Origin: Clytia hemisphaerica
Taxonomy: Eukaryota; Cnidaria; Hydrozoa; Leptothecata; Clytiidae
Length of the DNA stretch: 64,000 nucleotides
Assembly (NCBI GenBank): GCA_902728285.1
Contig: CACVBU010000871.1
Coordinates: 124,001 to 188,000, forward strand
Direction: 5' to 3'
Under the pieces are notes generated by a model, which was given only the letters and a program-made list of their open reading frames with translations, was not told the DNA's origin and did no database searches. The translations under genes and the position numbers were made by a program. How positions within the stretch are numbered: position 1 is the stretch's first letter; every line of letters starts with the position of its first letter. Shown here piece by piece: positions 1 through 64,000 of this stretch.

Positions 1-404
1 CACCCACACTGCTCTTAAGGGTGCTTTTTGGAACCTGGGAGTCCCTTTCAGGACTGGAAAATTAGAAAAGTTTGAGCTTTAACACATATTATTGATTGCG
101 TTGTTATTTTTGGATACGCTTTAACTTTTAACTTTGGAATTATGTTTGCAAAGCTATTGTGTAATTCATTTCAGAACTTGGCAATGGAAGAGCCAGCCTC
201 CTTTAGCAATAAAAACAAACAATTCAACAAATTCATCAAATATTTTTCTTGAAATTTTGTACCAAATATATACCAAAGTGTTGCGTAATCTTACCATGGC
301 CTTTAAACCCAAGGTGATCTCTTTTCATAACGTGAAGTTTACACGATAGGTTCCATTTTCATCTAACTTTATTAATTGAATACCCAATTGCCTGCATATA
401 ACCT

Positions 405-492
405 CCCAGCTGGCACACAGTGTTGTTTCAACGTTCATCTAACGTTATATGGACGTTATGAACGTTGAAACAACGTTTGTGTGCCAGCTGGG
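405..492. mobile_element. AACGTT-rich palindromic MITE, copy 1
   Basis: Starts CCCAGCTGGCACACAG and ends TGTGTGCCAGCTGGG. The arms carry spaced AACGTT/ACGTT words. About 88 bp, near-perfect palindrome. Confidence 0.75.
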
Positions 493-993
493 CTGGGTCA
501 ATTCCTGTTAATATGATGATTGGTAAATTTTTTGTAATAATGTTATCGTTTTGTATCAGACTCCCATCTTCGACTAAGATCTTGACTTCTTTCCGGAATC
601 TTTGCACAAGTTATTCTGGGATAACCGACATGATATTGGAAAGGGTTTGTTTCTAAAGGTACGGGAAATCTTGAGTTTACTCACGAAACTGCCTAATTTT
701 CTGAAGCTTATTTTTCAACTACTCGAAGTCCTAATCTTTTTTCCCGGCAAAGGAATGTTAGTGCGGAAATGTGAATCTTATGCAAAATGTCGGTAGTAAA
801 AAGGCTGATATGGACATTTAAGGTCAATAAAACACTGTCTATGAGTTTGGAGACTCTTTTATGCTCTCTGTCTCTAGACAAATTGTCAAGTGGTACTCAG
901 GAAAATGGCTGTTTTGACACTCAAACCATAGCTTTCATTATAGCTTCGCTGGATATTGCATGTCGTCAAGTTGATTAAAAGCCAAGTGTCTAA

Positions 994-1194
994 TCAACTT
1001 TCAACCGTTTCCAATCTGTTTTCCATCCACTCTTCAATTCTCTTGTTGATCAAAGGGGAATCCAAAACACTTTGAGTTGTTGGTAATAAACCAGGACATG
1101 GCAATCCATTTGGATTGTTTAGATTCTCCAGACGTTTGGAGGTTACAGCAGAACTTGCCGACCATAATTCGCTTTTGTCTTCCGTCAGCTGACC
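994..1194 (-). CDS. Terminal exon of the SEFIR receptor gene
   Basis: The acceptor tttgcttttacag precedes an in-frame exon that starts GGT CAG CTG and ends at a stop after ...NRLETVES. It continues in phase 0 from the exon ending at 3464. The 66-residue tail is polar and proline/asparagine-containing, with no recognised domain. It fits as the cytoplasmic C-terminus after the SEFIR domain. Confidence 0.6.
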   Translation of the reverse strand, partial: GQLTEDKSELWSASSAVTSKRLENLNNPNGLPCPGLLPTTQSVLDSPLINKRIEEWMENRLETVES

Positions 1195-4100
1195 CTGTAA
1201 AAGCAAATAAATGTTGAAGAAATTGTTTTAATTATGAAGTGTTCAGTTGTCCAATTTCTCATAACCTAGGCTGCGCGCATGCCCAGATTCATCCCCATAG
1301 GGGATGCGTATTACTGAGTTTATGTATCGGAGGATATCGAGGGCGACGGTAAGTGAAATCGATACAAAACAAAGTCGATAGTTGATGTACGGCTCTATAT
1401 CGCCTTTGCTCACCTAAACAGACGACGGTATCTTGGTGTTTTTACCGTCGTCGAGCAAAGTGGACGGCGATTTTAGCCCCATGTCAGCTTTGCTTTATAC
1501 CGTCGCCCTCGATTTATCTCGAATACATAAACTCGCTATTGTGTATAAAACTACCGTCCGAGAGCTACCCCAATTCGGAGTAACCTGTTTTAGTCTCTAT
1601 AAAGGCCTCCCAGCTGGCACACAACGTCTTTTCGACGTTCATCTAACGTGATATGGACGTTGTGAACGCTAGATAAACGTTGAAACAACGTTGTGTGCTT
1701 CTGAGCTCAGCAATCCAATGATTGTATCTGCCTCTAGCCGTTCATATCTTTAATTATTTTTAATGAGATTTAAAGAACTTTCACATTAAATTTACTAATC
1801 AAGTTTCTAAAACTCAAAAACAAAAAGACGGGGTAACTCTTGGACGCGGATTTTATACACGATACGCTGCCTTTATATCATAGCTTATCAGAGGGGAAGC
1901 ATGCAGTCTACTTCTAACCAATCCTACCAGACCTTTAAAGCGACACTCGTCATCATATCACCAAACCGATATTTTCCCTTCACATCCCAGCTGACACACA
2001 ACGTTATTTCAACGTTCATTTAACGTTATATGGACGTTGTGAATATTAGAAAAACGTCCAAACGATGTTGTGTGCCAGCATTTCTTAATCTACCACAAAT
2101 CACACCAAAAGCTTGATAGACGATATCGGCTTACAGTGAAAACTCAGATTTGTCCTCCGAAAATTGCCCACAATGCTTTGCGCGGAAAAAAGTTCACAGT
2201 GATTTTTTTTCCGCACAAAGCATTGAGGGCAATTCTCGGGGGTCAAAGCTGAGTTTTCATGTGAAGCCGATATCGTCTGTTAAAGAGATTTGCGATCCCG
2301 CTATCACGGAAGAAGAGTCCCTATTGCACCACCATCCAAACCAACGGGGTCGAGTGGCTCATTAGGAATGTTAATACAAGCTCGTCATGTCTGTTTACAC
2401 GATTTTTCGTTTTTTTTTTAAACGAGTTTACTGCCAAAAACTACATCCTGTTTACTGCAAAAAGGAAAAAATGAATGGGAATATTTCTTAGGTGAATCAC
2501 CAGGCCAGGTTAACCTTTATGACGTAAATAAAAGTTTCCTTTTTAACGCCACACAATAATGACAGGAATAATGGAAATAGGTCAATGCAATACTACATAC
2601 AACTGCCTCAAAATATACTGAGAATTTTGGTTACTTATTTGTTTTTAGAAATTTGAAGCTTGAGCGAGAAAGTTATTTTTGGGCTTTCTGTTAAATGTAA
2701 TCGAATTTTTCAATTTCAAAGGGGCTTATAGATTTCCAGGCTATATATTCTGAGCCTTATTGGACCATTCTTAATTTTTGGATCCTTTGATCTTAAAGGT
2801 CGTTAGTCTTAAGCCTAGTGCCCAGAGGGGGGGGGTGGGCAGTCAGGAAAATTGACCGGCGGTTATGTGCGGAAATGCACTGTAAGGGTGGACTTTTGAT
2901 AAATGCACTATATGAGTGGAAATTTCAACAAATCTAGGAAAAATTGCAAACTTTTGCCCGAAAATCTTGACTTTTTTGCTCTAAAAGAGTTTAAAATTTG
3001 AAAAAATGCACTGTAAGAATATGAATTTCACCGGTTTTTTCTGCACTGCAAGGGTGCGATTCTAAAAGCTATTTTCTTTCACCGCACATACCGTCAGTTG
3101 GTAAACCCACTGCCACCCCCGGGGTCTAGTGTTGTAAGATTTCGTGGGAATTTCCTTTTTTTCTCATTGTAGATAGTAATTATAAATCATCCTACGCTTG
3201 AATGGATGTATTTCAGATTTACTTTATGTTATAAATGATAAACGATAGAGGAAACCCCTTTCTTCCTGTCTCGGTAGAACTTGGCTGAAGGGTATTGATA
3301 TCCCCTTATCTTTTATAATTTGATTGTTTTCAACTCAGAAAATTTAGTAGGCAGGGGAAAAAGATAGGGGAGTACTGGGGACATAATATTTTGGTCAAAT
3401 TTTTCACTGGGTTTGTGAGTTTGTGAGAAAGGGTGTAGGAGGAGCAAAGCGAAGAAAATTTACCTGCAAGCATCTTTCTTTGCAACAGTCTTTATGTGTT
3501 TCTTTGCAATATCTTTTAATTTGATTTTTCAAACGATTTATAGTAAATTCGACCGACTTTTTTCCTTCCTTGCTTTGTTGAAAATATTTGCCTTTCAAAA
3601 ATTCCGTTAAGTCCTTTAACTGGTTGGGTATTTTATAGCCAACATTGTGCGCTGAGATAAGAAAACGAGGGAATTCCTTTTGTATGTCCTTCAAGTCGTC
3701 GAGATATATTGGGACAACACGAGATGTTTTCTTCAGATTCCCTTCCAGTAAGCTCAAGGTGCAATTAAAAGATTTGTGATTCATGTGCGGTTCTGTAGAG
3801 AAATAAAGAGTAAGGTTATATTTCTAAAAGTCCCCTTACTGGTTGCTATAATCATGATATGCACCATTGCATTGTCTTCCACGGACCCAACAGCTGATTG
3901 GTTGTAAGTGACGTATTGACTGATTTTACGTCACTTACAACCAATGAGCTGTTGGATCCGTGATGTAATGTCGGAAGACATTGCAATGGCGCATATCATG
4001 AATTCAATCTGTTACAGAAATGATCTTTAATTCAACTAGACGATCTTATTATCTGCATGAAGTCACTACAAAGGAAATAGTTTAGTAGGCGGGCTAAACT

Positions 4101-7100
4101 TGAAAACGGAGGTTAGCCCAGGGCGGGGTGAACAATGGTAGAATGTCCCATTGAAGAATTTGGCGGAAATTTTGTCTCCGAAGGAAGGGAAAAATTGCAA
4201 ATCGACCCTAGCTGGACTTTTCTACTTAGGAACAATAAGTTTTTTGATAGAAATTTTCATCCCAACTGTGAAAAGAAGTTTTACTGGAGCTGTGAGACAG
4301 GGGTGCACATATGTGTTGTGGCCATGTTGACAAAAATGAGCAGAGTAGCCTTATTGTCAAGAATGACTATGAAAAATCCCTATGTAGAAAATTGGAAGCC
4401 TAGGTTGAAAAGTTTACCTTTGGATTGGTCTACAAAATGCACATTATTTTGAGACCCCGTTTGTCATCCTGCAATCCCGTTCTTGTTTCAAAGGCGCACG
4501 TTTTCAAATTTTACAGCAAAAAAATTAAAAAATTTGACAACGTTGAAGTTGCGGAAATTTCCAGCGCTGCAATTCTATAGTTCTCTTCAATTTCCTGAAC
4601 TAATACATACCTTCGACTGTCTCAGTAATGAACAGCAAAATAACACTACATTTCTCAACATTATTACGAATGACATTTTGTAAGCCTCCTTGAGCATCGA
4701 TATGGCTCATTTCTAGTAAGGGACATTCAATGGTGATATCATAACAGCTTAATATTTGTAACAAATCGCGAACAACTTGGTCGAGAATGTCACAGCCTGG
4801 TCGATGCAGAAGCAGCACGGAGGAGCAATCCAATCCTAGAATAATATAAAAATATGTTTAAAATTAAATTTTGGGCGGAGTGGGCGGCGGCTAAGGGGGT
4901 GATAGGTAAGGGAAATTAAAGCAGTCAGGTCGGCTGCGCGGACCTGCCTGAATTATAGAAAGGTGCCCAGTGGTAAAACTTCAGATTAATTCGCTGGAGG
5001 ACAGAATCAAGTAAATCAGGGCCGAATTTGGAGGTTCTGGGTTCTTGACCAAAAAACGGTCAAAATCTTTAAAAAAGTGGATTTTTGTCAAATTTTTGCA
5101 TTTTTTTGACTTTTTAGCTTAAAATCTCGCTGAAAAGACTCACTTTTGATTTTTTTTTGCTTGACCATGAAGCACAATCCAATTCCTACGAGTTAGACCA
5201 AAAATGAGGATTTCTAACTCAAACTGGGCATTACAGGAGGGCTTCGCCCTCCTACCTAGTCCATGTCTGATATATACGACATTGGCACTTAAAGGGTTAA
5301 CTATTGATAATAAAGTCACCAAAAAAGATGGATGGCCCCACCTCAGCGGTTTGCGTAAATGCGTGAATGGGCTTTTTCACTTGCGTTAATTTTAAAGAGC
5401 TCCGATCCCACAATTCATTGAAATGATTGGAAAACCGTTAAAGTTATTACCTTTCTTTTGATGTTGTAATTAATTAACGTGCAAGAAGATGGGATTGCAA
5501 GTCGTACAAACGATTAAATTTGTCCAAATCTATCACTATCTTTAGATTCGGTGCGTTGCGTAAACGGAAACTACGTGAATTTCGAAAAAAACATGCGTGA
5601 ATGCGTGAATATGTGAATTCATGAGTTGAAGGTCCGGTGGGGGCCTTCTATAGTCCACTATATTTTGGTAACTTTTTCCATTGGGAGGGGGTCCCACTGA
5701 GTCTGTGAGAAGGTATTTTATAAAAAAAGTTTTAAAATGTGCTCAATTGTAACAGAGATTTGGGAAAAGAGGATAAGAATCGCCGCTGCCGCTCGCTGTT
5801 TTCTCATTGTTGACCATTGAATTCGGCGTCGTCTGATGTCGCTAGGCTAGGGAACAACTTGGCCAAGAAGGTACTGCGAAAAAAATGGCGTTATGTGCAG
5901 TATTATAACAGTTCAAGAAAAACTGTCTGAATTTACTCCTTTGGAGGGGTTTCCTACTGATATAAACAACTGAAAAGCTAATAACGATCTTTTGGGGTTT
6001 CCACTGACAAAAAAATCTGCTGTTGCATGCTTTATTTTTTGAGAAAAAGATGGCGGATATGGCTGGCCGCATGTAGCAAAATTCAATACTTTTTTATTTT
6101 TATTCAATATCCATATTTATATTCAATTTTCTATATTCATGTTCAATTATTTCATATTTCATATTTCCATTCATATTTCCATTCAATAATTATTGCCAAT
6201 AAAAAAAATATTGCCAATAAAAAAATATTGCCAGTAAAAAAAATTATTGCCAATAAAAAAAATATTGTCAATAAAAAAAATATTGTCAATAAAAAAATAT
6301 TGCCAATAATTTTTTTCTCATTCAATAAGTTTTTAGCAAACGTTGAATGTATTTTGTCTCTTCAAAAAAATCACGTGACAACATTTCAACATTTTTTACA
6401 CCGGTCACGTGATATAATTCGTGATTCTTTCGCACGAAAAATAAACATGTGAGTTTCTTGCAAAGCAAAACTTGAGAAAAGGACTGAAGGAGGTTGGCTG
6501 GTTGGCTGTCGGGCTGTTGGTAAACTTGCTTGATAACCTTCTGTAATGCAATTTAACAGTTTAGATTGGGTACTTTTCTTGACCCTCCAGGGGTAAGTAT
6601 CTGTCTCCCCCAGTGCAGTAGGTAATGCTGTTCAGACAGCCAGCACCAGTACAGTGCAAAAAACAGGTAGTTCTTTTATATTACATCTTATAGCCTGCCA
6701 AGAGGGTAAAACAAGATCTCATTTGTCTTTCTGTCTCCCCAACCTTTGCCACTTTGTATCCCAGGCTTTTTCTCAACTGTATGTCTGTTCTGTCTGTGAC
6801 ACTCTGTAACCTGTGTGTATGTCCCAAAACTTTAGCGCACAGCCTACCTGTAAGTAAGTTTGCGACCGCAGTCGGAGGAGACTCAAAGGCTGGTTTTTTC
6901 CTCTTTCTAAAAGCTATCTACCCAAAAGTAGGGGAGGGTGCCACTCTTTTCTCCCTGGATTGCTCCACTTACCCTTGATCCTACTCTTTAATTGCTGAGC
7001 ATTAAGCAGTGAGGCATCAAGTACCATTTTTGGTATGACCCAGCCAGGGATTGAACACACCAGACTTGGCTGAAATTTTGAATACTTGTTCTCTGGGTGA

Positions 7101-10100
7101 ATATCTGGAAGTTTTTTCTTTTATTTTTAAAAATTTTGATTATTGGGGCCTGGGGACGAGTTTTTCACAACTGCTTATAATAAGGCCTCAAAAATAGTTG
7201 GAAAAATTGTTGCGCACTTTCAACTATTTACATTGCTGATAAATGCTAGAGAATGGAGCTTTTTTTAAAGAGGCCGACCTATTGAATAATTATGTATTCC
7301 AGCATAAAAACAACAATACAGCCATACATAATTAATAAAATATATACATGATACAGTAATTATGCATGGCTGTATCATTGTTTTTATGTTGGAATACATA
7401 TTCAATAGGTCGGCCTCTTTAAAAAAAGGTCTATACCCTGGCATTTGCTTGTGTGAGTCCCCCTCTGCTGAGAAGGTTTCTTACAATACTATCGATTGGG
7501 GTTACTTTCGTAATCTAAGCAAGGAAGGGGTAATGTTCTTCAATTTTTCGAACTTTACTCAAAATTTCATTTGCTCCATTCGATTGTTCGCTCTTTCATT
7601 TGTTTGTTTGTTTATCTTTTTGTTCGTTAATTTGTTTTTTAGGATCTTTTCCATTTAATGTCTTTATTTTCCAGGGGGTTTGGTAGTAAAATCTAAGTAC
7701 TATTGTGGACATAGTAAGGCGGTAATCACAAATATCTTTGTTTCGCGTCGCCCGACCGAATCTCAAAAATTGAGTAGAATTGAGTCGGTGAGTCGGTAAA
7801 TTTGTCGGACTTTTTCTGTCAATGACCTTTCTTTCGTTCAAAAATTTTATTATTGCCGATATTTTGCGAGCGATTTCAAGCGCATTCGCAGCATTTTGAC
7901 TTTTTTTATCATTACAAGCGCCATTTTGGGGTCGGAGGTCACAGTGTTCAAAGGTCAAGATTTTAAACCACCCATTACACGCAGTTGTTTTGGCTGCTGG
8001 CTGGCTGGCAGTTTCCTCCAAGAATGCACTCCAAAAATAGATGGAAAAATGGAAACCCGAAAATTTTTACGACCGAACGACCGACCGACTCACTTTTTAG
8101 ACCCAACGAGGACGCGAAATGAAGATATTTGTGATTGCCGCCTAAGAGTCAAAGTCCAATTTTGAGGAACAAAGCAATATTTTTGTTTATTATCAAACTA
8201 CACCATTGCCTACAAGGGGTACATTACACTAGTCCAACAATAAAACAGTCTGAATCCAGACGAAATCGAATCTGCCCGGAAGTATGTCTGCTGTTTTGTC
8301 CGAAAACAGTCGCATGATTTTTTATCATTCACAAATCTTTTATTTTTGGTATTTTGTCTGAAGGCCAACCTTAAAAACTAAGACGCGCCTTGGAGTTAGT
8401 TTTTTCACAATCACCTCTGAACACAAACACGAATCATCCCTGTCCGAGATATCCTGCAATTGCGGTATATGACATTTTCATTTAGCCTGAAGGTTGTAGT
8501 CCACACGTAAGCTTCTGGTCGGAAGCTGTACACAAAATTATTTTCGAAAAATCCTATATACAGAAAAAAATTGTACTGTGCAATTTTTAGTAATAAAGTT
8601 TTTTCTGAAGCTATGTATGTTCAGAAGAACTCAATACTTTATAGAATTGACGTCAATTTTCATATACTGCAATTGGGGAATTTGCCGTCATATTGTTTTT
8701 TATTTATACCGCAATTACGGTATATAAAAATTAACAGTAGTTTTTATACCGAAATTGCGGTATATATGCAGATTGACATTAGTTTTTATACCTCAATTGC
8801 AGGATATCCTCGACTGTGTACCATGTTAAAGAAATTCGCTTAGTTTAGTAACAGGACACTGCATAGTGTGCAGAGGGGTCCAGCCCCCAGCATTTTCAGG
8901 GGGACTAAGGAAAATAGCCCCCGGCTAAATTTTAAAAACGTAGCCCCACCCCCACAAAGCAAAATATCAAAGACATTTTACATGCAAATTCTCAATAAAT
9001 TTCTTGTGCCACAGGCAAAAAAAAATAATAAGGGTCAAAACCTTGCCCACAGCATAGATTTTCAACATAATTCAAAATATTTGTAAGCTATCAGCTTTGC
9101 CCCCTGTTCTATTACTCAATCTCTCAGCCCCCTAGCAAACTAGCTGCCAGTATTTTTTTAAAGATAAGCCCCCAATCAAGCAAAAATGGTTTAGCCCCTG
9201 TAAGCTCAGGGGATGCATTCTATGTTATCAACGTTTATATAATATAATGTTTATGTTTTTAAATTTCAACGGTTTTAACTTGTTTTTACATTTGTTTTTC
9301 TAAGCCTGAAGATAAACGTAAAGTTCGAAATCATAGTTTGGAAGGGGGTCACTACCCCCCTAGTCTAGGATGCAACCCCTTCAAAATTGCAGTGTCAACA
9401 GAATTTTTCCCCCTTTCAAGGCATTATTCACCATCCATTAGTGACTAAAATGATAGCATATTCACTGTTTTAAGAGGTGCATTTATAGTCCATTCTCAGA
9501 ATTCCCTCCAATATATTGTTGAAAGTAGATTGCGAGCCAAGCGAGCAAGAAAATTTTTAGGATTTTAACCTAGTTTAAGACTCCCAACCTAGAAATTTAG
9601 AAAGATGAACACATTGTTGTTACGAAGTCAGTCTAAGATTGAATATTAATTTTTGCACTTAAGTGAAAAAGGTGTCACCAACAATATTAATTTTTGGACC
9701 TACCTCGGAGGTCCTAAATTAACCTGTGTTCAGCTGTGTTCGTCCGTTCGTTCGTCCGTTAGTTACCAGCTTTTCTCGAGATTGGCTCATTATTTTTTCC
9801 TGATTTTTGGCACAAAGATGCAAAATGGCAATGCCCAAAATGTGACGGAGCCCGATTTTTGAAAAAAAAAATTTTGGGTAAATTTGGGCCAAAAACTGCC
9901 TAAAAATAGGGTTTTTTGGACTTTGTGCAAAATTGCCTCATTAGTTTTTTCTGATTTTTTGCAGAAAGATAGAGTACAAGGTACCCTAACATGTGGCCGA
10001 AAAAATTTTTCCCGGAAAATTTTTGTTCGTCGTGAATTACGGATTTTCGTTTTTGGGGAAATTCCCCTTTACCATTTTCCTGCTCCTTTAATTATAGTTG

Positions 10101-13100
10101 CTAATAAACTATTTCTCGTATTTTTGTTGACTTTTGATGGCCATTTGTTTATTTTTAGTCGCTATAAGTTTTTCTTTCCTTTTCTATTTCCATTATACAT
10201 TTATCATTAGGTAGGTCCAATATGCAATGTGCTTGTAAGAAACAATTTTTGCGTCTTTTAGTAGAAATAGTGTGAGATATCTATTTATATCAGCCACCTT
10301 ATCTGATGTTGTCACCTAATATTGAAATGCTTTAAATTCTAGAACAGAAATTAGTATTACAATGACTAAGAATATTGAAAAGGCTGCCGAGCATCTTAAT
10401 GCTGCACTCAATGAACTTTGTAAAGAAGAGGAAAGGTGAGTTGTGGTTTTCGTTTTGCAGAGTTCTTTTATTTTGGAGTATGTTAAACCAAAGCACCCTT
10501 TTCCAACTAATTTTTCCACTTATTGCAGACTGATATCAGATTATGCCTGGAAATGATTAAATTCAATCAATTTCCCTTGGCCTTTATATTTAGACCATCA
10601 TCACCACGAAGAGCAAGAGAACATGAAGCAGCTAGTTCAAGGTAAATAGAGGGATCAGTCAGCAGTAGCTGAAAGTCTGTAAAAAGTTGCTTGGTGACAT
10701 AATTTTTTACTGGCAAATTCTTTTTGATGGCAAATATTTTTTTCCAATGGATATTTTTTGCCGACAAATATTTTTACCAAATGGTTAGCTTACTTTGAAC
10801 TTTTTTGTTTAAAACTGAATTCTTGGATGCTAAATTTTGGGGTTTATGTACTATGTACGACAAAAAGTACTGACAGAAACTAAAACAAATACAATGATTG
10901 CTCAGTTCTTGTTCTGTTACTGTGTCTCCAGCCTTACTTAATTTCTCTGAAAACCTGAAAGTTACTCAATACCTAAAAAACTTTTGGCAAAAAATACTCT
11001 TCGGTAAAAAGTGACAAAGTTTTTATTGACACCTGCCCTAAGATGTGACCCACTTGCCCCAAGATGTGACCCCAGAAAAAAGCCACTTTAATCCAATTAA
11101 CTGTAATTTAGTAATTTCAGAATTAAATTCAGGTTAAATCTTTCAAATCACTGAAATTGACTACTTTCTATATAATTAATAATAGTGTTGTGTCTATAAC
11201 TGAACTCTTCAGCTGAAATTTCTGAATTCTGCTCCCTTCATCAATGTCATAGAACTTTCCTCATCGCATAGTGATTTTGCAACCTGAGGATATTTAGATT
11301 GTATACCTTTTAAATGATGTTTATTCATTTCTTTGATTTTATTTCATTTTAGAATGTTGGAACCACACACATCAGCATCAGTGATTTCTACAGCACAAAA
11401 ACTTATCCAGAGAGCATCTTCTTCAGGATCATTTGCTAACCCAAACAGAAGGATTAAAAAGCAGGAACGTTTACGAGTAGTCAGTGAACCACCCAAAAAG
11501 AAAGAGAAGAAAGAGAAGAAAGAAAAGTATGAGGAATTGCACTTTTTCTTTAAACTTCTTAGAGCACTTGAGGACGATGACGAGGCTGCTCTAACTGTGA
11601 ACGAAGATACAACTATTGCAAGAGGTGTGATCATCGCTACATCTGTGGATAGTGAATCCATGATCAGGGAAAAGATCCACAAGTTGCTAGTAAAGGACTT
11701 ACCAACAATTGGTAAATATGACTTTGAATTTGTGAAAGTGGAAAGAAAGGCTGTTGTGAATATGCAAGTTGGAGATGGTTTAGAGTACGATTTCAAAATG
11801 ATTAAAAAGATTGCTGGACAAGGAGCATTGTATTTGAAAATTAAGGACTTTTACAAATTTGTTTACAAAGATTCTGATTCTGATCCTGACAACAAAAATC
11901 TACCAAAGGTGCTAACTGAAGTAAAAAAGGAGAATATCGTAGATTTGACCACTAAAGACAATGATGAGAATGTGAATGATGAAGCAAGAAATGCTACAGC
12001 AGAAAGCGAAAATAATGCCAAAAGCCCTCCAGCAGAAGAAAGAAAAGAAAACATTCCCCCACAAGAACATCATAATGAAAAATTGGAAGAAGGTCCCTAT
12101 GCATGTGTTATCAAAGAAGCAAAATCTAAGAGTTTTGTAAACGATATTGAAATTCTAAAATTTTTCCAATCAAAAATTCAAAAGGGCAGACCATTGGACG
12201 TTGAAGATCCAGATAGCTTGAGCCTACTTGAAGGTGAAACGAATGACATCTCTGTTGACAGGGAAAATATCGTTAAAACAACAATGGATGAATTGGAGTA
12301 TGTAGAAGATTTTTCTGTAACCTTCAATGTTGAATTTATCGCAGAAGGAGTATTGGATCACGGTGGCCCACGGAAGGAATGGATGGACTTGACTAATAAA
12401 AGAATGTATGAAATTTACTTTGAGTCTGGATTGAGAGAATTACTCTGGCAAGATTATTATTTTGTAGGAGCAATGATTGGAATAACTTTATTACAAAATG
12501 GGCCAATTCCCGCCATCCCAGAAAACATTTGTAATCTGATCATTGGTGGAAGTGACAATAAATGCATTTTGAAGCTTGTTCAAGGACTTGAAACTGTTGG
12601 TATGGCTAGCATTTTTAAAGCCTTCCCATCCGTCTTGCATATGTTAACAAAACCTAAAGAAAGAGCCGTTTCTGTCTCCGATATAAGAAGAATTTTCAAA
12701 CCTGATTTTGCCGCCGAAGGCAGCTCAGCACTTGTATGCCAAAAACAGGTTTACTCTGTTTTCAACAAGTACGTTAGAGAAGTTGCTGCAGGAATGAGAA
12801 AGGTGGAAATCCAGGAAGGCAAGCAAACCAGCCTTACAACGTCTGATATCTTGCAATTTGCAACCGGTTCGTCAACTATACCAATTTTTGGCTTTGCGTC
12901 TCCACCAACACTAATTATGCCACTACCATTAGAAAATCTGAATGAACATACAAATACAATACTCCCCAGCTTTTACCCTACAACGAACACTTGCTCGAAT
13001 GGACTGGTCATTCCTAGGCCAACTCACCAATGGAAACTTCCAGACGAAAAGAGATTGTTCGAAATTTACGACGAAGCATTCAGCTCGAAATATTTTGGTA

Positions 13101-16100
13101 AACGTTGATATGTTCATGATTCAGATTTCTTTCATATAGAAGATTCAATGGAACGTTGTTGATTTTGTTAATATTTGTTCTACACTGCATTAACTGAAAA
13201 TTTTGTTTGCCATTTTTATTGTCTTTTGAATTTTAATTTGGATAATTTGATAGTCCTGGATAGTGAGAAATCCAGTAAATTTATTCTTTGAAGGTTTTTT
13301 TAATTGTGAGAAAAAGACTTCTGTTGGTTCCGAATTTGTGTGTCAAATCTAGACATGCTTTCTCTAGGTTAAGATATACTTCTATCATAAGTGCAACTTT
13401 TACCTTACTTTGTTACACTCTCATTATATGTCATACGAGACCAAAATAGCTATTTACTTTTGCTTTAAACATATTTTACTTGAATTTGTTACATATTACG
13501 TACTGGATTCCAGGAAGACATTTTATATTATGTTATTTGATTTTGTTTAACATTCTATTGGTAAACTGAGAGATTAGCTAGGTAACTTACAACCTAGCCC
13601 ACTGGATATAAATAATTCTTCACGCAGGCAAATAAATCAAAATGAAAAATCGTTGCATCGCAGGAACAAAATTTTCAAGGTTAGCTAATTCCTAATGAAC
13701 ATTTTAGTTTTTGCTGATTGTTGATATTGTCTCTTCTGAGCCGATACTTTAGAAAACTAAAAGCAAAAACTAGTCGCTGAACCGTTGATAACTTTGGTTT
13801 GCCTGGCTAGACTGGAAAATGATAAACTTACGTGTTGCCATAGTTGTGAACATTTATTTACGTCATTGGTCCTTTTTATCCTCCTAAAGTTATTTTTTTA
13901 TTAAGAGTTTGAATTATAATTAGGTTTTGTATGCCCACCATACCAAAGAAATGCCCGAAAGTGAGACTTTGATATTAGTCCATGGAAAGTGTGCATCAAT
14001 TTTGCGTCTTGACTAGAAAGCATGAAATTTGGCTCAGTGGTACTTTAGGGGGTAAGAAACATTGTAAGCCTCTGACCCACTTCCGGAATAACATGTTTGT
14101 GTATTTTACAGACCAGAATGCCTCCCAAGAAAAAATTTTTATCTTCAAAACATGTCATGACATGTGTGTGAAAAGGGGTCTCACACCTCCCTTTATGCAT
14201 ATCCTTTTTGCAAAATGTACCTACCCCCTGGAAAACCGCCATTTTTTCAGAACCTTAGCCAGGATAGATTTTCCAGTTGTCCCCTAATTCTAAGAATTTC
14301 TTCAATTTTCGAAGTTGAAAATATGTTTTTAGGTAGGTTTACTGGTAAAAAATTAAAGACTTTTGAGAAAATGTGAAGCTTTGTTTGTTGCATATTGTTA
14401 CAAATTTCCCTCTAAAAATCCTTACCCCTCCCTTTGAAAATCTACCCCTCCCTTTATAAGGCCTTTTTCCCTACCCCTCCCCTTTGGTGATTTTTGGGAA
14501 GGCTCTACCCCTCCCCTTTTAGAAAGGGGGTGTTCGCACTATGCATGATATACTGCTGGAAAGGTTTTCTCACACTGATTCTAAAGAACATCACAACATG
14601 CATCTGAAAATGGACTAGGTCCGAGTTGTGGGCCCGGATTCATTCTGGTCTGTAAAATACTCCCATGGCCTGTAACTCGGACCCAGTCCATATTCAGATG
14701 CATGTGATGTTTTTTAGAATTTGTGTGAAAAATCCTTTACAATTGTAATGACATGTTTTGGACATAAAATTTTTTGTGTGCCCTGGAGCTATTCTGGTCT
14801 GTAAAATACTTCCGTGGCTTATTTCACGGACCCAGTCCATTTTGTTATGCTTATTGTCATATGATTTCTAGAATCAGTGTGAAAACCCTTCCCAACAGTA
14901 TAGGATATGACATGTTTTGGAAAAAGAAACATAAAGTTTTTTTGGTGCAAGCAAACTGGTCTGTAAATTACTTCCGCGCAGCCCATAACTCTTTCACATT
15001 AATGTTGTGATGCTTTTTAGAATCAGTAGTGTGAGAAAACGTTTCCAACGGTTTATCATATAAGATATTTTAAAGACAATTTTTGCTTTGCTGGAAGGCA
15101 TTCTGGTCTGTAAAATACACAAACAGGTGTTCCGAAAGTGGGTCAGAGGGTTAAAATGTTTCTTACCCCTCAAGGTACAACAGTACCAAATTTCATGCTT
15201 TCCAGTGACACACTTTTGCACACTTTTCCTGGACTAAATATATATTTATAACTTGGTCTATATTGTTACCAAACGAAATGTACATGTCTTCTATTGCAAA
15301 TTATGATTCCGCTCGACCTGTGCACGTAGTGTTGTATTAGCATTTAAATTTTAAGATTTGTTTTATTGTAGCTTTTTTAGGACTCATTGATGGTGCAATT
15401 ATCCTTAAAATGCTTAGCTTTCCTATAGCCCTTTCCTATAGTTTTATGTATTTGCTAGAAGCGTCATGTTGAAAGAGGAGGGGTTTGAGGCCAAGTAATT
15501 GGAACACCTTAACATTGTGATAAAAACATGTTTCAATCAAAGATGAGGGCTTACGAATTTCTGATAATGTTGGTGTTATCGTTTTTTTCGGACAAAGTTT
15601 CAGTCATTCTATCTCTTTTTCGCCACTAAACTGCACACCCGTCAGGAGATTTTTTAAAGTGAAATTTGGATGCGCCATCAAGTGTCACATTTATATTAAA
15701 TTTTTAACTTTGTAAACTTTATTCTTTATGTTCAACTTGATAAAGATTTTCTCAACAATAACAGTTTTTCAGCCAGACTTATATACGCAATTTTGTCAGC
15801 GTACAATTTTTTTAAATATACCCAAGCAAGAATTGGGCCGAATTCACTACGCAAACCACGTGTCATTAAAAGAAACAATCAATGCCATGTGATAATAACA
15901 AACTTGAAAAACAATAGAAACAAAGAAAGTCTGTCATATTTGTTATGGTTTTATGTTTTGACATGTGACATTTGTTTTGATTTTGTGTCCCGCAGCATAC
16001 AGTTTATTTAAATTTCGTAAGTACTTTCATGTCCCTTTAAATTGATGATTGTAAACGGTTTTTTTATAAAAATAAGTAAAATTTTGGCCAAGACTGATTT

Positions 16101-19100
16101 TGTGATTATCTACTTATTCATTGTGTGAATAACTACGCTTTCATCTTTTAGGTCTAATAAAAATGGAAGAAACACTAAATAATTTACTGTTGATAACTCG
16201 AGACATTTTGGAGAAGAATACGATCACAGAGAATTTCAAGAAAGAAATATTGGATACCATGAAAATAACTGAAGACACGTGTTCACTATTAACGGAAATT
16301 GAACGAGATGAACCGGATAGCGAAAAACGGAAACATCTTGCCGATTTAGCAGATTGTTTTATATCAGTTTATGAACTACTCAGTCAAAAATACGACCTGG
16401 TATTACATGAAGTTACTCTCCGCACAACCAAATGTGAAGTTTTGCGAGATGGTCAACCTGGTAGACCGAAGTTCCACATACCAAAGGAGGTACTTGAAGA
16501 GTTACGTGGCATGAACTTTACCTGGGATAAAATTGCAGAAATGTTAGGTGTATCACGCTGGACAGTCGGTAGACGTGTCGACGAATACGATTTGAAAGGA
16601 TTACAGGGATTTTCCGATATTTCTGATGAAAGGATCGACGAAATCGTATCTGAGTACATCGAGAAACATGGATCAACTACAGGAGAGCCTTTTATGACAG
16701 GATATTTTCGTTCTATCGGACTAAATATACAGAGGAGACGAATTCGAGCCTCTTTAAAACGCGTGGACCCTAGAAACTCGGCTTTAAGATGGGGACTATT
16801 GATATATAGACGGAGATACTACGTGCCTTGGCCAAATTCACTTTGGCATGTCGATGGCCATCATTCCCTTATAAGGTGGAAGTTTGTCATTCATGGGTGC
16901 TGTGATGGCTTTTCGAGAAAAATTATGTTTTTGAGCTGCAACACAAACAATCTTGCATCTACTGTGAGGGATTGTTTCCAACAATCTATACAAGAAAACT
17001 GCGGACTTTGGCCCTCCAGAATACGTGTTGACCATGGTGTTGAGAATGTTCTCATATGTGATTTGATGGTGGAAAAACGAGGTGAAGGCCGTGGAAGTTT
17101 TATAGCCGGACCTTCAACGAGAAATCAACGTATAGAACGTCTCTGGCGCGACGTTTTTCGTTGTGTTGCACATTTTTTCTACTATCATTTCTATGCAATG
17201 GAACTGTGTGGCGTTTTAAATTTGGAAAATCCAGTGCATCTCTTTGCACTACACGTTGTTTACAAAGTGAGAATAAATTCGGCTCTACTAGAATTCAAAG
17301 AAATGTTTAATAACCATCGACTATCGACCGAAAAAAATAAAACTCCCAATCAACTATGGCTTGAAGGAATGTTAGACCCTGTAAACCCACTATCCAAAGA
17401 TGATATTGAACCGGACCAGCATGTTGATGAATTTTATGGTGAGGATCCACAGGGCCCTAGAAGTAGAAATAGTAACAATAATGTCGTCGTGGAAGAATTA
17501 GAAATTGAAAACCAAGATGAATTGTTGCATTATGTGAGATCTAACATTGATCTTAATAGGGAGTCAAGGGACGCCGGTATTGACATATATTTAGAAGTTG
17601 TAAATATTTTGAATAGCTTGGAATAACACAAACAAAATAGTATTTCCTTCAAAAGAAATCTTTTCTGTCTACTCATTTGTGCTTAGTTGTAGGGGGGCTA
17701 GGCAGATATATACGGGTCTTAAGGGTCGATTTTTTAGGGTCACTTTTTCGCCAGATCTCTCTAGAAGTCAGGCTTGTCCGGATTCGCACATACCTGACAT
17801 TATCCAAACCTAGTACCCCTGGACATTTTTCTAGGCAGGGACTTTTTGGGAAGACCCCCAATATCACATAAGTGACCCTCGCCCGTTTTATTCTATTTCC
17901 CCATAAGTACTCACCCCTGCTTATTCCACCACCTACAATTATGCATAAAATTATGCCCTCACGTTTCTTCGTTTTTTTTTCACTCAACAGTGCATTATTT
18001 TACCGAGTTCAAACCCTTATAATGCAGTATATTACCGTGTCTCTTTTCTTAAGAATTACCCTGGGATATTTAAAAACGGCGAGAATCATACAAATATGGG
18101 CTTTTTGAAAGTAAAAAGAAGAGAATGAAAATTTTTAGTAAGTTTGGTTTAGTCTTGAATTATCATTTTTGCCCAAAAATATATCCATGCTTACAGTGCA
18201 CTTCCTCAAAAGTACACCCTTACAATGCACTTCTAGAACCTCATAAAACCTGCCGTAGGTCGGACCATAATGATGAAGTGCCCCAGGGTTATAAGGTAGT
18301 GAAATCAACCTCAATGTGTGCACCTGTGTGCACCAAATGACGACGGATTGAATCTGGCGGTTTCATTCTTTTCCAGTAGCACATATTTCAAATTAATAGT
18401 CGATTTTACCTTCAATCCGTCGGTTGTATGAAAACCATGCGGACCGAGCAATGAAATGAGGTAGAAAATTCGCTTTGGCGCATTTTATTACGCTTTATTT
18501 AGCGCGCTGTGTGCTTTTCAATCATTGTTGTATGGCTGAGGTTCCAAGTAAACAATCACGAATTCCTTAAGTGATCACGTGATATATCTATTGTGGAGAC
18601 CTTCATTCAACCTTTACTGAAAACTTATTGAATGAGGAAATTTATTGGCAATAATTTTTACTGCCAATACTTTTTTATTGGCAATATTTTTTTCATTGGC
18701 AATACTTTTTTTATTGGCAATACTTTTTTATTGGCAATATTTTTTTATTGACAATACTTTTTTTATTGGCAATATCTTTTTTTATTGGCAATATTTTTTT
18801 TATTGGCAAATATTTTTTTTTATTGGCAAATACTTTTTTATTGACAATAATTATTGAATGAAAATATGAAATAATTGAATATGAATATTGAAAATTGAAT
18901 ATGAATATAGAAAATTGAACATGAATATAGAAAATTGAATATAAATATGGATATTGAATAAAAATAAAAAAGTATTGAATTTTGCTACATGCGGCCAGCC
19001 ATAGGCGGAAGCAGGCATGCTAAAATAGGATGTGAAATGGGACCTTTTTATTTTTAGCTAGTTTGCCTTACTGGAAAGGCTTTCAGAGTCAAAATAAAGT

Positions 19101-22100
19101 GGTTTGGGTTGGCAAAAAGGTTGTAGGTGACTAGCCTAGCTTTGGTTTTTATTGGCACCTTCTAGATCTTTTTGGCACATCCTTCAAAGATAGCTGAACA
19201 ATTATATGAAAAAGTGTATTTTTTGTTTGTTAAGTTGAATAAAATTAATTTTTTTGTGTTGCAAACATAATTTTTATGGGTAGCAGTAAAGTTGATTAAG
19301 TGACAACCTATAGCTTAGTTATACATGGCACATATCCTCAAACTTTCTTAGCATTTTGATTGAAGGGCAAAATCTACTAAAAATGTTGTATTTTTTTCCT
19401 AGTTTTTATATAGATGAAAAAATAATGTTATCCTAGCAAAACTTGCTTGATGGCAATGGATTTTAGATTTGGTAAGTACATTTTTTTGGGGTTGAAATTT
19501 CAAGTTTTTGTATGTAACAGAAAATTGCAACCAAAGTTCTAATATTAAATACATATGTAATTTTATGAAACTATGACTCTGACCGGTTTGGCTCTGACCG
19601 GTTAGTAGATTTGCTCTGACCGGTTAGTAGATTGGCTCTGACCGGCTAATAGATTAGCTCTGACCGGTTAATAGATTGGCTCTGACCGGTTAATACATTG
19701 GCTCTGACCGGTTAATAGATTGGCTCTGACAGGTTAATAGATTGGCTCTGACCGGTTAATAGATTTTCCAGTTATATAAGATTTATTTCACCGGTTTTTG
19801 TCTGTGGTCGGTGGAATTAAGATTTGTTGTTTGTGTTCTGTATTTGTTCATGAGAGCTTGCTGCAAAAATCCTAATTCCCATTTTCATTATTATATACTT
19901 TCAGGTTAGTTACCATCATACTGCCCCAGTAACCTAGATCCTTGAATTATTTTGTACCTTCACGTGGTTGGTATACAATGAGAATTGGCTTAAAATTTGT
20001 CTGAATTTCTCACGTACAAGGTTCTATATCTTTGCAAACACCAAGACCAACAAATTCTGCTAATAAGATGGACAGGTGAAAAGCATGTTTAAACTCAAAG
20101 GAAACAACAATGGAATCTGATGTCATGGTTTGTTTGCAGTTGGATTGAGGTCTTTTTATCCCTGTTTCACCAGGATTTCCTGCTTGATTACGCAAATAGG
20201 TAGTCCCAAACAAGACACCAGAATGGGGCTAGACTACAATTACAAGATAATTGATATGAACCAACCATATAGATATAAAAAATGCTTTAAATAGAAATTC
20301 CAGTTTGGATTTGGAAGTGGACACTGGACTATTTTCATACATCACATTATATAATTATTCATCTTATGAAATACTCTTTTCTTGAGCATTGATGAACAGT
20401 CTGGTTATATTCATACTTTTTTTCTCTAAAATTTTATTTGAAAGGGTAAATTGCTTTTTATCTTAGAATCACACCTCTATTGGAATTAGTGAGCCCCCCC
20501 CCTAAATCCAAGAGTGACCGATTTTTCATATACTGTTTCACAATATATGTTTATTTTCCAAGGTGCTTTTAGTGAGGAAGGATCAAGTCAAAGTTTTTTT
20601 ATTGTAATTAATTTTCTTGCAATTATTTAAGTAACTTTTTGGAAGCAATAAGACAAATAAAATTGACATAACAAGAATCAAAAAATTAATCCAGAAATTT
20701 AACCAGTTTATTATTATTTTTTGTTATTACAACAAACGCGACCAAATAAAGATTTTTATATAATTTTTGTTTTTAATGTATGCTACTGTTTTGTATTATA
20801 TTGCTATTATTTTTCGCTTTGTTGTGTAAACTTCAAAAAGTTCTTACAAAAAAATTCATGATATTTTTGATTTCTTGTCATTGATATCATGAATTGCTAT
20901 TGTTTTAGTCCTGTTTTTTTCTTTCCCTTCTCCTTCATTGTTTTAATATTCAACCTAGCTAGCTCTTTTTATATGATTGTCAAAACACTTTAGCCCGAGA
21001 AGTAATGAAAAACTATATTAGTTTTACCAGCTTCGTTTTGTGTTTGAATGCAATGAATTTTAAATTCTTTTTCACTAGTAATTATTTCTATTTCTACAAT
21101 ATAATCTGTGACATTGGTTCGAGCATTCCTTGAGGAAAGTATTTTGGCTAAAACTGAAAGTTTTTGGCTCGACTAACACTGTATCCGCCCTGTCCAAAAT
21201 GAAAAATGCTTATAAAAAATACCAAAATACCCGATATTAAAAATATTTTTATTTCACTTTCGATATCAACCACGGCTGCCATTTTTTGTTTGTACTTCTA
21301 GTCTTGTGCGCATAGTATAATCAAGCGCTCCGATTGGTTCAGAACTAAAACAATCGATCGGGCGCAGATATTTCAATAGAACAAAAGGTTCCCTAGCCTA
21401 TATTTCTATAGCTGAATAGCGCAATTCTTATCCCCTTTTCCCAAATCTCTGATTGTAATAAAGTTGGATTACTTGAAAAAGTGTCTTGTATTTGTGGAAA
21501 GGTTTCCTGCGTTGGTATAGTTTGTGTAAACGTATAGCTGTTGCTGAATTTCTTGCGATATTTTTGTGACACTAAACCAGCAACAATAATGATGACACAG
21601 AAGATGGTTATAGGTACCCAATAGACGTATAAACTACTCAATTCTTCTCTGTTTTTATACCTAAAGAAGAAATAGAAAAATGAATGATTGTCACCTTGAA
21701 AAGCAATGAAGTCGTTGATCCTTCGATTCGAATTTCGTTGTCCTTGCTACTAAAAGCTACTGTTACAATAGTGAAAATGCTAGAAACAAAATACTCTACA
21801 CTATTCTTGATTATATTTCAAATTCATTAAAAAGCGGGTTCAAGGTACTTCGAGTAACTGAGCCCAGGGCGGGTCACTGACTTTGACGACCAGTGGAAGC
21901 GTACCACATGAGTTTGAAAAGTTGACCCTGTCCAAAATGAATGTTTGGTAAATTTGGAGTCAGAACGAAAAATTGAAAAGTTATGCCCAAATTGAGCCCT
22001 CCGGGAATTGTGTGCTCCCTATACAATTTTACTCTATATTTTCATCAGTCACTTTAGTCAGCCGCAAGTTAATGCTGTAGTAAAAATGATAAGACACTTA

Positions 22101-25100
22101 CTCGTTGGATATTTCTTCAGTATTGAAATACACTTTACAATCAACCCATTTTAAGTATTTTCGCATTGTCGTATTTATTCGTGCGATGTTTTGTTTGTCT
22201 TCTTTTAAAGCATGATTACAAAATTCTTCACCCAGTACAATCATCATGTTCGATGCTAAATGAAGAATAAGAGTAAGAAAGATTAAAGAATGAAGATAGG
22301 TAATGAAGAAAGAGCCGTCACCATCGGGGGAGGGACAGAGAAAGAGCTTGATTAAGTGAATAGAAGATACGTACCGAATACCGCCCCGCGTGGCGAGGCC
22401 CGGAGTGATAAAAGGACTGGCCCAACAACAAGATTGTTAAGTATCGAGAGGGGGAGGGGGCAGTTTATTTGCAATGTTAGTTCTTGTAGGCTTATGAAAA
22501 TAGTAATAGGAATATGAACAAAATATCTTTCATATTTTAGGCTAACTTACAAAATAAAGGACAATTTTTTCCTTCTTTCGTGGCTTTGTGTTCTCTCCAA
22601 TCTGCAATGAAACATTAAAACAAAATGTTTTCTAATTGCAAACAGTGTGTCCCAAAAAAAAGCGGACTAATATTTATATAAAATAAGATCCTCAAAATTC
22701 ATCATCTTAGCTGAGCTCAGAATAATTGAAATAAGATAAAAAATTTCTGTCCAATCAATAGATATTCCAAAGATGATTGAATAGGTTTTGTAATATTGAA
22801 ATATACAAGTCATAAAATTTCAGTCATAAGTTATGAGGATTTTACTTTATATAAAATTTGCCGCTTTTTTGGGCACAATGTATATATATCATCATCTCCC
22901 TTCCAAAACATCCCTTTTTGTAACATTGCAATTTCAAGTTAAAGAATTGGTCTCAAGTAAAAAAATTAGAATCACATAAATTCTGTTTTCAACCACTTTA
23001 GTGGCAAGGCTCGTAAAAACTTTGTAAGAACCATAACCAACTGAGGGTCTGTATTAGTTAAGATAGAATAAAAACAAGTCCGAGCAAATTCTAAAATCTT
23101 TCTCATAATAACTTTACTTGATCAATTTTCTCTGCTTCTAAATTCTAAATTCATTGGGATATTTTTTTCAAAATCACGCATTACATCACGGGAAAAGGAA
23201 AATTTGTTTGTTATCCTTTTCTCGGAGGAATTAAATCAAGATTTGTAATCACAGGTATTACCCTTTTTCTAATCTTTAATACGTCATAGAACCAAGCTGT
23301 AATAGCAAATTTAAAGGCCGGTCTCCACTTGCGCTCTGCAATTGCCTTTTTTCGAGCAAAACTACGCTATTGGTCAAAGGGAAAAATTATAAATTCCATT
23401 GGCGCGATCTGACGTAACAGTTGAAAAAAAGTTGAAATGTATTCAACTTTTTTTTCGAGCGCGCACTACATTATTATAATGTAATCTTTTTTCCAAACAA
23501 AAAGCATTAAAGCCAAATGAGACGATCGCAGCGCACGCAAGAGGAGACCGGCCTTAAATCATGCACAAAATTTTAAACTTTTTCTGAAATGATGAAATAC
23601 TTACAATCAATTGCAGACCACATTGCTTCCATTTCGCATTCATCTAAAGAAAAGAGTTTACCTTATTACACGAATATTACTAGGCAAGTATTCAACGGCC
23701 TTGACATTAACACGCCAAAAATTAACACGAATTTTATTGCTTTTTCAAGGACACCACGGCTCATTTTAGTTAAGGGGGTTTTTATTAACACGAAATTTTT
23801 CAATTTGTGTTAATAAAATGACTAGTAATATGTATCTTTGTATGTAACCATACTGAGCTACGCGCCACTTTCAGACTCTAAAACCAAGGGACTTCCGATA
23901 TGGTGGTAAAATATTTACCTCAAAAGTAATATTTTCTGGAGAGACTGGTCATTTGAAGTCTAAATCTAAGCAAGTATCTTGTCAACCACGAATGCAGATA
24001 TGCCCACTTGAACGGCCTCTACGGATCGCGGGACCATAGTCCGATTAAAAAACTCTGGAAGTCTGGTCTGGAAGCTTATTGTTTAACTTTTTGTTAGCTT
24101 TTTCCCTTGTTGTTATAAAAAGATAAGAATCGATTTGCTCAGTTTCTGATCACGTTACCAAGTACTCCTCTTTGGATTGGTTTAAAACTTAACCACAATG
24201 GAAAGAAACAAAAGGCTTCTAAACAGGGGTTTTCATACGGACTAAGATGGGACTCATAGGCCTCTACTGGCGGTCAGAATGAACATGACATCTTCCATTG
24301 GAATGACCGTGTCATTAATGTGTGTAAAGGCCGGTCTCTACAATTGCGCGCGTTTCAATCGCACCTTTTCGAGCAGAGCTTCCACGCTATTGGTCAAAAG
24401 AAAAATGAAGCAACTCCATTGGCGCGATCTGACGTAACGGTTGAAAAAAGTTGAAATATGTTCAACTTTTTTTTGAGCGTGTGCTAAATTTTTATGACGT
24501 AATCTTTTTTCCAAGCAAAAAGGGTTGAAACAAAAAAGTGCAATCACAGCGCGCGCAAGTGGAGACCGGCCTTAACACCACATGGCAGATGTGTGAAGCG
24601 TGGCGAGACATTGAAATTAAAAAGTCAATTTACCTTTTGGCATGATGAACTTCTGTTGGTTTAATAGTTGACCTCCAGGAAATTTATAGAGACGAACCTC
24701 AAATATTTTTCCATAATAACTTCTTTTGAACCACCCGAATTCACTCATATATATCTGGAAAAAAATAGATTAGTTAAGACTTTTGAACCACTGAAGCAAA
24801 ACTATTTATGTGTAAAAATGCATTTTGATTCGTTGCACATTTGATCCACTCCAATATTTATTGGATCGATTTTGATTAATTACAAGTAATTGTCCTTAAC
24901 CAAACCCAGCTAGCACACGACGTTGTTTCAACATTCATCTAACGCAATATGGACGTTTTGAACGATAGAAAAACGTTAAAACGACGTTGTGTCCTTAGCC
25001 CTGTTTACTTATATGACTATCAACCAACTAAAGTTAAAACGGAGGAAAGCTCAAATAAGCTTACAATGCTTCCAAAAAAATATAAAATATCAAAACCTGG

Positions 25101-28100
25101 TGAAAATTGGGACTTTGACCCGAACCAGATCGGATTCGATTAGGGGATCCTCAGTGCGTGAACTAAACGCTTAGACCACTGAGCAAACTACTGGCCGAGC
25201 GCTGGCGACTTTTCTTAGGGGTGTCATTGACTGACTGGCTTTTCGGATACAACCCTGTCTCAAAGCCCCGATGAGAACTTTTCCAACAGTGGGGATAAAA
25301 GGTTCTATCGAGATCTCAATGGGGATAAAAATTCTATTGTTCAATAGTCGAAAAATCCAGTCGAGATGGTTTTGGTGTGCAATTTATTCATTAAATTTCA
25401 AATAGAAATAAAATCTAAAACAATTCAACAATTCAACTGAAGCACCTAGTTTCTGATCTTAATGGATACTGTAGAAAATTGAATATATTCATTGGGTGAC
25501 TGTCGGCGGAGCGGAGCCAAGTGTGAAACAGTCTATCCCCATTTCTCTTTGCACAACATATCATCATTTTTTTGCGCTAGACCAGGTAGGTCGAATGCTG
25601 AGCTCAAAGTATCTTACCAACTAGATCGAATTACCAACTTTCACTGATTTGGTGGTGACCGGGGATCGAAACTACAACCCATAGATTGTACGGCGAATAC
25701 TCTACCGACTGAGCAACCCGAAAAATGAAAATTATAAAAGTAGTTTCCGATCTTAATCGGTAAATGAAAGTTACAATGTAAAATGAAGAAAGGTATTAAA
25801 CATACCTCACCCTGACTTACATTGTAATCTTCTACATCAAGCTCGTTATAAAACCTCCGAAATTCTTTCCCATCAACAATTAATTGTACATACATCATAC
25901 TGCAACCTACAAACATATAAAGTTTCAAGATGCGATGAAATATAAAGTCCTTTTACACAGAAATTATGGTGGATATTATTAAGATCTAATCGTCAATTGG
26001 AGCTAGTTGAATCAATTGCATTCAACCCTTCCAGACCACAACGTTTCGTGGTCCTCTGAATCAAGAAACGATTCCTAAGAAAAGTTGGAAAGCATGCTAT
26101 ACAGAGGACAATGTGATTATTTCCCAAAGGGTAATTATAAGGTAATTTTCCCTGTGTGATGAAACTTTGGCTAAATCTTCAAGTGGGGGGAGGGAGGTTC
26201 ACTGGAACGTCTAGGACATAGGGGTATTTTCACGAAATATTGTAAAATATTATCCCTGTATCAAAGCCCCTGTGGACCCTTTTCTCCTAGTGGAGCTCCA
26301 CCGGGTCTGTCTGATACAGGGGTGTTAAAATGTTACCATTTGCATGTCTTGCGAAGTAAGCTCCATACGTGTATTGATACATTGGAAAATTATCTTCTGA
26401 AAGTTTGACTTTGTTACGCTCTGGGAAACCCCACAGACCAACTCCATCTATCAAACATCCATTCGTTTCAATTGGTCGGTAATTATAACATGTCCTTAAA
26501 TAGGTCGGTAGTATGGGCTGCAGAGTTCTATCTGATTGAAAAGAAAAATGTCAATATCAAGAATTAATATCTCCACCATCAGATCATCAGGGCATTAAAC
26601 CAAAATATTACATTATCAATCACGTATCCACCTTTTTTGAACTCATAGTCATCACGTAAAATATAGCTCAATTAAGCCATCACGCAAACATTAATCAATA
26701 TCTACTTTTTTGATTGGAAAATGTTAAACCTTATCGGGGAAAACTTCGTCGGGGAAAATTTTCGTCGGGGAAAAATATTCGTCAGTCGCTGGTAGTTGGT
26801 AAACGCATTAAGGCTGGGAAAAATTTTCGTCGGGGAAAAATATTCGTCACTTGGCCAAAATTTCGTCACTTTTCCCCGACGAAGTTTTCCCCGATAAGGT
26901 AGTTAAAAACTTACTTTTCTTTAGATATTCTTCTAGAAGGTACGTAGTGTTGCAATATTTCGGATATTTTTTCGCTAAAATATTAAAATATTAATCTAAG
27001 AAAATCTTCCTCAATAAATGCCTAAACACAGAGTCGGCATAAAGGACCAGCATCATGAAATAATCAAATGTTTTTTTCAAAATATACATGAATTGACAAA
27101 AGACCACCTTTTCAAAAACGGACATATAGCACCACGGAGAGCGAGATGCTTATGAAAGGTCCAATGTTAAATTTGAAAAAAAAAGAGAAAATATTTGTTT
27201 ATTTTGCTTTGTCAGCATGTAGTGTGCGTCTGGTTTGTATATCATTGGCAAAAAAATCTTCAATTTGATTAAGAAAAACACCTACGTTTCTTTACGACAC
27301 TACTTTCAATTTCATCCTAAAACGAATACAAATAAACGTTCATCAATAAAAGCATCAAAGTACGGTAAAAACCATCATCTCACATTATTCTGAAAGCAAA
27401 GGATGTGCTAATGTAATGCGAAATATGGATCCTGTCAGAAACCAATTTTTAGCAAAAAAAATACAAAAAAATGGATCTTGTTAGACGAAAGTCCGACGAA
27501 ATATTAATCCTTCCAGATACAAAGTTTCAAATTTTCGCATAAAGTCAACTCTGTCACATTCGAAATAGTGAATTTGTGACCCAGTTAGATATCAAAAAGT
27601 TTAAAATAGGGACCCTGGCCAGCAACACTCATCCATACCCAATCCTCTCGGCTGTGACTCCAGGCTGACTTATGGAAGAATCAAACAACGACGAGATTGA
27701 CATCACTATAGAAGTAGCCGGTGAAGATTTTTTTTAGAAATATGTGTTCTTATCTTCTAGGAGACCAAATGCTATGACCATTCAATTTTTTATACAAATG
27801 ATGTGTTCTGATTTCTAAGAAACGTTTATCGCACTCGTCTCCTTAAACTTATCATTACTTTATGGTTTGATGTGTTCTAAAATCTAGGAAAAACAGTTTG
27901 CCAAAATAAACTTGTAAGATATTTATTTTGCTCCACGAAAGATGTGTTCTGAAAAGTTCTAGGGTTACACGGTAGATGACCTTGATTATAACCTTGTCTC
28001 ACCAGAACACATCATTATTTCTAGCTGATTAATTTTCAAAGATCTGATCACAACATATCAAAATTTCTAGCTGAAATATGCTCTCAGAACACATCGGGGA

Positions 28101-28460
28101 AAAAGGTCACCTCGCCGGCTGCTTTCGTCTCTAATCTTTTCAAAATTGTGAATCTAGGCAAATGAGGTCTAGGTGAAATATTCCTCAGTATTAAGATTAA
28201 GGCTTAGATCAACCTCGTTCTCGTGTATCCCAGGCTTTATTAATTGACGTCAGAGAAAATATCTAGCGCTATCAGTAAGCATCAAAAGGTGATAATACGC
28301 AGGGAACGAGGTTGGCTAGGCTTAGATAAGTAGCAATATATTAATTTCAAAGCATAGAGTATAGAAGATGAGAAAGCGATTTATAGAAACTTACACTTTG
28401 TGCTATGAGGCAGAAGATGCAGACCATTGCGATTGATGTTCCGATTGATCGGGTACACAT
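994..28460 (-). CDS. IL-17 receptor-like transmembrane protein with SEFIR domain (13 exons)
   Basis: Proposed exons in transcript order: 28395-28460, 27286-27316, 26915-26974, 26337-26531, 25821-25906, 24634-24754, 23605-23643, 22551-22601, 22102-22255, 21473-21660, 4611-4835, 3464-3792, 994-1194. Every junction has AG/GT borders and all phases join into one open frame of 581 aa. Exon 1 encodes a hydrophobic signal peptide of about 22 residues. Exons 2-9 encode a cysteine-containing ectodomain with NTT glycosylation sequons. Exon 10 gives a transmembrane segment (about residues 282-298) followed by a basic stop-transfer run. Exons 11-12 (about 331-515) match the SEFIR fold: a DCSSVLLLH strand, a central SVILLFITE strand and a late RVVPIYL strand. 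Families of this type bind IL-17-like cytokines and recruit adaptors such as CIKS/Act1 through SEFIR contacts. Exon 5 may use an alternative in-frame donor 15 bp downstream (ending at 25806). Intron 10 contains a 12.9-kb transposon. The weakest points are small exons 2, 3, 7 and 8. Confidence 0.72.
1314..1536. mobile_element. MITE with CGAGGGCGACGG inverted ends
   Basis: The left arm GAGTTTATGTAT...TCGAGGGCGACGG returns inverted as CCGTCGCCCTCGA...ATACATAAACTC. About 220 bp, no coding potential. Confidence 0.6.
1609..1699. mobile_element. AACGTT-rich palindromic MITE, copy 2
   Basis: Starts CCCAGCTGGCACACAACG. The right end is degenerate after GTTGTGTGC. Confidence 0.65.
1986..2079. mobile_element. 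AACGTT-rich palindromic MITE, copy 3
   Basis: Starts CCCAGCTGACACACAACG and ends GTTGTGTGCCAGC. Same family as 405-492. Confidence 0.65.
2118..2278. mobile_element. Hairpin MITE with AGACGATATCGG ends
   Basis: The two inverted arms of about 70 bp begin AGACGATATCGGCTT and end with its inverse. The interior shows matching AAAGCATTG/CAATGCTTT arms. Confidence 0.65.
2815..3130. repeat. Degenerate element with inverted GC-rich ends
   Basis: The ends resemble each other in inverse orientation (around GGTTATGTGCGG and CCGCACATACC). Between them are spaced ATGCACTGTAAG motifs. Low definition. Confidence 0.35.
3464..4835 (-). CDS. SEFIR-domain exons 11 and 12
   Basis: Exons 4611-4835 and 3464-3792 are joined by a GAA codon split across the intron (G|AA). 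Together they encode the cytosolic SEFIR/TIR-like domain: an N-terminal strand with LLLHRPGCD, a helix rich in leucine, the middle strand VILLFITET, and the late strand VVPIYLDD followed by a helix ending QLKDLTEFLKG. The order of strands and the PIYLDD segment agree with the SEFIR fold of IL-17 receptors better than with canonical TIR domains. A cysteine-rich basic run (CKETHKDCCKERC) follows. Confidence 0.75.
3852..4001. mobile_element. 150-bp palindromic MITE in receptor intron
   Basis: The left arm ATGATATGCACCATTGC and the right arm GCAATGGCGCATATCAT are inverse, continuing through CAACAGCT...ACGTCACTTACAACCAAT. A near-complete hairpin. Confidence 0.7.
5320..5645. repeat. GCGTGAATG-containing interspersed repeat, copy 1
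   Basis: Contains CAGCGGTTTGCGTAAATGCG, several TGCGTGAA words and ends near TTGAAGGTCCGGTGGGG. The same arrangement recurs at 39705-39905. Confidence 0.5.
6052..6057. repeat. Left target-site duplication GGCGGA
   Basis: This 6-bp direct repeat adjoins the first base of the 12.9-kb transposon and is identical to 19004-19009. The predicted empty site reads aaaagat-GGCGGA-agcagg. Confidence 0.9.
6058..6430 (+). repeat. Left terminal inverted repeat of the 12.9-kb transposon
   Basis: An outer stretch of about 100 bp is nearly identical, inverted, to the right end. An array of about seven 18-bp units (consensus ATTGCCAATAAAAAAAAT) follows at 6192-6316. The inner part has CATTCAATAAG, two CACGTG palindromes (6372 and 6406) and AATTCGTGATT, all with counterparts in the right repeat. 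The array probably contains transposase-binding sites. Confidence 0.88.
7259..7428. mobile_element. Hairpin MITE nested in the transposon
   Basis: The two halves are inverted copies of about 60-70 bp: AAAGAGGCCGACCTATTGAA on the left returns inverted as TTCAATAGGTCGGCCTCTTT on the right, with AT-rich loop sequence between. No coding potential. Confidence 0.7.
7714..8146. mobile_element. MITE with about 45-bp inverted ends
   Basis: The left end AGGCGGTAATCACAAATATC and the right end, inverted, AGGCGGCAATCACAAATATC bracket about 430 bp with no supported coding frame. The similarity continues inward over TTTCGCGTC. Confidence 0.6.
9694..10220. mobile_element. Putative MITE with 12-bp palindromic ends
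   Basis: The ends are TTGGACCTACCT and AGGTAGGTCCAA, perfect inverses 527 bp apart. The interior includes a CGTTCGTTCGTCCGTT run. No coding frame is supported. Confidence 0.45.
10362..13108 (+). CDS. HECT-domain E3 ubiquitin ligase-like protein, transposon-borne
   Basis: Proposed exons are 10362-10435, 10594-10641 and 11353-13108, joined in phase 2 at both junctions (AG|A codons), giving 625 aa. The N-terminal half is charged and probably disordered, with a lysine-rich KKKEKKEKKEK stretch near residue 95. The C-terminal half is a divergent HECT domain. It contains the N-lobe signature VEFIAEGVLDHGGPRKEW, a mid segment VGAMIGITLLQNGP, and a C-lobe with ILQFATGSSTIP followed by PTTNTCSNGLVIP. 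In that last motif Cys588 sits where HECT ligases carry the thioester cysteine, 37 residues before the end. HECT enzymes accept ubiquitin from an E2 and pass it to substrates. No WW, C2 or RLD domain is seen, so the substrate is unknown. The first ATG lies just after a possible acceptor (aaattctag), so a 5' non-coding exon may exist. It is one of two genes inside the 12.9-kb transposon. Confidence 0.85.
13975..15237. mobile_element. 1.26-kb nested element between the HECT-like and integrase genes
   Basis: The inverted ends are about 140 bp: TTAGTCCATGGAAAGTGTGC on the left versus TTAGTCCAGGAAAAGTGTGC inverted on the right, continuing through AAAGCATGAAATTTGG and TGTATTTTACAGACCAGAAT. The interior repeats the motif TTCTGGTCTGTAAAATACT (about 14643, 14792 and a variant at 14959) and has a further hairpin at 14590-14716. 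No transposase is seen, so it is non-autonomous. The duplication at its ends is unclear (possibly ATA). Confidence 0.75.
15853..16048. repeat. Dispersed repeat forming the integrase 5' leader region
   Basis: This stretch (AACCACGTGTCATTAAA, then GACATTTGTTTTGATTTTGT, then GTACTTTCATGTCCCTTTAA) is similar, in inverse orientation, to 33640-33871. The proposed leader donor GTAAGT at 16018 lies in it. Confidence 0.6.
16163..17626 (+). CDS. Integrase-core (DD34E) transposase with helix-turn-helix
   Basis: A single 487-aa exon starts with ATG at 16163. The acceptor atcttttag at 16152 and a donor GTAAGT at 16018 suggest a spliced 5' leader. Residues 1-90 are helical and acidic. Residues about 114-146 (FTWDKIAEMLGVSRWTVGR) are a helix-turn-helix likely to bind the terminal repeats. 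The RNase H-like core contains Asp231 (WHVDGHH), Asp290 (RVDHGVEN) and Glu325 (NQRIERLW), with 34 residues between the last two. This is the catalytic triad of retroviral-type integrases and IS3-like transposases. Residues 340-400 resemble the conserved tail of this animal integrase-core family (NHRLSTEKNKTPNQLW). The C-terminal 80 residues are acidic. No chromodomain or zinc finger is seen. It lies downstream of, and in the same orientation as, the HECT-like gene and is presumably the enzyme that moves the element. Confidence 0.88.
   Translation: MEETLNNLLLITRDILEKNTITENFKKEILDTMKITEDTCSLLTEIERDEPDSEKRKHLADLADCFISVYELLSQKYDLVLHEVTLRTTKCEVLRDGQPGRPKFHIPKEVLEELRGMNFTWDKIAEMLGVSRWTVGRRVDEYDLKGLQGFSDISDERIDEIVSEYIEKHGSTTGEPFMTGYFRSIGLNIQRRRIRASLKRVDPRNSALRWGLLIYRRRYYVPWPNSLWHVDGHHSLIRWKFVIHGCCDGFSRKIMFLSCNTNNLASTVRDCFQQSIQENCGLWPSRIRVDHGVENVLICDLMVEKRGEGRGSFIAGPSTRNQRIERLWRDVFRCVAHFFYYHFYAMELCGVLNLENPVHLFALHVVYKVRINSALLEFKEMFNNHRLSTEKNKTPNQLWLEGMLDPVNPLSKDDIEPDQHVDEFYGEDPQGPRSRNSNNNVVVEELEIENQDELLHYVRSNIDLNRESRDAGIDIYLEVVNILNSLE
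17627..18551. other. Region between integrase stop and right TIR
   Basis: It holds the integrase 3' flank, C-rich sequence with short repeats, and a segment near 18170-18240 with TTACAGTGCACTT-like motifs also found near 2880-3060. No gene is supported. Confidence 0.4.
18552..19003 (-). repeat. Right terminal inverted repeat of the 12.9-kb transposon
   Basis: Read on the minus strand it matches 6058-6430: the same outer end, an expanded array of about 11-12 units of the TATTGGCAATATTTTTTT type (about 18643-18850), then CTCATTCAATAAG, one CACGTG (18576) and AATTCGTGATT. The array is longer than in the left copy, so the two repeats have diverged mainly by gain or loss of units. Confidence 0.88.
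19004..19009. repeat. Right target-site duplication GGCGGA
   Basis: Identical to 6052-6057 and immediately outside the right terminal inverted repeat. Confidence 0.9.
19575..19766. repeat. 22-bp minisatellite, about 8.5 copies
   Basis: Unit GCTCTGACCGGTTAATAGAT plus TG, in direct tandem with few substitutions. It lies 570 bp right of the transposon, within receptor intron 10. Confidence 0.85.
19767..21472. other. AT-rich remainder of receptor intron 10
   Basis: No gene is supported. A minus-strand open stretch at 20010-20213 has protein-like composition but no start, splice context or family I recognise. Bases 21395-21455 share an inverted match with 5753-5860. Confidence 0.35.
21473..21660 (-). 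CDS. Transmembrane exon 10 of the SEFIR receptor
   Basis: The exon starts after tttcttctttag and reads EYKNREELSS, then a hydrophobic segment (WVPITIFCVIIIVAG) and KYRKK as stop-transfer. The frame stays open past 21473, but the donor AA|GTAATC there leaves phase 1, which the SEFIR exon at 4835 requires (giving RLDCSS). This donor is non-ideal, so its exact position is the main uncertainty. Confidence 0.6.
23314..23555. mobile_element. GGCCGGTCTCC MITE, copy 1
   Basis: The ends are AAGGCCGGTCTCCACTTGCG and its inverse near GAGACCGGCCTT. The interior has GTTGAAAAAAAGTTGAA...TTCAACTTTTTTT arms. A closely similar copy lies at 24327-24573. Confidence 0.8.
24327..24573. mobile_element. GGCCGGTCTCC MITE, copy 2
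   Basis: Same structure and end sequence as 23314-23555. The two copies lie about 770 bp apart, in different introns of the receptor gene. Confidence 0.8.
24905..24992. mobile_element. AACGTT-rich palindromic MITE, copy 4
   Basis: Starts CCCAGCTAGCACACGACG and contains ATGGACGTT and AAAACGTT arms. The right end is eroded. Confidence 0.55.
25143..25205 (-). repeat. tRNA-derived SINE-like fragment
   Basis: The minus strand reads TTTGCTCAGTGGTCTAAGCG, resembling a tRNA A box, then GAGGATCCCCTAATCGAATCC resembling a degenerate B-box region. It does not fold into a full tRNA. Confidence 0.4.
25645..25720 (-). repeat. tRNA-derived SINE-like fragment
   Basis: The minus strand has GTTGCTCAGTCGGTAGAG (A box) and AGTTTCGATCCCCGG (B box) with suitable spacing. 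The acceptor arms do not pair, so it is a tRNA-related repeat rather than a gene. Confidence 0.5.
26728..26900. mobile_element. Foldback MITE with CCTTATCGGGG ends and tandem units
   Basis: The ends ACCTTATCGGGGAAAACTTC and its inverse enclose repeated TTCGTCGGGGAAAAATAT units. 173 bp, no coding potential. It lies in the receptor intron between exons 3 and 4. Confidence 0.75.
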
Positions 28461-31400
28461 TATAAATTTTTTGCAGATTTGTATCTAAATCTGAAATTGA
28501 GATTTAACAGAGTATAAGTTATAAGTAAGTATGAATTTGGGACGATTGAAAAATATCTAAACAAACAAGTAAGACTGGACATACTTTCTCGAAAGTTTCG
28601 AAAGCTCTAACTGACCCTAATTTCTGTATAACTGTAAGTGTTGTGACCTTTGGAAATTTGCTCTGTATTACCATATTATACACCCCCTGTGTGTCACAGA
28701 CTCGCTGTAAAAATTTCCCAACATTTCGTCTCCACAAAGGAATTTTTTATCCCCATTGTTATTTCGATAGAAACTTTTATCCAAACTATGGGAAATAATT
28801 CCACCGAGGCTGTAAGATGGGGATGTTTTTAGATCTCAAAGCCACTTCTTCCTTGATCCCTATAAAACACAATAAATTACTTGTCAAGATTTCGTCCATA
28901 TCATACCAAGTAAAGGATTACAACAAAATTAAAGAAAGAAAAACATATTACTTTCTTGAAGAATACAGCAAGAAAAATGCTAAATACCTTCTTTTCCAGT
29001 TAACATTATACAAAATTACGTTGCTTCATTATTGAAAATAACTCTTTTTTTGTTTATAGGAAAACATCTTGTAATAGTTGCCAAGTTAAAAGCATTTAAA
29101 GTTAACGTCCGAACACTATAATTATACTACAGGTGGCATTAGGAGTCTATATAAATTTAGGGACTTGGAAGATCTTCAGTTATTCATTGAAACAAAGTAT
29201 GTTGAAACTTATATAAATTATATTTATTTATCTTAACGAGCCTTTTATTGATGTTGTTTTGTTGTTTTTTTCTTATAGTAAAATTTGCATTTTGTTTTTC
29301 TAATTCTATAATTAACTAATTATAAAAACTGCAAATCTATTACAATAATCGATGCCGCTCGTTGTAGCGGTTTGACAGACCACGGAAATGCAAAAAGATG
29401 GATGAACGTCATAACAAAGAGAGTTGTGATTGGTTGATTATCTATGAGATGACAGAATCTGACCAATAAGATATTGTTTAGTTTGAATGTATGTTAAGTA
29501 ATTTAACAAGCTTGAGCGGTAGAAGAAAAGTTTTTGTATCAACCCGGCCGGCACACAACGTCAAAACAACGTCAAAACAACGTCCATTTGACATTCATAA
29601 CGTCCAAATAACGTTATTTGAACGTTAAAGCAACGTTGTGTGCCAGCTGGGAATCACGAAGCTGTGATGCCAAAAATGTTATTTTACTTCTTTCTTTCAG
29701 CTATTAACAAAACAAACGATAGCCCCTGGTCTAGGGAGACGGGTTTCACTGAAAGCAACGAACTTGTCCATAGCTGTGCGAGCAGGATATCAAACCTTCC
29801 CTGAATTGTAACTCATATTTAATCAGTTTTCTCTGCGATACAGCCCAAAATCTAGTCAATGGTGATGTTAGTAAATATTCCCTCTTCGCCCACACCGGTG
29901 AGATCCTTTCCGATTAGAAATATTGGCCAAAAGAGGAAAATTATCATCTTATTTTTGTCCATGCTAAAATTAATCAAATAAACAAATCTTCACTGCAAAA
30001 TTTTGTGCTATTTTTTTCTATAGCAACTGAAATTTCTGACTTGAAGACTTGAAGACAATAGAATTCACATCCCCATCCATAAAAAAAACATCCCCATCGA
30101 GTTTCAGTCCGTCATTTTTGCTCCCACTGGCTGAAAAAATCATACGGGTCTAGAAAGGAGGTGTATCAACTCCCATTAGATTCTCCTCAGAACCATAAAC
30201 TCAATAAAAAAATTTAAATTTTTTTATTAGAATCGTCAAATTTGCAGAGCAGCTTCAAGAAAAACATTCAATTCCACACACACATTGATTCCACCAGTAG
30301 AGTCATTTAGGGATTCATGAATAATAGTAAACAATTCATTGTATAGTTTATTCGATATTTTCCAGTATAAACCAGACGTTTTTACCAATATGGAATAACC
30401 AACACTTATTAAAGTGAGCAATTTGTTCATAACCTTTAACCTAATTATAATTACTTCCTCATTCAAATGTGCCCTGATATTTGGGTTGACGCCAACAAAT
30501 TGAAATTTAGGTCATTTCCATTTGGTAGGTTGATTAGAAACACATTAAAATCCATTTTATTTGCCAAAATGTGACTCAAATTAATGATGTTATCGATAAA
30601 ATAACCTTGTGATTCACAGACATGAAATTCTGCCTTGGGTTCTCTTAAAGACCATTGGATTATTGTTTATAACGGAGACGAGGAAAATTGTACTCATGTA
30701 GCAAAACATTGCCATACATAAATAAATAAATATTGAAAATGTATTGTATTCCACCTTTTGAATCTGATGGGTGAATAAAAAGACTTTAGTTTTCAGTTGC
30801 ACATACGCGGCTCAATTTTTAAGAAGTTCGATAGGTTTCTTCAAAGGGTATTTCACTAGAAAAATACCTATTATTGTCTTAAGCTCGTATGAAGAGGTCA
30901 ATCCTGATGAGAAGGAATGCTTAAAAATTGACGGGTTGGTCGTTGAGGTTCAAACCGTGGAGCTAAAAATTTACAGTCCTTAATGCCCGGGGGATCACTT
31001 AGGTAAATAAGGGTACGGAGACACGTGTCTCTGATCAGGGTCCCTTTTTTTCAGATGAGATGGAGTTTTTACAAGCTGGGATGCGATTTTCTTTGTGTGT
31101 ATTTTACGGAACAAATGGAAATAATTTTTTTCTAATTTTACGTCTTCTTTTGGTCAGTTTTTAGAGTGATCAAATTTTCCTTCTGACAGGGTTCAAGTTT
31201 TACCAAACAATCATTTTTGACAGGGTCCACTTTTCAAACTTCAGCGGAAAATCACCGTCGGCCTTCAAAGTCAGTGCCCTCTCCTCCGTGCCTGAATGGT
31301 ACTAAAATTTGTAATTTCTCTCTCAATTTAAAATATTTCTTAATTCTTACCAACATTTGAACTCTCAGACCTTGATAGATCTTTTTCAATTTCTGCAATA

Positions 31401-31720
31401 CTAAATTGTTCGAAGTAAAGGTTTCTTGTCTGGCCTCCTCTTTTCTAAGCCTACTTCTGAAAATTCGATACATTTTCCAAAAGCCCCTGAAGAGATCGAT
31501 GCTGCTGTGTATATGGGTTAAATGTACGCATATTTCAGTACTCGCGTTGTTGAAATACATTGGAGTCTCAGCAACTCAAAACACGCAGGGTGAACGCACA
31601 TTTTGTTCGAATTTGAAGAGTTTCGAGTTACGGAATAAGGTATTATTAACTAAAAAAGGACCATAAAACCTTTTCGGCGAGTTAAAGGGGGCTTAATATA
31701 TGTATATTTCAGTACTTGTA
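28461..31720. other. Upstream flank of the receptor gene, no supported gene
   Basis: It should contain the receptor promoter just above 28460. Otherwise it holds a possible repeat at 28740-28850, a MITE copy at 29543-29651, and short minus-strand open stretches (30236-30466, 30614-30802) that I do not support as genes. Confidence 0.4.
29543..29651. mobile_element. AACGTT-rich palindromic MITE, copy 5
   Basis: Begins CCCGGCCGGCACACAACG and ends GTTGTGTGCCAGCTGGG. One arm carries a duplicated CAAAACAACGT unit, making it longer than its relatives. Confidence 0.7.
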
Positions 31721-31722
31721 GA

Positions 31723-32110
31723 AGGCGCAGTAGTGTAGTGGTTATCAATCTTGACTGCTGTCCAGGAGGTCGGGGTTCGATTCCCGCTCGGTGCTGTGAT
31801 TCACTTGGCAAGTGAATGTACCTTCGCGCGGGCCAACCCATGCCATGTGAGCGGAATTGGGTAGACAGAAACTCAAGAAGCCTGTCTGCGACTGTGCTAG
31901 GTATCGATTCCACAATCCATCGTGGATGAGGTGAGAGTGCGCTGGCCTTGTTCCCTAGTGGTTCACGCTGGACTTAACGCACCTGATCCAAAAAATGTGT
32001 TGTCAGTGTCTCACAAAGTGGTCGCAGCATATAAACCATCGCGTAGACGGTTCTAATGAGACGACTCCTAGACCACTCAATACGGAACCGGATGTCCTCT
32101 GCAAAGAGCA
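31723..32110 (+). mobile_element. tRNA-headed SINE
   Basis: The head has the A box TAGTGTAGTGGTTATC and the B box GGGGTTCGATTCCCGC with tRNA spacing, like a tRNA-Asp/Gly-type promoter. It is followed by about 300 bp of unrelated body (GCGGGCCAACCCATGCC, GTTCCCTAGTGGTTCACG). No poly-A tail is obvious. Body length is uncertain. Confidence 0.65.
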
Positions 32111-32156
32111 GTCAGTCATTATTCAGTTCTTGTGTAGTTGAAGTAAGTGGAGTCTC

Positions 32157-32254
32157 CCCAGCTGACACACAACGTTGTTTCAACGTTCATCTAACGTTAT
32201 ATGGACGTTGTGAACGTTAAATAAACGTTGAAACAACGTTGTGTGCCAGCTGGG
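32157..32254. mobile_element. AACGTT-rich palindromic MITE, copy 6
   Basis: The best preserved copy: CCCAGCTGACACACAACG at the left, GTTGTGTGCCAGCTGGG at the right, with TTCAACGTTCATCTAACG and inverse AACGTTAAATAAACGTTG between. Confidence 0.8.
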
Positions 32255-33639
32255 TCCACAACTCGAACACACGACAGTTGAAAGCACATTTTGTTCAAAT
32301 TTCGAGTTATGGTATAAGGCATTTTTAACTAAAAGAAGGGACCATAAAATTCTTCCGAGTTAAAAGACATTTGAGGTATAGAGGCTCCAGTGAAAGATAT
32401 GTATTTACACTATTTCCTGTGAATAATCCATTTATGAGGAAGGTTTACATTCTAAAGTCTGTCCAGATATAATTGGCAGTGGAAACAAGAATCCCTGTAA
32501 CTTTTGATAGTCAAATATAATTATGGAAATTCTTTTTGCTTGTTTTAGAGAATCAAAAGCGCTACATTGAATGTTTTTTTGGTTGAAAAATTCGCGATTT
32601 TTAACGGTTAAATTTGCGATTGTAAAAATTGAGCTTTTTTTCTACTTATGCTATAACGTTCATTTTTACACCAGTGGTAGTTCAACCTTAGGTTAAGAAT
32701 TTTCTTAAGTTTCAAGGCAAACTGAAAAGTCCTTCGGAAGATATGGGACCCGAAATACCCCTGGTAGCACTTTTCTGTGAAATATCAAAATCTCCAACTT
32801 ATTACTAAAAACGGGGGTAGTGATATGATTGATAAAACAGTTTTTCGATTACATTACGAGTAAGATGGACTTTACCTTTTGGAATTGAAACCTCTTTACA
32901 ACCATGTTTTATACTGACAACATAAATACCATTACAACTATGATGTCTTTGTCATGAGGAAAAGTATGCATTGGAACAGTTATTTGAGTAAGTTCACTAT
33001 TTTTTTGCACAATTTGCTATTTTTCTGGTTCTGGGGAGGGGCACTTAATGTTCGAGGGTCTCTTTTTTAAACCCTCGAAAGTTGTGGGCTGGAAATTGGT
33101 AACAATAGTATCTCAAAGGGTCAATTTTCAAACTTTGGCTCAGATACCTAGCAAACCAGGCACCCCCCCCCTACCTGGGCTTGGTTTTTACAAGTCTGCA
33201 CCACCTGATTCTAGCACAGAAGCCTGTTATTTTCTTTTGTGTCTAAGAGTTGATTTTCAAGTTCAACGATTGCAAGAATAATAACAAAATTTTGGAAAAG
33301 TCAATAAAGAATTTGAAGTTGTTTTTAAAGCCAATTTCATTTCAATTTCATTTTCAATACAAGGGACGGCTTCAAATTAATGTGAAAGTTAGGTTTACCT
33401 TTTTTAATGTTTTGTTTTTGAAATAAGAGTGACATCGTTTGCTTAACTCATCAATTTTAATTCACAAGCTTTTTCACAATGGATTGACACGGATGTGGAG
33501 CAAGATTGACCAGAAAGAGGAAATGAAAAACATTTTTTTGCTTATATCAGCATAATATAACAATAGGCAGACACTGTCCTGATATGAAATATGTGTCTGA
33601 TATGAAACGGGAACACTTATGTAAAAATAAAACCTAAAC

Positions 33640-33871
33640 TGCCTTTTTAAAGGGATAAACAGTACTTGCGAAATTTGTAAACAAACTGTATACAGCGGAT
33701 ATACAAAATCAAAACAAATGTCAACATGTCAAAATAAAAAAAAAACAAATATGGCTAATTTTATTGTTCAATTGTTTACAAGTTTGTTTTGGACACGTGA
33801 TTTTCATTGTTCTATTTAATGACACGTGGTTCGCGCAATGTTTACATTTTACTACTGTAATGTCCCTTTAA
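33640..33871. repeat. Dispersed repeat related to the integrase leader region
   Basis: Inverse copy of 15853-16048. It is bounded by TTTAAAGGGATAA and GTCCCTTTAA and includes ACACGTGG/CCACGTGT and TTTTGATTTTGTA segments. Confidence 0.6.
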
Positions 33872-34522
33872 CTTCCCTTTAATATTTTTAAAATCGATCA
33901 CGTGACAAAGTGAAAATTTTGTTCCTCAAAAACAAGAATGTGAAGAAAGAATATTATAGAAAATATAAAATTGAAAATAATTACATAGCGTGAAAATATT
34001 TTGGAAAAACTTTCCAACCCTTTAGTACAAACTGTTTCTATAACAGAACAGTCAAAATATATAATGACTAGTTGAGTTTTCTTTCACACATTTTTTGTGA
34101 ATATATTCTTTGTTTTTCTCTCATTTTTTTTTAATTAACCTCAATCTTTTTCTCCATTTTTTAAAACCATCACTGTATGAAGTCCTTAGTTTGAAACTCT
34201 TAAATATCACTAGAATAAAAATGGAAGAAATCGTTGTTGGGTTAGAGAGGAAATATACGTTTTCTATTGCTAGTCTCGCGGTTTTTCGCTTGCACTCTTC
34301 TTTGGGACAAATTAGTTTTGAATTAAAAAGAAGAAAATCCTTTTTCAACTATACATTTGCTGGTCTAGGAATTTTAACTGTTGAATTTATAGCATAATTG
34401 GTTTCGGTTTTGGCTATGCTCTTTTTATAATCGTCAAATTACTTGGTTTATTACTGTTTGATGCATTGGAGGTCTTCTTACTCCAAGGGAGGGAATTTCA
34501 TTGTCTCTTTCAGCTTTAATAT

Positions 34523-34575
34523 CCAGCTGCACAACGTTGTTTCAACGTCCATATAACTTTAGATAAACGTTGAAC
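34523..34575. mobile_element. AACGTT-rich palindromic MITE, copy 7, truncated
   Basis: Only CCAGCTGCACAACGTTG and part of the internal arm survive. Confidence 0.5.
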
Positions 34576-35404
34576 CATAATCTCCAACTGATCATCCATT
34601 CTGCGCAGAAAGCGCTCTTCTCTGAAGGGATGAGACGAGTTTAATGGCTTTCTTACGGAGCTACTGTATGGCCTTCAGAGTGAATAGATGCCACGCGTGG
34701 AGCAATCAGGGTCTGCTCGGAGAGACATCGTGTTTACAATAGAAATATGTTCTTATAAAATCACTTTTACTGCTCTTTTTGATACGTTTAATCTGATTAA
34801 AAAGAATTTCTTTAATGGATTCTTTGATAAAAAGAATAAAGGAATAAGGTCTCTTAGCTTGATTTGTTTGATTTTTTATGATTTATATCAATGGATGAGA
34901 TTAAGCATTTTTGATTAATTAACTGAGTTGGTGTTGGTTTTCTAAAAAAAAGTTTAGATGTTTTAGTTAATTTTGGTAGGGAGAACTACTGTTTGAACTG
35001 GTTTGAAAAATTTCAAGCTACAAAAAAGCCATCGCATTGAATTATCTGATTTGTGTTTGTTGGTCATTCTTTGTTCATGTATATGGATTTCTTCTCTGTA
35101 GTATATTATCTTTTTCATTTTTTTCAATATCGTCTGGTTGATCTGTTGATTGTGTTCTATTAGTTATGCCCCTCTGTCCCTGACCGACATTTTGACATTT
35201 GAACGGTTTCATCTCCATCGTTAAATTTTGAAAATAAAAATCGATGGGTATACTATTATCGTCATTTTTCAAAGTTGAGAGAGGCAAAAAGGAACTGCGA
35301 CCATTTCTAATTTGTTTGGAAATTTTTTTTTCATTCTGAATGTTTTCAGGAGCTCCAAATAAAGATTAGGAGGAGAAAGGATCCTTTTCAAAAATCCTTT
35401 GAGT

Positions 35405-35652
35405 ATACTTTTTTTTATAAGAACAAACTATATAAGAACATAAGGCTTCGATGGCCAAATGTTAAGAAACAAGTTAAGAACATTTTAATGCTTTTCGGAC
35501 TCTCTAAAACACCCGATTTTTTAAGAAAATGGACAAAAATACTAAAAAATGGGCGCAAATAAGAACATGTTAAGAACATTTTTAGCCTTAAAACTCAAAA
35601 AGTTTCGAAGGCTTCAAAAATTTTCAATGTTCTTATAAAAAAAAACGTGTAC
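35405..35652. mobile_element. TTCTTATAAGAAC MITE, copy A
   Basis: Bounded by TATAAGAACAAAC and GTTCTTATAAAAAA...ACGTGTA, with internal ATAAGGCTTCGATGGCC and AACACCCGATTTTTTAAG. About 250 bp. Confidence 0.65.
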
Positions 35653-38110
35653 CCTTATCAAAGGTCCTTTGAAGCTCAAGTTTTAAATGTTTGTTTTGAT
35701 TTTAAGCGGTGAGATATGATGTCTTAATGTCTGAAGCGGTTTTTGACGTCTTACTTTAATCTTATCGTCTCACCTTTTTATCCAGCTTGAAAGATATCGC
35801 TGTGACATTTACCTGGTTCGAAATACGATTTTGGAGAGAAAAAATGATCGGAATTTTATGGAATAGTACAGTCAAACCTCAATAATTCGTCAAAACTTTT
35901 GAGGATTTCAAATTGTCTTGTCGTCTCATGGCCCCCGTCACCGGGGGGGCAGGGGGGCCATGGCCCCCCCAATATTTGCAAAGTATTTTTTTTTTACTTT
36001 GAAAAATCTTATATATACCGTTTAGAGGGGTGAAATAAGGGCAAAAAGTCGAAAATTTCCTTCGTCGCCCAACCATGGTGGGCGACATATTTTTTTGGCC
36101 CCCTCAATTCGATGCACACGCCGGGGGCCTGCGTCTGCTGTTTATAAGAGGAGTCAATTGAAGGCACTTTTAAAACACTATGTCTTATGGACCATTGGTA
36201 TTGTTTCGTTTTTCTTTGAGAACGTTCTACATATTCGATTCTCGTTGCCTGCTTTAAATTTGAAAATGTGTGACCGTAAATGGAACTCCAATATTCAGTC
36301 ATTTCAGAGAAAGGGGGTAAATGATGTTAAGCTCGTTTTTGACTAACCTAGGAGCGCTGGCAATAGCGGCAGTTCAATCGAGCATATCCCAATCGTGGTT
36401 GACAATTTATCGGAATGGCCCTATTGGTATTGATGTACCATTTGCTGGTTTAGTAGAGAGACTATTCCCCAGCTTTTCTTTTCTTTTTTCAAATTATACT
36501 GTGCGTACTGTCTAAATGACCTCTACTCAGGGAGAAAAAAAATAATTGATCAAATTATTTTCAACATTGAAGAGGGAAGATGGGTTCACTGGAAAACAAA
36601 TATTTAGCAAGATTCGGGAATATACGCTTTCGTATACGATATTACCCTCACTTATTTTAAGTCAGTGATAATTGGGAAAATAAATATACTCCATTTCTCC
36701 TTGAATTGTTCTTTCCGAAAAGGAAATTTCTTATTAAAACTGAGTCTTATTACGCAACCATTTTGATTCCTTGAAATGTTGAAGTTTTTTGTCTTGATTG
36801 CTCTCTGTGTTGTGATATTTGTGATGGAAAAATTTAAGAAGGGTTATTGTAAAACTCAGCATGCGTAAACAGCATAATTTTATTTTTGCCACCTCCAAGT
36901 TAGAAGTTATTTATAAGATGGCCTGCTTCCATTTTCTCTTCTTTTGTTTTTCTTTTTCATCACTTTTGTGACAGCTTTCCAGAAAATGTTGGTGATTTGT
37001 ATGATATATAGATACCACGAAACATTGCGCTGTACATCATTTTTGAATACCTGACACTATAATCCATACTCTAGTATCACGGTACTCGATTTTCTTTGCA
37101 TACCTTAAGGGAACTAATTTTCACAGAACTTGTTTTTGCGGTTCAGGGGTACTAAACTGGCGCATTTTTTGGAAATAATTTTCCACGTTTTGCCGTAATT
37201 TTTATTAAAATTGCATTTTGCGGAACTAATTTTTGCATTAGACACCCAAAACGCGAAAATTAGTTCCCGTGAGAATTAATTCCGTGAAAATTAGCTCCCA
37301 TAATGGTAGTGGTATTTTTGGATATTCACTTGCCAAGTGTCAGTGGGAATCGAAGGACTGGGGTAAAAAAGAACCCCGATTTTGTGTTTATTTTGATATA
37401 TCAAAACGAAAACACATGTAATGAAGATTTTCCCTTCGAGAAAACACCTTACGAAAGTGAATTTCCTTGTTTTTGCACCAAAATTTTCATTATTTTCAAT
37501 TTTCAATAGAAATGTTGGCCTTTCACCAAATTAGTTTTCACCTACACCTACAACGAGCATGAATTTTACAATACTTTTAAGTGAAATTTCAAATTTTTGC
37601 AAAAATGAGTGAAAATCATTTAGTCTAGGGACAACCTTTTTATATTAATAAAATGTATTGCGAGGGGGTTGAAATTATATCAAAACCTTTTAATTAAAGT
37701 CTGTTGGAAAAGTTTATAACATTTCATGGGGGAAGACTTTGGTCTATGGAGTTTTGTGCAGGTGGAATCAATTTGATTTTAGATGCTATATAAGTTTTTC
37801 TTTCAAAAGTCTCATATTGTAGTGGATAGTGAGGTTTTCAGAGTGAAATATTTAGCTTTCTTGTATATTAATCTTGACACCAATCGTTCATAGTTAATGT
37901 TGTGAAGCTAGGAAAGTGAGGAATTTAGTCATATGTTTTTTTCTCTTACTGTTAGGGATGAGGAATTTAGCCTACATTCACCAATAGATCTGGGTGAACC
38001 GAAATTCTGACAAAGAATGTACGAGGCAGGAAGAGTTTTTAGGGTCTATCTCAAGACTAAATCGGTTCAGATTTTTTTTAGTCAACGAATCAAGATCTTT
38101 ATTTTCGCCT

Positions 38111-38365
38111 TACACGTTTTTATAAGGACATCCTAATTTTTTTGAAGCCTTCAGATATTTTTAACCTTTAGTTTTAAGCCTAAAAATGTTCTTAACCAGT
38201 TCTTATTTTCACTCACTTTTTAGAATAATTTTGTGCCGTTTTTTAAGAATTGGACAATATTTAGGAGTCCATAAAGCTTAAATTGTTCTTAACTCGTTCT
38301 TAACATTTCGGCCATCAAAGCCTTATGTTCTTATATAGTTTGCTCTTATTGTATAAAAAATGTAC
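38111..38365. mobile_element. TTCTTATAAGAAC MITE, copy B (inverse)
   Basis: Starts TACACGTTTTTATAAGGAC and ends CTTATGTTCTTATATAG...AATGTA, with the same interior as copy A in reverse. Confidence 0.65.
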
Positions 38366-38717
38366 CCCGTGTTGATTGGGTCCAAAATTGGAAACAATGT
38401 ATTTAGTGGATCTTACTCGCCCCAGGAAGGAGAATTTTGTCAAAGGTCTTCACGGTGTTTTCTGTGTTTGCTAGAAAATAGTTTTACTTGGTAATTCATA
38501 GCCAACTCAAATCAAAAACACCTACCAAAATGACGTCATTATCTCAGTGGGTATCAGAACTGTCTCTATAGTTTTATTTGGAAGTGTAACGAACACTCAA
38601 ATTGAAAAAAATCTAAATATTTGAGAAATGATGCTCTTTTTATGAACTACGCCTACCTACGCTTCTCTTTTTAAAGAAATCTTTCATGTCCTTTTGATAT
38701 CTCTCTTCTTAAAATAA

Positions 38718-38780
38718 AAATTATAGAAGATAAAGAAAATGAAGAAAGTTTCTTCATTTTCTTTATCTTCTATAATTTTA
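38718..38780. repeat. Near-perfect A/T-rich palindrome
   Basis: Stem of about 31 bp (AAAATTATAGAAGATAAAG ... CTTTATCTTCTATAATTTT) with almost no loop. It could extrude as a cruciform or fold in RNA. Confidence 0.8.
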
Positions 38781-39704
38781 TTTTCTTTATCCTCTGATTT
38801 ATTATTTCGCTTGTGTGTGAGGATGCCTTCCTTTTTGAAATTCAGTTTCTTTTGACTTTATCCTTTTCCCAAAATTTTTCATCCCCTTTTTTTACCTTTA
38901 AAACTCTGCATGTAAAAGCGTTTAGAAACACGTAAGGATACAGAGCTTTTTCGGGATCCATGGATCTAAATAGGAAGATTTTACTTTGCGTATTTCTGAC
39001 ACAAAGGATTTGAATTTTCAACCAATCAAATAATGGCATGCCATGTTGTGTGTCGGAATCATGCCTCTTTTTATCGAAACCCCTTATGTCCTTAGCGAGA
39101 GTTATTTTCAAATACATTTTCATGCAGAAATTTTATGTAACTTGGTTTTACCTGAACTGTGATTGAATTTTCAAAGGTTGGAGTATTTTTAAATACGATG
39201 TTTTGATATGTTTGACTTATGATGTAAACGATTATATGGTAAATTTTTAATTCCCCCACTAGACGGTGATTTTTTTATGCATTGCTTCTGATTTTAGAAT
39301 GTAAAAATTTTTGGGAGGAAAACCAGGTGGAAATAGAAACATCCAGCTATTTGTCTGCATGTTTATTTTCATTCATTTCACGTGTCTTAAATTGCGGGAT
39401 CGTCACCGTCATACTTCGAGTAATTTGTATAAGTAGATTAAGAAATTATGAGTTCCGTGACGTAAGAAGAGGAATTGAAGTTGGTCGTCTCGAATATCAA
39501 CTCAGTAGATATTAGATATATGCTTTCGGTAGGTTAAGCATGTTTGTTATCAAAACATTGATATTCATGTATATTGTGTCATAAGTCATATCTACTATAT
39601 CTTGTTGATGAAGTTGTTTAATGTGTCTGTTTGTCCCTGTTATGTTGTCTCTTGATTTGGTTGGAATTTGTGTTTTGATATATATTGTTATAAAGGTATA
39701 TATG

Positions 39705-39905
39705 GCCCCCCAGCGGTTTGCATGAATGCGTGAATGGGCTTTTTCATTTGCGTGAATGCGTGAAAATTAAAAGAAAATTGCGTGAATGCGTGAATTGGAA
39801 AAGTTTACGTGGACAAAAATTGCGTGAATAAACCATTGCGTGAATGTGTGAATTTGGGAAAAAAATTTGTGTGATTGCGTGAATTGAAGGTCCGCTGGGG
39901 GGGGG
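39705..39905. repeat. GCGTGAATG-containing interspersed repeat, copy 2
   Basis: CAGCGGTTTGCATGAATGCG at the left and GTGAATTGAAGGTCCGCTGG at the right, with at least six TGCGTGAA words. A fragment also lies near 48290-48350 in inverse orientation. Confidence 0.55.
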
Positions 39906-40857
39906 GCGTATATTGTATAGATTAGTAATGTTTTCTTAAAATATGTAAGTGACTAAAGAAGTATAACTACATTCCTCGAACGCTTTGCTGAGTACTAAGG
40001 TAGAAATTGTTTAAAAAGGACCAAAGTATTCTTTCACTCTTTTTAATAAGCTCAATGACACTCAAAATGCCGAAAAATAACTTAAGAACAAATGTTGAGT
40101 CTGAAATTGCTGATTTTTTAAAGTGTGGAAGTTAGGAATTGAAAATAGGCCAAAAAACCTCAACTTTTATCTAAAAATAAAAGCTGGGCAAGAACAACTT
40201 GAAGTTCAAAGAGTATTTTGGTCGATTTTCCTAAGAAATTGGGTGTTTTAGAGTTCACAAAGCCTTAAAATGTTCTTAACTTGTTCTTAAGATTTTGGCC
40301 ATCTTAGCCTTATGTTCTTAAAACACCCAATTGTTAGCTTGTTCTTATAAAAAACGTGTATTAAAAAAAAGTTAAGTTTCCCATTTCCCATAGATATTTA
40401 TCCTCTGGATTTTACTATGACTGAACGGTTTATACATTAAAATTTCTCAGCGTGCCTGTCATAATAAAATAAATCTGGTTCAAGTTGAACATAAATATTT
40501 TCAATACATACTATATATCAAAAGCTTATGTTTCATGTTTTACAGTGTTATAAGAACATACCACTTTGACTTAAATCCAAAGTGTTCAACTTTCTTTAGC
40601 GAATTTCATCCAGGTAGAAAACTGAAACTGGACTGAAACAGTCTGTATAAGCTACACAATTGAACTACCTTATAAGAAAAGAAGCCCAAAACTAAAATAT
40701 CAACCTTAAAATAATATACTCATAAATCTTGGTTAAGAGATTTTCTGTTTCTTACCAAAAAATGTGCGGGCTTATGATCACATACCTTAAAAATATGTAT
40801 TGACGCTATTCTATGCTTATCAATACCACCACTCTCTTATAATATTTTTCTCATAAA

Positions 40858-41119
40858 GTACACGTTCATTTTTTTATAAGAACATCCAAAATTTTTGAAG
40901 CCCTCCTACGTTCGTAATTTGTTTTAGTTTCAAGGCTAAAAACGTTCTTAAATATTCTTAAAAATTAGCTATTTTTTGTATGTTTTAGTGCATTTTCCTG
41001 AGAAATTGGGTGTTTTAGAGTCGATGAAGCCTTTAAAAATGTTCTTGACTTGTTCCTAATATTTTGGTCAGCGAAACCTTTATATTCTTATGTAGTTTGT
41101 TCTTATGAAAAATGTGTAA
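40858..41119. mobile_element. TTCTTATAAGAAC MITE, copy C (inverse)
   Basis: Starts GTACACGTTCATTTTTTTA and ends TTGTTCTTATGAAAAATGTG. The interior has AATTGGGTGTTTTAGAGTC as in copy D. A partial relative lies just upstream at about 40185-40353. Confidence 0.6.
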
Positions 41120-42956
41120 TACACAGTTGAGAAAGTTTGTAATAGGGATTATAAAGATAAAATTTTGACATTCCTCAATTTGTTGAGTTTGTCACTACTT
41201 GCTTGCTACGACTACTATATCGTAATTTAGAGGATGAGAAAAAAAATATTTTGTTTTTAATGGTTGGTCTGAACGAAAATATTCAGTTTCATTTATTTAA
41301 AAAGTTTTGTTGCCTTACTGTTTCTTTAGACAATAGTTTTTTTCAAGCTTCTTCACTATGCGTTCTGTAATGAAATGTTTTTGTGTCTGGCTAAATGTTG
41401 GTTGATGTGTTTATAATAATGGGTGGCACCCCTAATTATTGATCCAAGTTTATTACGATCAATTCTATAATATTTAGCAGTAAACAGTGGTTTTCATGTT
41501 TTTTATGTAAAACCTCCATAATCAACTTCAATGGTTGTATTGGGGCTTTCTGGATCTTATCAATCATCGAAGTTGGGTGGGAGACTTGGGGAACTAATAA
41601 GCATAGATTGGAGTTGTCTTTGAGGCTAACTGCCAAAATATTGCAGAGCTGGTTGAAGTTAGTACGTAAATTGACGTAAATACAGTTGTTGAAAATATCT
41701 GTAAATGTAGTCGTAATGTAGTCTCAGGTGACCAGTTTGGAGCTTGTTAGCCATTACCAGATAAAATGGGGGCGATGATGATTTTTACTGGGCTGAGATT
41801 TTTCACTTTCTATTTCTAAAGCTTAAAGAAACAAAGGGGATTCTTCGAATGTTCATCATATTTTTCTTACCGATCGAGGTCGATTATGCAATAAGAAGAA
41901 TTTAAATATTTTAATATCAGAACCCAGCTTATAAGAACATTTATAGGCTGAAATTTTTGGAACAAATTAAGAGCATTGTAAGAACATGACCAGCCTGAAA
42001 ATTGAAGAGCATCCGAATTCATAAGAAACGTTCGTAATTGAAATAATAATTTTTCTTAGACTGTAAATTAGAGCACATTTGTTCGACTTTTAAGCCAATT
42101 TTTATAGCCCTATTTAATTTGTATCTAATAATAATCAATTTAAATCAGTTCATAAGGACATTTTTAGGCTCAAAATTGTCAAAAAAATAAGCGCATCGAA
42201 GCTTTTCAATTTTTAATCAATCTAAAAAGACATTGAATTAAAAAAAACGTGTAGGTTGGGTTAAATTGATTGTTTCAACTCGTCGAGTATAGTATTAAAT
42301 GATATGGTAAAATATTTTTGTTGTATTTTTGCCAGTGCTCATAATCCTTTAAAATGTGTGACTTGGGAGCTTGTTTATCAAATTTATAATTAGTACATAA
42401 CATTACTAAATATAGATTTTCAGATATTTTAAATAAAAACCTTTGAGCTGATTACTTTCTAAGCATTGATTTGACCTTATAAAGACGCATGGGAAAATAA
42501 TTAATCTGAGAGCTTACTATCAATGCCAGCACTTAACTATAAGAATATTTTAAAGTTTAAATTTGATCTCGAACTTCAAATAGTTTTCACAGTCTTTAAA
42601 AACAGTTTTGACAATTACACTCATGTGCGTAAATTTCCAATCCTTTCCAAATCTGTTCTTTGTTATGAATTGAAATATGTCAGGTGCCTGATATGCCTGA
42701 CACCTGTTTCAATCTGGGGGATCAGGCGTTCCAACAGAGATTGTAAGGTTTAACTGGTTATGTGACCACAATTTGGCGACTTTTTTTTTCAAAGTTTTAA
42801 GTTTGTACAAATTTCTTGTTGGTCCATGCTTGCCAGTTTTTTTTTTAATATCGAAACTGTCTATATATGTATATTTTGGATTGAGGTATCCAATATCAGT
42901 TAGGGACAGACGAGCAATATATTCATTGTGAAGTCTATGTTCTTAACTTCTGTTCC

Positions 42957-43198
42957 CACACGTTTTTAATAAGAATATAAGCCTTCGGATGCTCTTAACT
43001 TTTTAGTTTTAAGGCTAAAATGTTCTTATAATGTTCTTATTTTCACCAATTTTAGAGTATTTTTGTGCAATTTCATACGAAATTCGTTGTTTTAGAGTCT
43101 GCAAAGCCTTGAAATGTTTTATTAACTTGTTCTTAATATTTTTGCCATCGAAGCCTTATGTTCTTTTATAGTCTGTTCTTATAAAAAAAAACGTGTAT
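42957..43198. mobile_element. TTCTTATAAGAAC MITE, copy D (inverse)
   Basis: Starts CACACGTTTTTAATAAGAAT and ends CTTATAAAAAAAAACGTGTA. A more eroded relative is at about 41934-42255. Confidence 0.6.
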
Positions 43199-44418
43199 GA
43201 AAAATCAAGCTCATTGATTGTTGTGAAGAGGAGGCAGGATGAAATGTTCAAGATCATAGGATAGGATAATTATTTATACATACTAATTAAAACTCCTTTT
43301 TAATTGCTTTCTCTTAGCGTCAATCTGATGTTCATTATGTAAAGAGTTTGAGAAAAATTGTGTTTTATTTTAGCTCATGATGTGTGGTATGTGCTTTTTA
43401 TTTCGTTGATTTGTTTTTGTTTTGATCTTATTTTGTTGTTTTTGAGTATTGGGAGCTTCAGAAATTAGGTTTTGTTTATTGGGAGGTGTAGATTTGGGTA
43501 TAGCGAAATTCTATCCTTCATGATTTAAATTCAAATGTATCGATACCACTGTTTAGCCAATCAAATTTATACTTGATTTCAACATAAATGGAAAATAATT
43601 TTTCTCTCTGTTAGTCTTTAGGATCGTTTTTCTCTCCAAGGTAACATTTGAACTGATAGAAAGAAAGTAGCTCCAGTCTGACTTATGTAAGCAATGACAA
43701 TATGGTCCATTTTATAAAAAAATTCATTGTTCCTGATGATGGCACTCGAATGAGATCGAAACGTTTATAAATAAATTTTAAATTTACAAAAAACAAGAAT
43801 GAGGCTTCTGTGCTTGAATTTTCTTTTAAAAACCTTCAGTGGGATCAACTTATATGAATGACAATGGTATTTTCCAGGCAATTTTGACTTCCATTTTGAA
43901 AGGAATTTGTACATTCACAATAATTATTGGAGACAGGAAAATTCTTTCATTTCTATTACCGATATCATCTTGCACAAAGACATTAAAGGAAATTTCATTG
44001 ATACATGATTGTGTGTTCTTGTATAATTAAAACATTTCCGACTTAGTTTCTACATAAATTAAGCGGTTCGTGACTTTGTGACTACCTATTTCTGAAGATT
44101 TCTTGTTTATATCAAGGTTGGACCCCCTACCCACTGGAAAATTCAATTAAGATTTTGTCCTTGGTGGGGAAAATACCCTACAATTTCAGCCTCACTTGAA
44201 AATTGACTTTGCACTCCCAAACTATCCCCACTGAATTTTTCAACATAGGAACGATAAAATTTCTATCCCCACTGGGATTATTTTCCATAGACATTTTCAT
44301 CTCACTGTGGGAAGAGGTTCCACCGGGGTTGTGAGACAGGGTGCATTGAAATGCATTAAAACTTTTTAATCATTCAAAAGCTATTGGAGAAGGTAGTACA
44401 AACAAGAGTCGATTTGTA

Positions 44419-46816
44419 GAGTCTGCTAAATCGCGTGCCAACGTGCCATGCGTGCCAACGTGCCTTGGCGTGCCAGCGTGCCAACGTACCAGCGTGCCAT
44501 CCAAATTTGGCGTGTCATTAAAATTTCGGCGTGCCATCCGAATTTTGGCGTGCCATCCGAATTTCGGCGTGCTCGTCCGAATTTTTACCGAAATTTCGGT
44601 AAAGCTTGGGGGAGAAGATGACACAACTTGGACCCCCCCCCCCAATATGGACCCCAATATGGACCCCCTCAAAATTAGCGGGAAAGCATTTTCAAGGTGT
44701 ATACATCAATTTACAACAAGATGTTTTCTCGTGCTCAATAGCAGGATGCTGGCGGTGCAAATGGATATAGATTGTCATGCAATGAAAACATTAAATGCTC
44801 CAAGAGAGCTGTTTTAGAGATATGAAAATAGTAGTACTTTTATTATTATTTTATTATTTTCATTTTTATATGAACAGAGCATTACATAACAAAAGTTTTG
44901 AAGGGGATACACGTGTTTCTTCCACGCGAAAGGCAGTAGTCTACCTGTCATTTTCTTGACAAAGTGACACTTTTTGACAAAATTATTATATATATATAAA
45001 TTTACTATTCCCTATTCCTAGGTTGAATAGGATGCAAGTCCGTTTTGATATCAAAATAGACTTGCATCAAATTCTCGTCAATAAATAAATGTAAATGTAA
45101 ATAAATAAAATTCTGGATAACCCAGTCTCATCATAGAAAATAATATCTATTTTCTCCTTTTCAATGCATCATTACATAAGCCATCAATGCCCAAATTTTC
45201 ATTGGCCATTACCTGTTCCATCAGAGACCTAACTGGTCGGCCTCTTTTGGTGTACTTGTCATCATTAAAAGTAAGCTTTTTGACATTTCGATTCACTTGC
45301 ATATGGATTACATGAGCAACGTAATTGCGTTGCTGATTTTTAATAAATACACTCACATCCTTTGTGTCACAAATTTCATGTAAACGAACATTACTAATCA
45401 TCATTCGAAAATCATTCTCCACTTCGTTTACGTGTTTCATGCCATTACGAATCATACGTCTAAGGAACATACGATATGTTGCATCAATGCGATCATATTG
45501 GTTCTGGGTGATATTCCAATTCTGACATGCATAGGTCAATCTACTACGAACGAAGCTGTTCAAGAATTTTACACGCGTTTTCAAGTTGATTTGAAAGTTT
45601 TGCAGTAAATTTGATAATTCATTAAACTTAACGGATGAAATTTGAATTCTGTTATTTATTTCGACGTTACCTGAATTTGGTTCCAAATAGTCTATATGGC
45701 AGCCAAGGTATTTGAATTTTTGAACATTTTTCAGCGGAGAGCCATCAATCGAAATTATGGTTGCCGGGTATTCATTTGTATTTGGGTTTTCACCGTTGAT
45801 AATCATTGTCTCCGTTTTAGAGGTGTTTATTGTCAGACCAAAATTTTTGAATACAGAGTTCAGTAGATTTGCAGAATTGTTGAGACAGATGTGATTTGTG
45901 AGAAACAGAACTAAGTCGTCGGCATATCCACACAAGGGTAATGTGGAGGAGCCGTTCAAGTCAATGCTTTGTTCTCTGAGTGTGTATCGTTCTTCCCTTG
46001 TCAAACTCCTGGGGTTGATACGATACTTGTGTTCGAAGAATTGGGTATTGGTAGATTTTTCGATAAATACGCGCACCACAAAGTCAATGAATAAATTGAA
46101 AAGGAAGGGGCTCTCTGGACCACCTTGTCGGACACCCGAAGTTGTTTGAAATGTTTCGCCTTCATACGTTAGGCTTGTGTATGCATACAATTTTTCAAGA
46201 ATACTGATTACATGAGGTGATTGGTTTGCAGCAAAGCGTAGCTTGATAGAATCGAACAGCCACTTCCTTGGAATGTGGTCGAATGCAGCTGTTAGGTCGA
46301 CAAAGAGAAGGAATAGAGGTTGCTTTTTTCGGTGGGCGATTTGATGGATACGTTTTACGGTGTAGATGCCGTCAGTGACATGGCAATTAAGTGGGATACC
46401 TGCAAGCTTTATTACACCAAATATTTCAATTGTACCGAATGAGATGCCTTTGATATAGATGGATAAATATTGGGGTTTGTGTAATTCGCGATTCACGATG
46501 CACGATGTGCGATCCATGTATAATTTATGGCACGCCGAAATTCAGATGGCACGCCAAAATTTGGATGGTACGCCGGAATAAGGATGGCACGCCGGAATAA
46601 GGATAGCACGCCAAAATTCGGATGGCACGCCGAAATTCGGATGGAACGCCGAAATTCGGATGGCACGCCGAAATTCGGATGGCACGCCAAATTTGGATGG
46701 CACGCTGGCACGTTGGCACGCCGAAATTCGGATGGCACGCCAAATTTGGATGGCACGCTGGCACGTTGGCACGCTTCAAAACCGCTGGCACGCGTGGCAC
46801 GCGATTTAGCAGACTC
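44419..46816. mobile_element. 2.4-kb foldback element with tandem-repeat inverted ends and 9-bp duplication
   Basis: The ends are GAGTCTGCTAAATCGCGTGCC at the left and its inverse at the right, with a perfect 9-bp direct duplication CGATTTGTA (44410-44418 and 46817-46825). The inverted ends (44419 to about 44590; about 46524-46816) are made of 19-bp units GGCACGCCGAAATTCGGAT. A 9-bp duplication is typical of Mutator-like elements, and internally repetitive ends are typical of foldback elements. No transposase is seen; the interior holds a reverse transcriptase remnant. Confidence 0.85.
45147..46490 (-). pseudogene. Non-LTR retrotransposon reverse transcriptase, 5'-truncated
   Basis: One long minus-strand frame encodes the fingers/palm and thumb of a LINE-type reverse transcriptase: FVDLTAAFDHIPRKWLF (motif A), TTSGVRQGGPESPFLFN (motif B), GYADDLVLF (motif C), KTETMIING and FKYLGCHID. 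A C-terminal region then reads RSRLTYACQNW and KRGRPVRSL. The endonuclease and the start of the RT domain are missing, so it is a dead 5'-truncated copy. It lies inside the foldback element at 44419-46816. The same family recurs at 54640-56461. I cannot assign the clade with confidence. Confidence 0.8.
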
Positions 46817-47517
46817 CGATTTGTAGGGTACAATCAACTCTCTAAAATTCGAACTGGTATAAAATACGCGCTGTAATTCGAATCTTTCTCTAATTCGAAG
46901 AAAATTCCCCTGTCTCTGTCTCTTGAAAATCGAATTAGAGAGAGTCGACTATAGTTTTTTAGTGATATGACGTTATCGCCTATGGCCATTCGCTTGAATC
47001 TTTGTTTTCATATTGCCGACTATTAGAAGGGTATCATAATATGACACTTCATTAGCATTTCTATAAAATGCAAACTTGCACCATTTTTTTGTCACATGAA
47101 TTTACTTTGCTTTCAATTTTTAGCTTTACTTTTACTTTTGTCACATGAATTTACTTTGCTTTTAATTTTTAGCTTTGCTTTTACTTTTGTTATTGACTAA
47201 AGTGATTAAATGTGATTTTGAACAATTTTAAGAGATTTTAACATAAGTCAAGTCAATGCACATGCTACAAAGTAAGCATTATTTAAGGAAAATGGTTCCA
47301 TGGTAAGGGCTCTCAAAGAAAGTTACTTCTAGAATCAGACGTTCAACTTTTTTAATCCTTTTTTTCAGAAAAGAAATCATAATATTGGACAATACTGTGG
47401 CTGGCCCACAAATATAATCGAAAATAAAACCACGAAGAAGAATGTTATTAACTAAATAAAAATTATATCCAAATACTAACTACACACTATACCAAAACTT
47501 GAAATCGTAAATCCAAG

Positions 47518-47787
47518 ATGGCGGGTGGTAACAGTGGAAGCAGCGGAGCGGACGCCGTCTCAATCACTATTCTTATCCTTCTAATGTTCATATCATGTGT
47601 TCTGATTGGATACGTCTCACTATTCTTATATACACGTTATAAGAAGAACAAAGACGAACATTATCCGGGTATTGAGTTTTTCCAGAGTTCTTGGTTAGAC
47701 GGAGAACGGAAGCCATTGATACCAGGGAGTGTACACACCAGGACTGTTCAACCAATGATGTCTGATTCTGATGAACCTATTGAAGAA
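47518..47787 (+). CDS. First exon of a small single-pass membrane protein
   Basis: ATG in the context ccaagATGGCGGG opens 90 codons. A Gly/Ser-rich N-terminus is followed by a hydrophobic segment at about residues 15-38 (VSITILILLMFISCVLIGYV), then YTRYKKNKDEHYP and an acidic tail ending SDSDEPIEE. A strong donor GTAAGT follows at 47788. Positive charges after the segment suggest an extracellular or lumenal N-terminus. A possible acceptor ctttaaccatag at about 48150 would add one residue and a stop, giving a protein of about 91 aa, but this is unproven. I do not recognise the family. Confidence 0.55.
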
Positions 47788-48434
47788 GTAAGTCATTTCG
47801 TTTCGTTATACATGTTCGTATTGGACTGTTTAGGGGGTGGACGAACTTTTTCAACTTAAAAAGATTCTTGGCAATGTGTGGATACCCCCTGGAAAATGAT
47901 AAACTTTTCAAAGAAACCCTTGGAAAAATTCTTCTATTACATTAAAATGACGGTGGACGACTAAAATCAGTCTTTTACTCCTGTGAAATTTTATAGAATA
48001 GCTTTTTACCCCCTGAAAAAGTTGAAAAAAACAACTGGAAATTCTTCTCGGATTACACCCTGGAAATGTTCGTCCACCCCTCTGTATGGATATAGACTTG
48101 ATAGCCCATTCAATATGTTTTAACATAAGTGTTGTTTCTTTAACCATAGGCTTGAGTGGTTTACGTTACATAGTATTCTCGAACCTCTATATCTCGAATG
48201 TCTCCTTAACTCGAACAAGTTTTATGTTACCTTCAGTTAATAATGCCTTTATAAACCTTACTACATAACATGGCTGTTTTTTTTAATACTCATGCATTCA
48301 CGTAACCAAATAAGACTATTTGCGCATTCACGCACACCGCTGGGAGCCCAATTGCAGACAACCATTACTAATACTTTAGTATTCCACTTATGGAACGAAT
48401 TCCTTAAAATCATTTTTTCGATTTTTACCTTCAG

Positions 48435-48972
48435 CACATGAAAAACTGATAAAGAAAAAGGTCACAACCTATATCTGAAATGATATCAGGAGATATTAAA
48501 GAAATAAGGCAAAATGACGTCATAAAACGATGACGTCATCGAAAAATAAAAATTTGCCAAAATTTGAAAATTTTTGGTTTTTTGGAAAGAAGACCCTCCA
48601 GGGAACATAAAATATTATTACGAAAACGTTTGAAAATTCGTTAAAAAAAGTCTATTGGCCAAAATTGACAATTTCATTTTTTGCCTGTCGAAGGCTGGAG
48701 CTTGCCCAAACACATTACAGGCAAAATTTAAAAATATCAATTTTGGCTCATAGACTTCTTAAAAAGGATTTTCAGACTTTTTCGTAATAAATTTTTTGTT
48801 CACTGGAAGGTATTCTTCCAAAAAACCAACAGTTTTGAATTTTGGCAAATTTATATTTTCGATGACGTCATCGTTTTTATGACGTCATTTTGCCTTATTT
48901 CCTTAATATCTCCTGATATATTCATTTTCAGATATAGGTTGTGACCTTTTTCTTTATCAGTTTTTCATGCTC
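48435..48972. mobile_element. 538-bp MITE with about 125-bp inverted ends and CRE-like sites
   Basis: The left arm CATGAAAAACTGATAAAGAA and its inverse at the right run about 125 bp inward, through GGTCACAACCTATATCTGAAA, and carry TGACGTCA palindromes on both sides. The interior arms are also partly inverse. No coding frame. Confidence 0.8.
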
Positions 48973-49712
48973 TTTCGACTGAAACAAAATTTTTTCAATT
49001 TTGACGACTTTTTATTTTGGTTGCCATAGTAACCAATGACGTCAGTTTCCATGGCAACGGGTAGTCACACCCGGCCCCACCTCTCAAATTTTGATCTTCT
49101 ACATTCAAGGAACAATATTCAATCATAAAATCCCTTTGCACAAGCTGCTGCACACGGGAAGCTTTTTCGCGACATAGTGGCCCCTACTATAATTGATAAT
49201 GTCTGAAAATGAGTTTGAAATTTTCAAAAAATTTCGCCCTTAGGGTTTTGCCTGGGGAAAAAAGAAATTTCCCAAAAAAGGGATGTTCCACCAGTGGGAT
49301 TTTAGGGGATTTTTTTCCTGAGGCATAACCATCTTATAGAGAAGGTCTGGAGAAAGTTTCAGCTAGATCTTATTTTTTCCCGTAAATTGTGCTAAACGAC
49401 TCCACTAAAAGGGGATTTCCCTGCGGAAATTTTAAACACCACACACTAATGATTTAAAAAGTTTGGACCAAAATTGAGTGAAAAACCACAATAAGTCTGG
49501 GAAAAGTCTCTCTAAGGGTCGATTCTCGATTTTTGGCTCGGGCATACCCGTCATCTCGTAAACCTAATACTCTCCCCCGCCGGGGTTGAAAGACACCGAA
49601 CTCTTTCACAGCTTAATTTGAGCTAATGTCACAAAGAGATGGATGAATATGTGTATGAGAATTTTAATCTCAAAAACTATAATTTTAATAAGGAGTCGAC
49701 ATTTCGAGAATA

Positions 49713-50099
49713 CTTTAGGTGTACAAACTTTCGCAAGCAGAAATTTCGCGATTTTCGCGAAAGTAATGTCTTTAAAAATTCTAGGAAGGGCCATTCGCCA
49801 AAGTTTATGCTGTAAATCTGTAAAACTTCAAACTTTGAAAAAAATGGCACTTTTTATGGCACTTTTTAGCCTGCTAAAAGACTAACAAGTCAAAGGACAA
49901 ATGTTTCAAGTCAATCCAAGAAGTATTTGTCCCTCTAAGCCATTTTTTCATGTGAAAATTCTCAATTTTACGTCTTGATTCATGAAAGTTTATGCTCGCG
50001 AAAAATTTTTTAGTTAAATTCGCAAAAGTAAATGTCGTGAATTTCATGATTTTTCGTCCTCGCGAATATTTCTGCTCGCAAAAGTTTGTATGCCTAAAG
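49713..50099. mobile_element. TA-flanked MITE with TTTCGCGAGCAGAAA motifs, copy 1
   Basis: Ends CTTTAGGTGTACAAACTTTC and its inverse near GTTTGTATGCCTAAAG, flanked by TA on both sides as in Tc1/mariner-type elements. The interior has repeated TTCGCGAAAGT words. It lies just beyond the 3' end of ddx55. Confidence 0.75.
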
Positions 50100-50186
50100 T
50101 ATTCGAAGTAATAAGTTGTTCAATCACATAAAAGTACAGCAAGCTAAAATTCTATTAAAAAAAAACAAATTTCATCTAAAAAGTCT

Positions 50187-53153
50187 CTAAGAATCAGACA
50201 ACAATTCCTCTTCATTCGTTCGCTCTTGATATTGTTTTTCAGTGATTTTCCCTTTCTTCAACTTTTTCAATAAACGTCCTTCTTTCATCAAATCATCAAC
50301 ATCATCAACATCGTCATCGCCATCGTCCTTCAATTTCCTTTTCAAAGTCTGTTTCTCTTTCCGTTCATTTTTTTTCATCTTCTTTTCTTTTTGTCTAGAC
50401 CAGCTATCACTTTTCCGGGTCTGTTGGCTCGCCTTGAATTTCGCTTTCTCGATAGCCTTCTCCTTTGCAGCTTCCGTCTCCTTTTCAACCCTCTCGAGAC
50501 GGGCTTTCTCTCTCACCTTATCCTGATACTTAATCAGTGTCGTATCAACATCCACCGTTTCAAAACCATTCAAATCTTTCTCCTTCAGCTCCGGCATTTT
50601 CGGTAAGTGCAACAACCCAAAACCGTAACCAAGTTTGCAAATATCTAGCTCCTTCATTTGTAAGACGATATTGCATTGATGCTTAATATAACTTTGGATA
50701 AACGAGACAAAAGCTCTTAAGCCTTTTTCATAAACTTCGCGGTCTTTGGAAGCAATTTTACGAATCTTGTGAGACATGCTGTAAGAGTCATCAATGATAT
50801 TCTGTCCCTCATATTCATCGATTTGAACTTTTTGATTGATTTTAACAAAATCGATGTAAGCTACTTCGCTCGGTAGTAGCAATAACAAAGCTTTACCTAT
50901 ATTTCCCATACGGGCGGTCCGCCCACACCGATGAACAAACGCCTCTACATTGGAGGGCGGATCGTACTGGATGACCCAATCGACCGTTGGTATGTCAATA
51001 CCTCGAGCCATGACATCAGTGCAGGTCAAAATCCCATGTTTTATATCTTGAAATTTATTGAATACTTCAGCTCGCTTCACTTTCTGTCCGTGGATAGATA
51101 AAATTGGAATGTTCTTCAAAAGTATGGCTAATAATTTTGTGAAATAATCCACGCATGCGCACGTGTTGAAAAATATGATGAATTTTTCGTCACGATGTTG
51201 TCGAAGTAGTGCGACAAGTCGTTGGAGTTTGAAGTCAGCTTCGCAAACGAAATAGAAGTTGCTTAAAGAATCTGGAGTCCTTTTGATTACATTCTGAGCA
51301 CGCTTTTCACGAACAACAACTTGGACTGGGTTCCGTAGCCCAGCACGAATGAACGATTCGATTTCTGTAGTTTGTGTAGCAGAAAAGAGGCTAGTGCGGC
51401 GTTGCTTTGGTACAAAGGCTAAGATATTTTGTAGGTCTTCACGAAAGTTGGCTTGTTGGAAGAACCGGTCCGCCTCGTCTAAGATTAAAATTTCCAACGC
51501 TTTCAAACCTTTTTGGAAAAGTTCCCCCGTCTTTGTATCTTTCACCATTTTGGCAAATTTCCCTGGTGTTGCGACTATGATGTGACCTCCTTCTTCGTTG
51601 AATTTCTTAACAGGGTCTTCTTTAGATTTTCCACCGACAATCAAGTTACTGGTTAAAGAGATTTTCTCAAGGAATGGGTTAAGAACGTTGTTGATTTGGA
51701 TAGCGAGTTCTCGTGTAGGGGAAAGGATAAGAGCTCCGATGTCGTGTTTCTTGAGCTTTTCTTCGCGGTTTTGTAACATCTCGATCACTGGAAAGGAAAA
51801 AAATATTTAAAATTAATGACGCACATAAATTGTGGTGAACGGTTAATTTGATACTTTATCATCGAGTTGCGTTTTCGGAGCTTTAATATGCCATTCCATT
51901 TTATATCTAAAGAGTGGGGGGGGGATGGACAAACATTTTACATCTAAAGAGGGGGGGGGGATGGACAAACATTTTATATCTAAAGAGTGGGGGGATGGAC
52001 GAACATTTTATATCTAAAGAGTGGGGGGGATGGACGAGCATTTTATATCTAAAGAGTGGGGGGAATGGACAAACATTTTATATTAAAGAGTGGGGGGGGG
52101 ATGGACAAACATTTTATATCTAAAGAGTGGGGGGGGGATGGACAAACATTTTTATCTAAAGAGGTGGGGGGGATGGACAAACATTTTTATCTAAAGAGTG
52201 GGGGGGGATGGACAAACATTTTATATCTAACGAGTGGGGGGGGGGATGGACAAACATTTTGTATCTAAAGAGTGGGGGGATGGACGAGCATTTTTATATC
52301 GAAAGAGTGGGGGGGGGGGGTGGACAAACATTTTATATCTAAAGAGTGGGGGGGGGGAGGGACGAACATTTTATATCTAAAGAGTGGGGGGGATGGACGA
52401 ACATTTTATATCTAAAGAGTGGGGGGATGGACAAACATTTCCAGAGGGTAATCTAAGGAAAATTTAATTTCTAGGGGGTGTTTTTTCATTTTTCGAAGGG
52501 GGTAACTATATTCCACTGCTCCCAAAATCTGAACAAATTTTTAAAAAATTTCTGAAATTCCTCTACAAAATTGGCTCGAGGTGAATCATAAGCATGATTC
52601 ATAATCATATAATAAGCATAAGCTATGCCTGGATGCTTTAAGAACTTTGAAGCATACACGAGCCTAACCAAGGGGCGTACACTTGCTTATAAGAAAAAAA
52701 CATGGTAACGAACCTTAACATGAGACTTAAGACTTGAAGATCTGAGGATCCAAACGTTTAAAGATGGTTCAATAAGGCTCAAAATATATAACCTAGAAGT
52801 CTATAAACCCAAGCCAAATTTAAATGCCCGATTAAATTTAAGAAATGGCCCAAAATCGACTTTCGCGTCCGAACTCCAAATTTTGAAAAACGAGGACATA
52901 AGCTTAATTCTCAATAGATTATTATCTCAATCGACCATGATTGGAACGAACCTGGAATAAGGAAAGCCAGTGTTTTTCCGCTCCCGGTCACAGCTTCGGC
53001 TACAACGTCTTTATTGGATAAAATGAGTGGTATACAAGTTGCTTGAACTGGTGTTGGTTGATCAAAACCAAGGTTGTCCAATGTGTCCAAAGTCGTTTGC
53101 TTCAACGCTTTCTTTAGTTTCAAATTAGCAAATCCACCAGCCGAGGATACCAT
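50187..53153 (-). CDS. ddx55: ATP-dependent RNA helicase DDX55 (Spb4 family)
   Basis: Two exons, 52952-53153 and 50187-51787, join in phase 1 (CCA G|TG) to give 600 aa. The DEAD-box motifs are in order: Q motif with TPVQ (34-37), AVTGSGKT (54-61), PTRELA (91-96), DEAD (171-174), SAT (203-205), then RGIDIP and [10 protein letters not shown]. The Spb4/DDX55-specific C-terminal part follows: the PKMPEL segment, a long charged coiled helix, and [15 protein letters not shown] near the end. This family acts in the nucleolus on 27S-type pre-rRNA during maturation of the large ribosomal subunit. The exon 1 frame is open upstream of the chosen ATG, but that ATG gives the usual family length. The single intron contains a 35-bp minisatellite. 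Confidence 0.95.
51911..52440. repeat. 35-bp minisatellite in ddx55 intron, about 15 copies
   Basis: Unit GGATGGACAAACATTTTATAT plus CTAAAGAGTGGGGG, varying mainly in the length of the G run (about 5 to 12). The C-rich strand is the sense strand of ddx55, so the pre-mRNA would carry C runs and the coding-opposite strand G runs. Confidence 0.9.
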
Positions 53154-53597
53154 GATTGCTTTTTGTTTTTTGTATTTTTGTAAGTTATAAGTCTTATTTT
53201 TCACTAAAAACAAAAAAAAAAGTTGTCAATGAAAATATTCTAACATCCCCTTTCATGTACTACTACAATTTAACTTTTCATTTCTTGAGCTCAACTAGGG
53301 TAAAAGCTTTATTAAACAAAAACAGTAAAAGAACACGAGTAACAATTTGGCAAAAACCTAAGAACAGATTTTAAGAACAATTCCAGTCTGAGAATTTGGT
53401 AATGTCGGATTTAAGCACCTTTGAAACCGACGAGTCGAATAAACAAAACATATTTTTAAGAATATTTTGGAGAACGTTTACACGTAAAATTAACGAGAAA
53501 ACAGAACAGTCGAGCCTTCGCCAAAGTTTACTGGTTGTGGTATATCAAAAGAGTGTCGGACGGAAACGTCCACATAAATTATCGAATCTACTTTAAG

Positions 53598-53800
53598 GGC
53601 AGAAACTTTCGCGTTTTTCGCGATTTTGGTCCTTTTTCGCGAAAAATAAACTTTCCTATTCAGTTTTGCACTGTTTGCTAATTTTTTGCGTGTTTTATGA
53701 GTTTTTGTTACCAAAAAAGGTAAATTTTATATGAATTCGCGAAAGTTCTATCTGTGAAATTTCGGCTAAAACCATAATTCGCGAAACTTAGATTCGCTAA
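53598..53800. repeat. TTTCGCGA element fragment
   Basis: Contains GCAGAAACTTTCGCG and TTCGCGAAAGTT words in inverse arrangement. A partial relative of 49713-50099 and 62961-63338. Confidence 0.5.
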
Positions 53801-54539
53801 AAAAGTATATAATTTATATGGTTCGCTTAACGTTGACAACAAAAACATTTAACTTGTGGTAGAACTTTTGCAAAAAAGACTTTTTTGTGCACAAACTTTG
53901 AATGTCAAATTCATTGTTTGTTTTTTTTCTCCACCACATACCATATCACCCATTGAAAAACCGTTTGATAAATCTTACCTAAGTTCTATAAATTAAATTG
54001 TATAAAAGGTAAATGCACATACAAAGACATAAATATCTTAAAATATAAATACTTGCTATTAAAGAATTAGGGGGTCAAGCAAGACAATCTTCCCAAAACA
54101 ATTAAGTAGTAACCTTCAACTAAAACGAAAAGTGTATCCCAGCTTTTATCGTTTAACCGTGGGGGTGGGGTTGCTAGGTTTGCGAGATGATGGGTATGTC
54201 CGAGACAAAGTTCAAAAATCGACCCTTAGGGAGAGACTGAATTTCGAAAATATTGTCCATGTTTTTACCACCCTTAGGGAGACTATTTCCGCAAAGTTTC
54301 CAAATTTTAGTCAAAACTTCAAAAATTTACGACCCTTTTAATGGTTTTTGTACGAGAGTGTGAGCCCTTCAGGCTCGCACATACCCGGCCGGCATCCAAT
54401 TTGCCAAAGTACCCCCCCCCCGGGCCGTTCAACTTAAGAGTAAAGACTGGAAACTGTAACACATTTTGAAATAACAAACTACCCATGAGAAATAACATCC
54501 TGCCTATTGACTCATAATAAAATCATAATTAAAAACATT
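53801..54539. other. Intergenic stretch without a supported gene
   Basis: AT-rich 5' flank of ddx55 and a C-run near 54412. Nothing coding is recognised. Confidence 0.4.
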
Positions 54540-54639
54540 GGGCTATTCCAGAAAAAATTTGTACCCCCTATGTTGAGGTCTTTTCTTAAAAAGGTGGGTG
54601 ACCCCCCTGGTTTTTTTTGCAATTTATCAGAACTCCCTT

Positions 54640-56461
54640 CTGCGTTCGATCATATCCCACGTAAATGGTTATTTGATTCAATAAGCTTACGATTTCGCAA
54701 CAGTCAATCTCCAATATTGCTCAAAATTCTTGAAAAATTGTATCACCATACATCTCTATTATACGAGGGAAAAGTTTTCGCAACCACATCCGGTGTTCGT
54801 CAGGGTGGCCCAGAAAGCCCTTTTCTCTTCAATCTGTACATAGACTTTGTTATGCGCCTCCTGATGATCGAGAAAAGCCGTAGTGATCCATTAATCCAGT
54901 TCCTTGTCCACAAGTATTGCATAAATAGTCATTCAATCTCAAGAAATGAAAGGGTGATAATGCGCGAGAAAGGCTTGAGTTCATCAGGAACATCGTTTAC
55001 CTTGGTGTGGCTATGCTGATGACTTAGTTTTATTTCTACAATCAAAAACTGGTCTCCAGAGCGCTACTGTTCTGCTTAATGAAGTCTTTACAAAATTTGG
55101 TTTATCCATTAACTCTCAAAAAACCGAAACGATGATACTCAACCATCCAGATGAAATACCCTACCCATCCTCAATTATTGATCTCGGTGAAAGTCAACTG
55201 TCAAACGTGTCAGATTTTAAATATCTTGGTGCTTATCTCAATTCGAATCAGCCTAATACTGGTGAAAAGGAGATCACTCACCGTATTCAATTAGCATCTG
55301 CAAAATTTTCACAAATTTTCACAAATGTCAAATCTTTTACAAAACTTTCATTTAAAGCTGAAAACGAGAGTTTTGTTTTTGAATTGTTTTGTTCGAAGTC
55401 GTATTGTGTATGCCTGTCAGAATTGGAACCTTAATCAAGAACAGTTTAATCGTCTTGACGTGGCGTATCGAAAATTTCTGCGTCGAATGGTACGCGGTGG
55501 TTTCAGATTTGTGAATGAGAATCAAAATGATTACAGATTTTCAATAAACAATGCGCAGCTCCACAGGATCTGTGGAACCTCTGATGTTAGCTATTTTATT
55601 CAATCACAGCAACATCACTATGCTGCACACGTCCTTCGTATGCCCTCTTCTCGTTCTTTGAAATTATTAACATTCAATGATGACCAATACACGAGAAGAG
55701 GTCGCCCTGCCAAGTCTTTGTTGGATCAAGTTGTTGGTCATAAAATGATTTCTATTAGTCAATTTTGTTCTCTTGCCTTAAGCATGAACATATAAACGAC
55801 TGGACATCCATCTCCTTTGTCTTTTTGAAGATAACACGGCTAGCTTCGTTGCCGCCTCGTTTAAAGCATAACATGAAACAATAGATTTTGATGATATACC
55901 ACCTTGTTAACAACGTCAAAACTTATCGACAAAAGTCTCTGTTGTTCTACTCCTCTCAAGTCTTTTATCTATATCATAACAAAGATAACAGAGGCAAAAT
56001 CATCGTCAGCTTGTCAAAACTCCGACTAATATTTCAAAATTTTGACTTAAAAGTGTCTAATAATTTTAGAGAGTGTCACATTCTAATTTCGATATTCTTA
56101 TTACACAGGCTCTCAACTTTGGCAAGCTATTTTTTTCAAGTCATAAAAAAAATTATTGGAGTGACAAAAGGGATTCAAAAGTATACACGCAGTTGAAATT
56201 CTGTATCAGAGTTGAAAAAGTTGATAAAATATATTACGAACTTGTAAAAAAATTCGAAAATAATTTTTTTGTGCATTAGGAGTAATGTTCAAGCTCTATC
56301 AATCTTTTTACCTAAATAATTCAAAGAAATAAAATTATGACGGAATATTGTCGGATTTTTCATACCAATTTTGAAAAACAGGCGGCAACGAAGCTCGCTT
56401 CAAAGAGACAATAAAAGATAGATGTCCAGTCGTTTATATGTTCATGCCTTAAGCAAGAAGT
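54640..56461 (+). pseudogene. Broken non-LTR reverse transcriptase, interrupted by a MITE
   Basis: Frame pieces at about 54640-55019, 55020-55434 and 55325-55783 together cover AFDHIPRKWLFDS, GVRQGGPESPFLFN, the degraded ADDLVLF motif, KTETMI, FKYLGAYL, SRIVYACQNW and TRRGRPAKSL. At least two frameshifts are present, one just before the ADD motif. The last codons (after FCSLALS) are split by the 55784-56445 insertion and resume after it with KK and a stop. Close relative of 45147-46490. Confidence 0.8.
55784..56445. mobile_element. 662-bp element with about 70-bp inverted ends and 9-bp duplication
   Basis: The ends ATGAACATATAAACGACTGG and its inverse continue through ACATCCATCT and GCTTCGTTGCCGCC. 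They are flanked by a perfect 9-bp duplication GCCTTAAGC (55775-55783 and 56446-56454), typical of Mutator-like elements. An open frame at 55888-56196 has no recognisable domain. Confidence 0.88.
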
Positions 56462-57227
56462 AATGATGTGAATTTGAATTTAATTAGTTCGACATGGGAA
56501 AATACCTCTAAGTGAATAGGCCTCACGGTGAGATACCTTCCCATGTCCAACCATGTCCAGTAATGGGCGGTTGTAGAATTTTATTATTATTATAATTACT
56601 TGGATTTTTTTCTCCCACTCTTTTGGACCACCCTGGATTTTCAAACCGATTTTACTGACCATTCTGACCATTACTGAAAATTTTTTCATTCAAAAAACCA
56701 GACCACCCAGGATTTTTTATTTTCCAGACCACCCTGGTCAGACCACCCACGTCACACCTCCTCAACATAGGGGGTACAGACTATTTCTGGAATAGCTCAT
56801 TACATTAGGGTCGGCCTTATGTCCGTAAAATACGATAACGAAGTTTGATTGACCAAATAATAATACTGGTATGATAATGAGACTTGTGATATAAATTGAA
56901 TTAGAAATTATTGTAAAAATTTGTTATAATTAGTTTAAAGATAATATTTGGGGGTAAAAGGAAGCGACAGAAAGGGTGGCACCTCCATGCTGATTCAGAT
57001 AGATAAAAGCTAATTCTTTACGCAACGAACCTCCAAGCAAAATGAAAGGTCGAAAGTTGCTTCAAGGTATGACCTTACATTCAAATGCGCTAGTGCACAT
57101 GCGTGAAATTTCATGAAATATTTCTGACTCAGCATTGTCGGAGCTTTCAGTCAAAACAAAACCTTTAAGAGTGTCGTTTTCTTTGTTTTCTCTGAGTGTT
57201 CTTTTTATATTCATACCAATAAAGCCA

Positions 57228-60200
57228 TCATCTTTTGCCAGGAACCAAGAGCTTGCCATCAAAAAGCGTCGCCACATCTTCCATTCGAATGCCTTTTGTT
57301 TCCGGTAGCAACAAAAACAAAAACAAACAACCACAAAATGTCAAAATGGCGTAGAAAATAAAAACACCTGGTTTAGTAAACCATTCGATTAAATTCAAAA
57401 ATGTCAACGAAATCACAAGATTAAAAGTCCAGTTTGTACTTGTGGCTGCACTTTGACCGATATTGCGTGCCCATAGTGGGTACATTTCTGCATTGATAGC
57501 CCAGGGTAGCGGACCAACACCTACAGCAAAAGCAGCCAAGAAAAAGATCATCCCAGAAACTGCAAGCCAAGCCGTAGATGAAGGACAAGACAAGGTTGAC
57601 CATTTAAGATTGCTTATATCTTCTTGTAGGTTAAATACTGAATTGGAGCACCAATCAGTTCTATGGTCATTGACTTTTCGTGTCTTATTGATCGGTAGAC
57701 AGGAAGCTTTTGAAGGCTCCAACCCTACAGTCGTGTAACAAAATCCGCATTTTGAGTTTTCAATGCATGTAAAACAGCGATCATAATTCATGCATTTGCT
57801 AGCAAATGTTTTATTTGAGGACAAACCAAGCGTTGGTTTAAAATTGGTTTTCATAGAATTCTTATAAAAGAAAATAAAGGTCGAAGCGATTATGAGGAGA
57901 CCTACACCAGTACCAAATAGACTACCAATCATCAATTTACGACGCTTGATTCTATCCACGATAAACATTGCAAAGATTGTGACAGCAAAGTTACCAAAAG
58001 AGACGATAGTTGCCATCCAAAGGATTTCCGTTTCGTCTTCCACTCCAGCCATTTCGATTATGGTAGCACTGTAATACCTGTTGTGGTGTATTATACCGTA
58101 AGTTGGTCTAACGTCGACATCCCTCTTCTAATTCCGACATCCAGTTTTAGAGATAGGAATAATAGTAAGGTCAAAATCACTGATAGACGAAAGATTTTTT
58201 CCTCCCTGGTCACTAAGCAAAGAAATATAGTTTCAATAAGCGATTCTATTATATAATACTATTCATAACTTTAAAGAAGGGTGTCGGGATTAGAAGAGGG
58301 ATGTCGACATTAGACCAACTTACGGTAATATGAGGAACATGAGATAAACATTATATATAGGTAATCTCTACTATAAAATGATTTAGTTTGAAACCAAGAA
58401 GTTGAAATGAAAATATTTGTTGAATATTATGAAATATCGTCGCATCTTAAACTGATGTGACAGTTTAGGGCAAAAAAGCCAAAATCCAATGTGGAAACAA
58501 TTTGACTTAAGGCTTGGACTGGACTTAAGGCTTTTTTAACACAAAACTATTTCAAAATGTTAATGGTTTTTTAGGATTTAAGGAAAAATAATTTAAAGCC
58601 GATTTTCTCAAAACAACAAAAATGGGCTTAAAGCTTTTTTATTTTGATGCGACGATATGTGATCACGACGTTTGTCCAAATTTGACATTACTCTAGAAGC
58701 TCTTTGGGATGTGTTAACCCTTCGAACATATTCCTATTTGTTTAGTAGGGAAAGTATCTTAGGGGGAGCTTTAAAATGCGAAGATTGGCAACTGCTATGG
58801 CCTTGAAACTTTGACCAGTGGTTGAATGGAGACGATGTGGTTCAGCCACCTGTCTAGTTAGTATTTTACAGACCAGAATAAAAATTTGGCTACAAACACG
58901 TATTGACCGATTGGATCGTTCAATTCGATTGAAATTTGTTTCTGAAGGCTGGTTTGTCGAATAAAAGAGACTAGTAACAGAAAATATTTGGTCCCATGAG
59001 TATTTAGTACTTAGCAGACCTGTCTGTAAAGTACTTACCGGAACTCAGGAGCTCACGTGGAGTTGCCGCAAAGTAAAAAAAAGTTAGAGGGGGTCCTATT
59101 ATTGGCATTTTTTGAAAATGATGACGTCATCAGGTGGCAATGACGCCATCAATAATGCCAAAATTTTAACAAAGATGTCAATTCATATTTGGTGCACACT
59201 TGCAAAATTTCAAGTTAATCGCTTGGGGGTGGGTGGCCTCTTTGCCCCACTCCCCCCAAAGATGCTCGAAGGGTAAAAGCAAACCAAAGGATGAAAAGTA
59301 AAGCAGAATAAGAGGAAACTTTAACAATGAAAAAAGTGCCAACAGTCAGTGATAAATCTTCAACTTATGATTGATAAAAAGGTTCGCATTATATGAGTAT
59401 TTGGCAAAGCACGCTTGAAATTTGAGCTAAGAAAACCTACATGACTGTATTGATAGCAGAAAATTGTTGGAATGCTTGTAGACCACAACCGACTAATAAA
59501 GCCCTTTTTACACCAGTTGATTGACCAACTTTCTTCAATGTGTCCATGAATGAATCTGAAGAAAATAAAATAAAATAAAATTTCTCAAAATAGGTACTCT
59601 AAGCCTCAGCTACTTAAAAAGGGGGTGAAGTTGGAGTAAATCAAAGCATAGTCCTAAATTATACTGGGCTATTCACTTAAAATATTAACTCTTTCAAGAG
59701 AAAACTTAAAAGTATAGAAGCAGCAAATTGATTAGCTAAATAAGCAGTCGACTCTTGAAGATGGTCGAAAATGGTAATTTCAATTACTGGGCTTTTCCAG
59801 AAATAGTCCTTGGCCCTCCTGTTGAGGATATCGGATATCCAGGGGGTTAACGATTTTTGGTCAAAAGTGGATATGCAGGGGGTTAAATATATGCAAGGGA
59901 GCGGATATCTAGGGGGTAAAGTGTCTTTTCAAGTAAAAAATACGATATCCGTAAGCATCTTTATAAGAGAGGATATCCAGGGGGTTGAGCATAATTTTAA
60001 GAGTGGATATTCTTATTTTTCTCTACCCATAATGTTACATTGGGCTTTTCCAGAAAAAAGATTTACCCTCACTGTTGAGGATATTGATTTTTCGAAGTAT
60101 CGAACCCCCTGGATATCCTACTTTATTAGTAAAGACCCCAGCAGTCGACTCTTGAAGACGATAGTCCTTGGCCCCCCTGTTGAGGATATCGGGGGTTCGA

Positions 60201-63200
60201 TACTTCGAAAAATCAATACCGTCAACATAGTGAGGGTAAATCTTTTTTCTGGAAAAGCCCAATGTAATATTTTTTATAAAATATCACATCATCCAGTATC
60301 CAACCAGGATTACTCCCGGTAGGATAAAGTTGGTGTGATATTTCGGGACATTTGCGATCGTTATCCTAAAACAGCTATGTAATTTGTAAAATATAAGTGG
60401 ATGAAATTGATGGACCCCTCAAAGTGTTCGAAATTATGTAAAGTTTTGGATTTTTTGAGGTTTCGAAGTTTGTTGAATATAATATGTTTCAGAGTTACAT
60501 CAATGTGGATATTTTGTAAATGAAGTATTTTGTGGAGCATGTAAAAATATTTTATTTTAATTTAATCGGCTTTTGGAAAAGTCCCAAGGCCAAGAGAGTT
60601 AAAAGTGAGAATATGTCGAGTCTATGTGAAAAAATTGAAAATTGAAATAAGAAGGGAACCAACCTTCTGTGCTCTGGAGGTGGAGTATGCACAATATTTG
60701 CATATTTATTTGGTTGACTTGAGAGCCCCAAGACTGTGTAACTGAATATAGCTGTGAAAGAAAAATCTGGTAGAATGTCTTTGGGGTGAGAATAGACTAG
60801 AATTGCAGATTTTATGCAATGAAGACTGCTATAGCAGAAGATCTCTATTGTTAAAATGTGAAATTAAAATGAACAACGGATGAGATGAAGACCATTTCAA
60901 CTCACCTTGAGTATTCTCAATAGATTGTGAAATATGTTCAAGCTCTTCATCAACATTTGAATCACCACGGAGCTTGATAAATACATCTCTTGCCTTCTCC
61001 CTTTGACCTATGGAAAGAGAATAAATTTTAAGGTAAGTAAGGGGGTATTTTACATTACACTCCATTTAAACTAAGCACCACTAGCAGAGGGGGGCGTACG
61101 GGGTTAGAGATTTTCGAAATACCGAATAATTTTGCCAAAATTTCTGAAATTCTGTAGAAAAATACTTGCAATTCCGACACCGATTTTTCGGGTATTTTTT
61201 CTCGTTTTGACTTATTTTTCATCAAATTTGATTTTCCATGTAAGAATTCCAAAAAAAGGGTATAAAAAATTTATAATACTGAAATTTTGAAGCAAAAATC
61301 CATGGATTTCCGAAATCGAAACAATTTCAGATTTCTGAAATACTGATTGAATTTTGTCCGATTTCCGAAATTCCGAAGAAAAAAGGGTCGATTTCTGCAA
61401 TTCCGAAATACCGTACACCCCCCACTAGCAGGACCTATTGGAGCACTGCTATCATATCAACGTATCTTTTGGAATACCCTTAGAGGCAGTTCAATTGTGG
61501 TTGACGCTTTTTCATAGTGTCCTCCTAGGTTGGTTCCCCCTTCTAAAAATCCAAATTTTTCTCGATTCACCTCCTCTTTCTTTTGGTTGGTTGGAGGGTT
61601 GGGACCATATTTAAAATTTTTTTGGTTTCCCCCTCTTTTTTGATTTCCCTAGTTATTTGACGATTTTGCGGTTCCCCCATGGTTAACATAAAAATGTCTT
61701 AAATCAAGTTTAAAGTTTTGGAACACTTGAAAATATAGCCTTAAAACTGCTTGAAAATGAAGTTTATTGAAAAATTGGTTTGCTTCAAGTAAGGTTTGCT
61801 GATTTTATTGCTTAAACAGGTCTTCCGCAAGATTACCGTGATCAGAGAAGTTCCCCAATCAAAATTTCCAAAATTTATGGATTTTCCCCCTCTTTATTTT
61901 ACCCATCAAATTTCAAATTTTTGATTTTCCCCTATACCTCAAAAAATGAGGCAAAAATCAAAATCAGGGGGGAGGACGCTATGTTTTCTGAAACCGTTTG
62001 TAAGATAGGAGATTGATTTTATGTATCTTATCCTTGTGCGAAAATGCTCACAAAACGCCCGCCTAGCTTCCAAAGAAAAGGTCATCAACAGATGGTTTTA
62101 CGTTGGTTGTTTTTTCAAAGACATAATTGAGACAAGCCCTTACCATTGATGAGTAGCCATCTTGGACTTTCAGGTAAGAAGAACATTCCAACGAACATGA
62201 TGAACCCTGGGATCGCACCAACACCCAACATGAATCTAAACACAGAGAAGAGTGAAAGTTTTCTTAAGAAAAACATTCTTCATTTAATATTGTCAATCAA
62301 TGTAAAAACTATATCAAACCTTATTAATAATGTTACTTTGTTTGTTATTTGAGAAATGAAAGAAGTGTTACAAATAAAGCTGAAAATCAATATTGCTTTC
62401 ATAAATTTTGTGACTTTCTAAAGAATTTATCATGAATTAAGTAAAAAATTGATGTTTGGCATTATGTGTCCCCTAGTGAAAGTGGATGACATATCAATAC
62501 TTTGGCATAGCCTTGTCCGCTAGAGACAGAGAAAGGGCGTTTTTTAATGCTTTTCATGAAAAAGGCTATTGTTGTCAGGATTTTTCATATTTCAGGAAAG
62601 GCAGTACCCAATCGCCGGACACTAAAAAAGAAGGCATAAAAATTGTAACCAACCAACCTCCAACCGTTACTTCCAGTATAACTCAACAGACTGTTGATGA
62701 GACTGGCCATGAAGATTCCAAAAGTGATCATCAGTTGGTTGGTGGTCACCAAGGTTCCTCGGATCTTTGGTGGTACTGCTTCAGCTATATAGATAGGTAC
62801 TGTCATGCTTGCATATCCTAAAAGAATGAGAGCTGGGTTCAAATTATATATAGCTTTGCACTTCGCAAATTACAAAGTGATTTCAGATTTTGTTTTGATG
62901 AAGAAAAATGTTTTTGAAATAAAAAAAATACAAAGCAAAATTTCAGTAATTAAAGGTCTACTTTAGGCGTACAAACTTTCGCGAGCAGAAACTTTCACGA
63001 TTTTTGCAAATTTTAGTCCTTTTCGCAAAAGTAAATGTCTTTGAAAATTCTTGAGAGGGTAATTCGCGAAAGTTTATGCTTGTGAAAATAAATCTGAAAA
63101 GAATATTTACTCAAATTTTCCTCTTCGATGATAACAAGAATAAGATTTAGTGTAGATATTTTGCAAAAGTCCATCAATTGCGGTTTGAGATCAAAAGACT

Positions 63201-64000
63201 GGTTTTATGCACCGAAAAATTGAATTTTCTAGTAAAAATATGCCTCATTTGCGAAAGTTTATGCTTGCGAAAATATTTTTTGTCAAATTCGCGATTTTTC
63301 GACCTCACTAAAGTTTCTGCTTGCGAAAGTTTGTAAAGTATTCAATCACACCTAATTGCAATCACATCGTAAAAGTATGAAAATGCTTAGCAAAAAAATT
63401 TTTGTCTGAATAGAATGAAAACATCAAAATGAATCTAATTTTTCATATTTTGAAGAAACTTTTTATTTGGGTCAAACAAAAAAAACTAAAGACTATTCCC
63501 TAAAACGTTCTCTTATGACTAATCAAGCTCAGTGTTTACTTAGAGTATGCCAGGGGCCGCGGCACCACTTTGAAAGTGATAGGGCCATGCCATAGTGACT
63601 AAGGAGGCGGCACCATGGTTGGCAGCAGCAGGAAAATTTTTTTAACTTTGACTCTTCTAGATCGTTAAAAACAGGTCTGTTTTAAGGATTTTCAAAACAG
63701 AATTTTGTTAGATTAGTAAATTTTCTTTTGGTTTTGAAAAAATGTGGACGGGCCAGGGTCGTGGTACCTGTATGCGTAAAATAAATGCAAATAGATTTTG
63801 ACATTCCAACTCAGATCAAGATTTTACCTATTCCCAACCCCACAATAAATCTTCCCACGATAATCAAAGAAACATCATTGACAGCTAATCCCATTGTAAT
63901 AGATCCCAAAGTAAATGAAAAAGCAGCAATAAGCAAGACGATTCTTCTTCCAAAGCGATCATTCAGATATGCTGACGACACTGCACCAATGATTGCTCCA
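57228..64000 (-). CDS. slc2a13: H+/myo-inositol cotransporter, SLC2A13-like (5' end outside window)
   Basis: Visible exons in order: 63828-64000 (continues upstream), 62658-62817, 62144-62235, 60906-61007, 59441-59555, 57228-58077. All phases join, giving 496 residues. Sugar-transporter motifs appear in sequence: [75 protein letters not shown] and the final PETKG. A long extracellular loop with paired cysteines (CMNYDRC ... CGFCY ... CLPINK) between late membrane segments is typical of the SLC2A13/HMIT branch. The family imports myo-inositol with protons at the plasma membrane and intracellular vesicles. The frame stops after LVPGKR, giving a C-terminus shorter than the vertebrate form. Several introns carry MITEs. 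Confidence 0.9.
58095..58326. mobile_element. MITE in slc2a13 intron, ACCGTAAGTTGG ends
   Basis: Ends ACCGTAAGTTGGTCTAACG and its inverse run about 50 bp inward, through TCGACATCCCTCTTCTAAT. 232 bp. It starts 17 bp from the acceptor of the last exon. Confidence 0.8.
59789..60260. mobile_element. Nested GGGCTTTTCCAGAAA palindromic elements
   Basis: An inner palindrome at 60042-60260 starts GGGCTTTTCCAGAAAAAAG and ends with its inverse, including TTCGAAGTATCGAACCCCC arms. It lies beside a related unit starting at 59789 (GGGCTTTTCCAGAAATAG) with CCAGGGGGTTAA/GGATATCC units. End sequences resemble the 54540-56798 element. Confidence 0.6.
61085..61430. repeat. Degenerate inverted element with ATTTCCGAAAT motifs
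   Basis: GGGGGGCGTACGG at the left and CCGTACACCCCCC at the right, with repeated TTTCTGAAAT/ATTCCGAA words between. In slc2a13 intron. Confidence 0.5.
61495..61990. repeat. Putative MITE with CATAGNGTCCTCC ends
   Basis: The left CATAGTGTCCTCC and the right GGAGGACGCTATG are inverse, about 460 bp apart. Pyrimidine-rich interior (TTCCCCC runs). No coding frame. Confidence 0.45.
62961..63338. mobile_element. TA-flanked MITE with TTTCGCGAGCAGAAA motifs, copy 2
   Basis: Starts CTTTAGGCGTACAAACTTTC and ends AAGTTTGTAAAG, with TA flanking both sides. Same family as 49713-50099. Confidence 0.75.

Follow-up and report, generated by a model that had tools for sequence, protein, structure and literature searches.

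IS3EU/GingerRoot transposons have been described as having TA..TA termini, usually 6-bp target-site duplications and an integrase-like DDE transposase without the HHCC zinc domain (PMC10045372). In fungal members of IS3EU the termini follow TAYGG..CCRTA, and passages of the report on them describe TET/JBP dioxygenase and alpha-kinase genes carried by the elements (PMC12730594). Polintons/Mavericks also combine an integrase-type enzyme with 6-bp duplications (PMC10045372). Among Helitrons, VTD or OTU deubiquitinase domains have been proposed to stop the degradation of proteins that transposition needs (part of PMC9741609). Transposon-borne deubiquitinases, dioxygenases and kinases have all been reported (PMC9741609, PMC12730594). 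By contrast, a word search of the main texts of PMC10045372 and PMC12730594 found neither HECT nor ubiquitin, and our literature search, with Repbase outside it, returned no description of a DDE transposase that is repeatedly accompanied by a ubiquitin ligase gene.

The 64,000-nucleotide stretch of the Clytia hemisphaerica genome analysed here (the window) contains an element at positions 6058-19003 (12,946 bp) with the termini TATGG..CCATA (Table 1). A preliminary description of this DNA had claimed exact ends, long inverted repeats and a perfect 6-bp GGCGGA duplication, all of which were confirmed. The inverted repeats are identical for the first 90 bp and looser across about 250-290 bp, and the element is flanked by ..GATGGCGGA / GGCGGAAGC.., while matches to the left end elsewhere in the genome cover element positions 1-252/292. 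The same description spoke of an intact 12.9-kb transposon, which holds for the ends and both reading frames, but the length must be qualified because a nested insertion, recognised from the bridging of element positions 1661 to 2086 in L031, accounts for part of the 12.9 kb. Seven further ORFs overlapping the element (90-141 aa) gave no Pfam match at E<=0.01 in a scan of ORFs of at least 90 aa that left out the antisense ORF 11344-11796 inside a HECT exon, and no conserved RNA matched at the gathering score.

Table 1. Features of the element, in window positions
Feature	Position	Strand	Remark
Left target-site duplication, 6 bp, GGCGGA	6052..6057	.	sequence
Left terminal inverted repeat, first bases TATGGCTGGCCGCATG	6058..6349	+	perfect 6058-6147, looser to about 6349
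Nested insertion (approximate ends)	7719..8142	.	missing in sister long copy at C594
HECT gene exon 1 (predicted, ATG start)	10362..10435	+	
HECT gene exon 2 (predicted)	10594..10641	+	
HECT gene exon 3 (predicted): N-terminal domain, linker, HECT domain	11353..13108	+	
DD34E integrase-type transposase, 487 aa, PF24764 (rva_4)	16163..17626	+	intact ORF
Right terminal inverted repeat, last bases CCAGCCATA	18728..19003	-	
Right target-site duplication, 6 bp, GGCGGA	19004..19009	.	sequence

These features support placing the element in the IS3EU superfamily. Its termini, and those of the derivative C383 discussed below, agree with both the TA..TA and the TAYGG..CCRTA patterns given in parts of PMC10045372 and PMC12730594, the 6-bp duplication recurs among its relatives, and its transposase matches PF24764 (E=1.9e-72). 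The catalytic triad is D231-D290-E325, with 34 residues separating D and E, and no zinc-binding integrase domain was found by Pfam at E<=1. The preliminary reading of an HTH-DD34E enzyme thus holds for DD34E, while its helix-turn-helix part depends, like the rve assignment, on Pfam matches that are all sub-threshold; the core of the structure model is of low confidence. This integrase presumably mobilises the element. A Polinton identity was rejected, in line with the preliminary description, which had found no gene to support one, since the seven other ORFs gave no Pfam match and hence no polymerase, ATPase or capsid gene was seen. A viral origin was also rejected: scans of viral contigs with the integrase, with its alignment and with the HECT alignment gave no relative.

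The second gene was previously described as a three-exon HECT-like gene, and this description stood. The three exons, joined at GT/AG junctions, encode 625 aa in a single open frame (splicing predicted), and exon 3 contains the catalytic-type cysteine motif TNTCSNGLVIP, which aligns with AREL1 TAHTCFNQLCLP. The protein's own Pfam HECT score is weak (21.7 bits, below the gathering cut-off of 23.9), but the cut-off is passed by all seven database relatives scanned (P0002-P0008), and the cysteine motif is kept in eight of nine relatives, the ninth (P0001) being cut short. Furthermore, in a PDB fold search with a modest structure model (mean pLDDT 58), the best 50 of 120 matches were HECT proteins, with a top E=1e-7. 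Compared with cellular HECT E3 ligases such as AREL1 and NEDD4, the protein shares the predicted fold and the aligned C-lobe cysteine motif, but it is very divergent (25.8 bits at best among solved HECT structures, to AREL1). The N-terminal parts of the transposon-borne proteins also differ from those of the cellular ligases, being SAM in the C652 family, weakly RING-like in the C77 family and unclassified in the window element. The window protein is thus a predicted, presumably active, ubiquitin ligase.

Other copies bounded by the same ends are mostly short. Twelve distinct two-ended sites could be paired, 11 of them with a perfect 6-bp duplication (the single site without one occurs on two contigs, C49/C920), and 11 of the 12 are deletion derivatives of 0.8-2.2 kb. 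The preliminary description had named the consistent absence of the HECT gene from other copies as evidence against a two-gene element; that absence was confined to the short copies, which also lack an intact integrase and are consequently internal-deletion derivatives. Both long copies found have the HECT gene at the same position. The second, C594:1974932, is collinear with the window element in the same gene order, although two genes together with both ends and the duplication are shown only for the window element. HECT identity between the two is 93.7% over 585 aa, one integrase piece matches at 97.8% over 225 aa and another at 81.6% over 174 aa, and 410 of the integrase gene's final 411 bases are identical.

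The proposal of a two-gene mobile unit is further supported at the scale of the genome, where the co-occurrence check suggested earlier revealed pairing far above the expectation for evenly spread loci. Pfam HECT loci lay within 20 kb of an integrase in 28 of 80 cases, against 1.19 expected (150 integrase loci listed), and window-like HECT loci in 19 of 43, against 0.37 expected (87 integrase loci listed). Among these 19, HECT-domain sequence was present in 13 and the N-terminal part alone in six. The union of both kinds of match gives at least 42 places, six of which rest solely on the N-terminal part of the protein; some of the paired loci are copies, duplications or alleles, so they do not count as independent cases. 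Against the pairing, 12 of the 25 window-like loci that include HECT-domain sequence have no listed integrase nearby, and 119 of 150 listed integrase loci are without a nearby Pfam HECT, in lists that cover 88/518 and 150/596 candidates scored and that miss divergent HECTs. The strongest-scoring Pfam HECT loci, taken as mostly host genes, were near an integrase in two of 19 cases, versus 26 of the remaining 61. Chance co-location in repeat-rich regions was rejected for the integrases, as the unrelated control transposase PF13359 showed no excess near them.

In a second family, at C652, the integrase and the HECT protein both start with a SAM domain (SAM_1 at 23.2 bits, barely over the cut-off of 23, and at 26.5 bits, respectively), and the two SAM domains match each other (E=2e-7). 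The left end of this family is TATGG.., and its derivative C383 has TATGG..CCATA ends with the duplication CTTTAC; a right end of the two-gene copy was not found in L051, L055 or L056, and the C456 copy of this family has no recognisable right end. The cysteine motif is kept as SNTC in the C652 protein and as AHIC in the C77 protein, whose identity is about 39-40%; no ends of the C77-family element were found in 13 kb. The window integrase and HECT protein share no detectable domain (best BLASTP E=0.056), and therefore SAM pairing is visible by sequence only in the C652 family.

Since HECT genes recur beside this type of transposase across families, the ligase likely serves the transposon, aiding the movement or persistence of such elements. 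We consider it somewhat more probable than an even chance that the window holds an IS3EU-type two-gene element whose ligase works for the transposon, docked on the transposase and ubiquitinating proteins of the transposition complex. The HECT protein would probably dock on the transposase; mutual binding of the two proteins is suggested by the SAM domain on both C652 partners, and with HECT and integrase in separate frames, arranged in several orders, a helper acting in trans is a better fit than a domain fused to the transposase. Once docked, it would ubiquitinate proteins of the complex. Integrase-DNA complexes left after strand transfer are very stable in Mu and with retroviral integrases, and such a tight complex would be the first-choice target, with either the integrase or host proteins bound to it as the substrate. 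Removing the complex would make the new joints accessible to repair and determine the dose of transposase. If true, the system would allow ubiquitin control over transposase removal or dose to be tested directly, and part of the divergent HECT genes in C. hemisphaerica, perhaps in other animals, would be transposon genes. More tentatively, and at rather less than even probability, animal IS3EU elements may be two-component machines made up of a DDE transposase and a HECT ligase dedicated to it, each binding the other (in one family via paired SAM domains), with ubiquitin transfer built into transposition and not a host response. The fungal TET/JBP and alpha-kinase elements likewise carry extra protein genes beside the transposase, but with other enzymes and in other hosts (PMC12730594); the added gene here encodes a HECT protein and occurs in several gene orders. 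Helitrons also bring a ubiquitin-system enzyme into a DNA transposon, but they are rolling-circle elements with a ubiquitin-removing domain within the Helitron reading frame (parts of PMC9741609), whereas in the window element the enzyme has a gene of its own and is predicted to attach ubiquitin.

The same association of HECT and integrase genes would also be expected if the ligase marked silencing or restriction factors of the host for degradation and thereby allowed expression and tolerance of the element. Proposed counter-host enzymes in other transposons are consistent with this possible, though rather unlikely, alternative, including TET/JBP in fungal IS3EU (part of PMC12730594) and ubiquitin proteases of Helitrons, proposed to act against host control (part of PMC9741609). 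Nevertheless, it leaves unexplained the SAM domains on both C652 partners, which point to the transposase as the partner of the ligase.

A HECT gene captured passively from the host and hitch-hiking with no role in transposition appears improbable. Gene order does vary: the 28 Pfam pairs comprise 19 convergent, six same-strand downstream, two same-strand upstream and one opposite upstream, and such differences between families make repeated passive capture possible. Additionally, fungal IS3EU elements swap passenger genes with other transposons (part of PMC12730594), short derivatives exist without HECT, and dN and dS are close in the one pair compared (0.0106 and 0.0171 between the window and C594 copies, the latter with a stop; of 561 codons, 14 differ with an amino-acid change and five silently); strong selection is not apparent in this pair. 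On the contrary, the pairing recurs in several architectures across the places counted above, the cysteine motif survives in the divergent C77 protein, and the window HECT scores 154-323 bits against its nine database relatives (the query being the HECT part), far above its match to any solved HECT.

Finally, the idea that transposons merely piled up in repeat-rich regions, with HECT belonging to another element, is largely contradicted and most improbable, for although HECT and integrase genes are both repeated in the genome, PF13359 shows no excess near integrases (two of 148 loci, versus 2.21 expected), both window genes lie inside one pair of perfect ends with a collinear sister copy, and the integrase-HECT gap is constant on different contigs (1857-1864 bp on five; 4103 and 4108 bp on two). 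Near HECT loci, PF13359 is slightly over-represented (five of 148 loci, versus 1.18 expected; a single place, C212, accounts for three), and HECT loci may therefore occupy repeat-rich places to a small degree.

HECT-integrase pairing is general in this genome. Searches with the HECT exon and the integrase of the window element yielded 48 matches (43 merged loci) and 89 matches (88 of 518 candidates scored; 87 merged loci), respectively, and 19 of the 43 HECT loci lay no more than 20 kb from an integrase locus, against 0.37 expected with loci taken as spread evenly over the assembly, as for all expected counts here. HECT-domain sequence was present in 13 of these pairs, and six (C170, C248, C342, C653, C899, and C939) held the N-terminal part of the HECT protein alone. 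The Pfam searches gave 119 HECT matches (80 loci) and at least 150 matches to rva_4 (PF24764), the integrase model (596 candidates); 28 of the 80 HECT loci were likewise no more than 20 kb from rva_4 (1.19 expected), comprising 2 of the 19 top-scoring loci and 26 of the remaining 61. The control, an unrelated transposase (PF13359; 152 matches, 148 loci merged from the matches listed), lay near integrases at 2 of 148 loci (2.21 expected) and near HECT loci at 5 of 148 (1.18 expected), with three of these five at a single place. The union of the window-like and Pfam pairings covers 42 places, which are not independent events and include copies, duplications, and perhaps alleles. By spacing and orientation, they fall into several architectures (see table).

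Architectures of the paired places and features of the window
Feature	Places or window positions	Strand
HECT upstream of integrase, same strand	window, C77, C332, C261, C788	
HECT downstream of integrase, same strand	C652, C35, C281, C456, C851	
HECT and integrase convergent, gaps 1857-1864 bp	C334, C419, C421, C624, C899	
Further arrangements beside these three	other paired places	
Nested insertion in the window element, ends GGCGGTAATCACAAATATCTT / inverted copy; missing from the C594 sister copy	7719-8142	
More inverted-repeat blocks within the window element, resembling nested small transposons	~7241-7446 and ~13975-15235	
Reverse transcriptase	45147-46517	-
SPB4-type DEAD-box helicase	50187-51788	-
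Sugar transporter	57228-58052	-

The intact transposon proposed in the preliminary description, with exact inverted ends and a 6-bp duplication, is real: at 6058-19003, sequence reading places TATGGCTGGCCGCATGTAGC at both termini, the inverted repeats show no mismatch over 90 bp, and GGCGGA flanks the element on the left and right. Its DD34E integrase gene is likewise borne out by a 487-amino-acid reading frame with D231, D290, and E325 that matches rva_4 at E=1.9e-72. Residues 1-81 of this integrase are predicted with high confidence to form an N-terminal three-helix bundle (pLDDT 86-94 per block) preceding the HTH-like stretch. The HECT gene can be read through three exons as 625 amino acids, its splicing being a prediction. 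Nine database relatives match this protein at 154-323 bits, and solved chains reach 25.8 bits at most. The structure model of exon 3 has a mean pLDDT of 58, with values above 75 in 20 of 25 ten-residue blocks over residues 251-500; the model matches the HECT domains of ITCH, SMURF, NEDD4, HUWE1, and others, and the cysteine motif is conserved.

The likeness to IS3EU, raised earlier from the 6-bp duplication, extends to the termini. As described, IS3EU elements have TA..TA termini and mostly 6-bp duplications (PMC10045372), and fungal members end in TAYGG..CCRTA (PMC12730594); the window element matches the described ends and duplication length. Of 7993 database candidates scored against its transposase, 1562 are relatives at E<=0.001. 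Those named among the 120 listed belong to corals and sea anemones (Dendronephthya, Paramuricea, Montipora, Porites, and Actinia), which suggests that the host is a cnidarian or at least an animal. Among the papers listed, judged by titles and abstract openings, no published report of a HECT gene in IS3EU/GingerRoot-type elements was found, which is not proof of novelty.

Further copies with the window ends, a check suggested at the outset, do exist. Across the 951 contigs (417 Mb) of the host assembly, the first 403 bases of the element gave 65 matches; the best 30 were excerpted for end pairing and revealed at least 12 distinct two-ended sites, window included, the other matches being single-ended or outside those 30. 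Perfect 6-bp duplications flank 11 of the 12. The twelfth, present on both C49 and C920, lacks the duplication (flanks CCCCAAT / TTGGGG); the two contigs share this insertion with flanks 99-100% identical over 150 bp, so both haplotypes may be present in places in the assembly. The two-ended sites other than the window element are all 0.8-2.2 kb and retain the end regions alone, with the integrase 3' end in some. The sole other long copy found (C594:1974932) is collinear with the window element and carries HECT and integrase in the same order and strand. In this long copy, the HECT gene contains a stop and a changed first splice donor, the integrase is interrupted, and the right end was not found within the 20 kb read. 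A third, near-identical HECT copy (C548:473701-475436; 97% and 94%, one stop) had no integrase or element end nearby among the matches listed.

The ends of a second family, represented by C652, are proven. With 10 kb around C652 as the query, matches on C281, C456 (two), C383, C312, and C340 start within 4 bases of each other (query 744-748), and base 748 is the first base of TATGGAACGCCATAGC. A derivative on C383 has the identical 25 bases at its two ends, inverted repeats of about 466 bp (84%), and the duplication CTTTAC. The order left end, integrase, HECT recurs in C652, C281, and the two C456 copies. C35 and C909 hold both genes, but their matches begin further inward, and that on C909 stops inside the HECT gene. 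The C456 copies have a common left flank and seem to have arisen by local duplication. Past the HECT gene in C456, part of the repeat region is matched in inverted orientation at 77% (410936-411150), but no right end was found.

N-terminal SAM domains occur in both C652 proteins, the integrase (23.2 bits) and the HECT protein (26.5 bits; cut-off 23 for both), and match each other at E=2e-7; in a genome scan, the HECT SAM exceeded the cut-off in five copies. In the pearl oyster Pinctada imbricata, a HECT protein aligns with the first C652 HECT exon at 30% identity over 434 positions, including part of the SAM, its own SAM score being under the cut-off; the protein type is thus not confined to the host genome. 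The SAM-HECT protein at L051:4472-5809 (C652 excerpt) has an additional C..C..H..C motif, which we take to resemble a ubiquitin-binding zinc finger. The C77 family differs in having, ahead of the HECT domain, a weak RING-like zinc-finger match (L049:4244-5365; 14.7 bits, cut-off 25.2) instead of a SAM. Its HECT gene adjoins an rva_4 integrase split across two reading frames.

Because of the SAM pair, we favor a role for the ligase in clearing or dosing the transposase complex. The transposase would bind the termini of the element and link them to the target DNA at positions staggered by 6 bp. The ligase, recruited to the transposase-DNA complex through its N-terminal part, would ubiquitinate proteins there. 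The main rival is that the ligase acts on host silencing factors. That the HECT gene is a passive passenger is less likely because the pairing recurs, although the differing gene order shows that the two genes were shuffled or captured more than once. The surroundings of the window element look ordinary, with the minus-strand neighbors listed in the table.
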